Shown: piece by piece, positions 1 through 64,000 of the stretch
How the letters are laid out: each line of letters opens with the position of its first letter
Position numbering within the stretch: position 1 is the first letter of the stretch
Assembly (NCBI GenBank): GCA_949300345.1
Contig: CASGDR010000007.1
Coordinates: 1 to 64,000 of the forward strand
Source of the DNA: an uncultured bacterium
GTDB taxonomy: Bacteria; Bacillota_I; Bacilli_A; RFN20; CAG-826
Length of the DNA: 64,000 nt
Reading direction: 5' to 3'
Made by a program: the position numbers and the translations under genes
Notes under the pieces: model-generated
The model's database searches: none
What the model saw: the letters and a program-made list of their open reading frames with translations, nothing else
What the model was told of the DNA's origin: nothing

Positions 1-1812
<1,812 letters not shown>

Positions 1813-1824
1813 GATCGTTCAACC

Positions 1825-1852
1825 AAAGGGGGTCCTTCGGGACCTCCTTTTT
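1825..1852 (+). terminator. Intrinsic terminator of ppdK
   Basis: An AGGGGGTCC arm, TTCG loop and GGACCTCCT arm lead into a T run, 13 bases after the ppdK stop. Confidence 0.85.
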
Positions 1853-1862
1853 CTATGGAATA

Positions 1863-1886
1863 AGAAAAAGCCCCCATAAGGGGCTT
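1863..1886 (-). terminator. Intrinsic terminator of the glmU operon
   Basis: Read on the minus strand, AAGCCCC and GGGGCTT arms flank a short loop and are followed by T5. It lies just beyond the glmU stop and converges with the ppdK terminator. Confidence 0.8.
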
Positions 1887-1904
1887 GGTTCTAGAAGGGG
1901 GTAG

Positions 1905-3302
1905 TTACTTCTTGTTTTTCTTATCGAGGGCCTTTTGCTTGAAGGTATCTGCAAAGCCTTCCTTGTTGGTCTGCCTTTCCCTAGCGATGGCCATGGCGTG
2001 GCCGGGCACGTCGTTGGTGATGGTAGAGCCTCCGGCCGTCATCGCGGATTCGCCGACGGTGACCGGGCTGATGATGAGAGTGCCCGAGCCGATGAAGGCA
2101 TGGTCTTTGATTTCGGAGTGGAATTTATTGACCCCATCGTAATTGGCGATGATGGTGCCGCATCCGATGTTGACGTCCTTGCCGATGTTGGAATCCCCGA
2201 TATAGGAGAGGTGGGCGCATTTGCTGGCTTCCCCGAAGGTTGAATTCTTGACCTCGTTGAAGTTGCCGATATGGGCATGGTCCATGATGAGGGCGCCTTT
2301 CCTGGCCCGGAAATAAGGTCCGACGTGGGCGTCGTTTCTGATTTCGGAATCCACGATGTGGGAATAGATGACTTTGTTGCGGTCGCCGATCTTCAGGTTG
2401 CTAAGATAGGTGTCGGGGCCGATTGTATTGCCTTCTCCGATTACGGTGTCCCCATAGATGTGGGTGCCGGGGTAGATGACCGTGTCGGCCCCGATTTTGA
2501 CCTTGGGTCCGATGTAGGTGTTCTTGGGATCGATGATGGTGACCCCGGAGAGCATAAGGCCCTCGTTGATGCGGTCACGGAGGATTTCCCCGGCCCTGGC
2601 AAGCTGCACCCTATCGTTGACCCCGAGGGTTTCGTCGAAGTCCTCGCAGGGCATCTGCCCGACCTTATAGCCCTTCTTGTTGAAGATGCCGACCAAGTCG
2701 GTCAGATAGTATTCGTGGGCCGCGTTTTCGGTGGATAGTAGGGGCAGGCAATCAAAGAGCTTTTTGTTATCGAAGACATAGACGCCGGCATTGATGACCT
2801 TGATGGCGTTTTCTTCTATCGAGCAGTCCTTTTGTTCCCTGATGGCCTTGACCTGACCATCCTCTTCGATGATGCGGCCATAACCCTTCGGATTTTCCAA
2901 AATCCCCGTCAAAATAGACATATCCATGCCGTTATTGAGGTGATAGTCGATTAGGTTTTGCAGGGTTTTCGAAGTCAGTAGGGGAGTGTCTCCGCAGGTG
3001 ATGAGAGTGATGCCCTCTTTGCCTTCAAGGACCGGGGCGGCCATCATGATCGCATGTCCGGTGCCTTTCTGTTCTAGTTGATAGACGACTTTGGAGTGGT
3101 CTTTGACGATGGCTTCGGAAGCCTTGGCCCCGTGACCGACCACGGTGACGATTTCCTCAAGCCCCAGGGGTTCTAGCGAATAGAGGACACATTTGACGAG
3201 AGGGGTCTCCAAGATAGGGAAGGAGACCTTGGAGATGTCGTCCCTTTTGGACTTCATCCTGGTGCCTTTTCCGGCGGCTAATATGATCGCGTACTTTTTC
3301 AT
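1905..3302 (-). CDS. glmU: Bifunctional GlcNAc-1-P uridylyltransferase / glucosamine-1-P acetyltransferase
   Basis: This makes UDP-GlcNAc, the precursor of peptidoglycan and surface glycans, in the cytosol. The N-terminal nucleotidyltransferase has LAAGKGTRM at about residues 8-16; the C-terminal half is the left-handed beta-helix of hexapeptide repeats (isoleucine-rich turns such as IGPKVKIGADTVIYPG) ending with the acetyltransferase residues in AHLSYIGDSNIG and GCGTIIANYDG. The 465 residues match the family (about 456). The start overlaps the ispE stop by 4 bases (ATGA), so the two are translationally coupled. It is the last gene of a minus-strand run and has its own terminator downstream. 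Confidence 0.97.
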   Translation of the reverse strand: MKKYAIILAAGKGTRMKSKRDDISKVSFPILETPLVKCVLYSLEPLGLEEIVTVVGHGAKASEAIVKDHSKVVYQLEQKGTGHAIMMAAPVLEGKEGITLITCGDTPLLTSKTLQNLIDYHLNNGMDMSILTGILENPKGYGRIIEEDGQVKAIREQKDCSIEENAIKVINAGVYVFDNKKLFDCLPLLSTENAAHEYYLTDLVGIFNKKGYKVGQMPCEDFDETLGVNDRVQLARAGEILRDRINEGLMLSGVTIIDPKNTYIGPKVKIGADTVIYPGTHIYGDTVIGEGNTIGPDTYLSNLKIGDRNKVIYSHIVDSEIRNDAHVGPYFRARKGALIMDHAHIGNFNEVKNSTFGEASKCAHLSYIGDSNIGKDVNIGCGTIIANYDGVNKFHSEIKDHAFIGSGTLIISPVTVGESAMTAGGSTITNDVPGHAMAIARERQTNKEGFADTFKQKALDKKNKK

Positions 3303-4147
3303 TTGATGGTTTTGGTCAATATGACATTGAGCCCTTTCTTTTCGTATTTCTTATAGGCGGCTTTGGCGATTTTGGGATCTTGGGTGAGGGCAAAGACGGC
3401 CGAACCCGAGCCCGACATGGCCACATAGAAGAAGCCGTCTTCCTTTAGCATGGAAATATATTCCCCGATGACGGGAAGGCGTTTCAAAGCGCAGGGATAT
3501 AGGTCGTTCCCGGCCCCTTCGGCGATGAGGGAGGGGTTTCCGGTTTCTAGTCCCTTGACTACCTTCCTGGTATCGATGGATAGCCTTTCGAACTCGTCGC
3601 AGTTCTTGTATACATCGGCGGTGGAGAGTCCCTCGTCGGGCTTAAGAAGCAGGACTTCATAGGAGTCCTTGGCCTTGATGGGGGTATCGATTTCCCCGAT
3701 TCCGGTGACTAGGGCCGGGGCACAGGCCAAGAAGTAGGGGACGTCCGCGCCAAGGGAGGCGCCGATGAGGTTGAGGGTCTCGCTAGGGGCATTGAGCTTG
3801 AGGATCTTATCGATGGCTAGCATCACCGCGGCCGCGTTGCTCGACCCGCCTCCGAGCCCGGCGGCAAAGGGGATTTCCTTATGGATGTGGATGATGAAAT
3901 TGTCATTGAAGCCAAAGTATTCCCTCATGGCCTGGACCGCTTTGGTGCAAAGATTGTGGTGCAGGGCATTGAGGTGGGGCTCGTCACAAGTGACGAAGGT
4001 ATCCTTCAGATAAGGGGTGTGGGTAATTTCAATGGTGTCATGAAGGGCTAGCGGCAGGTTGACCATTTCCAGATAATGGTATCCGTCATCCCTTTTTCCT
4101 TTGATTGACAGCGAGAGGTTGATCTTCGCGAACGATTTCACGATCAT
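3299..4147 (-). CDS. ispE: 4-diphosphocytidyl-2-C-methyl-D-erythritol kinase
   Basis: This GHMP kinase phosphorylates CDP-methylerythritol in the non-mevalonate isoprenoid pathway, feeding undecaprenyl carrier and quinone synthesis. The GHMP ATP-binding loop PFAAGLGGGSSNAAA lies near residues 92-106, the N-terminal KINLSL motif is present, and the C-terminal GSGSAVFAL motif near residue 245 is typical. Length 282 fits the family. It follows rsmA by 27 bases and overlaps glmU, matching the Bacillota order rnmV-rsmA-ispE. Its presence implies the organism uses the MEP pathway. Confidence 0.96.
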   Translation of the reverse strand: MIVKSFAKINLSLSIKGKRDDGYHYLEMVNLPLALHDTIEITHTPYLKDTFVTCDEPHLNALHHNLCTKAVQAMREYFGFNDNFIIHIHKEIPFAAGLGGGSSNAAAVMLAIDKILKLNAPSETLNLIGASLGADVPYFLACAPALVTGIGEIDTPIKAKDSYEVLLLKPDEGLSTADVYKNCDEFERLSIDTRKVVKGLETGNPSLIAEGAGNDLYPCALKRLPVIGEYISMLKEDGFFYVAMSGSGSAVFALTQDPKIAKAAYKKYEKKGLNVILTKTIK

Positions 4148-4174
4148 GGCAAAATTATTATCAAGGGTTTTGTC

Positions 4175-4978
4175 TCAATTTGAATAGCCAAGCAGGCATT
4201 TGAATAGATTTTCAAGGCTTTCCGGGCTTCTTTGTTCCGCCCTTGAGGCGGAATCCTCCCCCCAAGCGGCCAAAGCGGCCTTACAGGTCTCTTCCCCATA
4301 GGCTTTCTTCAGGTTATTTCCTAAGGTCTTCCTCCTACTGGCGAAAAGGGCATTCAAAAAGGCATAAAAACCCTTTATGTAATCCGATTTCCGTTCCTTT
4401 TTGGGGCTTAATGAAAAGACCAATGAATCGACATGGGGTGCCGGTGAAAAGGAGGAAGGGGGCACACTAAATTCCTTTTTCGCCTCGAAGAAGAGATCCA
4501 AAAGGATGCCAAGGGGCGAATAGTCCTTGCTGGAGGCTTTGGCAAATAGCCTTTCATAGGCTTCTTTTTGCACCATGAAGACGGCTTTGTTGCACATGGT
4601 GGCTTCAAGGACGAACTTTTCAATGATCTTCGTGGTGATGTAATAGGGGAGGTTTCCGATGATGCCTTGGTATGCGCTTAGGTCGCTTTTTAGGACATTC
4701 TCTTGGAAGAATCTATCTTCCTGTTCCGGAAAATCATTATGGAGTTTCACCAAAAGCCCTTCGTCGATATCGATGGCTTTGAAGTCATAGCCGCCTTCGA
4801 CTAGAAAATAGCTTAATGACCCAGCTCCAAAGCCGATTTCCAGCACCTTGCCTTCTTTAGGCAATAGGCCCACGATCCTTTCGGCCACATCAGAGTCGAT
4901 AAGAAAGTTCTGGCCTACCTCTTTTTTGGCTAAAAGGCGGTATTCCTTGATGGTTTGGAAATACTTGTCTTTGTTCAT
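4175..4978 (-). CDS. rsmA: 16S rRNA (adenine1518-N6/adenine1519-N6)-dimethyltransferase
   Basis: RsmA (KsgA) dimethylates two adenosines in the 3' helix of 16S rRNA late in 30S assembly. The SAM site EIGFGAGSLSYFL is at about residues 48-60, after the hallmark GQNFL segment, and the catalytic NLPYY motif is near residue 109. Length 267 is usual. The start overlaps the rnmV stop by 4 bases. The pairing with the 5S maturase RnmV is a conserved Bacillota arrangement that joins two rRNA maturation functions in one operon. Confidence 0.96.
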   Translation of the reverse strand: MNKDKYFQTIKEYRLLAKKEVGQNFLIDSDVAERIVGLLPKEGKVLEIGFGAGSLSYFLVEGGYDFKAIDIDEGLLVKLHNDFPEQEDRFFQENVLKSDLSAYQGIIGNLPYYITTKIIEKFVLEATMCNKAVFMVQKEAYERLFAKASSKDYSPLGILLDLFFEAKKEFSVPPSSFSPAPHVDSLVFSLSPKKERKSDYIKGFYAFLNALFASRRKTLGNNLKKAYGEETCKAALAAWGEDSASRAEQRSPESLENLFKCLLGYSN

Positions 4979-5511
4979 GCTATCTCCTTGGCTAGGTCTT
5001 TCTTGCTCAGTCCGGCTTTTCTAGCCCTATCCAAGAGTACCTTGCCCGAACCATATCCCAAATGGAGTTTTTCCATGAGCGCCTGCCTTTTGATAGAAGA
5101 ACCGTTTGACCCCGCAAGGCCGAGCTCGACCAGATCATAGTAGGTGAGACTGCTTTCCTTGGCTTTGGAATTGTCCAAGAGATGCTTCAAGGCCTCGATT
5201 ACGGCTTCTTGGTCGGATTCGGCCACGCCGACCTTGCCCCTAGCGATGCAGTCTTCCTTCTTCATGAAGGCGTGCTTGGACGAGGATATGGCTTCTTGGA
5301 TCTTGTTGCGGATCTGGGCACCGGGAAAATCAGGGTCGGTCAAAACGATGATGTCGCGGTCTTTGCTTGCTGTTTTGAGGTATTCTAGCGTTTCACATGG
5401 AACACTGGAGCCGTTTGTGATGATGATTTCACCATCAATGAACGCTGATAAAAAAGCCCTGTCCGTCTCTCCTTCCACCACAATGATTCCACTATGGGTA
5501 AACTTGCTCAT
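4975..5511 (-). CDS. rnmV: Ribonuclease M5 (5S rRNA maturation)
   Basis: This Toprim nuclease trims 5S rRNA precursors. The Toprim glutamate is in VVEGETDRAFL near residue 14, and the DxD-type motif is LTDPDFPGAQIRNKI near residues 57-71, the RNase M5 signature in which the usual DAD is DPD. Length 178 is normal. It sits between tatD and rsmA with 4-base overlaps on both sides. Confidence 0.95.
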   Translation of the reverse strand: MSKFTHSGIIVVEGETDRAFLSAFIDGEIIITNGSSVPCETLEYLKTASKDRDIIVLTDPDFPGAQIRNKIQEAISSSKHAFMKKEDCIARGKVGVAESDQEAVIEALKHLLDNSKAKESSLTYYDLVELGLAGSNGSSIKRQALMEKLHLGYGSGKVLLDRARKAGLSKKDLAKEIA

Positions 5512-6278
5512 AGTTTCACGTGGAAGAGATTTTGGAAGTTTTTGTCGGTGGCTTCCTCAAGCTCTTTTTCATCCATTTCGCGCAGGTGCGCGATTTCCTT
5601 TAATACCAACGGGATGTATGACGGATCGTTCCTTTGGCCTCGGTAGGGGTGGGGCGTGAGGTAGGGACTATCGGTTTCAAGAAGGATCCTATCCAACGGA
5701 CAGGCTGCAGCGCATTCCTTGGGGGTCTTGGCGTTCTTGAAGGTCGTGGTACCTCCGAATCCGAAATAAAAGCCAAGGTCGGCAAAGCCTTTGATCATCT
5801 CCGCCGAACCGGAGTAACAATGCATCACCCCATGGGCTTTGACGGGGTGTTCTTTTAGAAAGTCATAGATGTCCTGATTGGCATCCCTGGAGTGCACCGA
5901 AATAGGAAGGTTCAGTTCGTTGGCGAGTTCGATCTGGGCCAAAAACCACTTTTTTTGGTATTCGGACCATTCGTCTTTCTTATACCAATGGTAGTCCAGG
6001 CCGATTTCCCCGATGGCAATGACCTTGGGGTGCTTGGCTAGCTCCCTGATTTTGGCGAGTTCGGAAATATCCACGCCTTCGATGTTCTCTGGGTGGAAGC
6101 CTACCGCCGCATAGATGGCGGGGTGTTGGTCGGCCATGGCCAAAGCCATGACGGAGCTTTCCCAGTCATAGCCGATGCACAGCATCGTGTGCACCCCGGC
6201 GGATATGGCTTTGGAAATGACTTGGCCCAAATCGTCCTTGAAGGCCGGATCGTTTAGGTGGCAATGGGAATCGATCAT
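5508..6278 (-). CDS. tatD: TatD family metal-dependent DNase
   Basis: This is a TIM-barrel amidohydrolase-fold nuclease. It shows the N-terminal metal motif DSHCHL at residues 3-8, the carboxylate ligand region in IGEIGLDYH, the histidine in SVHSRDA, a further histidine in GVMHCYSG and the final aspartate in LLETDSPYL. Length 256 is typical. The gene starts 1 base after the mnmE stop and overlaps rnmV. The exact physiological substrate of TatD proteins (DNA repair, 3'-5' exonuclease) cannot be told from sequence. Confidence 0.94.
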   Translation of the reverse strand: MIDSHCHLNDPAFKDDLGQVISKAISAGVHTMLCIGYDWESSVMALAMADQHPAIYAAVGFHPENIEGVDISELAKIRELAKHPKVIAIGEIGLDYHWYKKDEWSEYQKKWFLAQIELANELNLPISVHSRDANQDIYDFLKEHPVKAHGVMHCYSGSAEMIKGFADLGFYFGFGGTTTFKNAKTPKECAAACPLDRILLETDSPYLTPHPYRGQRNDPSYIPLVLKEIAHLREMDEKELEEATDKNFQNLFHVKL

Positions 6279-6279
6279 C

Positions 6280-7599
6280 TTACTTACCTACGCAGAAGCG
6301 GGAGAAGATTTCCCCGCTGAGGTCATTATCTATTTCTTCGCCAAGGATTTCCCTAGCGAGGTTATAGGCGGTCAAAAGCCTGTTGGAGACCAAGTCGATG
6401 GGGGCGCCGGCGGCGATATCCTCCAAAACGCCTTCGAGTTCCTCGTCCATCCTTTTCAAAAGGCCGATTTCCCTCTTTGAATACAAAGAAGGGGAATCAA
6501 AGACATCCTTGGAGAGATTCAGTTTCTTTTTTATCTCCTCGATAAGGGGCGAGATGTCCTTGTTGAGGGCGGAGATATAAAGCTTTCCGTCTTCGTTCCT
6601 CGCAAGATCGGATTTGTTATAGACATCGATGCATAGCTTATTTGAAAGAAGGGTTTGGAGTTCTAGGCTGGATTCTTCTTTCCTTGAGGCATCGTGGACA
6701 TAGATGACCAAATCGGCTTCCTCTAGGGCCTCACGGCTCTTTTTGATGCCGAGGTTTTCGATCATGTCCTCGGATTTACGGAGTCCGGCGGTATCCAGAA
6801 ACCTGAATAACAGTCCGCCGATGATGGCTTCGCCCTCGACGATGTCCCTGGTCGTGCCCGGAATCGGGGAGACAATGGCCTTTTCCGAATCCAAAAAGGC
6901 ATTGAGCAAGGTGGACTTCCCGACATTGGGCTCGCCGACAATCGCGGCTTTGATGCCGTTTGATACCACCGCCCCGTCCTGACTTTTCTTGATAAGAGAG
7001 GCCAGTTTGGCGCGGATTTCCTTTGCTTTGCTTTCGATTTGCGAGGAATTCGCTTCTTCAAGGTCACTGTATTCAGGGTAATCGATATTGACTTCGATAA
7101 GGGAAAGCAGTTCGCCTAGATCCTCCTTGATGGGGATAAGCAAGGCGCTTGATTTCCCTTCAAGGGACAGTAGCGCCAAGCGCTTGGACTCATGGGACAA
7201 AGACTTGATGAGATCATCGACCGCGGAGGCCCTGACCAAGTCCATCTTGCCGTTATAGTAAGCCCGGGCGGTGAACTCCCCGGGGCCGGCTTCCCTAGCC
7301 CCCAGGGCGATATAGGCTTCGGTTATTTCCTTAACGATCAAAGGGGAACCGTGGCAGATGATTTCCACGACCTCTTCCCCGGTATAGCTCCTAGGCGATG
7401 GGTAGGCCAACAAGACCACCTGGTCGATGGGGTCTTCCTTATAGGAAAGGGTGCCTAAGAAAGAGGTTCGGGATTTGATGCCCGTTACCTTTTTGTCAAA
7501 GAGCTTGTCGGTAGCCTCAAAAGCCCCGTCCCCGGAAATCCTGATGATGGAGAGGGCGGAAACCAAATTTGGGGTAGCAGGGGCGATTATCAACTCCAT
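6280..7599 (-). CDS. mnmE: tRNA modification GTPase MnmE
   Basis: MnmE and MnmG install 5-carboxymethylaminomethyl groups at the wobble uridine of tRNAs. The N-terminal folate-binding domain contains IIRISG. The G domain has the P-loop GEPNVGKS at residues 222-229, the switch sequence DTAGLR and an NKSD motif. The protein ends in CVGK, the conserved CxGK Cys of the family. Length 439 is close to the usual 450-460. No Shine-Dalgarno sequence precedes the ATG: the khpB terminator hairpin and its T run end only 4-5 bases upstream. mnmG, often next to it, is not in this window. Confidence 0.96.
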   Translation of the reverse strand: MELIIAPATPNLVSALSIIRISGDGAFEATDKLFDKKVTGIKSRTSFLGTLSYKEDPIDQVVLLAYPSPRSYTGEEVVEIICHGSPLIVKEITEAYIALGAREAGPGEFTARAYYNGKMDLVRASAVDDLIKSLSHESKRLALLSLEGKSSALLIPIKEDLGELLSLIEVNIDYPEYSDLEEANSSQIESKAKEIRAKLASLIKKSQDGAVVSNGIKAAIVGEPNVGKSTLLNAFLDSEKAIVSPIPGTTRDIVEGEAIIGGLLFRFLDTAGLRKSEDMIENLGIKKSREALEEADLVIYVHDASRKEESSLELQTLLSNKLCIDVYNKSDLARNEDGKLYISALNKDISPLIEEIKKKLNLSKDVFDSPSLYSKREIGLLKRMDEELEGVLEDIAAGAPIDLVSNRLLTAYNLAREILGEEIDNDLSGEIFSRFCVGK

Positions 7600-7603
7600 C
7601 TTT

Positions 7604-7630
7604 TTAAAAAAAGCGGGTTCATACCCGCTT
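7604..7630 (-). terminator. Intrinsic terminator between khpB and mnmE
   Basis: On the minus strand AAGCGGGT, a short loop and ACCCGCTT are followed by a T run. The 5' arm overlaps the khpB stop codon and the T run ends just before the mnmE ATG, so almost the whole 29-base gap is terminator. Confidence 0.8.
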
Positions 7631-8228
7631 AGTCGACATAGCTGATGACCACGGCCCTATCGGAACCTTCGCCGACGGACTCGGTGAAGATGTGGTCCCA
7701 ATTGGCCAGGGTCGTATGGACGATGCGCCTCTCGTCGGGGGTCATCGGTTCAAGGGTGGCCGAGATGCGGGTGCGGGAAACTTCCTTGGCCGTCCTCTTC
7801 GACATCTGGGCAATGCGGTAGTACTTGTCTTCCTTGTAGCCATTGACGTCGAGCAGGATCCTGAAGCGGTGGTGGAACCGGCTGGAAACGGCCAGCTTGA
7901 CCAACTCATTGAGCGACTGCAGGGTCTTGCCGCCTTTTCCGATCAGAATCGGGTTGCGGGGGGAGTTGAGGGTGATGCGGATGATTCCGTCTTCGATTTC
8001 CTCGGCGAACTCGAGTTCCACGCCCATGCCGCCGACGGCGGTGCGCAGATATTCCTCGGCATATTCGCAGGCATCGTTTTCGTCATAGACTTCGATGATG
8101 GCCTTTTTGGAGAAGAGGCCTTTCTTCTCCTCGACGACCTTATAGATGATTTCGCTTTTTTGCTTGCCGAGGTCTACAGCGGCCGACTCAACGGCCTCTT
8201 CAATGGTTTTGGCAGAGTACTGGTGCAT
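7629..8228 (-). CDS. khpB: RNA-binding protein KhpB (Jag/EloR)
   Basis: KhpB is a cytosolic RNA-binding protein that partners KhpA and affects cell elongation in Bacillota. Three domains are visible: the Jag_N domain at residues 1-50 (YSAKTIEEAVESAA, GLFSKKA), a KH domain with the GKGG loop in ILIGKGGKTLQSL, and a C-terminal R3H domain with the RxxxH motif in DERRIVH. Length 199 fits. The gene lies 2 bases after yidC, the standard yidC-khpB pairing. Confidence 0.94.
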   Translation of the reverse strand: MHQYSAKTIEEAVESAAVDLGKQKSEIIYKVVEEKKGLFSKKAIIEVYDENDACEYAEEYLRTAVGGMGVELEFAEEIEDGIIRITLNSPRNPILIGKGGKTLQSLNELVKLAVSSRFHHRFRILLDVNGYKEDKYYRIAQMSKRTAKEVSRTRISATLEPMTPDERRIVHTTLANWDHIFTESVGEGSDRAVVISYVD

Positions 8229-8230
8229 TG

Positions 8231-9811
8231 TTAATACTTCCTTTCCTTTTTCTTTTGGGTCTTAAGCAAGATGACGTGCATGATGAGGGTTTGGGCAATC
8301 TGCATTAGGGAGCCGACGAACCAATAGAAGGCCATGGCCGACACCAGGAAGAAGCCCATGAAGATGGTGAAGATGCTCATGCCGATCATCATCCACCTGG
8401 TGGTCTTCTGCTGCTTTTCCATGGCCGGGTTGCGGGTGAGCCTAGCCACCTTCTTGGTGCGCTTCTTCTGCAGTATCTGAGGGACCATCATCGCGAGGAT
8501 CTGTCCGGCTGCCATAAGCAGGAACATGACTAGGGCAGTCCACCATCCGTTGGTGTTCAGATACCAGGTTCCCGAGAAATCGAACAAGGCCGACTGGATG
8601 GTCTTGGCCAAAGAGAGGTTCAGGAACAAGCCCGAAGAAAGGGCCGAAGAGCCCTGGAAGGCCGCCCAGACACAGATGAACAAGGGGAATTGGATTACCA
8701 ACGGCAATAACAGGGATAGGAACGGATGGATCTTGTTTCTCTTATATAGGGCCATCTGCTCCTGCGCCAAGCGGGCCTTTTGGGCCTGGTTGGTATTGGC
8801 GTTGGGGTATTTGGCCTGTAGCTTGGCTAGTTGTGGTTGCAAAGCCTGCATCTTCTGTTGGTTCATGGTCGAGGGGAAGGAAATGCCCATGAAGAGCAAC
8901 CTGATGACGACCGTGACGACAAGTAGAGCGAGCAGCTGGGCGGCGCCGGATAGCAAGGGGTCGATGGAATAGGCCAGGCTATCGGTGGCCCAGGCGATCG
9001 GGTAAATCAGTAGCCCTTCGAGGAAACCGCGGCTCCAGGCGTAGGAATAATCCTTGGCTTCGATGGCCACGGTCCAGTTCTCGTCAGCCCCGTAATGGCC
9101 ATAGTAGCCGTCTTGGGTGGCGATGCAGGAACGGGCACTGGTGATACGGTTGAGGGTCGTGTCCTTGTATAGGGTCAGGAAGTCGGAAGTGGGGCAGTTG
9201 AGATAACCTAGGCCCGGCTCGTCGGAGGCTTTGAACTCCTCAAGCCAAGCGTCGTAATAGCCCCAGAGGACCTGGTTGTCGCTAGGACCGAAGAACTTCA
9301 GGTAGCCGAATTGCCTAAGGGCAGCGGCTTCGGGTTCCTTGAGGTTGCCCTCACTATCGTAGGCCGAAACATATTCGGCGCTGATGGTCTCGCGGGTAAG
9401 ACCGAGGTCGGGGTGATCGGCGATATAGGCATCGACGGCGATTTCGACGACCTTCTGGTCAATGGCGGCGAAATAGGTCTGGGTAGGGATGGGATAGCCG
9501 TTGCTTTTGGCGGCGGAAATGACGCTGGTGGATAGGAAATCGGCACCGATGGCTCCGTATTCCCCCTCTTCGGTGATGGGTACATAGGCATAGAGGTTGT
9601 CATTGCCTTCGAATACCTGCTTGGCGGAGTCCCGATAGCTTTCGGGGACTTCCTCAAGGGAAGAAACGTAAGTGGTGATGCCTTGTTCGTAGGGATATAG
9701 GAGGTTGGCTTGGTCGCTTGTGCTGCAGAAGGTGTTGGTGCAGGAACTCAAAAGCAAAAGACCCAGACCTAGGCCTACTCCCAGTAGCAGCGTTTTGTTA
9801 GACTTCTTCAA
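8231..9811 (-). CDS. yidC: YidC/OxaA membrane protein insertase with large extracytoplasmic domain
   Basis: YidC inserts membrane proteins alone or with Sec. The N-terminus is a lipoprotein signal ending in the lipobox LLSSC (Cys near residue 24). About 240 hydrophilic residues follow before the insertase core, which begins near residue 270 and has the usual five membrane segments, the positively charged QQKMQALQPQLAKLQAKYP stretch, and a basic tail. At 526 residues it is about twice the size of SpoIIIJ-type Bacillota proteins (255-290). The start is TTG at 9811, with GGAG about 10 bases upstream inside rnpA, which it overlaps by 14 bases. The insertase call is secure; the role of the extra domain is unknown. 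Confidence 0.92.
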   Translation of the reverse strand: MKKSNKTLLLGVGLGLGLLLLSSCTNTFCSTSDQANLLYPYEQGITTYVSSLEEVPESYRDSAKQVFEGNDNLYAYVPITEEGEYGAIGADFLSTSVISAAKSNGYPIPTQTYFAAIDQKVVEIAVDAYIADHPDLGLTRETISAEYVSAYDSEGNLKEPEAAALRQFGYLKFFGPSDNQVLWGYYDAWLEEFKASDEPGLGYLNCPTSDFLTLYKDTTLNRITSARSCIATQDGYYGHYGADENWTVAIEAKDYSYAWSRGFLEGLLIYPIAWATDSLAYSIDPLLSGAAQLLALLVVTVVIRLLFMGISFPSTMNQQKMQALQPQLAKLQAKYPNANTNQAQKARLAQEQMALYKRNKIHPFLSLLLPLVIQFPLFICVWAAFQGSSALSSGLFLNLSLAKTIQSALFDFSGTWYLNTNGWWTALVMFLLMAAGQILAMMVPQILQKKRTKKVARLTRNPAMEKQQKTTRWMMIGMSIFTIFMGFFLVSAMAFYWFVGSLMQIAQTLIMHVILLKTQKKKERKY

Positions 9812-10142
9812 TTTTGCTTGCTCCGATGGCTTTTAGGCCGCCGACCAGCTCGTCCTTATTGGCGCGGAACTTTTCGGTATCGTAGGAATACCGGGCCAAT
9901 ACGATAAGGTCGATGGGTGTATCCATGACCAGGTTTTCGTCGAGGATGGAGCGGATCTGGCGTTTGATGAGGTTGCGGGTGACGGCGTTGCCGTTCTTCT
10001 TGCTGACCGTGATCCCGACCCTGGCCCGTCCGTCTTTGCGGACTAGGTAGTGCAAGGCAATGTTCTTGCCGTGGTAACGCTGGCCCTTCTTGGCGATCTG
10101 GGCGAATTCTTCGTGCTTGAGGATCCGGTCCGCTTTCTTCAT
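9798..10142 (-). CDS. rnpA: Ribonuclease P protein component
   Basis: The protein subunit of RNase P, which removes 5' leaders from pre-tRNAs. The conserved RNR-type basic helix is present as NAVTRNLIKRQIR, following the RVGITVSKKNG strand. I place the start at 10142 (MKKADRILKHEEF), where family members normally begin; a longer in-frame start at 10178 would overlap rpmH. From 10142 the product is 114 residues. It lies 4 bases after rpmH and overlaps yidC. Confidence 0.95.
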   Translation of the reverse strand: MKKADRILKHEEFAQIAKKGQRYHGKNIALHYLVRKDGRARVGITVSKKNGNAVTRNLIKRQIRSILDENLVMDTPIDLIVLARYSYDTEKFRANKDELVGGLKAIGASKIEEV

Positions 10143-10146
10143 TGTG

Positions 10147-10284
10147 CTAGGCGGTAAGCTTTTCGCGGCCTTTGGCACGGCGGCGGGCGATGACCTTGCG
10201 TCCGTTGGGGGTGGACATGCGGGCCCTGAATCCGTTCACGTTCTTATGCTTGCGTTCGGAGGGCTGGTAGGTTTTCTTTGACAT
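10147..10284 (-). CDS. rpmH: 50S ribosomal protein L34
   Basis: The 45-codon frame encodes [15 protein letters not shown] and continues through the Arg/Lys-rich L34 signature ([20 protein letters not shown]). AAGGAGAA lies 9 bases before the ATG. L34 next to the origin, divergent from dnaA, is the classic bacterial arrangement. It is too short to be found by length-limited gene searches. Confidence 0.97.
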
Positions 10285-10713
10285 AACGAGGTTCTCCTTC
10301 TTTATTCGTGCGGGTTGATTATAGTTTTAGCGCCTTTGGCAAACAACAAAAACAAGCGCGCACATACATACATAGGGGTGTAAAAGGGGTTCGGCCATAC
10401 CCAAATTGAGGTTTTCGACAATAATGTGGATTGGTTTTCCACTTTTTGGGGGAGAAAGGTAGGAAAAATTAGGTTGAAACAAGGTTTTGCAAAGGACCAA
10501 AAATGTTGTGAAAGCGCTTACATTCGGTAGTTTTCCACCGAGTTTTGAAAAGAGTGTAAGTTTTCCACAATTTATCCACATCCATAATTTTGTGAAAAGG
10601 TTATTTTTGACTGGTTTCCGTGCCTTTTCGGCCCTTCGATTGTGGATAAATCAATTTTTAGGTAAATGTGGTGTTTCGGAAGGTGGAAAAGTGATAAATT
10701 TTCTCCGTCGAAA
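10285..10713. other. oriC: Chromosomal replication origin, rpmH-dnaA intergenic part
   Basis: The 429-base AT-rich gap between divergent rpmH and dnaA holds perfect DnaA boxes TTATCCACA at 10572-10580 (plus) and 10641-10649 (minus, as TGTGGATAA). Looser matches include TTTTCCACA at 10561-10569 and TGTGGATTG at 10425-10433. Many T-rich tracts near 10600 could serve as the unwinding element. Gene direction flips here: the left arm is all minus and the right arm all plus. dnaA may be expressed from TGATAAATT at 10692-10700. No gene is supported in this gap. Confidence 0.92.
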
Positions 10714-12075
10714 ATGGCTACTACGGTTACTCAAATTCGCGATGTCTGGGAACTGATGCGTTCCCAGATAAAAGAGAAGCTCACCAACCCCTCGGTGTAC
10801 GACTCTTTCTTCGCGCGCAGCAACCTGATGTCCATAGAGGGCAACAAGGTCACCATCGGCACCGACTCCTCGGTCGCCACCTATGTCCTCTCCAGCCAGT
10901 ACCGGGCCCTGGTCGAATCGGTCGTCAGGTCGGTCCTGCAGGGAGATTATGCCGTAACCTTTGTCTATCCGGGGGACCAGCCCGAGACCGAGAAAAGGGC
11001 AAAATCCTCGGAAAAACCCGTTTTCTTTTCCAAAAACCACATCAAGGAGTCCTATTCTTTCGACTCTTTTGTGGTCGGGGATTGCAACCGCGAAGCCCAT
11101 CAGGCCGCCATCATGGCGGTCGAGGCTCCGGGCACCTTGTTCAATCCTTTATTTATATATGGGAGCTCGGGACTAGGAAAAACCCATCTGCTCTCCGCGA
11201 TCGGCAATGCCTATAAGTCCAAGCACGCCAACGCCAACGTCCTTTATATGACCGCGGACGACTTCTTCGATGAATATGTCCGTTTCTGCAACGGGGAAAG
11301 GCGCGGGGACGAACTCCGTGATTTCTTCCGCAACGACGTGGACTTCCTGCTCGTGGACGATGTCCAGCAGCTCAAAGGCAGAAGCCAGACCGAACTCACC
11401 TTCTTCTCGATCTTCAACGCCCTCGTGGCCGCCAACAAGCAGATCGTCATCACTTCCGATACCCACCCCGACCAGCTCGACGGCTTCGACGAGAGGCTGA
11501 AGACCAGGTTTACCCAAGGCCTCACCCTTTCTGTGAATAGGCCCGACCAAGCCACCGCAGAAGGCATCCTTCGCACCAAGATCGTCTCGATGGGCATGGA
11601 TATATCGCTATTTGACGACGAGGCCATCGCTTTCGTCGCCTCCCGCTTCTGCTCCAACGTCAGGGAGCTAGAGGGCCGGCTTACCCGCCTGCTCTTCTAT
11701 CTATCCACCAACAAGGCCGAGAGGGTCACCGAAGCGGTCGCTAGGGCCGCCACCCAGGACGACCTGGAGGTAAAAAACGACTCCGCCAGGCTCTCCGAGG
11801 AGAAAATCCTCAACCGCGTGGCTGACTTCTTCCACATTTCCGCTTCGCAGATCTCCGGGAAGAATAGGACCGGACAGATCGCCTTGGCCCGCCACGTGAC
11901 CATGTACCTCATCCGCGACCTGCTCGACCTCCCCTTTGCCAAGATCGGGGAGTTCCTCGGAGGCAAGGATCACGCGACGGTGATGAACGGTGTACAAAAA
12001 GTGGAAAAGTCACTCCGTTATGACCCCGAGCTGAAAAGAACCGTCCAAACCCTAAAAAGCCAACTGAAAAGTTAG
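10714..12075 (+). CDS. dnaA: Chromosomal replication initiator DnaA
   Basis: AAA+ initiator that binds DnaA boxes and melts oriC. The Walker A motif GSSGLGKT is at residues 150-157, Walker B is LLVDDVQ, the arginine-finger region follows, and the C-terminal domain IV has the signature GGKDHATVMNGVQKVE. I chose ATG 10714 (MATTVTQIRDVWE), 453 residues, because the domain I sequence starts there; an upstream in-frame start at 10666 adds residues unlike the family. The ATG has only a weak ribosome site. The final intergenic region to dnaN contains another DnaA box. Confidence 0.97.
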   Translation: MATTVTQIRDVWELMRSQIKEKLTNPSVYDSFFARSNLMSIEGNKVTIGTDSSVATYVLSSQYRALVESVVRSVLQGDYAVTFVYPGDQPETEKRAKSSEKPVFFSKNHIKESYSFDSFVVGDCNREAHQAAIMAVEAPGTLFNPLFIYGSSGLGKTHLLSAIGNAYKSKHANANVLYMTADDFFDEYVRFCNGERRGDELRDFFRNDVDFLLVDDVQQLKGRSQTELTFFSIFNALVAANKQIVITSDTHPDQLDGFDERLKTRFTQGLTLSVNRPDQATAEGILRTKIVSMGMDISLFDDEAIAFVASRFCSNVRELEGRLTRLLFYLSTNKAERVTEAVARAATQDDLEVKNDSARLSEEKILNRVADFFHISASQISGKNRTGQIALARHVTMYLIRDLLDLPFAKIGEFLGGKDHATVMNGVQKVEKSLRYDPELKRTVQTLKSQLKS

Positions 12076-12225
12076 CAACCATCGGCCGGCTGGGGTATCC
12101 TCTAATAAGAGAGCGGTAGCCCCCGACAGCCGTCGAAAGGGGAGTTATCCACACTTTCCACCGACATCATCAGAATCATATATAGAAAGAATTAATAAAA
12201 ACTTACCTAACAAGGAGGCAGGCAC
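12076..12225. promoter_or_regulatory. dnaA-dnaN intergenic region with DnaA box
   Basis: A perfect DnaA box TTATCCACA occupies 12145-12153, next to ACTTTCCACC. With the upstream boxes this gives a bipartite origin as in Bacillus, and may also tie dnaN expression to DnaA. AAGGAGG for dnaN lies at its end. Confidence 0.75.
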
Positions 12226-13347
12226 ATGCATCTGACCATCGTTAAAGAAGAACTGCTAAAAGGGCTCTCCACCGCCTACAGGGCCATTCCCAGCAAATCG
12301 CCCAACCCTGTTTTGACCTGCTTCAAGCTGGAGATGACCGGCAGGGGACTTGAGATCACTGCTTCCAACGGGGATACCACCATCAGGACTTTGGTGCCCC
12401 TTAGCCTCGGCAACGTGAAAATCATCCGCAACAACTCCGCCGGAGCCATCCTCACCAATGCCCACATCATTACCGAATTGGTCCGCAAGATGGATTCCGC
12501 CGAGATCGACATCGAGGTCCTGGACGGCTATGTCGCCAAGATCAGCGACGACCGCTCGACCTACATGCTCAACTGCATCGAACCCGACCAATATCCCGAT
12601 ATCGAACTAAGCGAAGCCCCCGGCGCCTTTGACATCGCTACCAAATCGCTCACCGATCTGGTCAAGCAGACCGCCTTCGCGGCTGCCATCAAGTCGGCCC
12701 GCCCGGTGCTGACCGCCATCAACCTCAAAGCTGAAGGGGGAACATTGACCGCTACCACCACGGATGCGGCCAGGCTTTCCCGCAAATTCGTCTCCATCGA
12801 TCCTTCGGTGGCCTTTGTCGCCAACATCCCGGCCAAGACCATGTCCGACATCGTCAACATGCTCGAAGGCTACGAAAAGGCGCGCATGAGCTATGGTAGG
12901 GAAAAGCTCCTACTCCGCTTCGGAAACACTACCGTCGCCTCCTCCTTGCTTTCCGGCGAATACCCGATTTCCGACAAGGTCATCCCCACGACCTTCAATT
13001 TCCACCTCGAGGCCAACGCTTCCGAGTTGGTGAGCGCCATCGAGCGCGTCGCGGTCCTAAATCCCGACGGAGCCCCGGTGGTCAAGCTCTCCATGTCTCC
13101 CGCAGGCGTTGAGGTCTCCACTAGGTCCGACCAATCCGGTTCGGGCGTGGAAAGGCTACGCACCGTCCAGTACACCGGACAGAGATTGGAGATCACCTTC
13201 AACGCCAATTTCGTGAACCAAGCCATCTCCGCCCTCAAGGGCACCGACGTCCTCATCTCCTTCGTCGGGGAAATGCGCCCCTTCGTCATCCGCAACCCCC
13301 AAGACGATTCCGTCGTGGAGCTGGTCACCCCGGTCAGAAGCCGCTAG
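12226..13347 (+). CDS. dnaN: DNA polymerase III beta subunit (sliding clamp)
   Basis: The ring-shaped clamp that tethers the replicative polymerase and serves as a docking platform for repair and initiation factors. The 373 residues contain three clamp repeats; the sequence begins MHLTIVKEELLKGLSTAYRAIP and ends with the conserved hydrophobic-pocket segment VVELVTPVRSR. An AAGGAGG ribosome site lies 8 bases before the ATG. A strong terminator follows, so dnaN appears separable from recF and gyrB. Confidence 0.97.
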   Translation: MHLTIVKEELLKGLSTAYRAIPSKSPNPVLTCFKLEMTGRGLEITASNGDTTIRTLVPLSLGNVKIIRNNSAGAILTNAHIITELVRKMDSAEIDIEVLDGYVAKISDDRSTYMLNCIEPDQYPDIELSEAPGAFDIATKSLTDLVKQTAFAAAIKSARPVLTAINLKAEGGTLTATTTDAARLSRKFVSIDPSVAFVANIPAKTMSDIVNMLEGYEKARMSYGREKLLLRFGNTTVASSLLSGEYPISDKVIPTTFNFHLEANASELVSAIERVAVLNPDGAPVVKLSMSPAGVEVSTRSDQSGSGVERLRTVQYTGQRLEITFNANFVNQAISALKGTDVLISFVGEMRPFVIRNPQDDSVVELVTPVRSR

Positions 13348-13421
13348 GAGGGCCAAAAGGCCTCTTCCAAGAGGAAAACGGGCCGAAATGGGTGGAAACA
13401 CCCGAAATGGAAAAAGCCACG

Positions 13422-13451
13422 GAAAATGCCTCGAATGGCATTTTCTTTTTT
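13422..13451 (+). terminator. Intrinsic terminator after dnaN
   Basis: A perfect 9-bp stem (GAAAATGCC / GGCATTTTC) with a 6-base loop is followed by T6. Confidence 0.88.
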
Positions 13452-13475
13452 ACTACTATGTAGTAAACTACGCCC

Positions 13476-13699
13476 ATGGGGAAAAGTCCGATCCGCAAGG
13501 AAGTTGCCATTATCGGCGAATACATCGCCTTAGGGCAATTTCTGAAGTTCGTGGACGCCATATCCCAAGGCGGGGAAGTCAAAGCCTATTTGGCAACCTA
13601 TGAGGTCAAGGTCAACGGCGAGCTGGAAAACCGCCGGGGCCGCAAGCTCCGTCCCGGGGACACGGTGGACATCAAGGAAGGGTCTTACCTCATAACCGG

Positions 13700-13703
<4 letters not shown>
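13476..13703 (+). CDS. rlbA: S4-domain RNA-binding protein (YaaA/RlbA type)
   Basis: A 75-residue S4 domain with the order EYIALGQFLKFVDAI, GGEVKAYL, VNGELENRRGRKLRPGDTVDI typical of the small protein between dnaN and recF in Bacillota; it is thought to bind rRNA. The ATG has no clear ribosome site; TAGTAA at 13461-13466 could be a -10 box 9 bases before it. Its TGA overlaps the recF ATG, so recF is coupled to it. Confidence 0.88.
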
Positions 13704-16788
<3,085 letters not shown>

Positions 16789-16806
16789 TAAAGGAGGCTT
16801 AGACAA

Positions 16807-19464
16807 ATGGAAAACGAAGACATCAAGAATCCCGAAACCCCCGAAGAAGCCGAAAACAAGGAAGAAGGAACTGCCGAAGAAGCGGTTCCCGAAGCCGTCG
16901 AAGGCATCGTCCCGGGGCTCATCGACCGCGACCTAACCAACGAAGTCCAGACCGCCTTCTTGAGCTATGCGATGTCGGTCATCGTCAGCCGCGCCATCCC
17001 CGATGTGCGCGACGGCTTCAAACCCGTTCAGCGCCGCATCATCTACGGCATGGACGAATCCGGCATGCAGCCTGGCAAACCCTATAAGAAATCAGCCCGT
17101 ATCGTCGGTGACGTCATGGGTAAATACCACCCCCACGGCGACTCCGCCCTTTATCTGACCTTGGTCCGTCTGGCCCAGCCCTTCTCTTTGAGGTACACCC
17201 TCGTCGATGGGCACGGAAACTTCGGCTCCATCGACGGAGACGAGGCCGCCGCCATGCGTTATACCGAGGCGAGGATGAACCGCTTGGCCACCGAAATGGT
17301 ACGCGACATCGACGAGAATACCGTCGACTTCGTGGATAACTATGACGGCACCGAAAGGGAGCCTGAGGTTCTGCCTTCAAGGATCCCCAACCTCATCATC
17401 AACGGTTCGGAAGGCATTGCCGTCGGCATGGCCACCAACATGCCGCCCCATAACCTCTCCGAGACCATCGATGCCTGCGTGGCCGTGGCCCGTAACCCGG
17501 AGATCACCCCGCTTGAAATCATGCAGGGCTATCTGCCCGGTCCCGACTTCCCCACCGGGGGCGTCATCTTGGGCCGCCAGGGCATCTTGGATGCCTATAC
17601 CACCGGCACCGGCTCTATTACCATCCGTTCGAAATACCACATCGAAGAAGACGAAAAATCCGGCAAATCCCGCATCGTCATCACCGAAATCCCTTATCAG
17701 GTGAACAAGGCCAACATGGTCGAACAGATTGCCGGACTGGTCCGCGACAAGGTCATCGAAGGCATCTCTGACATCAAGGACGTCTCCAACAAGGAAGGCA
17801 TCCGCATCATCATCGACGTCAAGCGCGACGCGGTGCCCGAAGTCGTTGCCAATAATTTGCTCAAGCACACCAAACTGCAGATCAGCTTCGGCATCATCAA
17901 CCTCTGCTTGGTGGACAATGCCCCGAAGATCCTGCCGATCACCGAACTCATCTCCAACTATGTCGAGTTCCAGTGCTCGGTGCTTACCCGCCGCACCAGG
18001 TTCCGCCTCAAGCGGGATTCCGACCGCGACCACATCGTCGTCGGCCTGATGAAGGCCCACGACAACATCGATGAGGTCATCCATATCATCCGTAGCTCCA
18101 GGACCGATGACGAATCGGCTGAAAAGCTCTCCGCTACCTTCGGCTTCACCCGTCCGCAGGTCGATGCCATCTTGGCCATGACCCTGCGCAGGCTCCAAGG
18201 CCTGGAACAGGAAAGGCTGCACAACGAGCACGAAGGATTGGTCGCCAACATCGCCGAATACAACCGCTTGCTTTCCGATAAGGCCAACATTACCGAGCTC
18301 TTCGTCAAAGAGATCCTCGAAATCAAGGCCAAGTACGGAGACAAGAGGCTAACCGAAATCAGCGATTCGGCCGCCGACATCGATAACGAAGACCTGATCC
18401 CGCAGGAAAACCTCATCGTCGTCCTAACCAAGAACGGCTATCTCAAGAGGATGTCCGACGATACTTTCCGTACCCAAAATAGGGGCGGCAAGGGGGTCAA
18501 GGGCATCTCCACGACCGCCAACGACACGGTTTCCATCATGGTCCATGCCCACACCCATACCGACATCCTCTTCTTCACCAGCTTCGGCAAGGTCTATAGG
18601 ATGAGGGGCTACATGATTCCCGATTCCTCTAGGACCGGGAAGGGCATGCCGGCCGTCAATCTGCTCAACCTCGATAAGGAAGAGAAGATCGTCTCCATCG
18701 TCCCCTGCGACGAGTATCCGGAAGGGAAATACCTCTTCTTCGCCACCCAAAACGGCGTAGTCAAGAGGACGGCCCTCACCGAGTTCCGCTCCATCCATAG
18801 CAACGGCAAGATCGCCCTCAGCCTAAAAGAAGGCGACTCCCTGCTCGATGTGAAGCTGACCGATGGCAATGCGATCGTTGCCCTTGGCTCGGACAACGGC
18901 AAAGTGGCCTCCTTCTATGAGACCGATGTCCGTCCGATGGGCCGCACCGCCGCCGGCGTGAAGGGCATGACCATCGGCGAAAACGACAAGGTCATCGGCA
19001 TTACCACCTCGCTAGAAGGCTCCAAGCTCCTGGTTTTGACCACCAAGGGCTATGGCAAGATCAGCTACACCGTCGACACCGATACCGAAGACGGACGCCA
19101 CTATGACGGCTACCGCCTCTGTAAGAGGGGTTCCAAAGGCGTCATCACCGTCAAGACGGCTGAAAAGAACGGCAAGCTCATCGCCATGCGCGGCGTGGAA
19201 GGGGATGAGGACCTTCTGGTCATCACCCGCCACGGCATCGTCATCCGCACTCCTTTGTCCCAGGTCAAGATCTGCGGCCGCAATACCCTCGGCGTGAAGA
19301 TCATAAACCTCGACAAGGGCCAGAACGTGGCCTCGATTGCCATCGTGCCCCACGCCGATGAAACCGAAGAAGAGCTAAGCGAAGGGGAAATCGCCGAAGA
19401 GGCTATCCCTGAAGAAGCCGCTTCGGTCACTGAAGAGGTCGTCACTCCCGACGACGTCGAATAA
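16807..19464 (+). CDS. gyrA: DNA gyrase subunit A
   Basis: DNA-cleaving subunit. The catalytic Tyr is Y152 in [11 protein letters not shown]. The C-terminal domain contains the GyrA box as QNRGGKG near residue 558, which supports gyrase over topoisomerase IV. Length 885 includes acidic extensions at both ends (about 35 residues at the start, about 45 at the end). In the quinolone-binding region PHGDSALYL the serine is kept but the acidic residue usually four positions later is Leu117 (codon CTG at 17155). AAGGAGG precedes the ATG. The stop shares one base with the next start. Confidence 0.97.
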
Positions 19465-20465
19465 TGCGGGTACTGGTCCGTTATTCGCCCAAAGACCCGA
19501 TCGACGTCTACGACGGGACGCGTCTGAGGAAGTCCATCAAGAACTGCCTCGAAGCAGTCGGCGTGGCTTTCGTCGAAGGCTACAACGATCTGCCCGACGT
19601 CATCCATTTCATCTCGCCCCTCGACGAGAAATCCGCGGTCGATGCCAGGGTTCCAACCCTGGCCTCGGCCCTTTATTGCGAAAATGACCCTAGCGCCCGC
19701 TATCTCGAGCAAAAAGAAGACGGGAGCATGGCTTTGTCCACCAAAGCCACCTTCTTGCTCAAGTCGGTGGACATGGTGCTCGTACCGTCTTTGTGGGCCA
19801 AGAACACCCTCTTGTCGCTAGGGGTAACTAGACCCATCGAAATAGTGCTGCCCTCCACCAATAGGGAAAGGTTCTTCGGGCTGGATTATCAAGTCAGGGA
19901 ATCCTTCTACCGCTACTATATGGCAGACAAATCCCGCGAACACGCCTTTGTAAAAGGCGACTTCGATGACGAAGAGGGGATGGCGGCCTTGATCGAACTG
20001 GCGGGCCTACTACCGGAAATCGACTTCTACTTCCATGGGTTGGCCGGAAGCCTAAGAAAGACGGCCCACCTCAAGTACAAACTCAACACCAAGACCCCAT
20101 CCAACCTCCGCTTCTGCGATCCTAGCAGCGACGACCTCTACCGTTCGGGGCTATCGAGTTCGGCCTTCTATCTAAGCCTCTCGTACCGCCACAACGACCC
20201 GATCGGCTGCTATGAAGCCTTCAGCGCCAACATCCAGGTGTTCAGGATGGGCCCGAAACTGGAAGGGGATGTCCTCTCCGGGGACCTCTCGCTCAACGCC
20301 ACGGGTCCCAAGGAGATGGCTGAGCTTATCAGGAAATACCGCCAAGGCCAGATAAAGACGACTATAATGGCCTATGGACCGGCCTTGGCCGGAGCCCAGC
20401 CGCAAATCGTCGGAAGCAAACTGAAAGCGATATACGAAACCTTGCTAAAGGAGAGAAACAAATGA
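19464..20465 (+). CDS. Putative GT-B fold glycosyltransferase (GT4-like)
   Basis: The 333-residue product has two Rossmann-like halves: an N-terminal half ending in SVDMVLVPSLWAKNTLLSLGV and IEIVLPSTNRERF, the usual GT4 linker pattern, and a C-terminal half with SSAFYLSLSYRHNDPIGCYEAFSANIQVF, which resembles the GT4 EA-family donor-binding segment. It is fused by overlaps between gyrA (1 base) and serS (4 bases), so it would be co-expressed with essential genes. No donor or acceptor can be assigned. The fold assignment is by eye; the function is inference. Confidence 0.65.
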   Translation: MRVLVRYSPKDPIDVYDGTRLRKSIKNCLEAVGVAFVEGYNDLPDVIHFISPLDEKSAVDARVPTLASALYCENDPSARYLEQKEDGSMALSTKATFLLKSVDMVLVPSLWAKNTLLSLGVTRPIEIVLPSTNRERFFGLDYQVRESFYRYYMADKSREHAFVKGDFDDEEGMAALIELAGLLPEIDFYFHGLAGSLRKTAHLKYKLNTKTPSNLRFCDPSSDDLYRSGLSSSAFYLSLSYRHNDPIGCYEAFSANIQVFRMGPKLEGDVLSGDLSLNATGPKEMAELIRKYRQGQIKTTIMAYGPALAGAQPQIVGSKLKAIYETLLKERNK

Positions 20466-21739
20466 TCGATAGCAAACTCATTCAGGATAATCCCGAGCTG
20501 GTCAAAGAAAGGCTGGCCAAGAAGGGCTGGGACTTTGATCCGTCTCCCTTGCTCGAGCTGTTCAAGGAGCGCAAGGAACTACTACAAAGCGTCGAGGACA
20601 ATAAGTCCAAACAGAACAAACTTTCGGCTTCTGTTCCCCAAATCAAGAAATCCGGCGGGGATGTGCAGGGAATTTTCAAGGAAGTGCGCGAACTCGCCGC
20701 CGCCAACAAACAAAAGGAAGAGAGACTCAAGGAGGTCGAAAAGACCATCAAGGAGCTCATCGAAGTGCTGCCCAACATGCCCGATGATGACCTCGCTTCT
20801 GGCGGAAAGGAAAAAAACCACCCGATCTACAAATTCAAAGAGGCCCCGACCTTCTCTTTCAAACCCAAGGACCATGTAGAATTGGCCGAATCCCTTGGCC
20901 TTATCGACTACAAGCGGGCCGCGAAGATTTCCGGCACCGGAACTTGGATCTATACCGGGCTGGGCGCAAGGCTGGAATGGGCTTTGCTCAATTACTTCAT
21001 CGCCACCCACCTCAAGGATGGCTACACCATGATCCTGCCGCCCCACCTGCTCAATGAGGATTCTGGCTATACCGCCGGACAGTTCCCCAAATTCAGGGAG
21101 GACGTCTTCTGGCTGGAAGGGCAGGAACCCAGGAAGTTCTTGCTTCCCACCGCCGAAACCGCCTTGGTCAATCTCCACAGGAACGAAATCCTCACCGAAG
21201 CCGAACTGCCGAAGAAATACTTTGCCTACACCCCCTGCTACCGTAGGGAGGCCGGCAGCTACCGCACCGAGGAAAGAGGCATGATCAGGGGCTATCAGTT
21301 CGACAAGGTCGAAATGGTGCAATATACCACCGAAGAAGGAAGCGATGCCGCTTTTGAAGAAATGGTCGAAAAGGCCAAGGCCTTGGTGGAAGGCTTGGGA
21401 CTGGCCTATCAGCTCGACAAGCTCGCGGCCGGGGATTGCTCCCACTCCATGGCCAGGACCTACGACATCGAGGTCTATCTCCCTTCGATGGGCATCTATA
21501 AGGAAGTCTCTTCCGTCTCCAATGCCCGCGACTACCAAGCCCGGCGCGGCATGATCCGCTACAAGGACAAAAACGGCAAGACCAAGTACTGCCACACCCT
21601 CAACGGATCGGGCCTAGCCACTAGCCGCCTCTTCCCGGCCATTCTGGAACAGTTCCAGCAGGAAGACGGCTCGGTCATCGTCCCGGAAGTGCTCCGTCCC
21701 TTCATGGGCGGAATAGATAAACTCGTTCCGGTCAAATAG
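20462..21739 (+). CDS. serS: Serine--tRNA ligase
   Basis: Class II synthetase charging tRNA-Ser. It has the N-terminal coiled-coil tRNA arm (residues 25-105), motif 2 in YFAYTPCYRREAGS with FDKVEM, and motif 3 in LNGSGLATSR. Length 425 matches the family. An AAGGAG site precedes the ATG, which overlaps the previous gene. The SRP RNA gene and tadA follow, echoing the serS-tadA-ffs neighbourhood of Bacillus. Confidence 0.97.
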   Translation: MIDSKLIQDNPELVKERLAKKGWDFDPSPLLELFKERKELLQSVEDNKSKQNKLSASVPQIKKSGGDVQGIFKEVRELAAANKQKEERLKEVEKTIKELIEVLPNMPDDDLASGGKEKNHPIYKFKEAPTFSFKPKDHVELAESLGLIDYKRAAKISGTGTWIYTGLGARLEWALLNYFIATHLKDGYTMILPPHLLNEDSGYTAGQFPKFREDVFWLEGQEPRKFLLPTAETALVNLHRNEILTEAELPKKYFAYTPCYRREAGSYRTEERGMIRGYQFDKVEMVQYTTEEGSDAAFEEMVEKAKALVEGLGLAYQLDKLAAGDCSHSMARTYDIEVYLPSMGIYKEVSSVSNARDYQARRGMIRYKDKNGKTKYCHTLNGSGLATSRLFPAILEQFQQEDGSVIVPEVLRPFMGGIDKLVPVK

Positions 21740-21743
21740 TTTC

Positions 21744-21752
21744 TGATATAAT
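21744..21752 (+). promoter_or_regulatory. Extended -10 promoter of the SRP RNA
   Basis: TGATATAAT, a perfect extended -10, lies 5 bases before the expected RNA start. A good -35 is not visible, as is common with extended -10 promoters. Confidence 0.75.
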
Positions 21753-21756
21753 CCAG

Positions 21757-21840
21757 GAGCCATCGCGAGGTGGGATTGGCGAACCAGGTCAGGCGGGGAA
21801 CCGAGCAGCCTTAAACCTTTCCTTCCTGTGCGGTGGTTTT
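21757..21840 (+). ncRNA. ffs: Signal recognition particle RNA, small bacterial (4.5S-like) type
   Basis: The conserved apical domain is present: CAGGTCAGG, then GGGGAA, then AGCAGCC, with the GGAA tetraloop between. The ends pair as CCATCGC (21760-21766) with GCGGTGG (21830-21836), followed by T4. The RNA binds Ffh and forms SRP for co-translational targeting. It is the short form lacking an Alu domain. Exact ends are estimated. Confidence 0.93.
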
Positions 21841-21856
21841 CATTTATCATTTCATC

Positions 21857-22300
21857 GTGGACGAAAAATGGATGCTTGAGGCCCTTAAGGAGGCCGAAAT
21901 CGCCCTTCATGAAGGGGATGTTCCCGTAGGGGCAATCATCGTCATGGACGGACGGATAATCGCTAGGGGGCATAACACCAGGGAAAAAGACCTGGACATT
22001 TCTGGCCACGCCGAAATCAATGCGATTAAAGACGCGGCGAGGAAGCTTGGCCATAACGACCTAAGCGGCTGCGCCATCTATGTGACATTGGAGCCCTGCC
22101 TCATGTGCGGGGCTGCCTTGCAGGCCGCTAGGATTTCCAGCATCGTCTATGGAGCCGAGGATCCAACTGAAGGCGCCATAAGCCATTTCCACATCTATGA
22201 TGACAACACCAAGGCCCACCACCCCCTAGTAAGAGGCGGAACCCTTTCGGATAAATGTTCTTCGCTCCTGAAGGGGTTCTTCCAAGAAAGGCGAAAATAG
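21857..22300 (+). CDS. tadA: tRNA-specific adenosine deaminase TadA
   Basis: Converts A34 to inosine in tRNA-Arg(ACG). The zinc site is visible: HAE in ISGHAEINAI with the catalytic Glu, and PCLMCG for the two cysteines. Family members begin with a short segment ending WM, matching GTG 21857 (DEKWMLEALKEAE); ATG 21872 is the alternative. A frame extending to 21833 would run into the SRP RNA. No ribosome site is present; TATCAT at 21845-21850 would start transcription at or next to the GTG. From 21857 the protein has 147 residues. An intrinsic terminator follows. Confidence 0.92.
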   Translation: MDEKWMLEALKEAEIALHEGDVPVGAIIVMDGRIIARGHNTREKDLDISGHAEINAIKDAARKLGHNDLSGCAIYVTLEPCLMCGAALQAARISSIVYGAEDPTEGAISHFHIYDDNTKAHHPLVRGGTLSDKCSSLLKGFFQERRK

Positions 22301-22338
22301 TCCATACTTTATCTAGGCCAACAAGGACCTCCTTTCTG

Positions 22339-22371
22339 AAAAAGGCGTCTGCTCGTCCCAGAAGCCTTTTT
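22339..22371 (+). terminator. Intrinsic terminator after tadA
   Basis: AAAAAGGC/GCCTTTTT, extended by TCTG/CAGA after a single mismatch, with a 7-base loop. A tract of A on one side and T on the other could make it bidirectional. Confidence 0.8.
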
Positions 22372-22400
22372 CATACAATGTCAAAAATTTTACAAAATTA

Positions 22401-22441
22401 TTTGATGGTAGGTTGGTTTTTGATGGTATATTTTCATCTTG
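22401..22441 (+). promoter_or_regulatory. Promoter of the ABC exporter operon with direct repeat
   Basis: TGGTATATT (22424-22432) is an extended -10 ending 9 bases before the ATG. TTTGATGGTA occurs twice, at 22401-22410 and 22419-22428, 18 bases apart, covering the -35 and -10 regions. No Shine-Dalgarno sequence is present. Confidence 0.6.
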
Positions 22442-25294
22442 ATGAAAGCCTTGTTGGAGCTGGTCTCTGTCAAAAAAGACTATTTGGTCGATTCCTTGGC
22501 CTACCCGGCTTTGTTGGGGATCGACATCAAGTTCCCGCATACGGGCTTCGTTTCCGTGCTCGGCCCTTCCGGCTGCGGCAAGACCACCCTGCTCAATATC
22601 GTCGGAGGACTCGATAAGCCGACTTCCGGGGAGCTTATAGTCGAAGGCAAATCCACCAAGGACTTCAAAAGCGCCGACTGGGACGCCTATAGGAACGCCA
22701 GGGTCGGATTTGTTTTCCAATCCTATAACCTGATCGGCCACCTTTCGGTCCTCGACAACGTCGAAACCGCCCTTGTTCTTAGTGGCGAAAAGGCCGAAAA
22801 GAGAAAGGAGAAGGCTCTTAATGCCCTCCGTCAGGTCGGACTCGAAGACGTGGTGAAGAAACAGCCCAACCAACTATCGGGCGGACAGATGCAGAGGGTC
22901 GCCATTGCCAGGGCCCTCGCCAACGACCCCCAGATCATTTTGGCCGACGAGCCGACCGGCGCCTTGGATTCCAAGACCTCGGTGCAGGTCATGGAAATCC
23001 TCAAAGACCTTTCCAAGAACCATCTCGTCATCATGGTCACCCATAACGAAAAGCTGGCCAAGAAATATTCCGACCGCATCATTTCGATGAAGGACGGGCT
23101 GATTGTTTCAGACGAACCCTCTCTTATCATCGATGAGCAAATCGACGTCCCCGAAAAGATTGCCAAGAAGACCTCGATGGGTCCTTGGACGGCCATAAAG
23201 CATTCGCTGAAGAACATCTCTTCCAAGAAAGGGAGGACCACGATCACCGCGATTGCCTGCAGTTTCGGAATCATTGGCGTCGCCTTGGTCATGGCGGCCT
23301 CAAATGGCCTTAATTCCTATATCGCCAACGTCGAAACATCGGTCGCCTCGACCGTGCCGATCGTCGTTTCCCCCTCGGTTTATGACTATTCTAGCGCCAA
23401 CGACGGGGTATCCTGGACCCGCTTCCCCGATGAGGAAAATATCTATGTCTATGATAATTCCTCGTCCTCTTATTTGATTCATAGGAACGCCTATGACAGG
23501 CAGTATTTCGACTACATTGACCAAGCGGTCGAAGACGGACTGGCCTCCTCGGTCTTATATAACCGCCAGTACTTCAGATTCAATGTGATTACCAAATCCG
23601 GGAACACGGATCAATACCAGTTGGTCGAGCAATACAATTCCGCCGGATACACCGGCAGCGTCGTTTCCTCGGCGACCGGGCTCCCGGCCACGGTGTTCCA
23701 CGAACTATACGGGGAAGAAGAATCCCTATCCAGCCTATACACGACCATCTATGGAAGATTCCCCGAAGCGGCCGATGAAATCGTCTTGGTCACCGACAAG
23801 TACAACCGCATCGAACTATCGACCCTTGAAGAACTCGGCATTGTTTCCGAATCGGAGCACCCCTCCAATCAGGACACCATTTCCTTCAGCGAACTTGTCT
23901 ATGACTATGAAGGGGATGCCGAATACAAGGAATACAAAGCCTACCGCACCAGTGACTTCTTCCAACTCGATGACCCCAATACCGTCCGCCATGAATACAA
24001 GGTGAGCAATGCGGTCGACATAACCTCCGTTACTCCGGTCGATGCCGGCGGTAATCCCGTGAGTTCCATCGCAAACGCCGACCACATCAAACTGGACGGA
24101 GAAGAGAAAGAGAAGACCTTCTATTACTATGAAACCCCCTATCGGAGTGGTTCCTCTTTGTCTTCCGATTTGGAGTCGGTTTTCGAAAACGATGCGGCCT
24201 ATAACCCCATTTCCTTGAAAATCGTGGGGGTTTTGCGGCCAACTGAAGAATCCATCATCAATCTGATGCCGGCTTCCTTGGCCTATACGAAGGAACTTTC
24301 TGACATCTTGGCAGCCGACATCGAAGAGGGTGGGGCAGGCTATCCGATTGCTTCGCTAGCGAAGACCAACTACTGGATGAGCCCCAGCGATTTCCAAGCC
24401 CTTCAGACGACCTTATCGATGTCGTTTAGCAGTTGGGAGGAGTACGACATCGTATCCACCTTCAGCGATCTGCTCAACGAGTGTTATACCTATCTCTATC
24501 CTTGGGCCTATCTAGGCACGATTGCCGGAAGCACTTCCTCGCCCTCAAACTACATGAGCTACTGCCGGATGGTCGGCGGGGACTTCGGGGGTTCGGAGAC
24601 CAAGATAGATACGAGCGACTACATAAGCCTTCTATCGCAGTTCCTCGAACCCGGATTCTTCAACGGCACCCAAGAGGACTATAACTTCATAGATTTGGTT
24701 GCCTTCTCCAACGGAGGAAGCCTCATCACCTCGATATTGATATTCCCGGTCAGCATTTCCGAAAAGGATGAGCTGCTCGCCTATCTTGATGCCTATAACC
24801 AAGGCAAGGCCGATGTCGACCAAATCGTTTATACCGACGTCATGTCCACGGTCACCGATACCTTGGCCATAGTAACCACGGTCGTGCCATCGGTCTTGGT
24901 GGTATTTGCTTCAGTCAGTCTTGTGGTTTCCAGTGTCCTTACCTCCATCATCACCTATGTGTCGGTCTTGGAAAGGAGCAAGGAGATAGGCATACTGAGA
25001 GCGTGCGGGGCTAGGAAAATCGACATCGCCCGGCTTTTCGAAAGCGAATGCTTCCTCATAGGAATCATCTCCGGATTGATAGGCATATTCATGGCATGGA
25101 TATGCTGTTTCCCAATCAACATGGTGCTTGATAGCCTCTTTCCGGACTACAACCTCAGTTCGATAGCCTCGCTCAACCCCTGGATCTGCATTGCACTTGT
25201 TGCCGTCAGCGTGGTTTTGGCCCTCCTTAGCGGCCTGATTCCGGCGATCGCGGCAGCCAAGAAGGATCCGGTCGAAGTCTTAAGGAGTCAATGA
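22442..25294 (+). CDS. MacB-type ABC exporter, ATPase fused to FtsX-like permease
   Basis: The single 950-residue chain joins an ABC ATPase (residues 1-225; Walker A GPSGCGKTT at 41-49, signature LSGGQMQRVAIARAL, Walker B ILADEPTGALD, H-loop VTHN) to a permease. The permease has a first membrane segment near residues 265-285, about 550 extracytoplasmic residues, then three segments near the C-terminus, with ERSKEIGILRACGAR typical of MacB/FtsX permeases. MacB-like pumps use this order. The substrate (peptide, antibiotic or lipoprotein) cannot be told. ATG 22442 is preferred to TTG 22439. The stop overlaps the ATPase gene downstream. Confidence 0.9.
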   Translation: MKALLELVSVKKDYLVDSLAYPALLGIDIKFPHTGFVSVLGPSGCGKTTLLNIVGGLDKPTSGELIVEGKSTKDFKSADWDAYRNARVGFVFQSYNLIGHLSVLDNVETALVLSGEKAEKRKEKALNALRQVGLEDVVKKQPNQLSGGQMQRVAIARALANDPQIILADEPTGALDSKTSVQVMEILKDLSKNHLVIMVTHNEKLAKKYSDRIISMKDGLIVSDEPSLIIDEQIDVPEKIAKKTSMGPWTAIKHSLKNISSKKGRTTITAIACSFGIIGVALVMAASNGLNSYIANVETSVASTVPIVVSPSVYDYSSANDGVSWTRFPDEENIYVYDNSSSSYLIHRNAYDRQYFDYIDQAVEDGLASSVLYNRQYFRFNVITKSGNTDQYQLVEQYNSAGYTGSVVSSATGLPATVFHELYGEEESLSSLYTTIYGRFPEAADEIVLVTDKYNRIELSTLEELGIVSESEHPSNQDTISFSELVYDYEGDAEYKEYKAYRTSDFFQLDDPNTVRHEYKVSNAVDITSVTPVDAGGNPVSSIANADHIKLDGEEKEKTFYYYETPYRSGSSLSSDLESVFENDAAYNPISLKIVGVLRPTEESIINLMPASLAYTKELSDILAADIEEGGAGYPIASLAKTNYWMSPSDFQALQTTLSMSFSSWEEYDIVSTFSDLLNECYTYLYPWAYLGTIAGSTSSPSNYMSYCRMVGGDFGGSETKIDTSDYISLLSQFLEPGFFNGTQEDYNFIDLVAFSNGGSLITSILIFPVSISEKDELLAYLDAYNQGKADVDQIVYTDVMSTVTDTLAIVTTVVPSVLVVFASVSLVVSSVLTSIITYVSVLERSKEIGILRACGARKIDIARLFESECFLIGIISGLIGIFMAWICCFPINMVLDSLFPDYNLSSIASLNPWICIALVAVSVVLALLSGLIPAIAAAKKDPVEVLRSQ

Positions 25295-27792
25295 TGGGCA
25301 GGATTAGGAATAGATCGAAGGAAATGCTCTCCCGCATCGAAGCGGCCGAACGTTTTGACCCGGATATGGCGGTCGGGCTTTCCGCCCAGCAGGTCGAAGC
25401 CCGGAAAAAGTCAGGGCTAGGCAACAAGACCAAAAAGCAGGTTACTAAATCCTATTTCCGCATCTTCGCGGACAACCTGTTTTCTTTCTTCAACCTTGTC
25501 TTCCTGCTCACCGCGGCTTTGATGCTATATGCCGGCATCACCACCATCAGCTCCTATCTTTTCCTTTTGATTCTGTTTGCCAATGTCGTGATCGGGCTGA
25601 TATCCGACATCAGGGCCAGGGTCTTGGTCGACCGCCTGAGGATGGTGACCGACCCCAAAGCCACGGTCATCCGCGGCGGTAGCAAAAAGGAAGTGCCCAC
25701 CGAGGAAGTGGTCCTTGACGATATCCTCTTGCTCAAGGCCGGGGACACGGTTCCCTGCGACTGCAAGGTCAGGGAAGGGGACATCAATGTCGACGAATCC
25801 TTGTTGACCGGGGAATCCGAACCGGTGAGGAAAAAGACCGGCGAGGAAATCCTCTCGGGTTCGGTCATCAAGTCCGGACGGGCCTATGTGCAGGCCCAAA
25901 AGGTCGGTGCGGCTTCATACTCGGAAACCCTAAGGACTTCCGCCCAGCATTTCGAAAGGCCCAAATCCGAAATCAAGAGATCGACCATGGCCATCTTCGC
26001 GGTCACCGCGATCAGCGCGATCTTCGTAGCCATATTGATGGCTTTGACCTACCAGATTCCCATTTGGACCGGCCAAGTCCCCAGTACCGCGGAAGGCTTC
26101 AAGGATTTCGTTTCCCGCCTCTCGGGTTCGATCATCTCCGCCATCCCGACAGGGCTATATCTACTTACTTCCTTGACCTTGGCCGTAGGCATCATCACCT
26201 TGGCTAGGAAGCGCATGAACGTACAGGAGCTATATTCCATCGAAATGCTCGCCAGGGTCGATACGGTTTGCTTCGACAAGACCGGGACCCTCACCGATGG
26301 CTCCATGAGCGTTTCGCAAATAATCCCGCTGGATGAAAAATACAGCAAGGAAGACATCCTGAAACTGGCTTACTCGGTGGTTTCTTCTACCCTTGATGAG
26401 AACTCCACCGCCTTAGCAATCGCTAGAGCCGGGGAAGGCTATGTTCCCTTCAAATCCAGAAACATCGCTGCTTTTGATTCGTTCAAAAAGTACAGTGCGG
26501 CCACTTTCGATCCGGTGGGTACGATAGCCATCGGGGCCTATGGATTCGTCGAGGCCAAAGAAGATGCCCTAGTGGCCTCAAGGATCAACGCCATCGCCGA
26601 AGAGGGCTATCGGGCCATCATGGTCTATCTAAACAAAAAGCCCTTGGTGGATGCCAAACTACAGGGCTTATCGATCCCCATCGGCATCATCTGTCTCCAC
26701 GATACGATCAAATCGGACGCCAAGGACAACATCAAATGGTTCATGGATAACGGAGTCGCCATCAAGGTCATTTCCGGCGATGATCCGCTCACGGTCCGCC
26801 AGATTGCCTCGCAGGTCGGGGTACCCGATGCCAACAAGGCCGTTTCCATGGAGGGAGTAAGGCAGGACCAGATTCCCGAATATGCATCCAAATACACCGT
26901 TTTCGGACGCGTGTCTCCCGAGCAGAAAGCCTGGTTGGTCGAAGAGCTCCAGAAACAAGGGCACACCGTGGCCATGACCGGCGATGGGGTCAATGACATG
27001 CTGGCTCTTAAGAAAGCTGACTGCTCCATTGCCATGGCCTCGGGTTCGGCTGCCGCTAGGAACATTTCCCACCTGATTGCCATGGATAACGATTTCGGAC
27101 ATCTTCCCGAGGTTGTAGGGGAGGGTAGGCGCGTCATCAATAACCTCCAGAGGACCGCATCCTTGTTCTTGGCCAAGAACATCTTCGCGATCGTCCTCTC
27201 ATTGGTCTTCATCGTTTCGGATTGGGCCGGAGGGGAAGCCTATCCTTTTACGACCCAGAACATGCTCCTATGGGAAATCTTTGCCATCGGCATCCCGGCT
27301 TTCTTCCTCTCCCTTCAACCAACCAAGGAGAAATTGCACGGTTCTTTCCTCAGAAACGTATTGGAAGACGCTGTTCCTGCGGGGATTTCCGAGATATTGG
27401 TGGTCATTTTGATCTATATTCCGGCGATGTTCCCCGATTCCTTTATCGACCTGAATACCGCAAGAACTCTATCGGTATTGGCCTTCTCTGCCATCAGTCT
27501 ATGCACTTTGTTTAGGGTGTCCCTGCCGCCGAATAGATTCCGTCTCATTGTCTTCGGCGTGGCCGCCTTCGTGTGTGTGGGTGTCGTTATAGCCACCTTC
27601 TTGCTTGGACCGGATTGGGACTATCTGGGTCTAGAAAAAGACATCTGCAATTTCGGGGCTTTGAATATCACATACACCATCTTGATTACCGCGGGAGCCG
27701 GGGTCTTGTTCCTATTCTCCGAAGCCGTTCGTTCCTATATCCATAAACGCCTGAACAAAAGAAAGGGGAAAGCAGAAAATGAGAATCAATGA
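25294..27792 (+). CDS. Cation-translocating P-type ATPase, CtpE/Exp7-like
   Basis: Ten or so membrane segments and all P-ATPase motifs are present: LTGESEPV, the phosphorylation site DKTGTLT, ISGDDPLT and MTGDGVNDMLALKKAD. The sequences VFGRVSPEQKAWLV and SIAMASGSAAARN place it near CtpE of mycobacteria and Exp7/CaxP of streptococci, linked to calcium transport. In M4 the usual PEGL is PTGL, so the ion site differs and calcium is only a suggestion. I choose ATG 25294 because AGGAG lies 6 bases before it; ATG 25291 is possible. Length is 832. It overlaps both neighbours and is probably co-expressed with the ABC exporter. Confidence 0.88.
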   Translation: MGRIRNRSKEMLSRIEAAERFDPDMAVGLSAQQVEARKKSGLGNKTKKQVTKSYFRIFADNLFSFFNLVFLLTAALMLYAGITTISSYLFLLILFANVVIGLISDIRARVLVDRLRMVTDPKATVIRGGSKKEVPTEEVVLDDILLLKAGDTVPCDCKVREGDINVDESLLTGESEPVRKKTGEEILSGSVIKSGRAYVQAQKVGAASYSETLRTSAQHFERPKSEIKRSTMAIFAVTAISAIFVAILMALTYQIPIWTGQVPSTAEGFKDFVSRLSGSIISAIPTGLYLLTSLTLAVGIITLARKRMNVQELYSIEMLARVDTVCFDKTGTLTDGSMSVSQIIPLDEKYSKEDILKLAYSVVSSTLDENSTALAIARAGEGYVPFKSRNIAAFDSFKKYSAATFDPVGTIAIGAYGFVEAKEDALVASRINAIAEEGYRAIMVYLNKKPLVDAKLQGLSIPIGIICLHDTIKSDAKDNIKWFMDNGVAIKVISGDDPLTVRQIASQVGVPDANKAVSMEGVRQDQIPEYASKYTVFGRVSPEQKAWLVEELQKQGHTVAMTGDGVNDMLALKKADCSIAMASGSAAARNISHLIAMDNDFGHLPEVVGEGRRVINNLQRTASLFLAKNIFAIVLSLVFIVSDWAGGEAYPFTTQNMLLWEIFAIGIPAFFLSLQPTKEKLHGSFLRNVLEDAVPAGISEILVVILIYIPAMFPDSFIDLNTARTLSVLAFSAISLCTLFRVSLPPNRFRLIVFGVAAFVCVGVVIATFLLGPDWDYLGLEKDICNFGALNITYTILITAGAGVLFLFSEAVRSYIHKRLNKRKGKAENENQ

Positions 27793-28678
27793 AAGAGTCC
27801 AAAAAGCCCTTGAAGAGGGTAGGCCGGTCGTGGCCTTGGAATCGACCATCATTTCCCATGGCATGCCCTATCCCAGGAATGTCGAAACTGCCCTCAGGGT
27901 CGAACAGGAAATACTAAAAGCCGAGGTCGTGCCCGCCACGATCGGCATCATCGAAGGCGAAATCGTCGTCGGGATGTCGGAAGAGGAAATCGAGCAATTT
28001 GGAAAACGCAAGGGCATCGAAAAGGTTTCCTACCGCGACCTGCCCATCGTAACCGCCATGAAGAAGTGGGGCGCGACCACCGTCAGCGCCACCATGGTCG
28101 TGGCTGAAAAAGCCGGCATCGAAGTCTTTGTCACCGGCGGCATCGGCGGGGTCCATCGCGGGGCCGAACACACCTTCGATATCTCCCGCGACCTCAAGGA
28201 ACTAGGCGAGCGCAACGTGAGCGTCGTCTGTGCCGGGGCCAAAGCCATCCTCGATGTCCCCAAGACCTTGGAGGTACTGGAGACCGAAGGCGTCAGCGTC
28301 CTTTCCTACAAATCTCCCGGCTTTGCCAACTTCTATTGCTATGATTCCGGCCTTAGGGTGGACCATGTCTTCAATGATCCAAAGGAAGCCGCCCTCATCA
28401 TCAAGAAAAAAAGAAATCTAGGGCTTAAGGGCGGAGTGCTTATTTCCAACCCGCCGCCCGAGGAATGCGCCTTGGAACACGACTATATCGATTCGATCAT
28501 CGACCAAGCTTTGGAAGAGGCTGATAAGGCCGGGGTTTCCGGAAAGGATTCCACCCCCTTCCTGCTGGCTAGGGTTGCCGAACTGACCAAAGGAAAAAGC
28601 CTGGACACCAATATCGAACTGGTGCTCAACAACGTCCGTTTGGGGGCCAAAATCGCAAAGGAACTAACGGCCTTATGA
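27779..28678 (+). CDS. psuG: Pseudouridine-5'-phosphate glycosidase
   Basis: Splits pseudouridine 5'-phosphate to uracil and ribose 5-phosphate, salvaging modified RNA bases. The N-terminal VALESTIISHGMPYP and ATIGIIEGEIVVG and the later FVTGGIGGVHRGAEHTFDIS and ISNPPPEE are characteristic of the family. Length 299 is usual. No psuK kinase is adjacent. The start overlaps the P-type ATPase by 14 bases, and its stop overlaps the TetR gene. Confidence 0.95.
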   Translation: MRINERVQKALEEGRPVVALESTIISHGMPYPRNVETALRVEQEILKAEVVPATIGIIEGEIVVGMSEEEIEQFGKRKGIEKVSYRDLPIVTAMKKWGATTVSATMVVAEKAGIEVFVTGGIGGVHRGAEHTFDISRDLKELGERNVSVVCAGAKAILDVPKTLEVLETEGVSVLSYKSPGFANFYCYDSGLRVDHVFNDPKEAALIIKKKRNLGLKGGVLISNPPPEECALEHDYIDSIIDQALEEADKAGVSGKDSTPFLLARVAELTKGKSLDTNIELVLNNVRLGAKIAKELTAL

Positions 28679-29238
28679 CCACTGAGGCAAAGTTCAAACA
28701 TATCCTGATGGATTTGATGAAGACCAAGCCGTTGAGTGACATCAATGTTACTTTGCTATGCCAAAGGGCCGGGTGCCACCGGCAGACTTTCTACTACCAT
28801 TACCAGGATATCTATGACCTTTTGTCGGCCATCTTTCTAAACGAAGGGATTCCCGGGCTGGAAGATGCCCAATCCCCCAAGGAAGTCATCTATGCCTTGT
28901 TCAATTATTCGAAGAAGAACTTCAAGTTCCTGCAGGCGGTGTACGCTTCGGCTGCGAGGGAGTTGGTCGATGACTTCTTCTATAGCCGCATGGTCGGTAA
29001 GCTTTTGCCAGTTCTACTCGAACAAAGGCAGTTCAACATCAGCCAGGATGCCTACCGTCTGGTGGCCAGGCGTTATTGCAAGATGGTCGGGGATGAATTT
29101 GGCTTCGTATTCAAGGACGCCGGCATAACCCCAGAGACCTTCGGATCCTCGATGAAGAGGTTCATCGATGTTTCCTTGGATATGGTCTTGCCTTCTCTAG
29201 CCGAGGCTTCCAACAAAGAAAGGCCGAAGCGCAAATGA
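28675..29238 (+). CDS. TetR/AcrR family transcriptional regulator
   Basis: 187 residues with an N-terminal helix-turn-helix (residues 20-50: SDINVTLLCQRAGCHRQTFYYHYQDIYDLL) of the kind found in DhaS-like TetR proteins. The C-terminal ligand domain has no recognised identity. ATGA overlaps on both sides join it to psuG and the alcohol dehydrogenase, so it may regulate its own operon, but the only repeat seen near the operon promoter is a direct repeat, not the palindrome usual for TetR. Confidence 0.85.
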   Translation: MTTEAKFKHILMDLMKTKPLSDINVTLLCQRAGCHRQTFYYHYQDIYDLLSAIFLNEGIPGLEDAQSPKEVIYALFNYSKKNFKFLQAVYASAARELVDDFFYSRMVGKLLPVLLEQRQFNISQDAYRLVARRYCKMVGDEFGFVFKDAGITPETFGSSMKRFIDVSLDMVLPSLAEASNKERPKRK

Positions 29239-30407
29239 TCCCGTTTTCCTATAATCCCCGCACCAAACTCGAATATGGACCTCATAAGGCAATTTCGGCC
29301 GGAGAGTATATTGCCCCGCTAGGGTTTAGGAAGATCCTGGTCGTCGTGGGCCAGCACTCTTTTGAAAATAGTCCCCACAAAGACGCAATCCTAGCTAGCC
29401 TAGAAGGACACGGCATTGAATACAGCATTTTGAAGGGAATCCGCCCCAACCCCGAGCTAGAAAGCGTATATAAAGGCGCAAATTTGATAAAAGAAGAGGG
29501 TTTTGACGGGATTTTGGCCATTGGAGGCGGTTCGGTCATGGATGCCGCAAAAGCGATGGCCATCGCCACTTACTATGATGGGGACTATATGGATTTGGCG
29601 CTAGGGAAAGCCATTCCTACCAAAGCCGTCCCCGTAATCTGCATACCGACCTTGGCAGCTTCTGGATCGGAAGCCAGCGATTCGGTAGTGATCTCAGACG
29701 ATAAGAGAAACCTCAAAAAGGGACTTCATTCGGATTTGGTTCGGCCGGTCCTATCCATCATTGACCCGGTCATGACCATAGGGGCTCCTAGGCGCGTCAT
29801 GGCGGCCGGTGCCATCGACACGATGATGCATTCGATCGAAAGATTCCTTGATGATTCCTACCCTTACCAAATAAGCGACGATTGGGCCCTCGATGTGATC
29901 AAAAACGTCAAGAAGGCTCTTGACACTTCAATGGAAAATCCCGATGACTTGGAGGCTAGGGGCGCCTTATGTTTGCTATCGACATTAAGCCACAACGGAC
30001 TGACTTCCCTGGGCAAGAAAGGAACCTTCTTGGTCCATCCTTTGCAACAGGCCATCGGAGGCTTCGTACCCTCGATGTCCCATGCCGAAGGCGTGGGGGT
30101 GCTCCTAATTGGCTATTGGGAACACCGCAAGACCTCGGAGAAGGGAAAGTTGGCCAAATTAGCCAATGCCCTATTCGACATTTCTATAGAAAATGAGGAG
30201 TCCTGCTCTATAATGGGTGTCGCCCGTTATCGGGAATACCTTGCATCGCTGGGTTTGCCTACGACCCTTAGGGGCCTTGGGGCCACAGAAAGCGACGTGC
30301 AGGGAGCGCTCCGGTACTTTGCTTCCCTTGGAACACGTGCGATTGGCTATGGGAAGCGATCGCTATGCGAGGCGGATATCAGGGAGATTTACCGCCTGGC
30401 ATACTAA
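29235..30407 (+). CDS. Iron-containing alcohol dehydrogenase (butanol dehydrogenase-like)
   Basis: NAD(P)-dependent group III dehydrogenase of 390 residues. The cofactor motif AIGGGSVMDAAKAMA is at about residues 96-110. Metal ligands appear as Asp and His in GAIDTMMHSIE, His in FLVHPLQQAIGG, and His in SMSHAEGV. The second histidine of the usual HxxxH is Gln here. The sequence resembles YugJ/YugK and YqhD. Substrates are probably short-chain aldehydes or alcohols; a role in fermentation or aldehyde detoxification is inference. Confidence 0.88.
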   Translation: MIPFSYNPRTKLEYGPHKAISAGEYIAPLGFRKILVVVGQHSFENSPHKDAILASLEGHGIEYSILKGIRPNPELESVYKGANLIKEEGFDGILAIGGGSVMDAAKAMAIATYYDGDYMDLALGKAIPTKAVPVICIPTLAASGSEASDSVVISDDKRNLKKGLHSDLVRPVLSIIDPVMTIGAPRRVMAAGAIDTMMHSIERFLDDSYPYQISDDWALDVIKNVKKALDTSMENPDDLEARGALCLLSTLSHNGLTSLGKKGTFLVHPLQQAIGGFVPSMSHAEGVGVLLIGYWEHRKTSEKGKLAKLANALFDISIENEESCSIMGVARYREYLASLGLPTTLRGLGATESDVQGALRYFASLGTRAIGYGKRSLCEADIREIYRLAY

Positions 30408-30424
30408 CGGAGGTTTATAAAACT

Positions 30425-31726
30425 ATGAAAAAGAACGATTCCTTGTCCCTGCTCGTCTATGTTTTGATGATTGCCGTGGTCCTGGTGGTCGGATTGACCA
30501 TCATCAGGCCGGCCGTTTCCAATTCGACGACCGCGGACTTCGGTGGGCTCAACCCCATGGTTGTCCTCATCATCACCATCGTGGCCGGCTTGGTCGTGAT
30601 TGCCTTGCTCAATGAGGTTGCCCACGTAATCGGGGCGAAAATCGGACATTACAAGATCCGTTCGGTCATCGTCCTTGGCCTAGGCTGGAAGAGGACCAAA
30701 GAAGGCAAGAGTGCCTTCGCTGCCGGCGGATTCGACGGGCTTACCGGCGAAACCAAACTCATTCCTGCCGATGTGGAAAAGAATTCCCTGAAGCCTTATA
30801 TCTATTTCCCGTATCTCTTCTATCTACTAGAAATCGCGGCCTGCGTGGCTCTGGTCATCGTTTCCCAACTAGAAGCCTATATCGACTCGATGAAGGCCCT
30901 ATATGTGGTATCCATCACTTTGCTTACCTTGGTTGCCATCATCTTCTTCTATGACGCCTTCCCGTTCCAGCTAGACACCACCAACGACGGCTACCGCCTC
31001 TCCATCGTCTCCAACCCCAAGAACAGAAAGGCCTATAACCAGATCCTCTTGACCGAGGATTGCCGTTTGATGGGCGATCCGATCCCCGAAATGGAGCCCT
31101 ACGAGGACCTCACCGATTTCACCGCCAGCATCAACTCTGCCATCATCTATGACAAGTTGGAAAAAGGCGAATACGAGGAAGCCATTTCCATCAATGAGCT
31201 GACCGTGGCGTCCAAAGGGGTTTCCAAAGGCATCCATAACGAAGCCGTGGCCATCAAGCTGTCGATGATCCTGCTTCAGAATAAAAAGGAAGAAGGCAGG
31301 GCCTATCTTGACTCCCTGAACACCGAAGAAAAGAAATACATCGTCGGTATGAATTCCATGGCGGCCCTGCGTGCCTATTTGCTCGTTTCGGCCCTGCTAG
31401 ATGAATCCCAGTCCGAATCCGAGATTGCCATAGCCCGCAAGATTTCGGTCATCAAGAAGTGCGATAAGAGCACCAAGAAGACCGAATCCAGACTCTATAA
31501 GGAATCTCTTGAACTAGCCGATAAAACCCACCCCGAATGGGGGCTAGTGGCTACCGAGACCAACCCCGAAGCCGAAGCCGCGGCCGAAGAGGTGGAGGCG
31601 GAAGCCAGCAACCCCATCGTGGAGGCCCTTGAGAAAAAAGAAGTCAAACAAGAGGCCCAAGAACAACTTCAAAAGGCCAAAGACGAAGTCAAGGAAGAAG
31701 ACAAACTCGGCAAGTACGACAAGTAA
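30425..31726 (+). CDS. Membrane protein related to site-2 proteases with altered metal motif
   Basis: 433 residues. Membrane segments lie near residues 8-27, 45-62, 115-140 and 150-170; a soluble, helix-rich, acidic C-terminal domain follows. Where M50 (S2P) proteases have HExxH the protein has N63-EVA-H67, followed by GAKIGHY; a later DAFPFQLDTTNDGYRL resembles the third M50 metal motif. It may be an inactive relative or use a different metal set. GGAGG lies 9-10 bases before ATG 30425, and the dehydrogenase stop is 17 bases away. A terminator follows. Family assignment is by motif only. Confidence 0.6.
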   Translation: MKKNDSLSLLVYVLMIAVVLVVGLTIIRPAVSNSTTADFGGLNPMVVLIITIVAGLVVIALLNEVAHVIGAKIGHYKIRSVIVLGLGWKRTKEGKSAFAAGGFDGLTGETKLIPADVEKNSLKPYIYFPYLFYLLEIAACVALVIVSQLEAYIDSMKALYVVSITLLTLVAIIFFYDAFPFQLDTTNDGYRLSIVSNPKNRKAYNQILLTEDCRLMGDPIPEMEPYEDLTDFTASINSAIIYDKLEKGEYEEAISINELTVASKGVSKGIHNEAVAIKLSMILLQNKKEEGRAYLDSLNTEEKKYIVGMNSMAALRAYLLVSALLDESQSESEIAIARKISVIKKCDKSTKKTESRLYKESLELADKTHPEWGLVATETNPEAEAAAEEVEAEASNPIVEALEKKEVKQEAQEQLQKAKDEVKEEDKLGKYDK

Positions 31727-31745
31727 ACCTACCATCTCACTTTTA

Positions 31746-31780
31746 CCCCGAACCCAATACCGAATGGATTCGGGGTTTTT
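31746..31780 (+). terminator. Intrinsic terminator after the S2P-like gene
   Basis: CCCCGAA (31746-31752) pairs with TTCGGGG (31769-31775), followed by T5. Confidence 0.8.
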
Positions 31781-31802
31781 CTTAGCCAATGTCCTTATGT
31801 TG

Positions 31803-31834
31803 GAAAAAGAAAAGCGGCAGGCTTACCTACCGCT
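31803..31834 (-). terminator. Intrinsic terminator of the tldD-pmbA operon
   Basis: On the minus strand AAGCGGTAGG pairs with CCTGCCGCTT around a TAAG loop, followed by a T-rich tract. Confidence 0.78.
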
Positions 31835-31850
31835 TGGTTGGATGAAGGGC

Positions 31851-33182
31851 TTATTCGCCGCCGATCTGCATCTTTTTGATGTAGGCGTCCGGAACGATGG
31901 CGCTGGACCCATCAAGACTCAATCTGCTCGACAGTTCCTTGACGTCTTGCAACATCTTGACCAGATTGCCGCCGACTGTAATCAAGGTTACGGCCCTATC
32001 GATCTTGCCGTCTTTGATAAGGTATCCGGAAGCCTGGCAGGAAAAGTCTCCGGTCGTGGAATTCATGCCGGTTCCCAGACCTTGGATATCGGTGATGTAA
32101 ACGCCTTCGGAGATGGGGGCAATCAATTCTTCGAAGCTATGTTTGGAGGGCTTGACGAAGATGTTGCGGGCCCCGACCCGGAACTTGCCGCCGCGATAGA
32201 CGGCGTTGCCAGTGGAAGCAACCCCAGCCCTAGCCGCGGTTTCGCGGTTATGCAGATAGGTGCATAGCACCCCTTTCTTGACAATGTCCTTGGTAGTCGC
32301 GGGGACGCCCTCGGAGTCGAAGTAGTAATAGCTGCTGGTGGGCTCAAGCGGCTTCTCGGAGATGGTTACCTTGCTGGAAGCCACCTTCTTTCCGAGGCAA
32401 TCGAGAAGGTAGGTGGTTTTCTTCTCCACCTCTTCGGCCGAAGAGGCATCGACGAAATAATCGACAAGATCGGCGAAGACGGTGTTCTTCAAGACGGTGG
32501 GATATGAACCCGAAGGAATGGACTTTCCACCGAATTGGGAGAGGAGATTATCGACGCCTTCCTTTACAAATTCATCGATGTTGAGCTCCTCGAGGTTGCG
32601 GAATAGACGGAAGGCAAAGGCCGATTTGGTGTAATTGCCATCCTGGGCCGAAATCTCGAAATAGACAAAGGCGAAAGCGTCCTTCTCGGGAAGCTTCATG
32701 CCTCTATCGTTGACGGTTATGGCCTCCATGGCGGTTTCCGAATAATTGACCGAGACGGTTGGGGAAATCCTCGGGTCGGAAGCCATTATCCTCTTGGTGA
32801 TGTCTTTGAGGAGATCGATCTTTTCCTGAGGGGCTATTTCCGTCAAGTGGCTGAGAGGAAGCTTCTTCTTTTTGTATTTGGGAGCACCCTCATAAAGGCC
32901 TTGCTCACAAGGCTCGGTCTTGTAGATGGCGTCTTCCTTGATGGCGTTGGCGATTTCCAAAAAGTTGCTCGGGGCATACTTTTCGGTCGAGAAGCAGCCG
33001 AGTTTGCCTTCATAGATGCCAAGCCCGACGAATTTGCCGGAATGCGAAGCGGTGTATTTTTCGACCTCGCCCGCGAAGGTAGCGATCTTTAGCGAAGAAT
33101 ATTCTGACTGCTGGAGTTGGAAATGTTCCAAACCGACCTCTTTGGCGGCTTCTTGGAACCTAGCGACGTTTGGTTTTTTCAT
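31851..33182 (-). CDS. pmbA: TldE/PmbA subunit of the TldD/E metalloprotease
   Basis: The 443-residue protein shows the PmbA fold: an N-terminal FAGEVEKYTASHSGKFVGLGIY segment and a C-terminal KKGVLCTYLHNRETAARAG with FVKPSKHS and the GMNSTTGDFSCQASGYLI stretch. TldD and TldE form a heterodimeric protease that degrades unfolded or unstructured peptides and matures some peptide toxins; TldE lacks the metal site. ATG 33182 is chosen because a longer frame would extend into tldD with unlike residues. It overlaps the tldD stop by 4 bases. Confidence 0.92.
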   Translation of the reverse strand: MKKPNVARFQEAAKEVGLEHFQLQQSEYSSLKIATFAGEVEKYTASHSGKFVGLGIYEGKLGCFSTEKYAPSNFLEIANAIKEDAIYKTEPCEQGLYEGAPKYKKKKLPLSHLTEIAPQEKIDLLKDITKRIMASDPRISPTVSVNYSETAMEAITVNDRGMKLPEKDAFAFVYFEISAQDGNYTKSAFAFRLFRNLEELNIDEFVKEGVDNLLSQFGGKSIPSGSYPTVLKNTVFADLVDYFVDASSAEEVEKKTTYLLDCLGKKVASSKVTISEKPLEPTSSYYYFDSEGVPATTKDIVKKGVLCTYLHNRETAARAGVASTGNAVYRGGKFRVGARNIFVKPSKHSFEELIAPISEGVYITDIQGLGTGMNSTTGDFSCQASGYLIKDGKIDRAVTLITVGGNLVKMLQDVKELSSRLSLDGSSAIVPDAYIKKMQIGGE

Positions 33183-34585
33183 AGGGATTCGCCTCCTCTT
33201 CCGCCGACGGTGATGGAACTTAGGCGGATGGTCGGTTGTCCGACGTTGACGGGAATCGAGCCGCTGGAGGCTCCGCACATTCCCTGGCCATGGGCCAAGT
33301 CGTTGCCGACCCTATCGATATTATGCAGGACTTCTTGACCCGAACCGATTAGAGTGCAGCCCTTGAGGGGTTCGGCGATCTTCCCGTCACGGATGGCATA
33401 GGCCACCGAAGCGGTGAAGTTGAATTCCCCGGAGACGGGATCGACCGAGCCACCATTGAAGCCGATGACATAGATGCCAAGCTTGGTGTCCTTGATGATA
33501 TCCTCGGGATTATCTTTGCCCGGGCAGATGTAGGTATTGGACATGCGGCTGGTGGGCTGGATGCGGTAGGACTCGCGCCTGGAGGTTCCGTTGGGTTCCA
33601 TGCCCAAACGGCGTCCATTTAGCTTGTCCACTAAGAAACCCACGCAAATCCCATCTTTGATGAGTTGGTTTTTGTGGGTGGCGATACCTTCGGAATCAAT
33701 GTTGTTGGATCCCCATTCATTGAGCAGGGTTCCGTCATCGATGGCAGAGACGATGCTTGAGGCAATGGGTTTGCCCAAGGAATCCGAGAAGACCGAGAGC
33801 TTCTTTGCAGTGGCTTCGGCCTCGAGCGGGTGTCCGCAGGATTCGTGGAACAAGACGCCGCCCCATCCGTTTCCGATGACGACCGGGAAACGGCCGGAGG
33901 GACACTCCTTGGCGGAAAGTAAGGTAATGGCGTTGGAGGCGCTTTGCTGGGCTAGCTCGACGGGATCGACGTGTTCTTGAAACCAGGCCCAACCGGCGGA
34001 AGCGCCGTGGTTGGCGGAATTGGATTCCATGTTGTTTCCGTCCCTAGCAACGCAGCTATAGACGAGGCGGCCCCTCTCTTCGAAGTTGTCGAAGAAGGTA
34101 CCGACGCTTCCTTCGGCGTTAAAGAGTTCGATTTTCTTGATTTCCTGGAACCAGGAACCGATGACCCTGATGATTCTGGAGTCATGGGCATAGGCGGCAT
34201 CTGAACCTTTCTTTACCCAAGAGATTTTCTCTTCGGTCGGTACGTCCTGGAGATGGATATCGATGGGAGTATTGGTCTTGAAGCGGCCTTTCTTGATGGA
34301 TTCGACGGTGATCTTCCTTTCACCTTGGTAGGATGCCGCGAGGGTGGCGGCTAGGCTGACAAGGCCTTTGTTGGAAAGATCGCTGGTATAGCCATAGACG
34401 GATTTTAAGCCATTGAGGATGCGGATGCCGGCGCCTAGGGTCAATGACCTGGTAGCCGCTTCGGTTTTTCCGCCTTCAAGGCGAATTGATAGCGTCTTGG
34501 TTTCTTCGACATATATTTCGGCGTAGTCCCCACCCGTGGATAGCGCGGTGTTGAGGACTTCCTTGGCGATGTTTTTTGTAATCAT
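33179..34585 (-). CDS. tldD: TldD metalloprotease subunit
   Basis: 468 residues. The zinc site HExxxH is H247-E248-H252 in GVLFHESCGHPLEAE, matching active TldD. The N-terminal half has the EGGKTEAATRSLTLGAGIR segment. AAAGGAAA lies before the ATG, and TGCTAATAT upstream on the minus strand is a plausible extended -10. It is cotranscribed with pmbA. No peptide-precursor gene is recognised nearby. Confidence 0.94.
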   Translation of the reverse strand: MITKNIAKEVLNTALSTGGDYAEIYVEETKTLSIRLEGGKTEAATRSLTLGAGIRILNGLKSVYGYTSDLSNKGLVSLAATLAASYQGERKITVESIKKGRFKTNTPIDIHLQDVPTEEKISWVKKGSDAAYAHDSRIIRVIGSWFQEIKKIELFNAEGSVGTFFDNFEERGRLVYSCVARDGNNMESNSANHGASAGWAWFQEHVDPVELAQQSASNAITLLSAKECPSGRFPVVIGNGWGGVLFHESCGHPLEAEATAKKLSVFSDSLGKPIASSIVSAIDDGTLLNEWGSNNIDSEGIATHKNQLIKDGICVGFLVDKLNGRRLGMEPNGTSRRESYRIQPTSRMSNTYICPGKDNPEDIIKDTKLGIYVIGFNGGSVDPVSGEFNFTASVAYAIRDGKIAEPLKGCTLIGSGQEVLHNIDRVGNDLAHGQGMCGASSGSIPVNVGQPTIRLSSITVGGRGGESL

Positions 34586-34653
34586 GTCAATTTCCTTTCT
34601 TGCGCGATATTAGCACCCCTTTGGGGTAAGTGCACTCTTTAAGGGATGATATG

Positions 34654-34668
34654 TGTTAGGATTGGCCC
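34654..34668 (+). promoter_or_regulatory. Extended -10 directly before a start codon
   Basis: TGTTAGGAT (34654-34662) ends 6 bases before ATG 34669. No ribosome site lies between, so the transcript would be leaderless. Confidence 0.5.
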
Positions 34669-35265
34669 ATGGACTACATGAAAGCCCTCGAGGATACCCG
34701 GGCGTTCTATTATGAAAAAAGGACCAAACTTACCAAGGATGAAATGTCGTACCTTTTAGGTAGGGATCGCCTCAAAGGCAAACTCCTGGGTTTCATGGAG
34801 GGCCGTTATTACAAACGCAGGAAGCTGCTTTTGGAAGGTGAAGTCATTTATGGCTATGTCTTTCAGGAATACGATCCTGCCAAAAACGCTCCATACAAAG
34901 CCATCTGGGTACTGCATTCTCCTTCTTTGAAATATCAAGAAAACCCTAAGGCCCTCTTTGAGGTCGCTAGGAGCATAGAAGAAGCCCAAATCGATAAAAA
35001 GGTCGGCAAAATCCTCCTAAATTTCATGAAAAAGGTCAAAGAAGAGCTGTCTGAAGGCTTTTATATCGAGGTTCCGAGCCGGTTCACCGGCGGGGATTTG
35101 GTATATCTTTCCATCCCATATCTGAAAAAAGACCGTTTTGAAGGCATGAGGCTGGGTCCCAATTTCTTCGTGGCAGCGCCCATGATCAGCAAGGACCTTT
35201 GGCCTTTACCGGCGAGTTATTTGCCACTAGACGTATACAAGGAATATCTGGAAGGAGACATCTAA
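34669..35265 (+). CDS. Conserved-looking hypothetical protein, 198 residues
   Basis: Not recognised. The sequence is soluble, rich in Lys, Tyr and Leu, and mixed alpha/beta. Residues 75-85 (PYKAIWVLHSP) and 135-160 (SRFTGGDLVYLSIPYLKK) look like strands of a compact domain. It ends 1 base before the metallo-hydrolase gene, whose ribosome site GGAG lies in its last codons, so the two form a bicistron. It runs opposite to tldD across an 83-base gap. Confidence 0.75.
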   Translation: MDYMKALEDTRAFYYEKRTKLTKDEMSYLLGRDRLKGKLLGFMEGRYYKRRKLLLEGEVIYGYVFQEYDPAKNAPYKAIWVLHSPSLKYQENPKALFEVARSIEEAQIDKKVGKILLNFMKKVKEELSEGFYIEVPSRFTGGDLVYLSIPYLKKDRFEGMRLGPNFFVAAPMISKDLWPLPASYLPLDVYKEYLEGDI

Positions 35266-35874
35266 ATGGCTGTTTTGTTTTATCAGGGACATTCTTCGGT
35301 AAGGATTACCTCGGATGCCGGGAAAGTCTGCTTTATAGATCCGTATGCTGGGGTCGGTTATCAAACCCCGTGCGACCTCTTGCTAATCACTCATGAGCAT
35401 TTCGATCACAACGACGTGAGCAAAATCACTCCCGCGAAAAGAATGGTCATACAAAGAGCCAAGGATATGCACCAGCACGGAGTCTATTACGCATACTCTG
35501 CCTTCGGATTCCATGTACAGGCCACCCAAGCTTATAACGATAAACACAACAAAGACGAATGCGTTGGTTACATCATCGATGTGGACGGAGTAAGGATATA
35601 CCACGCCGGCGACACCGGAATAACCCAGCAAATGGAGGCGATGGACGATTTGCATATCGACTATGCCCTTTTGCCAATCGATGGGATTTATACGATGACT
35701 CCTGAAGAAGCCAGCAGGGCTGCAGACGAATATATCAAACCTAGGTTCCTGATCCCCATTCATTCTAGCCCGTCATTGTTGCAGGACATTCCCCAGACAA
35801 TGAAAGTCACCTCTCCTCGAGCGATTCTGGTAAGGGTCAATGAAGAGATTAGGCTTGAACCTGCAAAGCACTAG
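35266..35874 (+). CDS. Metallo-beta-lactamase fold hydrolase (UlaG-like)
   Basis: 202 residues. Metal motif HEHFDH near residues 45-50 (TxHxHxDH form), the histidine QGHSS at the N-terminus, the bridging Asp in YHAGDTG, and a final HSSPS histidine place it among small MBL-fold hydrolases annotated as L-ascorbate-6-P lactonase-like. The substrate is unknown. GGAG lies 9 bases before the ATG. Confidence 0.88.
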   Translation: MAVLFYQGHSSVRITSDAGKVCFIDPYAGVGYQTPCDLLLITHEHFDHNDVSKITPAKRMVIQRAKDMHQHGVYYAYSAFGFHVQATQAYNDKHNKDECVGYIIDVDGVRIYHAGDTGITQQMEAMDDLHIDYALLPIDGIYTMTPEEASRAADEYIKPRFLIPIHSSPSLLQDIPQTMKVTSPRAILVRVNEEIRLEPAKH

Positions 35875-36023
35875 AAAGCCCAATCATTTATATCTGCCAC
35901 ATTAACTATTGTTATCTTTCATTGGAAATCGCCAGGTTTAGGACCATCTTTTCGTCATCGTTGGCATCCTGCTCCTCTGCCTGTCTCCCAATCCAGCGGC
36001 GGGAATGACATAAAGAAACCACT

Positions 36024-36045
36024 AGCAGCCTGCTGGGCGGCTTTT
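36024..36045 (+). terminator. Probable terminator after the MBL hydrolase
   Basis: AGCAGCC pairs with GGCGGCT (one A-G mismatch) around TGCTG and runs into TTTT. It lies 150 bases after the stop; the sequence between contains no supported gene. Confidence 0.5.
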
Positions 36046-36102
36046 ACTTTCTCAATAAAGAGCCATAAGGGGGTGTATGATTTGTTGCGGAGGACAATGA
36101 CT

Positions 36103-36588
36103 ATGTATTGCCAAAAATGTGGGAAACCTCTTCCCGACGGCGATTGTGCCTACTGCCCCAACTGTGGCCACCCTATTAGGAAACCTCAGCAAAATGTACC
36201 TCAGGAAAATCAGCAAGATTATAAAATTTCTTCCACTGATGAAATGTTGGTTCTGATTGCCAAAATCTTTGGCTTGCTAAACATCATCGGATCCATAATC
36301 GGTGGCTGTCTCATTATCGTGATCGCTATAACAATAATCTCCTCAGCTCCTAGTAAGGGGACCGTGCCAGCTAATGCCAATCAGCTTATTGGTGGAGTTT
36401 GGATGGTTTTTGGAATTATATCCATATTAAGCATCGCCTGGCAGATTCCGATGGAGTGTCACATGTGGTCAAACGGATATAAGAAAGGCGGCCTATCTAC
36501 AGGTTTCAAGATCTGTGTCATGTTGTTTTTCAATCTTGTTTCCGGAATCCTGCTGTTATGCATGTCCCCTAATTCCAAAAGAGACTGA
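36103..36588 (+). CDS. Zinc-ribbon protein with membrane segments
   Basis: 161 residues. An N-terminal zinc ribbon MYCQKCGKPLPDGDCAYCPNCGHPI supplies the paired CxxC motifs. After a Gln-rich linker come two or three membrane segments (about residues 50-75, 88-110 and 130-150). Such small zinc-ribbon membrane proteins are common in Bacillota and of unknown role. ATG 36103 is preferred because GGAGGA lies 8 bases before it; ATG 36097 is too close. Confidence 0.78.
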   Translation: MYCQKCGKPLPDGDCAYCPNCGHPIRKPQQNVPQENQQDYKISSTDEMLVLIAKIFGLLNIIGSIIGGCLIIVIAITIISSAPSKGTVPANANQLIGGVWMVFGIISILSIAWQIPMECHMWSNGYKKGGLSTGFKICVMLFFNLVSGILLLCMSPNSKRD

Positions 36589-36611
36589 TCGAACCAATCA
36601 AAACTACCCAT

Positions 36612-36664
36612 ACCACCCTGTTCAGGGCCATTGGAGGCGCAGCGATATAGGGTGGTTTTATTTT
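36612..36664 (+). terminator. Intrinsic terminator after the zinc-ribbon gene
   Basis: ACCACCCT (36612-36619) pairs with AGGGTGGT (36649-36656) and is followed by TTTATTTT; the loop is long. Confidence 0.65.
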
Positions 36665-36779
36665 GGTCCAAAACACGGAGAATCTACGATAATTCCTTAG
36701 GTGTTAACTTGTAAAAAATATCCGTTATCGAAATAAAAATAATAAAATATAAAAGATAACAGACAAAAAGAATTGATAA

Positions 36780-36795
36780 TGATATAATTCAACCG
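36780..36795 (+). promoter_or_regulatory. Extended -10 promoter of the DUF4143 ATPase
   Basis: TGATATAAT (36780-36788) ends 7 bases before ATG 36796, with CAGACA at 36760-36765 as a possible -35. The preceding 100 bases are very AT-rich. There is no ribosome site. Confidence 0.65.
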
Positions 36796-38022
36796 ATGAT
36801 TATTCCTCAGCAAAAATACATCGATTCATTGGCTTCTAAAGCCTATAACGGCCTCATCAAAGTAGTCTCCGGAATGCGGGGAGTGGGAAAGTCTTTCCTT
36901 CTCAACGTTCTATTTGTCGGATATTTGAAATCTACTGGAGTCGACGACGGGCACATTATCCAAATCGATGTTGAGGACCCTATAAACAAGAAGTTTAGAA
37001 ACCCCTTTTTCCTAACTGATTTTGTCAGGTCCAAACTCGTAGATCGAAAATCATATTTCCTTATCTTGGAAGGAATCCATCTAGTTAAGGATTATGTCCC
37101 TTTGCTCAATGGTCTTTTGAAAATCCCCAACTTGGATATTTACCTTTCGGTTTCGAATACCAAAGGGGTCCTCACCGAAGTGCCGGAGAATTTTGGGGGT
37201 AGAACCGATGAACTTAGGATGAACATATCCTTTGGTCAAGCACACCGTCTTTCTAGTATTGGATTCAGAGAAGATTTTGAAACTTTTTCGACCTATGGTT
37301 TTTTACCACAATCATTAAATAAATCCTCTTCTGAAAAGAAGGAGGATTACTTGCTTGATCTTTATCGTGACATTCAAGAAAAAGATATTGGACCAAGGTA
37401 CAAGATCAGAAACAAGTTTGCTTTGGATGAATTGATTAGGGCTTTATCAAGTCATTTAGGGGAGATGGCATCCTCACTGACCATTGCCTCCTGGTTCAAT
37501 GGGGCAACCCCATCGAAAAATACGGTCGAATACGGACTTTCAATTTTCAAAGAAGCAATGGTTATCAACGAATGTCGGCGCTACGACGTCAAGGCTGGGC
37601 GCTACCTAAATGGTGGGAGCAAATACTTTTTCACCGATGCCGGGATAAGGAGTGCCGTCCTGGATTTTGAGGCCGTTGAAAACCCCTCCTTTTTCACCAA
37701 TGCGGTGTATAACGAGCTTGTATATAGGGGTTTTGAAGTGGATTTGGCAACCGTTCCCATGTATTTCAAAAGCAAAAAAGACCGATACGTTCTAAGGAAT
37801 TGTGAGGCTGGGTTCCGTATAAAATCCGGGAAGAAAATCGCCTATGTACTACCAATCGAGAAGGATTTTGATGAAAAGAGGGATCTTAGGCCCTTGCTTT
37901 CTATAAAAGACGGAAATCCAAGGTTCGCGGTAGTTGGTTCATTGGAGGAGAGCCGTGTGGAAGGGCACGGCATCCGGATAATAGGCCTAGAAGAGTTCTT
38001 CAAAGAAGACCGATTGATTTAA
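36796..38022 (+). CDS. AAA_14/DUF4143-type ATP-binding protein
   Basis: 408 residues. The P-loop is GMRGVGKS at residues 26-33, the N-terminal AAA_14 layout is recognisable (RGVGKSFLL, then IQIDVEDP), and the C-terminal half has the DUF4143 pattern TDAGIRSAVLDF with NAVYNELVYRGFEVD, which resembles a nuclease-like fold. The usual Walker B LDEIQ is replaced by ILEGIHLV, so ATPase activity may be altered. These proteins are widespread, often mobile and without clear function. The AT-rich flank suggests transfer. Confidence 0.85.
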   Translation: MIIPQQKYIDSLASKAYNGLIKVVSGMRGVGKSFLLNVLFVGYLKSTGVDDGHIIQIDVEDPINKKFRNPFFLTDFVRSKLVDRKSYFLILEGIHLVKDYVPLLNGLLKIPNLDIYLSVSNTKGVLTEVPENFGGRTDELRMNISFGQAHRLSSIGFREDFETFSTYGFLPQSLNKSSSEKKEDYLLDLYRDIQEKDIGPRYKIRNKFALDELIRALSSHLGEMASSLTIASWFNGATPSKNTVEYGLSIFKEAMVINECRRYDVKAGRYLNGGSKYFFTDAGIRSAVLDFEAVENPSFFTNAVYNELVYRGFEVDLATVPMYFKSKKDRYVLRNCEAGFRIKSGKKIAYVLPIEKDFDEKRDLRPLLSIKDGNPRFAVVGSLEESRVEGHGIRIIGLEEFFKEDRLI

Positions 38023-38072
38023 TTTGGAAGTAAATGTGCATGGCTTCTTGCCCAACGCCTCCCAAAACTGCC

Positions 38073-38141
38073 TTGCAACCTTTAGGTTGTGCCCCTTATA
38101 ATTACGCCCGGACTCTCTTTGCGGCAGACTGACCGCAAGGC
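38073..38141 (+). promoter_or_regulatory. rpmE promoter and leader hairpin
   Basis: TTGCAA (38073-38078), an 18-base spacer and TATAAT (38097-38102) form a strong promoter. The leader contains an 8-bp hairpin, CTTTGCGG/CCGCAAGG (38118-38141), directly before AAAGGAG. It could bind L31 or rRNA-like ligands for autoregulation; that part is inference. Confidence 0.7.
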
Positions 38142-38156
38142 GAAAGGAGTAAGAGA

Positions 38157-38375
38157 ATGAAAGAAAGCATCCATCCCGAATACCATCGTTGCAAGGTCGT
38201 CTGCACTTCCTGCGGCAACACCTTCGAAACCGGTAGCACCCTGAAGGAAATCAAGGTCGACACCTGCTCGAACTGCCATCCCTTCTATACCGGCAAGCAG
38301 CGCTTCGTTGCCGCCGACGGACGCATTGACCGCTTCAACAAGAAGCTGGCCAAGGCTCAAGCCACCAAGAAGTAA
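38157..38375 (+). CDS. rpmE: 50S ribosomal protein L31, zinc-binding type
   Basis: 72 residues. The sequence begins [20 protein letters not shown] and contains four Cys (C12, CTSC and CSNC) of the zinc-binding type A. L31 sits at the 50S subunit and bridges to the 30S head. AAAGGAG precedes the ATG. A GC-rich terminator follows. Confidence 0.96.
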
Positions 38376-38393
38376 GAGAATTTGGTAGACTAT

Positions 38394-38421
38394 GGGCGCG
38401 GGATACCGCGCCCCTTTTCTT
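38394..38421 (+). terminator. Intrinsic terminator of rpmE
   Basis: GGGCGCGG and CCGCGCCC around GATA are followed by CTTTTCTTT. It ends only 13 bases before the metG start. Confidence 0.88.
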
Positions 38422-38433
38422 TGACTGGTAACT

Positions 38434-40041
38434 ATGAAAAAGAATTTTTATATCACTACGCCGATCTACTATCCTTCGGCCCACCCCCATCTTGGTCATG
38501 CCTACTGCACGACCCTGACCGACATCATTGCGAGAAACAAGAGGATGCGGGGCGCCGATGTCTTTTTCCTGACCGGCCTTGACGAACATGGCGAGAAGAT
38601 CCAGAAGAACGCCGAAGCCAAAGGCGTCTCTCCCCAAGAGTTCGTTGATGAAGTAGCGGTTACCTTCAAAGAGCTTTGGAACAAGCTAAGGATTTCCAAC
38701 AACGATTTCATCAGGACCACCGAAAAAAGGCATCTGAGCACCGTACAGGATATCTTTTCCAAATTCGTCAAAGACGAAGATGTCTATCTATCGGCCTACA
38801 AAGGCTGGTACTGCGTCCATGAAGAATCCTATTGGACCGAGACCCAACTGGGTCCCGACCATACATGCCCGGAATGCGGACGTCCGGTCGAGGAAAAGAA
38901 GGAAGAAGCCTATTTCTTCTCTTGCAAGAAATACCTCGATGACTTGCTCAAACTATACGAAGAAAACCCCAAAATCATCGTTCCGGTCGGAAGAAAGACC
39001 GAAATGATTAACAACTTCATAAAGCCTGGGCTCAATGATTTATGCATTACCCGCACTTCCTTCTCCTGGGGCGTGCCCATCAAGGAAAAGGAAGGGCATG
39101 TCATCTATGTTTGGCTTGATGCTCTGACCAACTACATCTCTGCGCTTGGATACGGAAAGAAAGACCATAGCCTCTTCGACAAGTTCTGGGGCGAGGATTC
39201 CGAAATAGTGCACATCATTGGGGCCGACATCACCAGGTTCCACACCATCTACTGGCCGATGTTCCTTAAGGCCCTAAACCTCAGGGAACCCGACGAAGTG
39301 TTCGTCCATGGCCTATTGATGATGAAGGACGGCAAGATGAGCAAGTCCAAAGGCAATGTCGTCTATGTCGAACCTTTGATTGAAAGGTATGGTGTGGATG
39401 CCGTGCGTTATTTCCTTGGCCGCGAAATCGTCTTCGGACAGGACGGGGAATTCACGCCGGAAGGATTCGTCGAAAGGATCAATGGCGATTTGGCCAATGA
39501 CTTCGGCAACCTCCTAAACCGCACTTTGGGTATGATCGGCAAGTATTTCGATGGGGTTATTCCATCCAGAAACGAAGCCGATTTCACCGATTTGGATAGG
39601 GATTTGCTGGAAAAAGGCAGGGTTGCCGCGCGTTCCTATGAGGTTTTGTTCGATGATCTGAAAGTTACCGAAAGCCTCGCCAAAGCCATGGAATTGGCCG
39701 ATGAAGCCAACAAGTACATCCAAGAAAGGGCTCCCTGGGCCTTGGCCAAGGACGAAAGCAAGAAAAACGAATTGGCCAACGTGATGAATATCCTAGCCTC
39801 CATACTCTTTGAGGTTGGGATGCTCCTATCTCCTGCCCTGGTGGAAAAATCCGAAGGCTTGTTCGATCAGCTTGGCCTTGATAAGGAAGATAGGACTTAT
39901 GAAAAGGCCGTTTCGCTGTCTTCCCTTGAAGGAACCAAAACCCAGAAGGGCGAGCCTTTGTTCCCGCGCCTTGACGTCGTGAAGGAAACCGAAGCCATCA
40001 AAGAGATGATGGCCGGGCCGAAGGAAAAGGCCGCTGCCTAA
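38434..40041 (+). CDS. metG: Methionine--tRNA ligase
   Basis: Class I synthetase. The HIGH motif is HLGH in SAHPHLGHAY near residues 16-24, KMSKS is in DGKMSKSKGNVV, and GLDEHGEK and VHIIGADITRFH are typical. One zinc-knuckle pair CPEC is present. Length 535 lacks the C-terminal tRNA-binding domain of Bacillus MetS. No ribosome site precedes the ATG and the rpmE terminator is adjacent, so how it is expressed is unclear; readthrough or a promoter inside the hairpin region are options. Confidence 0.96.
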   Translation: MKKNFYITTPIYYPSAHPHLGHAYCTTLTDIIARNKRMRGADVFFLTGLDEHGEKIQKNAEAKGVSPQEFVDEVAVTFKELWNKLRISNNDFIRTTEKRHLSTVQDIFSKFVKDEDVYLSAYKGWYCVHEESYWTETQLGPDHTCPECGRPVEEKKEEAYFFSCKKYLDDLLKLYEENPKIIVPVGRKTEMINNFIKPGLNDLCITRTSFSWGVPIKEKEGHVIYVWLDALTNYISALGYGKKDHSLFDKFWGEDSEIVHIIGADITRFHTIYWPMFLKALNLREPDEVFVHGLLMMKDGKMSKSKGNVVYVEPLIERYGVDAVRYFLGREIVFGQDGEFTPEGFVERINGDLANDFGNLLNRTLGMIGKYFDGVIPSRNEADFTDLDRDLLEKGRVAARSYEVLFDDLKVTESLAKAMELADEANKYIQERAPWALAKDESKKNELANVMNILASILFEVGMLLSPALVEKSEGLFDQLGLDKEDRTYEKAVSLSSLEGTKTQKGEPLFPRLDVVKETEAIKEMMAGPKEKAAA

Positions 40042-41405
40042 TGCCTAAGCTAAGACCCCTTACGCTCCATGGGGAATGCATTGATGTTTCCTATGAAGGC
40101 AAAGGGGTTTTAAAAACCCCAAAAGGAATCGTTTTCGTTGATGGTGTTCTGCCTCAAGAAGAAGCCGACATTGATTTGTTTTATTCCCGAAACGGAGCCT
40201 TGTTTGGGAAAATAAAAAAGATCACCAAGCCTTCGCAGTACCGGATTCCATCGGAATGTCGTGTGTTTTTGAAGTGCGGCGGTTGTGCTTTCCAGAATCT
40301 TCTTTATCCCCAGGAACTAGAACTCAAACGGATATTGGTGGCCGATCAACTATACAAAGTCGGCGGAATAAAACAAGAAGTGCTTTTGACCCAGGGGATG
40401 CCTAATCCGCGTGGGTATAGGAACAAGGTGCAGTTGCCCCTTGGAAAAGAAAACGGGCACGCCGTTGCCGGTTTCTATCAGGAAAACACCCACCGCCTTA
40501 TACCTATGGCCGAGTGTCTTCTTGAAGACCGTAAGGCGCATTCCATCGTCCAGGATTGCCTGGCCCTTATGGACAAATACCATATCGAGCCATATGAAGA
40601 AGACACCGGTAGGGGAGACATCCGCCACCTCTTCGTAAGGACTTCCCTTCATTACGATGAGACCATGCTATGCCTGGTATGCAAAAACCGCAGCTTCCAT
40701 AATCGCAGCGATCTGATTTCCGAACTTAGGAAGAAGCATCCTGAGATAACCACGATTGTCCAAAACACCAATCCCAGGAAGACCAATGTCATTCTCGGTG
40801 AAAGGACGGATATTCTCTTCGGGCCGGGCTCCATCAGGGAATCCCTATTGGGCATAGAATTCAAAATCTCCGCAAAAAGCTTTTTCCAAACCAATGTTTT
40901 GATGGCGGAGATGCTATTTTCCTATGTGTTGGAACAAGCCGGAATCCAGGAAACCGACATTGTTTATGATGCCTATTCCGGCATCGGTACCATCGGCCTC
41001 ATCGCTTCCAAGAAAGCCTCCTTTGTCAGGGCAGTGGAAATAGAAGCCTCTTCGGTCAAGGATGCCATCCGTACCAAAAGAAGGAACAACATCCCGAACT
41101 TCCAGATCTTCCAAGGCGATGCGACCGAGGACATCATTGAAAACGCCAAGGCCGGAAACAAGTTCGACGTGCTTATCATGGACCCGCCTAGAAAGGGTTC
41201 TACCCTCGAATTCCTAAAGGCGGTCAAAACGCTTGGGCCTAGGACCATTATCTATGTATCTTGCAATCCGGGAACCTTGGCTAGGGATCTAAAGGAACTG
41301 GTTCCTGCTTATCACATCGACAGCGTCAAACCCTTCGACATGTTCCCTAGGACCAACCATGTCGAAACCGTCTGCGTCCTAAGCCGTGGAAATCAAATCA
41401 AATAA
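40041..41405 (+). CDS. rlmCD: 23S rRNA (uracil-C5)-methyltransferase, RlmCD type
   Basis: 454 residues of the TrmA/RumA family, which methylates uracils 747 and 1939 in Bacillota 23S rRNA. The N-terminal TRAM domain is followed by an iron-sulfur motif, C...CGGC in ECRVFLKCGGCAFQ. The SAM site VYDAYSGIGTIGL and the catalytic Cys in YVSCNPGTLARDL are present. It shares one base with the metG stop and is probably cotranscribed. Choice between RlmCD and other paralogues is by family similarity. Confidence 0.9.
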   Translation: MPKLRPLTLHGECIDVSYEGKGVLKTPKGIVFVDGVLPQEEADIDLFYSRNGALFGKIKKITKPSQYRIPSECRVFLKCGGCAFQNLLYPQELELKRILVADQLYKVGGIKQEVLLTQGMPNPRGYRNKVQLPLGKENGHAVAGFYQENTHRLIPMAECLLEDRKAHSIVQDCLALMDKYHIEPYEEDTGRGDIRHLFVRTSLHYDETMLCLVCKNRSFHNRSDLISELRKKHPEITTIVQNTNPRKTNVILGERTDILFGPGSIRESLLGIEFKISAKSFFQTNVLMAEMLFSYVLEQAGIQETDIVYDAYSGIGTIGLIASKKASFVRAVEIEASSVKDAIRTKRRNNIPNFQIFQGDATEDIIENAKAGNKFDVLIMDPPRKGSTLEFLKAVKTLGPRTIIYVSCNPGTLARDLKELVPAYHIDSVKPFDMFPRTNHVETVCVLSRGNQIK

Positions 41406-41408
41406 ATC

Positions 41409-41432
41409 CGGACTCACAAAGTCCGTTGTTAT
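41409..41432 (+). terminator. Weak terminator after rlmCD
   Basis: CGGACT and AGTCCG pair around CACAA and are followed by TTGTTATT. Confidence 0.5.
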
Positions 41433-41470
41433 TCCGACATCTCAAAAACATAATAACTGAGGTATCGAAA

Positions 41471-42886
41471 ATGACAGAGAACGACCAATTAAGAGAAGCG
41501 ACCCGCGACCTCGTTGAGTTCGTGCTGGATAGAAGAGAAAACATCTCAAAGGACAAGGCTATCCGTCCCATAAACAAGGAACAGCTCGAGAAGGTCGAAT
41601 CCATTCCTTTCCAAGGCCCCGGTCGGGAACTTCCGGAGGTATTGGAAGAAGCTGAGCATGAAATCTTTGCCTATGGAAATGACTGTGCCCACCCGCGTTT
41701 CTTCGGCTTCGTGCCGGGTCCGGCTTCGCCTCTATCTTGGCTTGGCGACTTTCTGATTGCTTCCTATAACAGACATGGCGGAGCCGGCTTCAACCAACCG
41801 GCCGTCTGGGCCATTGAAAAGAAATTGATTCGCTTCTTGGCCAATAAAGCCGGATACCCCGAAGGCTCCAGCGGCCTATTTGTTTCCGGTGGGTCGATGG
41901 CCAATCTCACCGCCGTGACCGTGGCTAGGGACACCATCCTCAAAGAAGAAGAGTTTGCCATTGGGACCGCCTATGTTTCCGAACAGACCCATAGTTCGGT
42001 GGAAAAAGGGCTTCGGGTCATCGGCATCTCCCGCGATAGGATCCGCAAGGTCCCTACCGACAAGGATTTCAAGATGGATATGGAGGCCTTGGAGAAAGCC
42101 ATCAAAGAAGACGAAGCCAAGGGACTCAAGCCTTTCCTTGTCATTGCCACTGTGGGCACAACCAATACCGGAAGCATCGATCCTTTGAAAGAAATCCGCA
42201 CGATTTGCGACGATAACGGGATGTGGATGCACATCGATGGGGCCTATGGCGCATCTGCTTTGCTTTCAAGTGAGTATAGGCATGAACTCGAGGGGACCGA
42301 ACTATCTGATAGCTTGGCCTGGGATGGCCATAAATGGCTTTATCAAACCAACGGATGTGGCATGGTCTTCTTCCGCGACCAAATGCAAGCGCTCAATAGC
42401 TATGCGGTCCACCCAGAATATCTCAAAGACCTGGAAGTAGACGATAGTCTTATCAATCCATGGGACCTCGGCATCGAACTGACCAGGCCCGTCAGGTGCA
42501 TGAAGCTATGGCTCACGATGCAGGTCATGGGCCTTGACCTCATCGACGAAAAGATTACCCGCTCAATCAATAGGGCCAAAGAGGTGGAAAGGATCTTGAG
42601 GGAGAACCCCAATATCCAGATCGTTTCGGAAGCGAAATTGGCCATTGTTAATTTCCGTTATGTGGTCAAGGGCATGAAGGAAAAGGAACTGGACCGCCTA
42701 AATAGCGACATATCCGCAATGGCGAATGCAACAGGGGAGGTTGGTGTCTTTACCACCGAGCTCAAAGGCAAGAAAGTCCTTCGCATGTGCATCATCAATC
42801 CCGATGCTGATGAAAAGGAACTCGAAACAACACTCGGCATTCTTCAAGAACAGTTTGAAAAGGCCCGGAAGCGGTATAGGAAATAA
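41471..42886 (+). CDS. PLP-dependent aromatic-amino-acid-type decarboxylase (group II)
   Basis: 471 residues matching the aromatic L-amino acid/tyrosine decarboxylase family. The PLP lysine is K288 in SLAWDGHKWLYQ; H174 (EQTHSS) would stack on the ring and D256 (HIDGAYG) holds the ring nitrogen. HPRFFGFVPGPASPLSWLGD and SGGSMANLTA are family landmarks. Possible products are tryptamine, phenethylamine or tyramine; the substrate cannot be decided. ATG 41471 is chosen for its GAGGT site. No amino-acid/amine antiporter is nearby. Confidence 0.88.
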   Translation: MTENDQLREATRDLVEFVLDRRENISKDKAIRPINKEQLEKVESIPFQGPGRELPEVLEEAEHEIFAYGNDCAHPRFFGFVPGPASPLSWLGDFLIASYNRHGGAGFNQPAVWAIEKKLIRFLANKAGYPEGSSGLFVSGGSMANLTAVTVARDTILKEEEFAIGTAYVSEQTHSSVEKGLRVIGISRDRIRKVPTDKDFKMDMEALEKAIKEDEAKGLKPFLVIATVGTTNTGSIDPLKEIRTICDDNGMWMHIDGAYGASALLSSEYRHELEGTELSDSLAWDGHKWLYQTNGCGMVFFRDQMQALNSYAVHPEYLKDLEVDDSLINPWDLGIELTRPVRCMKLWLTMQVMGLDLIDEKITRSINRAKEVERILRENPNIQIVSEAKLAIVNFRYVVKGMKEKELDRLNSDISAMANATGEVGVFTTELKGKKVLRMCIINPDADEKELETTLGILQEQFEKARKRYRK

Positions 42887-42917
42887 GGCTAACCTGCCAA
42901 GAAACCGGCGCGACAAT

Positions 42918-42946
42918 GAAAAACCCGCTTCCTAGCGGGCGTTTTC
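42918..42946. terminator. Bidirectional terminator between the decarboxylase and aldolase genes
   Basis: CCCGCT-TCCT-AGCGGG with A-rich and T-rich flanks (GAAAA / TTTTC) can terminate both converging genes. Confidence 0.82.
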
Positions 42947-42961
42947 ATATGGTTTGGGAGC

Positions 42962-43849
42962 CTATTTTATAGAGGCTTGGTAGATTTCCTCGATGGCCTC
43001 GCCAAGGTTGGCGTCGAATTCGGCATCGCTTTGCTGGGCCCTGAGGTTCTCCAATAAGGCACGGGAGAAGGAAGCGATCATTCCGTTATTGAGGGAAAGC
43101 AGGCGGCAAGCTTCGTCATTGGGATAGCCTCCGGATAGGGCAACCACCCTAACGACATGGGGATCTTCCATCAGGTCCCTGTAGATGTTTGCTTTGGTGG
43201 GAATCGAAAGCTTGAGCATGACCAAGTCCTTCTCGCCCAATTTCGATAGGCCTTCCTTCAATAGGTCGTGAAGAATCTGTTCGGCTTCTTCCTTGTCGGG
43301 GATGGTGATGGTGATTTCCGGTTCGATGATGGGCACCAATCCTTTGGCAATGACCTTGCGGGCTACTTCGAATTGTTGGTCAACCACTTCTTTGATTGCT
43401 TCCTTATCGGCTTTTCCGATGACGGAGCGTTCCTTGGTGCCGAAGATGTGGCGTTCCACGGCCCGGTCGAGCAGGGCATCGAGGTCGGGCATGGGTTTCA
43501 TCAGTTGGCATCCGTTTTTGACCTCGGCCAAGCCCTTATCGATCTTAAGGAAAGGAACGACGCCTTTTCCCTCATATAGGTAATCGGCGGTGTACTTGCC
43601 GTCGATCTTCCGATCCATAGTCATTTCAAAGAGGATCGCGCCCAATATGCGGTCAGAGTTGAAGGCGGGGCTTTTGATGACCCTGGTCCTCATCAGGTGG
43701 ACCAAATCAAACATTTCTTCGTCATTTGAATAGGCATCCTTGCCGATTCCGTATCCTGCAAGGGCTTTGGGGGTAGAGCCGCCGGATTGGTCGAGGGCGG
43801 CAATGAATCCCTGCCCGGTGCGCATGCGGCTGAGTTGGTCTTTGTTCAT
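42962..43849 (-). CDS. fda: Class I fructose-bisphosphate aldolase
   Basis: 295 residues. The class I sequence [19 protein letters not shown] opens the barrel; [13 protein letters not shown] carries one conserved lysine and LVPIIEPEI and KLSIPT the later active-site strands, the Schiff-base lysine being expected in LVMLKLSIP. This metal-independent aldolase, as in Staphylococcus, cleaves fructose 1,6-bisphosphate in glycolysis. AAAGGAG precedes the ATG. An inverted repeat lies in the leader, so the gene is probably regulated. Confidence 0.93.
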
Positions 43850-43862
43850 GTTATCTCCTTTG

Positions 43863-43897
43863 GTTAGGTCTACCTAACTGATACATGTATTCTAGCA
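43863..43897 (-). promoter_or_regulatory. Promoter and palindromic operator or hairpin of fda
   Basis: On the minus strand an extended -10 TGCTAGAAT occupies 43897-43889. Downstream lies GTTAGGT-CT-ACCTAAC (43863-43878, plus-strand reading), a perfect 7+7 inverted repeat abutting the AAAGGAG ribosome site. It could be an operator or an RNA hairpin limiting translation. Confidence 0.7.
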
Positions 43898-44161
43898 CTT
43901 GTTTATAAAAGTGAAGGGTTATGTGATGCCGTGGACGCCAATGGAAGGAAATAGCCATGTCGGTTCTTTGTCCAATGCGGGTTCTTTGAGCCCCAACACA
44001 AACCTCAACGGCCATCTCCTCTACGCAGGCTCTACTGCCAAAAAGTAAGGAAAAACTTACAAAATTCCTAAAATTTTTTAATTTACATTATTGGGTTTGT
44101 TAAGAAAAAAGCCTATATTTGTCGCCATTACTCATGTAAATGTTGAAAAAGATGTTTTCTA
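43898..44161. other. Intergenic stretch upstream of the structured RNA
   Basis: AT-rich, no supported gene. It contains a short GTAAG/CTTAC hairpin (44047-44061), two GGTTCTTTG copies near 43962 and 43980, and a possible promoter TTGGGT (44092-44097) with TATATT (44114-44119). Confidence 0.5.
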
Positions 44162-44339
44162 CGTCACAAAGAGAGATTATTCGCTTGTTTTCCAATCAAG
44201 ACCCAAGTACAATCCGTCTACCTGCCCTAGGCTCTCGACCTCGGCACTAGCCCCCTAGCCGAGCTTGAGGAATTTCTTAGGGTAGGTTTTTCTTTCTTTG
44301 CCCCGAGGGAAGACCCCTCGGAGTTTGGAAAATGTGACG
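44162..44339 (+). ncRNA. Candidate structured RNA, 6S-like architecture, unidentified
   Basis: Long-range pairing closes the element: CGTCACA (44162-44168) with TGTGACG (44333-44339) and TTTTCCAA (44188-44195) with TTGGAAAA (44325-44332); the 3' strands are contiguous and the 5' strands are 19 bases apart. Inside are a rod-like hairpin of 12 bp plus inner 3, 6 and 3 bp helices (44220-44287) and a 7-bp hairpin CCGAGGG/CCCTCGG (44303-44321). The layout (closing stem, open central region with a small 3' hairpin, long terminal stem, about 178 nt) recalls 6S RNA. The rod hairpin is also followed by TTTTTCTTTCTTT, so an attenuator of the downstream gene is the alternative. No known family motif was recognised. 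Confidence 0.5.
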
Positions 44340-44341
44340 CA

Positions 44342-44397
44342 AAGGACTAGGTCCTTGCCCTAACCTTGGCTATCATTACCGGGTCAAGAAGACTTGA
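44342..44397 (+). promoter_or_regulatory. Two small inverted repeats in the flavoprotein leader
   Basis: AAGGAC-TAG-GTCCTT (44342-44356) and TCAAG-AAGA-CTTGA (44384-44397) lie just before ATG 44406. The stretch 44354-44365 repeats GCCCTA of the upstream rod hairpin and could compete for its 3' arm. Confidence 0.4.
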
Positions 44398-44405
44398 GAA
44401 GACAT

Positions 44406-44945
44406 ATGAGCAAGAAAATCCTAGTGATATCATCCAGCCCCCGCAAAGGGGCCAATTCCGACACCCTATGCGACGAATTCATCAGGGGAGCCAAAGAAGC
44501 CGGGCACGAAGTTGAAAAGGTTGCCCTCCGCGATCTTAAGATCCATCCCTGCTTTGCCTGCTACTACTGCGCTTCGCACACCGACGAATGCGTCCAGAAT
44601 GACGACATCCCCCAGGTGATGCTGAAGATGGAACATGCCGATGTCGTGGTCTTGGCCACCCCGGTCTATTTCTATTCCGTAAGTGCCCAGATGAAGATGT
44701 TCATCGACCGTACCATGGCCAGATGGAGGAACTTCAAGAACAAGGAGTTCTATTACATCCTGACTTCCGGGGAAGACGAACCGAATACCATGGATACCAC
44801 CGTGGCGTGTCTGCGCGGCCTCGTCGATAGCCTGGAAGGATCAATAGAGAAGGGAATTGTCTATGGCAAGGGCCTCGATAAGCCCTGGGGCGTTCTATCC
44901 AAACCCTATGCCCAACAGGCCTATAACTACGGGAAAAACGCCTAA
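44406..44945 (+). CDS. NAD(P)H-dependent FMN reductase / flavodoxin-fold protein with Cys motif
   Basis: 179 residues. The N-terminal FMN phosphate-binding loop SSSPRKGANSDTL is at residues 9-21, and ATPVYFYSVSAQMKMFIDR is the standard flavodoxin-fold segment. CFACYYCASHTDEC, Cys spaced as in iron-sulfur flavoproteins, follows at about residues 48-61. It may be an iron-sulfur flavoprotein or a quinone/azo reductase. ATG 44406 is preferred to TTG 44394. Confidence 0.85.
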   Translation: MSKKILVISSSPRKGANSDTLCDEFIRGAKEAGHEVEKVALRDLKIHPCFACYYCASHTDECVQNDDIPQVMLKMEHADVVVLATPVYFYSVSAQMKMFIDRTMARWRNFKNKEFYYILTSGEDEPNTMDTTVACLRGLVDSLEGSIEKGIVYGKGLDKPWGVLSKPYAQQAYNYGKNA

Positions 44946-44967
44946 TTTAATCAAAATCCGTGCAAAA

Positions 44968-45004
44968 AAGCCCTCGGTTCTTAGATACCGGGGGCTTATT
45001 TTTG
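44968..45004. terminator. Terminator after the flavoprotein, likely bidirectional
   Basis: An 11-bp stem AAGCCCTCGGT/ACCGGGGGCTT is flanked by A6 and ATTTTTG. It separates the converging genes. Confidence 0.82.
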
Positions 45005-45005
45005 T

Positions 45006-45974
45006 TTAGATGCCCATCACTTTGACTAGGTGGTTGTCGAAGCGGTGGAAGGCCTTGATCTTTTCCTTGTTGGTCTCGGGGTTGGCCTTTTCAACGAACA
45101 AGAGATAAGAAGTATCGCTTTTGAGGGCATCGACCTTTTCGAGGATGGAATTGATTTCCTCTTTGAATTCTTCCTTGGGGAGATTCTTTCTAGCCCTATC
45201 GATCAGGACCGTTTCCATGGCAAGGAAGAGAGCCGACTCCTCATAATTGAGCTTCCTGAATTCGCGTTTGGCTTCCTTGATGTTGGAATGCTCGATGGCG
45301 AGGGTTCCTAAACCAAGGACAGCGCCTCCGGCCAAGATGCCTCCAAGGGCCAAGGCCCCGGCATCGACGGCAGCGACCGCACCGGTGGAAGCGGCGATCC
45401 CCGCGGCGGACACCAAGGGTACCAAGACGGTAACAGAGGCCGCTAGGGCAATCAGGCATCCCCATTGGGTAGGAGTAAGGTCCTTCCTCGCGATCTTGGA
45501 GAAATCGTCTTCTAGACGCTCTTTGATGAAGCCGACCTCCCAAATATTGTCGAAGAGCAGGTCGCTTAGGGCTTCATAGCCTTCCTCTTCGTAGTGGAAG
45601 GGATAGACCGGATCGAGGATGAGGCTCATGGCCAATAGGGTCCTGGCCAATCCATACTTGTCCTCTTTATAGACGGCTTTGAGGATTTCCTTGAGCCTAC
45701 CGTCTTCGTTGAGGCGGAAGTTTTCCCCTTCGTGGCGGTTCTCGAAGCTTTTGATGACCTCGTCCAAGGCCCTTAGGGTACCGTCCTTGGATTCGGAACG
45801 CTTCTGGTGATAGGCGTTTTTGGCCTTGGTGATGACCCTCCAGTCTTCGGCCGTGGTCTTGATGGAATCTTCGTGTTCCTTCTTCCTGGCTGCGACCATC
45901 TCCCTCTCCTTTTGCAGGCGGAAGTATTGCAAGGAAATGTAGACTTCCCTTTCGGTAGCTTGTTTATTTTCCAT
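45006..45974 (-). CDS. Protein with Gly/Ala-rich hydrophobic hairpin, unknown function
   Basis: 322 residues, not recognised. Residues 1-170 are charged and mostly helical. Residues about 172-232 are strongly hydrophobic and Gly/Ala-rich (TQWGCLIALAASVTVLVPL, then GAVAAVDAGALALGGIL), looking like a glycine-zipper membrane hairpin; a charged helical tail follows. It overlaps the upstream HTH gene by 11 bases and is probably translated with it. The layout, a small DNA-binding protein followed by a protein with a membrane-active-looking segment, resembles toxin/antitoxin or abortive-infection modules, but this is inference. Confidence 0.75.
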   Translation of the reverse strand: MENKQATEREVYISLQYFRLQKEREMVAARKKEHEDSIKTTAEDWRVITKAKNAYHQKRSESKDGTLRALDEVIKSFENRHEGENFRLNEDGRLKEILKAVYKEDKYGLARTLLAMSLILDPVYPFHYEEEGYEALSDLLFDNIWEVGFIKERLEDDFSKIARKDLTPTQWGCLIALAASVTVLVPLVSAAGIAASTGAVAAVDAGALALGGILAGGAVLGLGTLAIEHSNIKEAKREFRKLNYEESALFLAMETVLIDRARKNLPKEEFKEEINSILEKVDALKSDTSYLLFVEKANPETNKEKIKAFHRFDNHLVKVMGI

Positions 45975-46281
45975 GTTCGATCTCCTTTTCGATGAGCTTT
46001 CTGATTTTCTCTAGGTCCAGTTCACCCTTATGGTCATTCAATAGTTGGGTGATGTTCCGGACGTCTTTGTCTTCGGTGGCTCCGAAGTGGTTGAGGCAGT
46101 AGTCCTTTATCTGTTCCCGTCCCTTGCCTTCTTCTAGCATTTTGAAGAGGTTTACCAATGCGTGGGGGATTCCGTCTAGGTCCCCGGCATCATAGGCGCC
46201 TACGTATTTATATAAGGTAGGCCGGCTTTTGTTGGTGAGGCGGGAGAGCTCGGTAATGGTGATGTTGCTGGTGATTGCCAT
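45964..46281 (-). CDS. Small helix-turn-helix protein
   Basis: 105 residues from ATG 46281, which has AAGGAGG 7-8 bases upstream; ATG 46302 lacks a site. Residues 10-35 (ITELSRLTNKSRPTLYKYVGAY) match a helix-turn-helix with a TetR- or MerR-like recognition helix. The remainder is helical. An operator-like inverted repeat overlaps its -35 box, suggesting autorepression. It is the first gene of a two-gene operon. Confidence 0.78.
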   Translation of the reverse strand: MAITSNITITELSRLTNKSRPTLYKYVGAYDAGDLDGIPHALVNLFKMLEEGKGREQIKDYCLNHFGATEDKDVRNITQLLNDHKGELDLEKIRKLIEKEIEHGK

Positions 46282-46303
46282 AGCGGTCCTCCTTCGCTTC
46301 AAG

Positions 46304-46352
46304 TATAACCAAGAAGGAAAATGTGTAAAGAGAAATTTACAGAAATTTACAC
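46304..46352 (-). promoter_or_regulatory. Promoter with operator of the HTH gene pair
   Basis: On the minus strand TTTACA (46329-46324), a 16-base spacer and TATACT make a promoter. GTGTAAA (46323-46329) and TTTACAC (46346-46352) form an inverted repeat enclosing two tandem copies of AGAAATTTAC (46331-46350), covering the -35. Confidence 0.7.
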
Positions 46353-46444
46353 ATGGATCAGGAAGTAAGAAGTTTGTTCGGTCTTAAAAGAATCCTTGAA
46401 TGTTTTCGGTCGCAAATGATAATAGCCACGTTACGGAGACTATT

Positions 46445-46897
46445 ATGAAAAAATCAGCGCTTATACCCTTACTATGTCTACCTTTGCTTCTAGGGGCTTG
46501 CGCCTATACGGGAACCGAATCCGGATCCTTTGCCTCCAGCAGCGAAGAAATCTACTTCATGTCCTGGTCAGATGAGGACAAGGCCGAAATCGCCGAGGTA
46601 CTAGGAACCGATACTGCCGTACCTTGCTTCGTGCCCGTTTCCACGAAGATTTCCTATAGTGTAGCTTCGGCTACGTTAAGCGAAACCGGCCAGAAAATCT
46701 TGGAAATCATAGTCCATCACTGCACCCAAGCGGTCCTAGAAGCTGCCGTCGAACTTCATGTAGAAGACGGATGGGACGCTTCCTTGGTTTCGACCACCTC
46801 CTATAACTTGGATACGACCCTAGCGGGTGTGCCGGCAACCGGGACAATCACCCTCAACGGAACCACCATTTCAGCCGATTATTGGCTCGTAGGATAA
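46445..46897 (+). CDS. Predicted lipoprotein, 150 residues
   Basis: N-terminal signal with lipobox LLGAC (Cys near residue 19) from ATG 46445, preceded by CGGAG. The mature part is Thr/Ser-rich with no recognised domain; a HHC motif lies near residue 98. A promoter TTGAAT-16-GATAAT is visible near 46396-46423. It is 3 bases from the next gene, with which it is cotranscribed. Confidence 0.8.
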   Translation: MKKSALIPLLCLPLLLGACAYTGTESGSFASSSEEIYFMSWSDEDKAEIAEVLGTDTAVPCFVPVSTKISYSVASATLSETGQKILEIIVHHCTQAVLEAAVELHVEDGWDASLVSTTSYNLDTTLAGVPATGTITLNGTTISADYWLVG

Positions 46898-46900
46898 AGG

Positions 46901-47335
46901 ATGCTTGATGCCAGGATCCTCGAGGCCTGCCTTGTAGAAAGGATAGGCGATGCCCAATCTCCGCGCGAACTCGTGGATGCTTTCCTGGCCCTTTCTGATG
47001 TCAAAGTAGAGACTTCCATCGACCAATTCCTCGTGGAAGCCGTACCTTGCAAGATAAACGGAAAAGAAATCTTCGCCCTGAGGTTTTCGCGCCTTAGCCT
47101 ATTGCCCAACCAAAACGAATATTCAGTCACTTCCCTAAGGTTGGATTTCAAGATGAGCCCAGTTTTCAACAAGTACTGTCCTTTGGGAATCAAAGAAAGC
47201 GGAGAGGGTAGGCCCATCTCTATCTTTTCAGGAAATAGAAAAGTGTTGGAACTCTCCAAGAACCTTGTCGATGAAGTTATCGAACAAGGTGACTTCTTGG
47301 GTTATGAGACCAGGTTGGAGAGCTCTCCTGCGTGA
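46901..47335 (+). CDS. Hypothetical protein, 144 residues
   Basis: Not recognised. A soluble alpha/beta protein with an N-terminal helix and a strand-rich middle (KINGKEIFALRFSRLSLLP). It overlaps the Nudix gene by 4 bases (GTGATTAG junction), so lipoprotein, this gene and the Nudix hydrolase form one operon. Confidence 0.7.
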   Translation: MLDARILEACLVERIGDAQSPRELVDAFLALSDVKVETSIDQFLVEAVPCKINGKEIFALRFSRLSLLPNQNEYSVTSLRLDFKMSPVFNKYCPLGIKESGEGRPISIFSGNRKVLELSKNLVDEVIEQGDFLGYETRLESSPA

Positions 47336-47850
47336 TTAGTCTCTACCTTAAAGACGACCAGTTCGAGGATCATGGTTTCAATCATGTCCGGGAGGTGGTA
47401 AGGGCCATTGTCTTCAATGAGGAAAACAAACTTTGCCTGAACCACCTGCTCTTTGATGACATGTTCGGGCACCGCGACTATTTCGAGCTCCCCGGCGGGG
47501 GATTGGACATAAACGAGAGTCCCGAAGACGGACTGAAAAGGGAAATCCTCGAAGAGGTAGGGGTGCACATCAAAGACATCTCTCAGATCGGGGAAGTGAC
47601 TGATTTCTATAACCTCATAAAGCGGAAAAACCACAATATGTTCTTCATCGCCTATAAGGATGGGAACAAGGAAGCCCTGCAACTAGAGCCTTATGAGCAA
47701 GAGTTCATAGATAGGCAGGTTTGGGTCGACATCGACGAAGCCATCAGACTATACGAAGAGACCGTGGATACCCCGATATCCATCTTGGTCAAAAGAAGGG
47801 AATTGCCCATCCTCAAAGAGTGCAGAAAACTGCTGCAAAATAGGCTATAA
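47332..47850 (+). CDS. Nudix hydrolase
   Basis: 172 residues with the Nudix box as GGGLDINESPEDGLKREILEEVGV (GX5EX7REUXEEXGU form) near residues 55-78, which binds Mg and cleaves nucleoside diphosphate-linked compounds. Substrate unknown. The start is GTG 47332, overlapping the preceding stop. Confidence 0.9.
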   Translation: MISLYLKDDQFEDHGFNHVREVVRAIVFNEENKLCLNHLLFDDMFGHRDYFELPGGGLDINESPEDGLKREILEEVGVHIKDISQIGEVTDFYNLIKRKNHNMFFIAYKDGNKEALQLEPYEQEFIDRQVWVDIDEAIRLYEETVDTPISILVKRRELPILKECRKLLQNRL

Positions 47851-47972
47851 ACCCGCAAAAGGGGTGTGAAATTATCAAATTCAATAAGATTCTAAGGCTG
47901 TTTTGCTTGCCCCAGGTCCCTTGGTTATCCCGTTACTCTATGGGTATAGTCGCTATGGGAAAAATAGTCAGT

Positions 47973-47998
47973 TGTATATAATTAAACTACTGGAGGAA
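47973..47998 (+). promoter_or_regulatory. Promoter and ribosome site of the epimerase gene
   Basis: TATAAT (47977-47982) lies 20 bases before ATG 48003, with TGGAGGA (47991-47997) between. This is one of the conventional leaders in the window. Confidence 0.65.
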
Positions 47999-48002
47999 TC
48001 CC

Positions 48003-49019
48003 ATGAAAGTATTCATCATCGGCGGAACCGGACTACTAGGTTCTGCCGCCGCCGACATTCTGATCGCTAGGGGAGACGAGGTATCTACTTTGGCCCTTCC
48101 GCCCCTACCCCCTGGTGCGCCCATCAATCCCAAGATGAAAGTCCATTTTGGCAATTACATGGAATTGTCCGATGAGGAATTGGCTAAGTATATGGAAGGA
48201 TGCGAGGGATTCATTTTCGCGGCAGGGGTCGATGATAGGGTTACCGGACCCCATCCGGTCTATGATCTATATGAAAAGTACAATACAGAGCCGACCCAAA
48301 GGCTTTTGAAAATCGCCAAACAATCGGGCGTGAAGCATGCGGTTATACTAGGATCTTACTTTACTCATTTTGACCGCATCCACCCCGAATGGGAATTGTC
48401 CAAATGGAATCCATACATCCGTAGCCGCATCCATCAACAGGAAGTGGCCTTATCCGAAGCCGGTGAGGGTTTTGATGTTGCGGTTTTGGGCTTGCCCTAT
48501 ATCTTTGGTATCCAACCGGGGCGCAAGCCGGTATGGACCATCCTTTGTGAGAACATCCTCTCCATGAAGAAAAAGACCATGTGGCCCAAAGGCGGGACCA
48601 CGATGGTAACCGTCCGCCAGGTCGGGGAAGCCACCGTCGGAGCCTTGGACAAAAACGAAAGAGGGCATTTCTACCCCATCGGTTACTACAACATGGAATG
48701 GACAAGGATGCTCAAGCTCTTCCACAAGGCCATGGGCTGCCCCGATAAACCCATCAAAATCATTCCCAACTGGATGTTCGCCATGGGCGGGAAGATGATC
48801 AACAAAAAGAACAAGAAGGCAGGCATCGAAGCCGGTCTCAACATGGCAAAATTCTCCAGGATGATGTGCTCAAACGCCTTTATCGAACCTAGCCTTGGTT
48901 GCTTGCCCTTGGGCGTCACCGGAGACGACATCGAAAAAGCCATCGAAGATTCCGTCAAGCTTTCGATGCTTGCCATCGAGGGCAAGGTTGAAGACATGGT
49001 CGAAATGAAGGCCGAATAA
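48003..49019 (+). CDS. NAD(P)-dependent epimerase/dehydratase-like protein (extended SDR)
   Basis: 338 residues. The Rossmann motif GGTGLLG is at residues 8-14. The YxxxK motif is not obvious; SKWNPYIRSRIHQQEVAL occupies its place, with SRIHQQE in the lysine region. FAAG and ILGSYF match the SDR core. The substrate is unknown. A strong terminator follows. Confidence 0.8.
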   Translation: MKVFIIGGTGLLGSAAADILIARGDEVSTLALPPLPPGAPINPKMKVHFGNYMELSDEELAKYMEGCEGFIFAAGVDDRVTGPHPVYDLYEKYNTEPTQRLLKIAKQSGVKHAVILGSYFTHFDRIHPEWELSKWNPYIRSRIHQQEVALSEAGEGFDVAVLGLPYIFGIQPGRKPVWTILCENILSMKKKTMWPKGGTTMVTVRQVGEATVGALDKNERGHFYPIGYYNMEWTRMLKLFHKAMGCPDKPIKIIPNWMFAMGGKMINKKNKKAGIEAGLNMAKFSRMMCSNAFIEPSLGCLPLGVTGDDIEKAIEDSVKLSMLAIEGKVEDMVEMKAE

Positions 49020-49069
49020 GGCAATCTTTCAAAATTCATCCTCTTTTTGCAGGAGTAACGGCAATCGAT

Positions 49070-49102
49070 AAACCCCGGTCACCATTAATTGGCCGGGGTT
49101 TT
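49070..49102 (+). terminator. Intrinsic terminator after the epimerase
   Basis: AAACCCCGG pairs with CCGGGGTTT and is followed by T. Confidence 0.85.
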
Positions 49103-49287
49103 ACCTATTTAATGAATGGTTCCGGGTTACAATCAGTCACCTTTATTTTTGTAATATTAAAAATATTAGAGCGGAAAATTTAACACTGTTCGTATTAATG
49201 AAAATCGTATGTTTCCCGAACAGTTGTCCAATCGCTTTGGGGCACTTTTCCAATCCATAGAATTGTCTTAATGACAAAGGGGAAAAC

Positions 49288-49554
49288 GTGTCCAAGACAA
49301 TCCTACTCAATGGGGTTAACGGGAATTTCGGCAGCCGCTGCGCCGCCGTTTTGCTCGAGAAGTGGCCCCATGAAGATCTGATCTTCGCTGCCCCACCCCC
49401 AAAGGCTTGGAGAAGTACGCCAAGATGGGTATTGAGACCCGCATTGCCCACTTCAACAATCCCGATGGTCTGCCGCAAGCCCATTTCCGTGAAGGAAATC
49501 TTCGAAAATATGGAAGAACACCTGATCGGAAGCAAGACCTCTACCGAAGACTAG
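49288..49554 (+). pseudogene. Decayed NmrA-like NAD(P)-binding protein
   Basis: From GTG 49288 (AGGGG upstream) the frame reads MSKTILLNGVNGNFGSR, a Rossmann start, up to LIFAAP. The continuation that fits this family (LEKYAKMGIETRIAHFNNPDGL) is then in another frame (from 49404), and the end (VKEIFENMEEHL) is back in the first frame. Only about 90 codons remain of a family near 280, so the middle is also missing. At least two frame breaks and a deletion are needed to explain it. Confidence 0.75.
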
Positions 49555-49666
49555 TAAGAAAAAAACAACGATGCGACGGGCCTAAAAACCCGCCGTTTTC
49601 TTTATTATATGGATTTGAGTTAGGTATGACTGACATTATTTAATAGTTTGGTTAGTCCTGAATAAC

Positions 49667-49748
49667 TTAGGAAATTCCGATATTTTTGCCTTTTTTGGTT
49701 GACACTAGGGAAAACAAGATGAAAATTGAAATCGGGAATTGTTCCTAA
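49667..49748 (+). promoter_or_regulatory. Candidate control region of perR-rubrerythrin
   Basis: TTAGGAAATTCC (49667-49678) and, in inverse orientation, GGAATTGTTCCTAA (49735-49748) are related partial palindromes flanking a TTGACA (49699-49704). They do not match the Bacillus PerR box. Confidence 0.4.
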
Positions 49749-49754
49749 TTTGAT

Positions 49755-50141
49755 ATGAGAAAAGGTTCAAAGCAGAAAGACGCCATAATCGAGTACTTCA
49801 AACTCCATCATGACCATCCTTCTGCCAAGGAACTTCACGCCATATTGAGGAAGAGCATGCCCAACGTTTCCCTAGCGACGGTTTACCGCAACCTCGACAA
49901 GCTCGTGGAAGAAGGAATCTTGCGTAGGGTCGGCAGCGTGGATGAGGACCGCTTCGATTACATAATCGAGCCCCATAGCCACGCCGTCTGCCTGAAGTGC
50001 GGCAAGGTCATCGACTTCACCTGCGGCCTGGACTGGGAATTCTTCCAAAAGCAACTCGGAGACGAATTCCGGGTCAGCGATAGGGGAATTACCATCGAAG
50101 GCCTCTGCCATGAGTGCGCGGCGAAGAACGCTAGCAAGTAA
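49755..50141 (+). CDS. perR: Fur-family peroxide-type regulator
   Basis: 128 residues. The winged helix contains [19 protein letters not shown]. The structural zinc site is CLKCG plus CHEC. The sensing-site residues expected for PerR are present: H in HPSAK, D in [11 protein letters not shown], both His of PHSH, and D in KVIDF. The gene directly precedes rubrerythrin, a typical PerR target. No clear ribosome site is seen. PerR rather than Fur or Zur is inferred from these residues and the neighbour. Confidence 0.85.
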
Positions 50142-50157
50142 GGAGAAAGATTACCAA

Positions 50158-50700
50158 ATGAAACCATCCAAGTACGCCGGAACCAAGACCGAAAAGAACC
50201 TTGAGGCTGCCTTTGCCGGCGAGTCCCAGGCCCGCAACAAGTACACCTTCTTCGCCGAAGTGGCCAAAGCCCAGGGATTCGAACAGATCGCTTCCCTGTT
50301 CCTAAAGACCGCTGAGAACGAACGCGAACACGCCAAGATGTGGTTCCGTGAACTCAACGGCATCGGCGAGACCGCCGAAAACCTCGAAGCCGCCGCCGAA
50401 GGCGAGAATTACGAGTGGACCGACATGTATGTCGGCTTCGCCAAAACCGCCGAGGAAGAAGGCTTCCCCGCCCTCGCTGCCAAGTTCAGGCTGGTGGCCG
50501 CCATCGAAAAGCATCACGAAGAGCGCTACAGGGCCCTCCTCAAGAACGTGGAAATGGCCGAAGTCTTCGCCAAGAGCGAGGTCAAGGTCTGGGAATGCCG
50601 CAACTGCGGACACGTCGTGGTCGGCACCAATGCTCCCGAAGTCTGCCCCACCTGCGGCTTCGCCAAGTCCTTCTTCGAAATCAAAGCTGAGAACTATTGA
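50158..50700 (+). CDS. rbr: Rubrerythrin
   Basis: 180 residues. A four-helix diiron domain carries EXXH-type ligands ([32 protein letters not shown]) and a rubredoxin-like C-terminal domain has CRNC and CPTC. It reduces hydrogen peroxide in anaerobes. ATG 50158 is chosen with AAGGAG upstream; the earlier in-frame start at 50110 lies inside perR. A terminator follows. Confidence 0.95.
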
Positions 50701-50719
50701 TTCTTCCGTTTCAAGGGAG

Positions 50720-50745
50720 AAAGTCCGCCTCTGGGCGGATTTTCT
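50720..50745 (+). terminator. Intrinsic terminator of perR-rbr
   Basis: TCCGCC-TCTG-GGCGGA followed by TTTTC. Confidence 0.82.
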
Positions 50746-50855
50746 TTATGGAATTTCGGACCGTTTTGGGAAAACCGGCCTACTAACTAGTGGGTTGATT
50801 GGGAAACCCAAGGCCAGCGGCCCCCCTAGCCAAGCGCTTCGGAGCCGTTTTCCTG

Positions 50856-50869
50856 TATAGTAGGACTTG
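50856..50869 (+). promoter_or_regulatory. -10 box directly before the HAD gene
   Basis: TATAGT (50856-50861), preceded by TG, ends 8 bases before ATG 50870; no ribosome site. Confidence 0.5.
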
Positions 50870-51502
50870 ATGAAAAACGGGGTGATTTTCGATTTGGATG
50901 GTACCTTATGGGATTCCTCCAAGCAGGTGGCCGAATCCTGGGATATAGCCCTAAACGAAATAGGGTATGGGCACCTCTTCGATAAAGAGACCTTCCGAAG
51001 CGTGATGGGCATGCCCATGGACAAGATCGCGGAAGTGCTCTTTCCCAATATGGATGAGCTAAAGAGGCAGGAACTCTATTGGGCCTGCGCCAAAAAGGAA
51101 AATGCCTATCTGGCTACCCATCCCGGAAAACTCTTTCCCAATGAGATAAAGACCCTCGGGACCCTAAAAGCAAAATACCACCTCTATATCGTGTCGAATT
51201 GCCAGAAAGGCTACATCGAGGCCTTTTTGGAAGGCACGGGGTTAGCCAGTTTCTTTTCCGATCGGGCCTGCTGGGGCGATAACCACGAAAGGAAAGCCTT
51301 CAATATCCTCGCGGTCATAAAGCGCAACGGACTAGATAAGGCGATATATGTAGGGGATACCCCCTTGGATGAGCAGGAAGCTAGGGCAGCCGGGGTGCCT
51401 TTTGTCCATGCTTCCTATGGTTTTGGAAAGGCCACCGCCCCCGACCGCAGCGTTTCTTGCTTCACGGAAATACTCGCTGCGGCAGAAGTTTTGCTTGGTT
51501 AG
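50870..51502 (+). CDS. HAD-superfamily hydrolase (phosphoglycolate phosphatase-like)
   Basis: 210 residues. Motif I DLDGTLWDSS near residue 8, motif II in YIVSNCQKGY, and motif IV in YVGDTPLDEQEA make a complete HAD phosphatase with a helical cap. It resembles Gph/PGMB-type enzymes. ATG 50870 or TTG 50867 may start it. Confidence 0.88.
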   Translation: MKNGVIFDLDGTLWDSSKQVAESWDIALNEIGYGHLFDKETFRSVMGMPMDKIAEVLFPNMDELKRQELYWACAKKENAYLATHPGKLFPNEIKTLGTLKAKYHLYIVSNCQKGYIEAFLEGTGLASFFSDRACWGDNHERKAFNILAVIKRNGLDKAIYVGDTPLDEQEARAAGVPFVHASYGFGKATAPDRSVSCFTEILAAAEVLLG

Positions 51503-51559
51503 GTTTTATAGGTGAGGCGGCAATAGTGGTGACCGCTTTTTATTTCGTGATCATTCAGG

Positions 51560-52195
51560 TTAGGACCTGACATAAGTCTTGATCATTTCCACGACCAGGG
51601 TGAGTTCCCTCTGATAGAGGGAGTTGGTCGCGAGGATTTCGCCATGGGCCATCTTCCTGATTAGAGCCATCATGGTCTGATTGACGGAGATGAACAGAAG
51701 CTTTTCATCAAGCCCCTTTTTGATAGTCCCGTCCTTTTGTCCTTCGTGGACCGCTTCGATATAGGGGCCATAGAACTGGGCGATCGATTCCTCATACCTT
51801 CCCAGGTCCTTGGCCTGGATGTTGTTTCTAAGAATAAAAGAATCCAGGTCATCGAGATATAGAAGGAAGTCCCGGTGCTCCTGCAATAGAAGGGGATAGA
51901 TATCCATGATGGCCTCGATCTTTCCCATCCCGGTCTTGGCTTGATAGGCTTCGCTTTTGAAGATGTGGTCGATGGCCTTTTCGATGCGGTTCCAATAATC
52001 GATGCCTACGGCCACGGCTATCTGGGCCTTGGTCACGTAGTATCGGTATAAGGAAGCCACCCCGATTCCGGTCTTGTCGGCGATTTCTTCCATGGTCGTA
52101 TTTTCAATGCCACGACGCGAGAAAAGCATGCGTGCGGCCTCGACGACTTCGGCCTTCCTTTCGGTTTGGTATGACTGCCAATAAGCACTGGGCAT
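51560..52195 (-). CDS. TetR/AcrR family regulator
   Basis: 211 residues. The helix-turn-helix (residues 25-55: GIENTTMEEIADKTGIGVASLYRYYVTK) is a textbook TetR domain. The C-terminal domain is unassigned. Its promoter region carries the palindrome TGATAGTTTGACTATCA, so autoregulation is very likely. No efflux or enzyme gene is divergent from it; its target must lie elsewhere or has been lost. Confidence 0.9.
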   Translation of the reverse strand: MPSAYWQSYQTERKAEVVEAARMLFSRRGIENTTMEEIADKTGIGVASLYRYYVTKAQIAVAVGIDYWNRIEKAIDHIFKSEAYQAKTGMGKIEAIMDIYPLLLQEHRDFLLYLDDLDSFILRNNIQAKDLGRYEESIAQFYGPYIEAVHEGQKDGTIKKGLDEKLLFISVNQTMMALIRKMAHGEILATNSLYQRELTLVVEMIKTYVRS

Positions 52196-52220
52196 TTTTG
52201 CTTTGTCGATTCTTTAAATG

Positions 52221-52247
52221 TGATAGTTTGACTATCAAATGATTATA
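52221..52247 (-). promoter_or_regulatory. TetR operator and promoter
   Basis: TGATAG-TTTGA-CTATCA (52221-52237), a perfect 6+6 palindrome, lies just downstream of a minus-strand TATAAT (52247-52242), covering the transcription start. Confidence 0.75.
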
Positions 52248-52486
52248 AGTAAGCACTTCTATAGGCACCCTTGTCAATACCAAAGGAGGAGGAAACGAGG
52301 CACCAAACCATATTCGGTAACAATATAGGCAATCAAGCAGTGAATAAGTCCGACAAAGCTAAAAGGATGTTCATGATGAATGCCTCTACCGTCCATGCCT
52401 TATTATCTAATCAGTCTTCCAAAAGGAGGCCTTTGCCAAGAACAAGGAATAAAGGTTTCGGCAAAAATACGTCGGTTTTGCAAAAG
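52248..52486. other. Intergenic stretch without supported gene
   Basis: A plus-strand AAAGGAGGAGG near 52283 looks like a ribosome site but no ATG, GTG or TTG follows at a usable distance; the frame crossing it runs antisense into enolase. It may be the relic of a gene once divergent from the TetR regulator. Confidence 0.4.
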
Positions 52487-52519
52487 AAAAGAGGCGTAGG
52501 GGATGCCCGCGCCTCTTTT
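52487..52519 (-). terminator. Intrinsic terminator of eno
   Basis: Minus strand: AAAAGAGGCG and CGCCTCTTTT around a 13-base loop, followed by T-rich DNA. Confidence 0.82.
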
Positions 52520-52528
52520 GCTTATGGT

Positions 52529-53830
<1,302 letters not shown>

Positions 53831-53947
53831 CTATTTCTCCTTTATTAGCCGGATTTATTATAGGGGGGCTTAAAAGGGATTGCTAACCACATGTGCACAA
53901 AGCCAGCGCAGGCTCATTAGACTCCTTCTTCTTTGAAGAGGCTGGGG

Positions 53948-53960
53948 TAAAATAGTATCC
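53948..53960 (+). promoter_or_regulatory. -10 box directly before the GT-D gene
   Basis: TAAAAT (53948-53953) ends 7 bases before ATG 53961; no ribosome site. It would start the surface-glycan operon. Confidence 0.5.
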
Positions 53961-54905
53961 ATGGACAAGGCAAAGGCCTCTTATATCGCCAGCTTCCTGA
54001 AAAACGCCCCCTCATCCGTGCTTCGGATAAGGGTCATGAAGAAATTCAAGAACACCAAACGCTTCCTCGGCCATAAGGACATCACTTTGGAATATTCCTC
54101 CAACGTCATCAAGGAATACCTATCCTCGGACAAGCCTTTCGGGATCATGAGGATCGGGGCTACCGAAATGGGTTGCCTCAACAATACCGAGCGGATCGAC
54201 CTAGGCCTTTCGAAGACATACAAGGATTCGGTTCGTTATTCGATGAAGAACAACGCCGGATTCTATCCGACTACCGATGCCCATCTAAGCGAATATTCGC
54301 ACACCGTATTTTCCAAAGCCAAATACATCGATTGCCTCGGAATCATGGGCCTTCATATGGAAGACTACTTTGCGAAGAAGTACTTCCCCAATGCCAAGTA
54401 CATTTCCTTTTGGGCCACCGAACCCTTGCTTGGGGGTTGGACCCCTTTGCTAAAGGGAAAAAAGGTTCTAGTCATCACCTCTTTTGCCGATGAGGTGGTT
54501 TCCCAATACGCCAGAAGGGAGAAGCTCTTTGAGGGACATCCCGAAATCCTGCCTGAATTCGATTTGCAGGTTCTGCAGGCTCCGATGACCTTGGGGGATG
54601 AAACCGACGAGAGGTTCCCATCCTCAATGAGGTATCTTGAGGAGATGTTTGAGAAAATCAGAACCCTGGATTTCGATATTGCCTTGGTCGGGGCGGGCGC
54701 CTATGGATTGCCTTTGGTGCTCTACATCCGTTCCCTCGGCAAGTCGGTCATCCAGTGCGGCGGGGCCACCCAGACCCTCTTTGGCATCATCGGCAAGAGG
54801 TGGGAAAACCGCGAACATGTGAAAAGATTCATCAGCGAATACTGGATCCGTCCGAAGAGCAAACCGGCCGGGTTCGAGAAAATAGACGGAGGAGCTTACT
54901 GGTGA
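53961..54905 (+). CDS. GT-D fold glycosyltransferase domain protein
   Basis: 314 residues. The motif GIMRIGATEMG (residues 61-71) occupies the place of the family's RxGDGE, with R64 and E69 kept. The C-terminal block GAGAYGLPLVLYIRSLGK and IQCGGATQTLFGIIGKRW is typical of GT-D (DUF1792-like) proteins in polysaccharide clusters. Probably adds a sugar during cell-surface glycan or glycoprotein assembly. Its stop overlaps the next start. Confidence 0.82.
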   Translation: MDKAKASYIASFLKNAPSSVLRIRVMKKFKNTKRFLGHKDITLEYSSNVIKEYLSSDKPFGIMRIGATEMGCLNNTERIDLGLSKTYKDSVRYSMKNNAGFYPTTDAHLSEYSHTVFSKAKYIDCLGIMGLHMEDYFAKKYFPNAKYISFWATEPLLGGWTPLLKGKKVLVITSFADEVVSQYARREKLFEGHPEILPEFDLQVLQAPMTLGDETDERFPSSMRYLEEMFEKIRTLDFDIALVGAGAYGLPLVLYIRSLGKSVIQCGGATQTLFGIIGKRWENREHVKRFISEYWIRPKSKPAGFEKIDGGAYW

Positions 54906-56341
54906 ACAAAGAAGCACTTATTGAGAAGGGCAAGTCTTATTGGCCATTTTTGGCCCTCGTGATCTTGGCCCTTGTAACATTCAGGGCAGGGGACAATACC
55001 TACGGACCCATCATCTATTGGGTCTTGGGATTCTTTGTGGTCCTGGTCTTTGTCCTATTTGGCAAAGGTATCTTCAATAAGAATGAAATCAGCGCAAATC
55101 TGGTGTATTTCATCCCGCTTTTGGTGGTACTTTTCTTCGGATCGTTCAACCAATTCTTCATCAACGGAAACATGGCCAACATCATGATCTGCCTGCTTCT
55201 GTTTTTGGGCCTATGTTCCTTTTTCATCGTAGGCCTATTCCTAAGAAGGACCGAAGTGGTAAAGCCCAAACACGTCTACTTCACGGTGCTGGGGGCCTTG
55301 GGTCTACTGGTGTTCATCAACTTCATTGCCAACTGTGCTTCCTATCCCTTCATGTACCGCCTCCTATATAGCGACTACACCTATTTCTATGAGGGCATTC
55401 CCCACATCATCGGAAACGAATCCCAGTTCCTCTCCAATTTCTCCTTGGTGGCGGTGAAGCCTGATTTCGCGATGGGTCCGGCCGTCATCTTGGCCGCAAG
55501 CGCGGGCACTTTGTTCTTCGTGAAATGGAACAAGGACAGCCTGGTCTATATTGCCTTCCAGATCATCCTGGCTCTGGTCGGTTGGCTCTTCATTTTGGGA
55601 TGCTGGGACCGGGGAGCGCTCATCATTGCTGGCGTCTGCGTGGCCGTGGCTGGCATTTACCGCCTAATCAAACCCAAGAAGGAAATTGCCAAGCCGGTAG
55701 TCTTGACTTGGATCATCTTGGTGTCCATTGCCGGCGTCGCCTTGATTGCCCTGGTGCTCAATGCCATCTTCCAGTTTGATTTCATTGCTAACAATTCCTT
55801 GCTCAACTACATCTTCAATAACGGCCGGTCGCAGGCCATCGGAATGTCTTTCGTTGCCATTTTTAATGGCGGTGGCCTTTCTGGCGGGCCATTTGATGCC
55901 TTGTTATCCGTCCTCTTCGGCGTACCCCAATCCGGACAGATCGAATACGCTGGAGAATACATATCCATCACCTCGATCGGAAACTCTTCCTTCGAATTCG
56001 AATTCCTGCTCGAAGGCGGGCTCATCTGCTTCCTGGCCCTCTTGGTCTTCATTCTAGCGGCGATTCCGGTGGTCCGCCGCTACTTCATCGAAGACGAAAT
56101 CAAACCGGAGAAGGTTGGGCTATCCCTATTGGTCCTTGCCATATTCTTCTTCTATTCCTTTGGCTATGTGACCACTTCGACCATCGTAGCCAACCATCTA
56201 GGCGGTTATTACGCGCCGGTGACCTATGGTTCCTACATGATGCTGTTGGCCTTGTTCCTGCTCGGCTATACCTATAACGGGAAGAATCCAGAGGAGGAAG
56301 TGGTCCCGCAGGGGGAAGAAACCAAGGAGGTAGAAGCATGA
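54902..56341 (+). CDS. Polytopic membrane protein, O-antigen ligase/Wzy polymerase-like
   Basis: 479 residues from GTG 54902, which has GGAGGAG about 8-14 bases upstream. About 12 membrane segments surround one large outside loop (residues about 155-200). The tail is acidic. The layout matches WaaL/Wzy-like enzymes that polymerise or ligate lipid-linked glycans; sequence motifs of that family are too weak to prove it. It lies between a glycosyltransferase and a lipoprotein in overlapping order. Confidence 0.7.
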   Translation: MNKEALIEKGKSYWPFLALVILALVTFRAGDNTYGPIIYWVLGFFVVLVFVLFGKGIFNKNEISANLVYFIPLLVVLFFGSFNQFFINGNMANIMICLLLFLGLCSFFIVGLFLRRTEVVKPKHVYFTVLGALGLLVFINFIANCASYPFMYRLLYSDYTYFYEGIPHIIGNESQFLSNFSLVAVKPDFAMGPAVILAASAGTLFFVKWNKDSLVYIAFQIILALVGWLFILGCWDRGALIIAGVCVAVAGIYRLIKPKKEIAKPVVLTWIILVSIAGVALIALVLNAIFQFDFIANNSLLNYIFNNGRSQAIGMSFVAIFNGGGLSGGPFDALLSVLFGVPQSGQIEYAGEYISITSIGNSSFEFEFLLEGGLICFLALLVFILAAIPVVRRYFIEDEIKPEKVGLSLLVLAIFFFYSFGYVTTSTIVANHLGGYYAPVTYGSYMMLLALFLLGYTYNGKNPEEEVVPQGEETKEVEA

Positions 56342-57270
56342 AAAACATCAGCAAGCTAGGCATCGTCCTTGGTGCCATCATCCTGACCGGATGCTCTACC
56401 AAACCCCTTTATGAGCCCAACCAATATGACACCGGGGACTTCTATAGTGACTTTTACGCCGGGGAAGTGGCCCATGAAGTAAAAGAAGAAGGCGAAGTCT
56501 TAAAAAGCGGGCAGCTCGAGGTCGGATGCTACTTCAACGGCGGACTGGCCGATAGCATAACCTCCCCTTGGACGGCCCAAGGGGTAAAGGACATGTATCC
56601 CGACTTATATACGTACACCAACGAAGCCGGTCAGAAGGTCCAATATAAGTCCGCCGATAGCGCCGCCAACACCCTGCATAGCGGTTATAGGACCGATAGC
56701 TTCTGCAAGGACAATGCCTTGGCTTATATCCATGATGGTTTTAGGACTGGGGTCCTCAGCAAACTCTACAATGGCCAGTCCCACTGCATGGCGTGGTATG
56801 CCGATGCCAGGGTACAGTGCGATAACCGTGGCCTTAGCACCTATCTACCCATTACCATGTCCGATGGCGATTTCTTCTATTTCTCATTAAGGGGAAACAC
56901 CAACGACACCAATCCCAGTTATCCGCCCATGTTTGCCACAACCGATTTAATCCTTAGGCTTTATGTGGCCAATCTGGATTATTACGAAATCACCCTCAAG
57001 GATGTTAGGTTTGGCATCAACTCCGGCCTATCGTCCCAATGCACTCTCGTCGGGGGCTCCATCAAGTCAGCCCTTGGCGAGGCGGTCAATAACATCATCG
57101 CCTACGGCGTGAGCTTCCAGAGGCCCGCAGGCGGTTACTTCTATGAAACCGAAGGCGCTTCCTCAATCGAAGGGGAATACACCTTCAATCTAGAAGAGGA
57201 ACATAAGGAAAAATATTTCTCTTTCAGCCTTTACGAGGCTAGCTTCTTGGACGCTACTTGGGGTTCTTGA
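56338..57270 (+). CDS. Predicted lipoprotein, 310 residues
   Basis: Lipobox ILTGC with Cys at residue 19. The mature part has six or so further Cys and many Tyr/Gly residues, suggesting a disulfide-bearing extracellular domain of beta structure. Not recognised. It overlaps the membrane protein upstream (ATGA), and its 3' end overlaps the convergent ATP-grasp gene by 17 bases. Confidence 0.78.
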   Translation: MKNISKLGIVLGAIILTGCSTKPLYEPNQYDTGDFYSDFYAGEVAHEVKEEGEVLKSGQLEVGCYFNGGLADSITSPWTAQGVKDMYPDLYTYTNEAGQKVQYKSADSAANTLHSGYRTDSFCKDNALAYIHDGFRTGVLSKLYNGQSHCMAWYADARVQCDNRGLSTYLPITMSDGDFFYFSLRGNTNDTNPSYPPMFATTDLILRLYVANLDYYEITLKDVRFGINSGLSSQCTLVGGSIKSALGEAVNNIIAYGVSFQRPAGGYFYETEGASSIEGEYTFNLEEEHKEKYFSFSLYEASFLDATWGS

Positions 57271-58168
57271 GGTAGGAAGAAATATCCAGCCATTCGCCCA
57301 TCTCATAGTCAGCCTTGTCATCGTCTAGGATGAGGGTTCCTTTGGCTGGGGTGAAGGTCATTTCGCTGAAGTAGATCTTTCCATCGATGTCATAGAAATC
57401 GACCCTGACAAAAGGGAAAGGGGAGGCCAATCTTTCGGCGATTTTTACCATTTCGGGGAAGTTTTGCGGGCACTTTGGCCTAATATCCGAGGAATTCCAG
57501 CCGTTGAACTGGCTTCCCTCAAAAGGCGTCCAGTCGATTTTGAAATTGTCGTAGCGGATGTCCTTGCCTCTTCCCGTCACGGTGTATAGGGAACGGGCTC
57601 TGCCATTGAAGACATGGATCTTATATTCCGTCGGCAGGGATTCTCCGCCGATATACTCCTCGATGATGATTTGGGGTTTGATGGGGGAGTAATGCCTCTC
57701 TACCGTCTTCTTGCCATAGTCGGTCTTCAGCCACTTGGTGAATTTCTTTCTGGCTTCAGCGATATCCAGTTTGGATTTGTCTTTGACGATCTGGTTGAAA
57801 CCAGAAGCGTGGGAACATTTCATGACAAATGCATCAGGTAGGGCAGCAAAGTCTATGTCATCGAATTTGTCATAGACGCCGAGGCATTTGATCAAGATGT
57901 TTTCATATCCGCACTGCTTGACATAGTCACGGACCCCGACACGGCCGGCGCAGCGGGAAACACTAGGATCGTTGGGATAGACGAAAAGGCGGAGGTACTG
58001 GAGTTTTTCGGTGTACCTTTTGGGATTTTTCAGATTTAGTTTATGGTGGGTGATGTAGCGGTATTCAAGCTTGACATAGCCCACCTTGGAAAAGGCTTTG
58101 ACGATGGGTCGGATGGGTGTGGCCAGTGCCCTTATGAGCCTATTTTCCTTCAGCCTTTTGGCAAGCAT
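57254..58168 (-). CDS. TupA-like ATP-grasp protein
   Basis: 304 residues matching the teichuronopeptide TupA-like ATP-grasp family. FVMKCSHASGFNQIVKDK holds the nucleotide-binding lysine, IIIEEYIG is the ATP-grasp hinge strand, and VRVDFYDIDGKIYFSEMTFTPAKG supplies the metal-binding acidic residues. Members attach amino acids to cell-wall glycans or act in capsule clusters. It is alone on the minus strand here, divergent from the next GT4 gene. Confidence 0.88.
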   Translation of the reverse strand: MLAKRLKENRLIRALATPIRPIVKAFSKVGYVKLEYRYITHHKLNLKNPKRYTEKLQYLRLFVYPNDPSVSRCAGRVGVRDYVKQCGYENILIKCLGVYDKFDDIDFAALPDAFVMKCSHASGFNQIVKDKSKLDIAEARKKFTKWLKTDYGKKTVERHYSPIKPQIIIEEYIGGESLPTEYKIHVFNGRARSLYTVTGRGKDIRYDNFKIDWTPFEGSQFNGWNSSDIRPKCPQNFPEMVKIAERLASPFPFVRVDFYDIDGKIYFSEMTFTPAKGTLILDDDKADYEMGEWLDISSYLKNPK

Positions 58169-58236
58169 GTTAAGAGTATAAAGCAGGTTGGCTATCTTGG
58201 TTTAACAAAAGAAATTCAAAAACGGAGGGTTTCTTA

Positions 58237-58251
58237 TGAGATAATCACGCC
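58237..58251 (+). promoter_or_regulatory. Extended -10 directly before the GT4 gene
   Basis: TGAGATAAT (58237-58245) ends 6 bases before GTG 58252. The AACGGAGGG further upstream is too distant to serve as ribosome site. Confidence 0.55.
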
Positions 58252-59457
58252 GTGCGAATCCTCTTCGTCAGCCAATACTTCCATCCGGAAAACACCCCGG
58301 CCACGGAAATAGTCAAGGGTCTGGTCGAAAAAGGCCATGAGGTCACCGTCTTGACCGGACAACCCAACTATGGCTTCGGCAGAATCGCCGAAGGCTATGA
58401 GAATGTCTTCGAAGAAGAGGTTTTCGGCGCGCATGTCATCAGGGTCAAGACCTACCCCCGTTATAACCCCAAGGGCATGAAGGACCTGATGAAGAACTAT
58501 CTATCATTCTATTTCCATTCCAGGAAGAAAGTCAGGCGCTTGAAAGAGGAGTTCGATGTCGTCTATTCGATGTCCTTCTCGCCCTGCATCTCCGTTTCCG
58601 CGGCCAATCTATACGCCAAGAAACACAAGCTGAAAAACGTCATCCATGTTCCCGACCTTTGGCCGGAATCCCCGGTCGCCATCGGAGCGGTCAAGAGGGG
58701 CAGCCTCTTCTATAGGATCCTTTATCGCTGGAGCAAATCCATCTATAAGAAAGGAGCCATCCTCCTTCTTACCTCGCCTTCCTTCAAGGACTATTTCAAA
58801 GATGTCCTGAAGCTAGAGAAGAAGACCGAATACATTCCGCTTCCGGCCACCATCGGGGCTAGCGATCCCATCGAAATCAAATGGAAGCACGACGTGAACA
58901 TCGTCTATTCCGGCAACATCGGAAAGTTGCAACTGGTCGAATCCTTGGTCAAGGCCATGGCCCTGCTTGATACTGAAAAAGATGTCTGCCTGCATGTTTT
59001 CGGAAGCGGCTCTTCCCTAGCCGAATGCGTGAAATTCGTAAGGGAAAACAACCTTGAGGAGAAGGTTTCCATCTATGGCCGCGTCAAGGCTGCCGAGACT
59101 GCACCATACCAAGAGAAGGCCGATGCCCTGGTCGTTTCCTTGAAGTCCGAAGATTCCCCGGTCAGCAAGACCATCCCAAACAAACTCGTAACTTCTTTGT
59201 ATTATGGCCGCCCCATCATCGGGGTCATCTCCGGGGATGGGAAAAAGGAGTTGGTAAACGCCAAAGGAAGCATGTTCCCCAAAGACGAATCCCCCGAGGC
59301 CATTGCCGATTGCTTCAAGAAGTTCCTCGAACTATCTGCGGAAGAAAAGAAAGAGATGGGCAAAAACAACAAAACCTATTATCAGAAGACCTTTGCCTTT
59401 CCCCGCATCATGGATCAGTTGGAAGAGGTGCTGGAAAAGTTCGCAAGGAAATCCTGA
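58252..59457 (+). CDS. GT4 glycosyltransferase (WbuB-like)
   Basis: 401 residues, GTG start. RILFVSQYFHPENTPATEI opens the GT-B acceptor domain; VIHVPDLWPES and IVYSGNIGKLQLVE are typical of the WbuB/L-fucosamine transferase group; the donor domain has SKTIPNKLVTSLYYGRPIIG. It would add a sugar to a lipid-linked surface glycan. The 3' end overlaps the convergent GT4 gene by 43 bases. Confidence 0.88.
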   Translation: MRILFVSQYFHPENTPATEIVKGLVEKGHEVTVLTGQPNYGFGRIAEGYENVFEEEVFGAHVIRVKTYPRYNPKGMKDLMKNYLSFYFHSRKKVRRLKEEFDVVYSMSFSPCISVSAANLYAKKHKLKNVIHVPDLWPESPVAIGAVKRGSLFYRILYRWSKSIYKKGAILLLTSPSFKDYFKDVLKLEKKTEYIPLPATIGASDPIEIKWKHDVNIVYSGNIGKLQLVESLVKAMALLDTEKDVCLHVFGSGSSLAECVKFVRENNLEEKVSIYGRVKAAETAPYQEKADALVVSLKSEDSPVSKTIPNKLVTSLYYGRPIIGVISGDGKKELVNAKGSMFPKDESPEAIADCFKKFLELSAEEKKEMGKNNKTYYQKTFAFPRIMDQLEEVLEKFARKS

Positions 59458-60548
59458 AGCTTAGCCGAAACGCCATCTAGGGAAAACATCCCTTCGATCT
59501 TATTGGCTCCTTTGTTGGGAACGACTCCCTCAAGGGTCTTTTTGTTTTTGGCGTGCTTCCTTAGCCAGCCAAGCAGGGTATTTTCGTTTACCTCATCGAT
59601 CCAGTTGATGTCGTTTTCGAATCCCTCATGTAGGGGCGAACAGGGTCCCGAGAGGATAGCGACCCCGGTGGAAATATAGTCCACGAGCTTGCTGGGGATG
59701 CAGTAGGGGTCAAGCTTCGGGTCCCTGGGACGGGGGTTGATGTTTAGGGCGCTGTAGGAGGCCAGTTCGTGGAATTTCTGGGGAGAGACCTTGCCAAGGA
59801 AGATGACCTTTTCATTCTTTTTGGCAACCTCTTCGATGTGTTCCTTGAAGGGTCCGTGCCCTGCGATTACCAAGGGAATGGAAGAGCCGGATTTGAGATA
59901 GGCATTCAGTAGCGAATCCACGCCATACCTTTCATACAAGGCTCCGCCGAAGAAGAGGTAGGAACCCTTTTCGAACATCGGCTCGCCTAGCGGCCTTTTG
60001 TTGAGGATCCCACCCACCAAGAGATAGGGTTTGCGCTTGATGTTGTAGTAGTCGTTGAGGCCCTTGGTCACGCAGATGAACCCGTCGGCATTTTTGAGGT
60101 TTTTCTTTACAGCCTTGCAGTATGAGGATTTGGCCCCGGTGAGGTTTTCGGCCTTGTCGGTGATGATGGCAACGGTCTTTATAAAGCGTTTTTCCTTCAG
60201 CCATTGGGCTGCTTTCCCCGCCCTGATGGAAAGGGCATCGAAAAAGACGGTAGTGTCCTTGATTCCTTCCAAAGTCCCGCAAAAAGCCTTTATCTTTTTG
60301 GTTAAATAGAGTTTTTCCATGAAGCCGTCGCTCTTGCGGGGATAGCAGTAAACGGGATTGCGGCTATTTTGATGGACGTTAGGATCCTTCAAGGTGGAAA
60401 CGACCGTTACATCGTTGTTTCTAGCTAGAGCCTTAACAAGAAGCGAGTGGTAATTCTGACCCGAGGGATTGAGACTTGCACTACCTGAGCCAACGAGGCT
60501 TTCATAGGCCCCCGGTTCCATCAGTTGGCCGATGTAGAGGATCTTCAT
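59415..60548 (-). CDS. GT4-like glycosyltransferase
   Basis: 377 residues. GT-B signs are the N-terminal ILYIGQLMEPGAYESLVGSG, ADGFICVTKGLNDYY, YLFFGGALYERYGVDSLL and the donor segment DPYCIPSKLVDYISTGVAILSG. It is translated right after the upstream GT4 gene, which it overlaps by 4 bases, and its 3' end overlaps the plus-strand GT4 gene. Confidence 0.85.
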   Translation of the reverse strand: MKILYIGQLMEPGAYESLVGSGSASLNPSGQNYHSLLVKALARNNDVTVVSTLKDPNVHQNSRNPVYCYPRKSDGFMEKLYLTKKIKAFCGTLEGIKDTTVFFDALSIRAGKAAQWLKEKRFIKTVAIITDKAENLTGAKSSYCKAVKKNLKNADGFICVTKGLNDYYNIKRKPYLLVGGILNKRPLGEPMFEKGSYLFFGGALYERYGVDSLLNAYLKSGSSIPLVIAGHGPFKEHIEEVAKKNEKVIFLGKVSPQKFHELASYSALNINPRPRDPKLDPYCIPSKLVDYISTGVAILSGPCSPLHEGFENDINWIDEVNENTLLGWLRKHAKNKKTLEGVVPNKGANKIEGMFSLDGVSAKLQDFLANFSSTSSN

Positions 60549-61627
60549 CCTAGGAATTCTCCGAATATCTTCAGGTGAGATTCCACCATGGCCTCAAGGG
60601 TTTCGCTCGATGAAGCCTTCAGGGCTCCCATCCTCATTTCTTCCCTGATGGAAGATAGGGCTTTTAGGAATTCTTCCTTGGTGTCGACGATAAAGCCGTC
60701 TTTTCCGTTTTCGATGAGCTTCAAGGCGGCGTTGGAGTAAGGGGAGGCAATGACCGGACAGGCTTGGCTTAGGGATTCGTTGACCACATGGCCATAGATG
60801 TCCTCTCCGGTCAGGAAGATCGAAGCGTCCGCATAGGATAGATATTCCAAGGTTTCCTTATGGGATTTATAGCCAGGCATGTAGATGTTATCTAGACCCA
60901 GCTTTTTGATTCGGGCCGCCATTTCCTGGAATAGGGGACCTTCGCCGAGATAGACCAAGGCGCAGTCCTTGGGAGCATCCTTGAACCATTCGAGCAACTC
61001 CAAGGGCCTCTTGCGGTCGATGAGCTGTCCGATGGATAGATAGACCTTCTCTTGCTTGATTCCCAGTTTCTCATAGAAGGCTTTTCTTTCTTCTTTGGTC
61101 TTTGGGGCATCGATTAGTTCGGCCTTCTTTACGGTGGAATATTCAAAGAGGCGGATCTTGGCTTCTTCGGCTCCATAGTAGAGGAGGTACTTCTTCGAAT
61201 TGAGGTCAGGGCATAGATATAGGCTCGCCCCTTTGATGTGTCGGGTCTTTAGGTTTTTCCTCAAGGAACTTTCTTCCTTTTTGATGAGGCCCCCGTTGAT
61301 GGCAAAGACATAGGGGATGCCATGCTTATGCAGATATCTGATGGCCTTCATCTCGGCCAGGGTCGACCAGCCGTTGATGACGATCAGGTCATAGCCCTTC
61401 TTGAAGTAGGGGATGATTTTGTTGGTGTAGGTATTGTGGGGCCCTAGCTTTATTCCATGCAGATGGACAGATTCGTAGTTGCTTTCTTTGGCTTTGTAGA
61501 ACTCGCTGTTCCTATCGGATTCGTTGTCGCGTTCGAAAAGGACGGTGAGATCGCATTTTTCGCCAAGGAGGGAGAAGAAGTCCACCTTGTAAGGTGCCGG
61601 ATGGTTGAAGACCCAGAGGATTTTCAT
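60545..61627 (-). CDS. GT4 glycosyltransferase
   Basis: 360 residues from ATG 61627 (MKILWVFNHPAPYKVDFF); longer starts reach into the ung promoter and would add unlike sequence. YLSIGQLIDRKRPLELLEWF and the donor motif FLTGEDIYGHVVNESLSQACPVIAS mark a GT4 enzyme. TATACT (61642-61637) with TTGGAA 17 bases before it would start transcription 2-3 bases before the ATG. Confidence 0.88.
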   Translation of the reverse strand: MKILWVFNHPAPYKVDFFSLLGEKCDLTVLFERDNESDRNSEFYKAKESNYESVHLHGIKLGPHNTYTNKIIPYFKKGYDLIVINGWSTLAEMKAIRYLHKHGIPYVFAINGGLIKKEESSLRKNLKTRHIKGASLYLCPDLNSKKYLLYYGAEEAKIRLFEYSTVKKAELIDAPKTKEERKAFYEKLGIKQEKVYLSIGQLIDRKRPLELLEWFKDAPKDCALVYLGEGPLFQEMAARIKKLGLDNIYMPGYKSHKETLEYLSYADASIFLTGEDIYGHVVNESLSQACPVIASPYSNAALKLIENGKDGFIVDTKEEFLKALSSIREEMRMGALKASSSETLEAMVESHLKIFGEFLG

Positions 61628-61635
61628 GCAAACAA

Positions 61636-61694
61636 GAGTATATATAAGGCAATCCCACTTTCCAAAGGCGGACTCTTGGAAGGATACTTTTATC
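61636..61694. promoter_or_regulatory. Divergent promoters between the GT4 gene and ung
   Basis: Minus: TTGGAA (61665-61660), 17-base spacer, TATACT (61642-61637). Plus: GATACT (61683-61688), ending 6 bases before ATG 61695. The two promoters share the central DNA; neither gene has a ribosome site. Confidence 0.55.
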
Positions 61695-62360
61695 ATGCTT
61701 GGCGACTGGAAATGCCTCTTCGATGAGTTCAAAAAGACCCCCTACAGCGCTTCCTTGCATTCCTTCTTGGAAGAGGAATACGCCAAAGGGACCGTCTACC
61801 CTCCTCGGGACATGGTGTTTCAGGCGTTCAAACTGACTTCCCCCAAGACCCTCAAGGCCGTCATCATCGGGCAGGACCCTTACCATAATCCCGGCGAGGC
61901 CATGGGGTTATCCTTTTCGGTGCCCAAAGGCATCGACCTTCCGCCTTCTCTTGTAAATGTATACAAGGAAATCGAAAACGATTTGGGCGTGAATATGGAT
62001 TTCGAAAACGGGGACCTCTCCGGCTGGGCCGAGCAGGGGATGTTGCTGCTGAATGCCTATTTGACCGTCAGGGCCCATAAGCCCCTCAGTCATTCTCGGA
62101 GCGAATACGTCGAATTCATGAAATGTACCCTGAGGTATATCGATACCTTGCAGCAGCCGATCGTCTTTTTCCTTTGGGGCAATTTCGCCCGGCAGTTCAA
62201 AAAACTCATCACCAACAAGAACCGCCTGGTGCTAGAAAGCGTCCATCCCTCTCCGCTAAGCGCCAACAGGGGCGGGTGGTTTGGAAACCACCAATTCTCC
62301 AGATGCAACGACTTCCTGAGCCAAAACGGGGCCAAGCCTATTGACTGGCTGGCCCATTAG
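61695..62360 (+). CDS. ung: Uracil-DNA glycosylase (family 1)
   Basis: 221 residues from ATG 61695. The catalytic GQDPYHNPGEAMGLSF with the Asp, the uracil-binding loop LLLNAYLTV, and the HPSPLSANRG DNA-intercalation loop are intact. It removes uracil from DNA. A longer frame to 61605 is not like the family. Confidence 0.96.
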   Translation: MLGDWKCLFDEFKKTPYSASLHSFLEEEYAKGTVYPPRDMVFQAFKLTSPKTLKAVIIGQDPYHNPGEAMGLSFSVPKGIDLPPSLVNVYKEIENDLGVNMDFENGDLSGWAEQGMLLLNAYLTVRAHKPLSHSRSEYVEFMKCTLRYIDTLQQPIVFFLWGNFARQFKKLITNKNRLVLESVHPSPLSANRGGWFGNHQFSRCNDFLSQNGAKPIDWLAH

Positions 62361-62371
62361 GCTAGACTTTT

Positions 62372-62460
62372 GCTGTCCGGAGCCCGCCGTCAAGCGAGCT
62401 GAGAGGAACCCTGCTTCGGGTTCGACGGTACCTGATCCGGGTAATGCCGGCGGAGGTAAA
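62372..62460 (+). promoter_or_regulatory. TPP riboswitch (THI element)
   Basis: The conserved pieces are in order: GGAGCCCG and GCTGAGAGG (pyrimidine sensor), a P3 hairpin CCCTGCTTCGGG, then ACCTGATCCGGGTAATGCCGG and CGGAGG (pyrophosphate sensor). It lies just before a thiamine transporter. Confidence 0.93.
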
Positions 62461-62476
62461 TGGCCATTATCGCTTT

Positions 62477-62496
62477 TTCCTCCGGATTAGGAGGAA
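62477..62496 (+). promoter_or_regulatory. Ribosome-site-sequestering hairpin of thiT
   Basis: TTCCTCC (62477-62483) pairs perfectly with GGAGGAA (62490-62496), burying AGGAGG. CCTCCG (62479-62484) can alternatively pair with CGGAGG of the aptamer (62451-62456), the expected ON state without TPP. Confidence 0.8.
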
Positions 62497-62501
62497 TTTT
62501 A

Positions 62502-63581
62502 ATGGAAGAAAACGAAATACAGGAACTTCATCAGGATAGGATCGCTAACCTTCTCGAACTATTGAAGTCCAATCTCTGGATCATCATGGGTAGCATCGGT
62601 GTCATCGCCCTGCTACTGACCTTGGTCCCTCTATTTAGCGCCATCCCGGTCGGTATGTCCGATGGGACGCTAATACCTCTAGGGGAAGATGAAATCGGAT
62701 TCTGCTTTTGGGATTTGCTTGGCAAGACCGTCTTCTCTTGGGGCTTCTTCTTCGCCCTGCTATTCATCTTGGCGGCCACAATATGCGGATTCTTGTTCCG
62801 TTTCCATTTGAATTTCGCGGTTGCTTCAACCCTTCTTTATCTGATTGGGGCCTGCCTACTGGTCTGCACTCCCTCTTTCTATGAACTGGCTCTTTCCTTC
62901 AAGCTCGGGGCCGATGTAGGGGACATCGCCTCCCTAAGCGAATGCGCGGCCGGAGCCGGGGTCATCGTTCCGGTGATTCTATGCTTCATCGCCGCGATGC
63001 TAGGGGTCTCCCAAAGCAATGTCAAAGATCCCTTCAGCCTGGTCGAGATTGCCGAGATGGGCATCCTCATCGCCCTTGCGGTCATTTGCGACCTCTATCT
63101 CTCCTTCGATATTTCCGCGGGTGCGGGTTCCATCAACCTCGCGATGGTGCCTCTGTTCCTGATTGCCCTTAGGCACGGACCGGCCAAGGGTTTCGTCGCC
63201 GGCGGCATCGTATTCGGTTTCATCACCTGCCTGACCGATGGCTATGGAATCTATACCTTCCCGTTCGATTACCTGATGGGCTTTGGTTCCATCTGCATGC
63301 TCGGATTCTTCCGCAAGTGGATTTTCACGGAAAAAGAACCCGGTTTTGCGCCGATTGGCTTCCTTTATATCCTCATCGGCGGGATTCTGGCCACCCTTGT
63401 AAGATTCATCGGTTCGACAGCTTCTTCGATGGTCATCTATGGCTATGAAATCATCCCGGCCATGGAATATAACGTCCTCTATATCTTGCCTACCGGGGCC
63501 ATTGCGACCGGGGTCATGATGGCCTTGTATGTGCCTCTGGCGAGGGTCAACTCCTACACCAGGCGCCATAACGCCCACTAG
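62502..63581 (+). CDS. thiT: ThiT-like thiamine transporter (ECF S component) with extra N-terminal membrane domain
   Basis: 359 residues from ATG 62502, with AGGAGG 8 bases upstream. Residues about 180-359 are ThiT: VEIAEMGILIALAVICDLY, INLAMVPLFLIALRHGPAKGFVAGG, FDYLMGF and ILPTGAIATGVMMAL, six membrane segments. Residues 1-175 add a charged start and four membrane segments not found in ordinary ThiT (about 190 residues). ThiT binds thiamine and works with the ECF energising module, which is not in this window. The TPP riboswitch confirms the thiamine role. By eye the usual His of the last third (RfisH-type) is absent in RFIGSTASS. Confidence 0.88.
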   Translation: MEENEIQELHQDRIANLLELLKSNLWIIMGSIGVIALLLTLVPLFSAIPVGMSDGTLIPLGEDEIGFCFWDLLGKTVFSWGFFFALLFILAATICGFLFRFHLNFAVASTLLYLIGACLLVCTPSFYELALSFKLGADVGDIASLSECAAGAGVIVPVILCFIAAMLGVSQSNVKDPFSLVEIAEMGILIALAVICDLYLSFDISAGAGSINLAMVPLFLIALRHGPAKGFVAGGIVFGFITCLTDGYGIYTFPFDYLMGFGSICMLGFFRKWIFTEKEPGFAPIGFLYILIGGILATLVRFIGSTASSMVIYGYEIIPAMEYNVLYILPTGAIATGVMMALYVPLARVNSYTRRHNAH

Positions 63582-63666
63582 ATGAGGCGCTTCCTCAGGC
63601 TTGAATAAACTCACCCTAAACGCAAAGGCATTTTGGGCTCTTTTGGTTGAGATAAATCCCCTTAGG

Positions 63667-63680
63667 CCTTATATATAAGG
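63667..63680. repeat. 14-bp perfect palindrome
   Basis: CCTTATATATAAGG lies 20 bases before the last gene and includes TATATA, a possible -10; it may be an operator. Confidence 0.4.
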
Positions 63681-63699
63681 GAGTTTCAGGAACACCACT

Positions 63700-64000
63700 A
63701 TGCCAAAGAAAAAAGAAGATACCGAAATCATTGAAAACCCCATCGCCGAAGAAGAAAGCGACTTCGCCGACGAACTAAAGGAAGAACCCATTGAGGAAAT
63801 AATAGAAGAAGCACCCCTCGAAGAAACCAAGGAAGAACCGGCTCCGGCCGAGGAAGCCAAGGCAGAAGCCGAACCCAAGGTCGAAGAACCCAAGAGCTAT
63901 GAATACGATGACCCCAATCTCGAGGCCATCGAGTTTGCTAGGGCGGCTTGCCTGAAGTCCTACCGCGGCATGGGCAAATGGACCATCCTTCCGACCGTCG
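63700..64000 (+). CDS. Glu-rich protein, N-terminal part (runs past the window)
   Basis: 100 codons are visible from ATG 63700. Residues 1-70 are highly acidic with Glu/Pro/Ala runs, probably disordered; from residue 75 a folded domain seems to start (LEAIEFARAACLKSYRGMG). Not recognised. The ribosome site is weak (AGGAAC). Confidence 0.6.
   Translation, partial: MPKKKEDTEIIENPIAEEESDFADELKEEPIEEIIEEAPLEETKEEPAPAEEAKAEAEPKVEEPKSYEYDDPNLEAIEFARAACLKSYRGMGKWTILPTV

Follow-up and report, generated by a model that had tools for sequence, protein, structure and literature searches.

A terminator-like hairpin and U-tract in the intergenic region upstream of an FMN reductase gene

Upstream of a gene for an NADPH-dependent FMN reductase lies an exceptionally stable hairpin that is immediately followed by a U-tract and has the correct orientation relative to the gene. 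With moderate confidence, we interpret this rod-shaped hairpin and its U-tract as a lineage-specific intrinsic (Rho-independent) terminator on the + strand, which may attenuate or insulate the FMN reductase gene or else mark where a short RNA ends. A preliminary description of the locus had instead proposed a closed structured RNA of about 178 nt (44162-44339). The helices that it named are present, but the long-range closure is at chance level, and the structural signal comes from two local hairpins.

The sequence analyzed here, referred to as the window, is a stretch of 64,000 nucleotides from a 1.05-Mb draft genome in 10 contigs; the genus comparison set comprised 36 other species. The locus is located within a 556-bp gap between two divergent genes, which encode an aldolase (- strand) and the FMN reductase (+ strand; start codon ATG at 44406). 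The two genes and the local structures between them are as follows:

42962-43849, - strand: class I fructose-bisphosphate aldolase, the divergent neighbor (PF00274, E value of 1.6e-8)
44220-44287, + strand: rod hairpin of 68 nt with a 12-bp outer stem and inner helices (-35 kcal/mol, z of -4.4)
44287-44299, + strand: U-tract TTTTTCTTTCTTT at the base of the rod, its first T being the last base of the stem; resembles an intrinsic terminator together with the rod
44299-44324, + strand: small 3' hairpin with a CCGAGGG/CCCTCGG core (1.4% of shuffles equally stable)
44406-44945, + strand: NADPH-dependent FMN reductase of 179 aa with a flavodoxin-like fold, the downstream gene (PF03358, E value of 3.5e-26)

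The outer stem of the rod pairs positions 44220-44231 with 44276-44287, and its 12 bp and inner helices are present as previously described. Its energy of -35.0 kcal/mol compares with a mean of -21.5 (standard deviation of 3.1) for its own shuffles, and its pair probability is 1.0 in every transcript tested. The tract UUUUUCUUUCUUU lies directly 3' of the rod, and no T-run follows the hairpin on the other strand. The rod thus combines two features of intrinsic terminators, namely, a stable GC-containing hairpin and a U-rich run immediately after the stem. Against this reading, the U-tract is broken by two C residues, and the stem is longer and more interrupted than that of a typical terminator. 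To rank the site, we took each T-rich run in the window and scored the best hairpin that ends at it. The rod with its U-tract came first among 162 intergenic hairpin-plus-T candidates, and in the overall ranking, only the signal recognition particle (SRP) RNA hairpin placed above it. The site is absent from the list of a default terminator scan, presumably because that scan is limited to short loops and simple stems. The FMN reductase gene is itself followed by an ordinary intrinsic-terminator-like site, at 44968-44997.

How such a terminator might work can be outlined from its position. A short transcript would begin upstream, perhaps near 44126; the rod would form while RNA polymerase reaches the U-tract, and most transcripts would end near 44295. 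Any read-through RNA would express the FMN reductase, making the site an attenuator or insulator; alternatively, the site could be the end of a short noncoding RNA. The orientation of the rod and U-tract fits a transcript that continues into the FMN reductase gene. That the site is transcribed, that termination occurs there, and which RNA would be ended are all inferred.

The T-rich run had previously been suggested to permit an attenuator. This suggestion holds insofar as the terminator-like site is the strongest intergenic one in the window, but no antiterminator rises above chance. Among upstream sequences, the best partner for the 3' arm of the rod was equaled in 9.4% of shuffles; downstream, GCCCTA, put forward as a competitor for the same arm, was equaled in 47%, which is chance level. 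Since no alternative pairing that would open the rod outperforms shuffled controls, a riboswitch-like mechanism is unsupported, and no regulatory switch was identified.

We then considered where a transcript might start. Two possible promoters were found in the gap:

44091-44119, + strand: possible promoter TTGGGT-N17-TATATT (8/12 match, weak)
44185-44213, + strand: second possible promoter TTGTTT-N17-TACAAT (8/12 match), predicted to start transcription at the rod base, about 44220

On the + strand of the 556-bp region, about 2.1 matches of 8/12 are expected by chance and these two were found, so the promoter evidence is weak; no match reached 9/12. The second promoter would allow for a separate, short hairpin transcript (44220-44295, about 75 nt), which we consider quite improbable. 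TTGTTT-N17-TACAAT would set the start at the rod base, and 2.6% of shuffles place the end of a -10 element at 44210-44215; yet this position was chosen afterwards and the figure is uncorrected, the promoter is weak, and the RNA has no relative. A start at the rod base is therefore only a lead. Two small open reading frames occur on the + strand of the gap. One, at 43926-44048, spans 40 codons from an ATG (43926-44045) or 49 from an upstream TTG; the 40-aa frame has no relative in the genus, and it is probably a chance frame or a decayed gene. The other, of 36 codons (44140-44250), runs at its end into the rod's 5' arm and could possibly encode a leader peptide, although similar frames are frequent by chance.

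Folding of the whole interval gives an apparently strong signal. The + strand of 44162-44339 folds at -68.3 kcal/mol (z of -5.94 versus shuffles), and the - strand folds less well (z of -3.27). The excess stability of the exact interval over shuffles, -23.4 kcal/mol, surpasses that of all 1,117 equally long windows sampled (the best reached -19.2), a rank that is somewhat flattering because the interval was preselected for self-closure; a sampled window that overlaps it ranks third. The signal is local, arising from the rod hairpin and, more weakly, from the small 3' hairpin, whose 7-bp CCGAGGG/CCCTCGG stem was confirmed at 44303-44321. The 5' third (44162-44217) folds at chance level, with 83% of shuffles equally stable. 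Sampled windows at another place, 13344-13452 (+ strand), head the fold-excess list. This compact multihairpin stretch (minimum free energy of -41, z of -4.15) lies directly 3' of a TAG at 13345, ends in a clear terminator, GGAAAATGCC-TCGAAT-GGCATTTTC-TTTTTT, and has no Rfam match at E values up to 1; it could be a small structured RNA.

Closure of the interval was attributed to two long-range helices, of which the following pairings are present:

44162-44168, + strand: 5' strand of a 7-bp long-range helix, CGTCACA; indistinguishable from chance
44333-44339, + strand: 3' strand of the same helix, TGTGACG; indistinguishable from chance
44167-44176 and 44291-44300, + strand: second long-range pairing, a 10-nt near-match of CAAAGAGAGA and TCTTTCTTTG

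Both pairings exist, but neither exceeds chance, and the two do not occur together in the ensemble. Several perfect inverted pairs of 7 to 8 nt occur within a 581-bp region. As a control, we kept the two hairpins constant while shuffling the flanking parts of the 44126-44405 transcript, in 1,200 trials. A closing helix of 7 bp or longer formed in 40% of the trials, so long-range closure by itself is no evidence; the real total energy was attained in 4%. Pair probabilities in the full interval are about 1.0 for the 7-bp helix and about 0.01 for the CAAAGAGAGA/TCTTTCTTTG helix. When the RNA is ended at 44300, the latter replaces the 7-bp helix (0.996). The two helices are thus alternatives, with the 7-bp one favored once the RNA extends past 44339. 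The terminal repeat pair has a single exact occurrence in the genome, with no second copy.

These results bear on two further readings. According to the first, 44162-44339 is a discrete, species-specific structured noncoding RNA, about 180 nt long, that the 7-bp helix closes and that belongs to an unassigned class. The top rank of the exact interval in excess stability, the near-certain pairing of its closing helix, and the better fold of the + strand all agree with such an RNA. Yet we consider it rather unlikely given how often shuffled flanks close equally well, the unstructured 5' third, the lack of any relative in the genus, family, or order, and the terminator-like U-tract in mid-interval, which would cut the RNA. 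The second reading, which is very improbable, would make the RNA a species-specific new class of the same length and a two-fold switch controlling the FMN reductase, in which CAAAGAGAGA/TCTTTCTTTG would close the fold that stops at the U-tract and CGTCACA/TGTGACG the longer one. The long-range pairings and the 3' hairpin are best explained as accessory or incidental to the terminator-like site. More generally, an apparently large closed RNA with a strong overall z score may consist of two local hairpins plus chance long-range pairing.

The layout of the interval had also been likened to that of 6S RNA. The Rfam 6S model has no match anywhere in the genome at E values up to 10. No other Rfam family reaches its gathering score at the locus, and nothing credible appears there at E values up to 10; the proposed covariance-model check of 44162-44339 against 6S and other families thus yielded no credible match. 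With an E value of up to 0.001, Rfam 6S matched 19 of 147 genomes of the order, two of them in the same genus. We also used order-specific 6S models, a first one built from 8 of the 19 matched genomes and a broader one from 22. The 8-sequence model finds 6S in 7 of 37 genus genomes, the source genome not among them. The Rfam model covers the 6S of this order poorly: it detected 2 genus genomes, within a sample of the order, versus these 7 of 37. Unfiltered searches of the locus with the order-specific models (R2 and R3) yield only short background pieces scoring no more than 6.7 bits, versus 41 to 157 bits in relatives; default searches of the whole window give no match.

The conserved 6S blocks of the order, GTGTTGAA.GC, GAATCCTAA, and TTCC.ACA, are likewise missing from their expected places: GAATCC and TTCC.ACA are absent, and the sole GTTGAA, at 44142, falls outside 44162-44339. 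A transketolase gene (identified from reading frames, not a library scan) adjoins 6S in several of the relatives belonging to other families of the order; none lies beside the locus. A search of the literature on 6S in related groups yielded only general 6S work. A 6S-like bubble can be drawn at the locus, with a closing stem at chance level. It is extremely improbable, then, that the locus is the diverged 6S RNA of the source genome, acting on RNA polymerase. The rough agreement in layout (closing stem, small 3' hairpin, long inner stem) and the failure to detect another 6S in the genome speak for it; however, the model scores and missing blocks do not, and since 30 of the 37 genus genomes likewise lack a match, its absence here is not special.

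Searches for relatives of the locus returned only the locus itself. Searching 60 related genomes at the DNA level turned up no match, and a single-sequence covariance model, which detects only fairly close relatives and thereby does not prove absence, found only itself among 37 genus, 224 family, and 279 order genomes; matches in three other genus genomes had E values of 0.15 to 0.8, as expected by chance. Around the aldolase or FMN reductase genes of relatives, the model hit only a 23-nt chance piece, and around FMN reductase relatives from other groups, it found nothing. Upstream regions of related FMN reductase genes contain no comparably strong terminator site. One genus genome, G004, likewise has divergent aldolase and FMN reductase genes (the latter with 32% identity over 99 residues); about 111 bp separate them, versus 556 bp here, and the gap contains no comparable structure or strong terminator site.

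The larger gap, in which nothing conserved was found in the genus, raises the prospect of a relic or neutral insertion, that is, a functionless hairpin in an expanded intergenic region. We regard this as unlikely: the rod is far stronger than its own shuffles, and the whole RNA and the terminal repeat pair are single-copy, which argues against a repeated element. On the same grounds (terminal repeat pair found once, one copy by the RNA model), a repeated or mobile element was rejected. For a phage or plasmid origin, we found neither similar DNA nor any viral contig containing the 17-base core exactly. As for the reductase itself, it shares 33 to 39% identity with its best genus matches and up to 55% with proteins from outside the genus, e.g., from a Roseburia draft genome, so by sequence identity it may have been acquired via horizontal transfer. 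Transfer of the RNA together with the gene was rejected, as the relatives outside the genus have neither a match to the RNA model nor a comparable terminator.

A genuine terminator here would point to a short transcript on the + strand or to a leader under attenuation, before the FMN reductase gene. Such transcripts and leaders are common in bacteria, and the site is most likely an ordinary one.

Compared with known systems, the locus shares with 6S RNA (RF00013) a superficial layout of closing stem, small 3' hairpin, and long inner stem; unlike 6S, it has no sequence or model match, none of the conserved blocks of the order, and a closing stem at chance level. Like the bacterial small SRP RNA (RF00169), it consists of a single long rod hairpin and then a T-rich tail, but it has no Rfam match, and the SRP RNA of the window is already assigned at 21752-21849. 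It differs from an intrinsic terminator or leader attenuator in its long stem with inner loops, the two C residues in its U-tract, and the lack of an above-chance antiterminator, yet it has in common with them a stable hairpin, an immediate U-rich run, and a coding gene downstream on the same strand.
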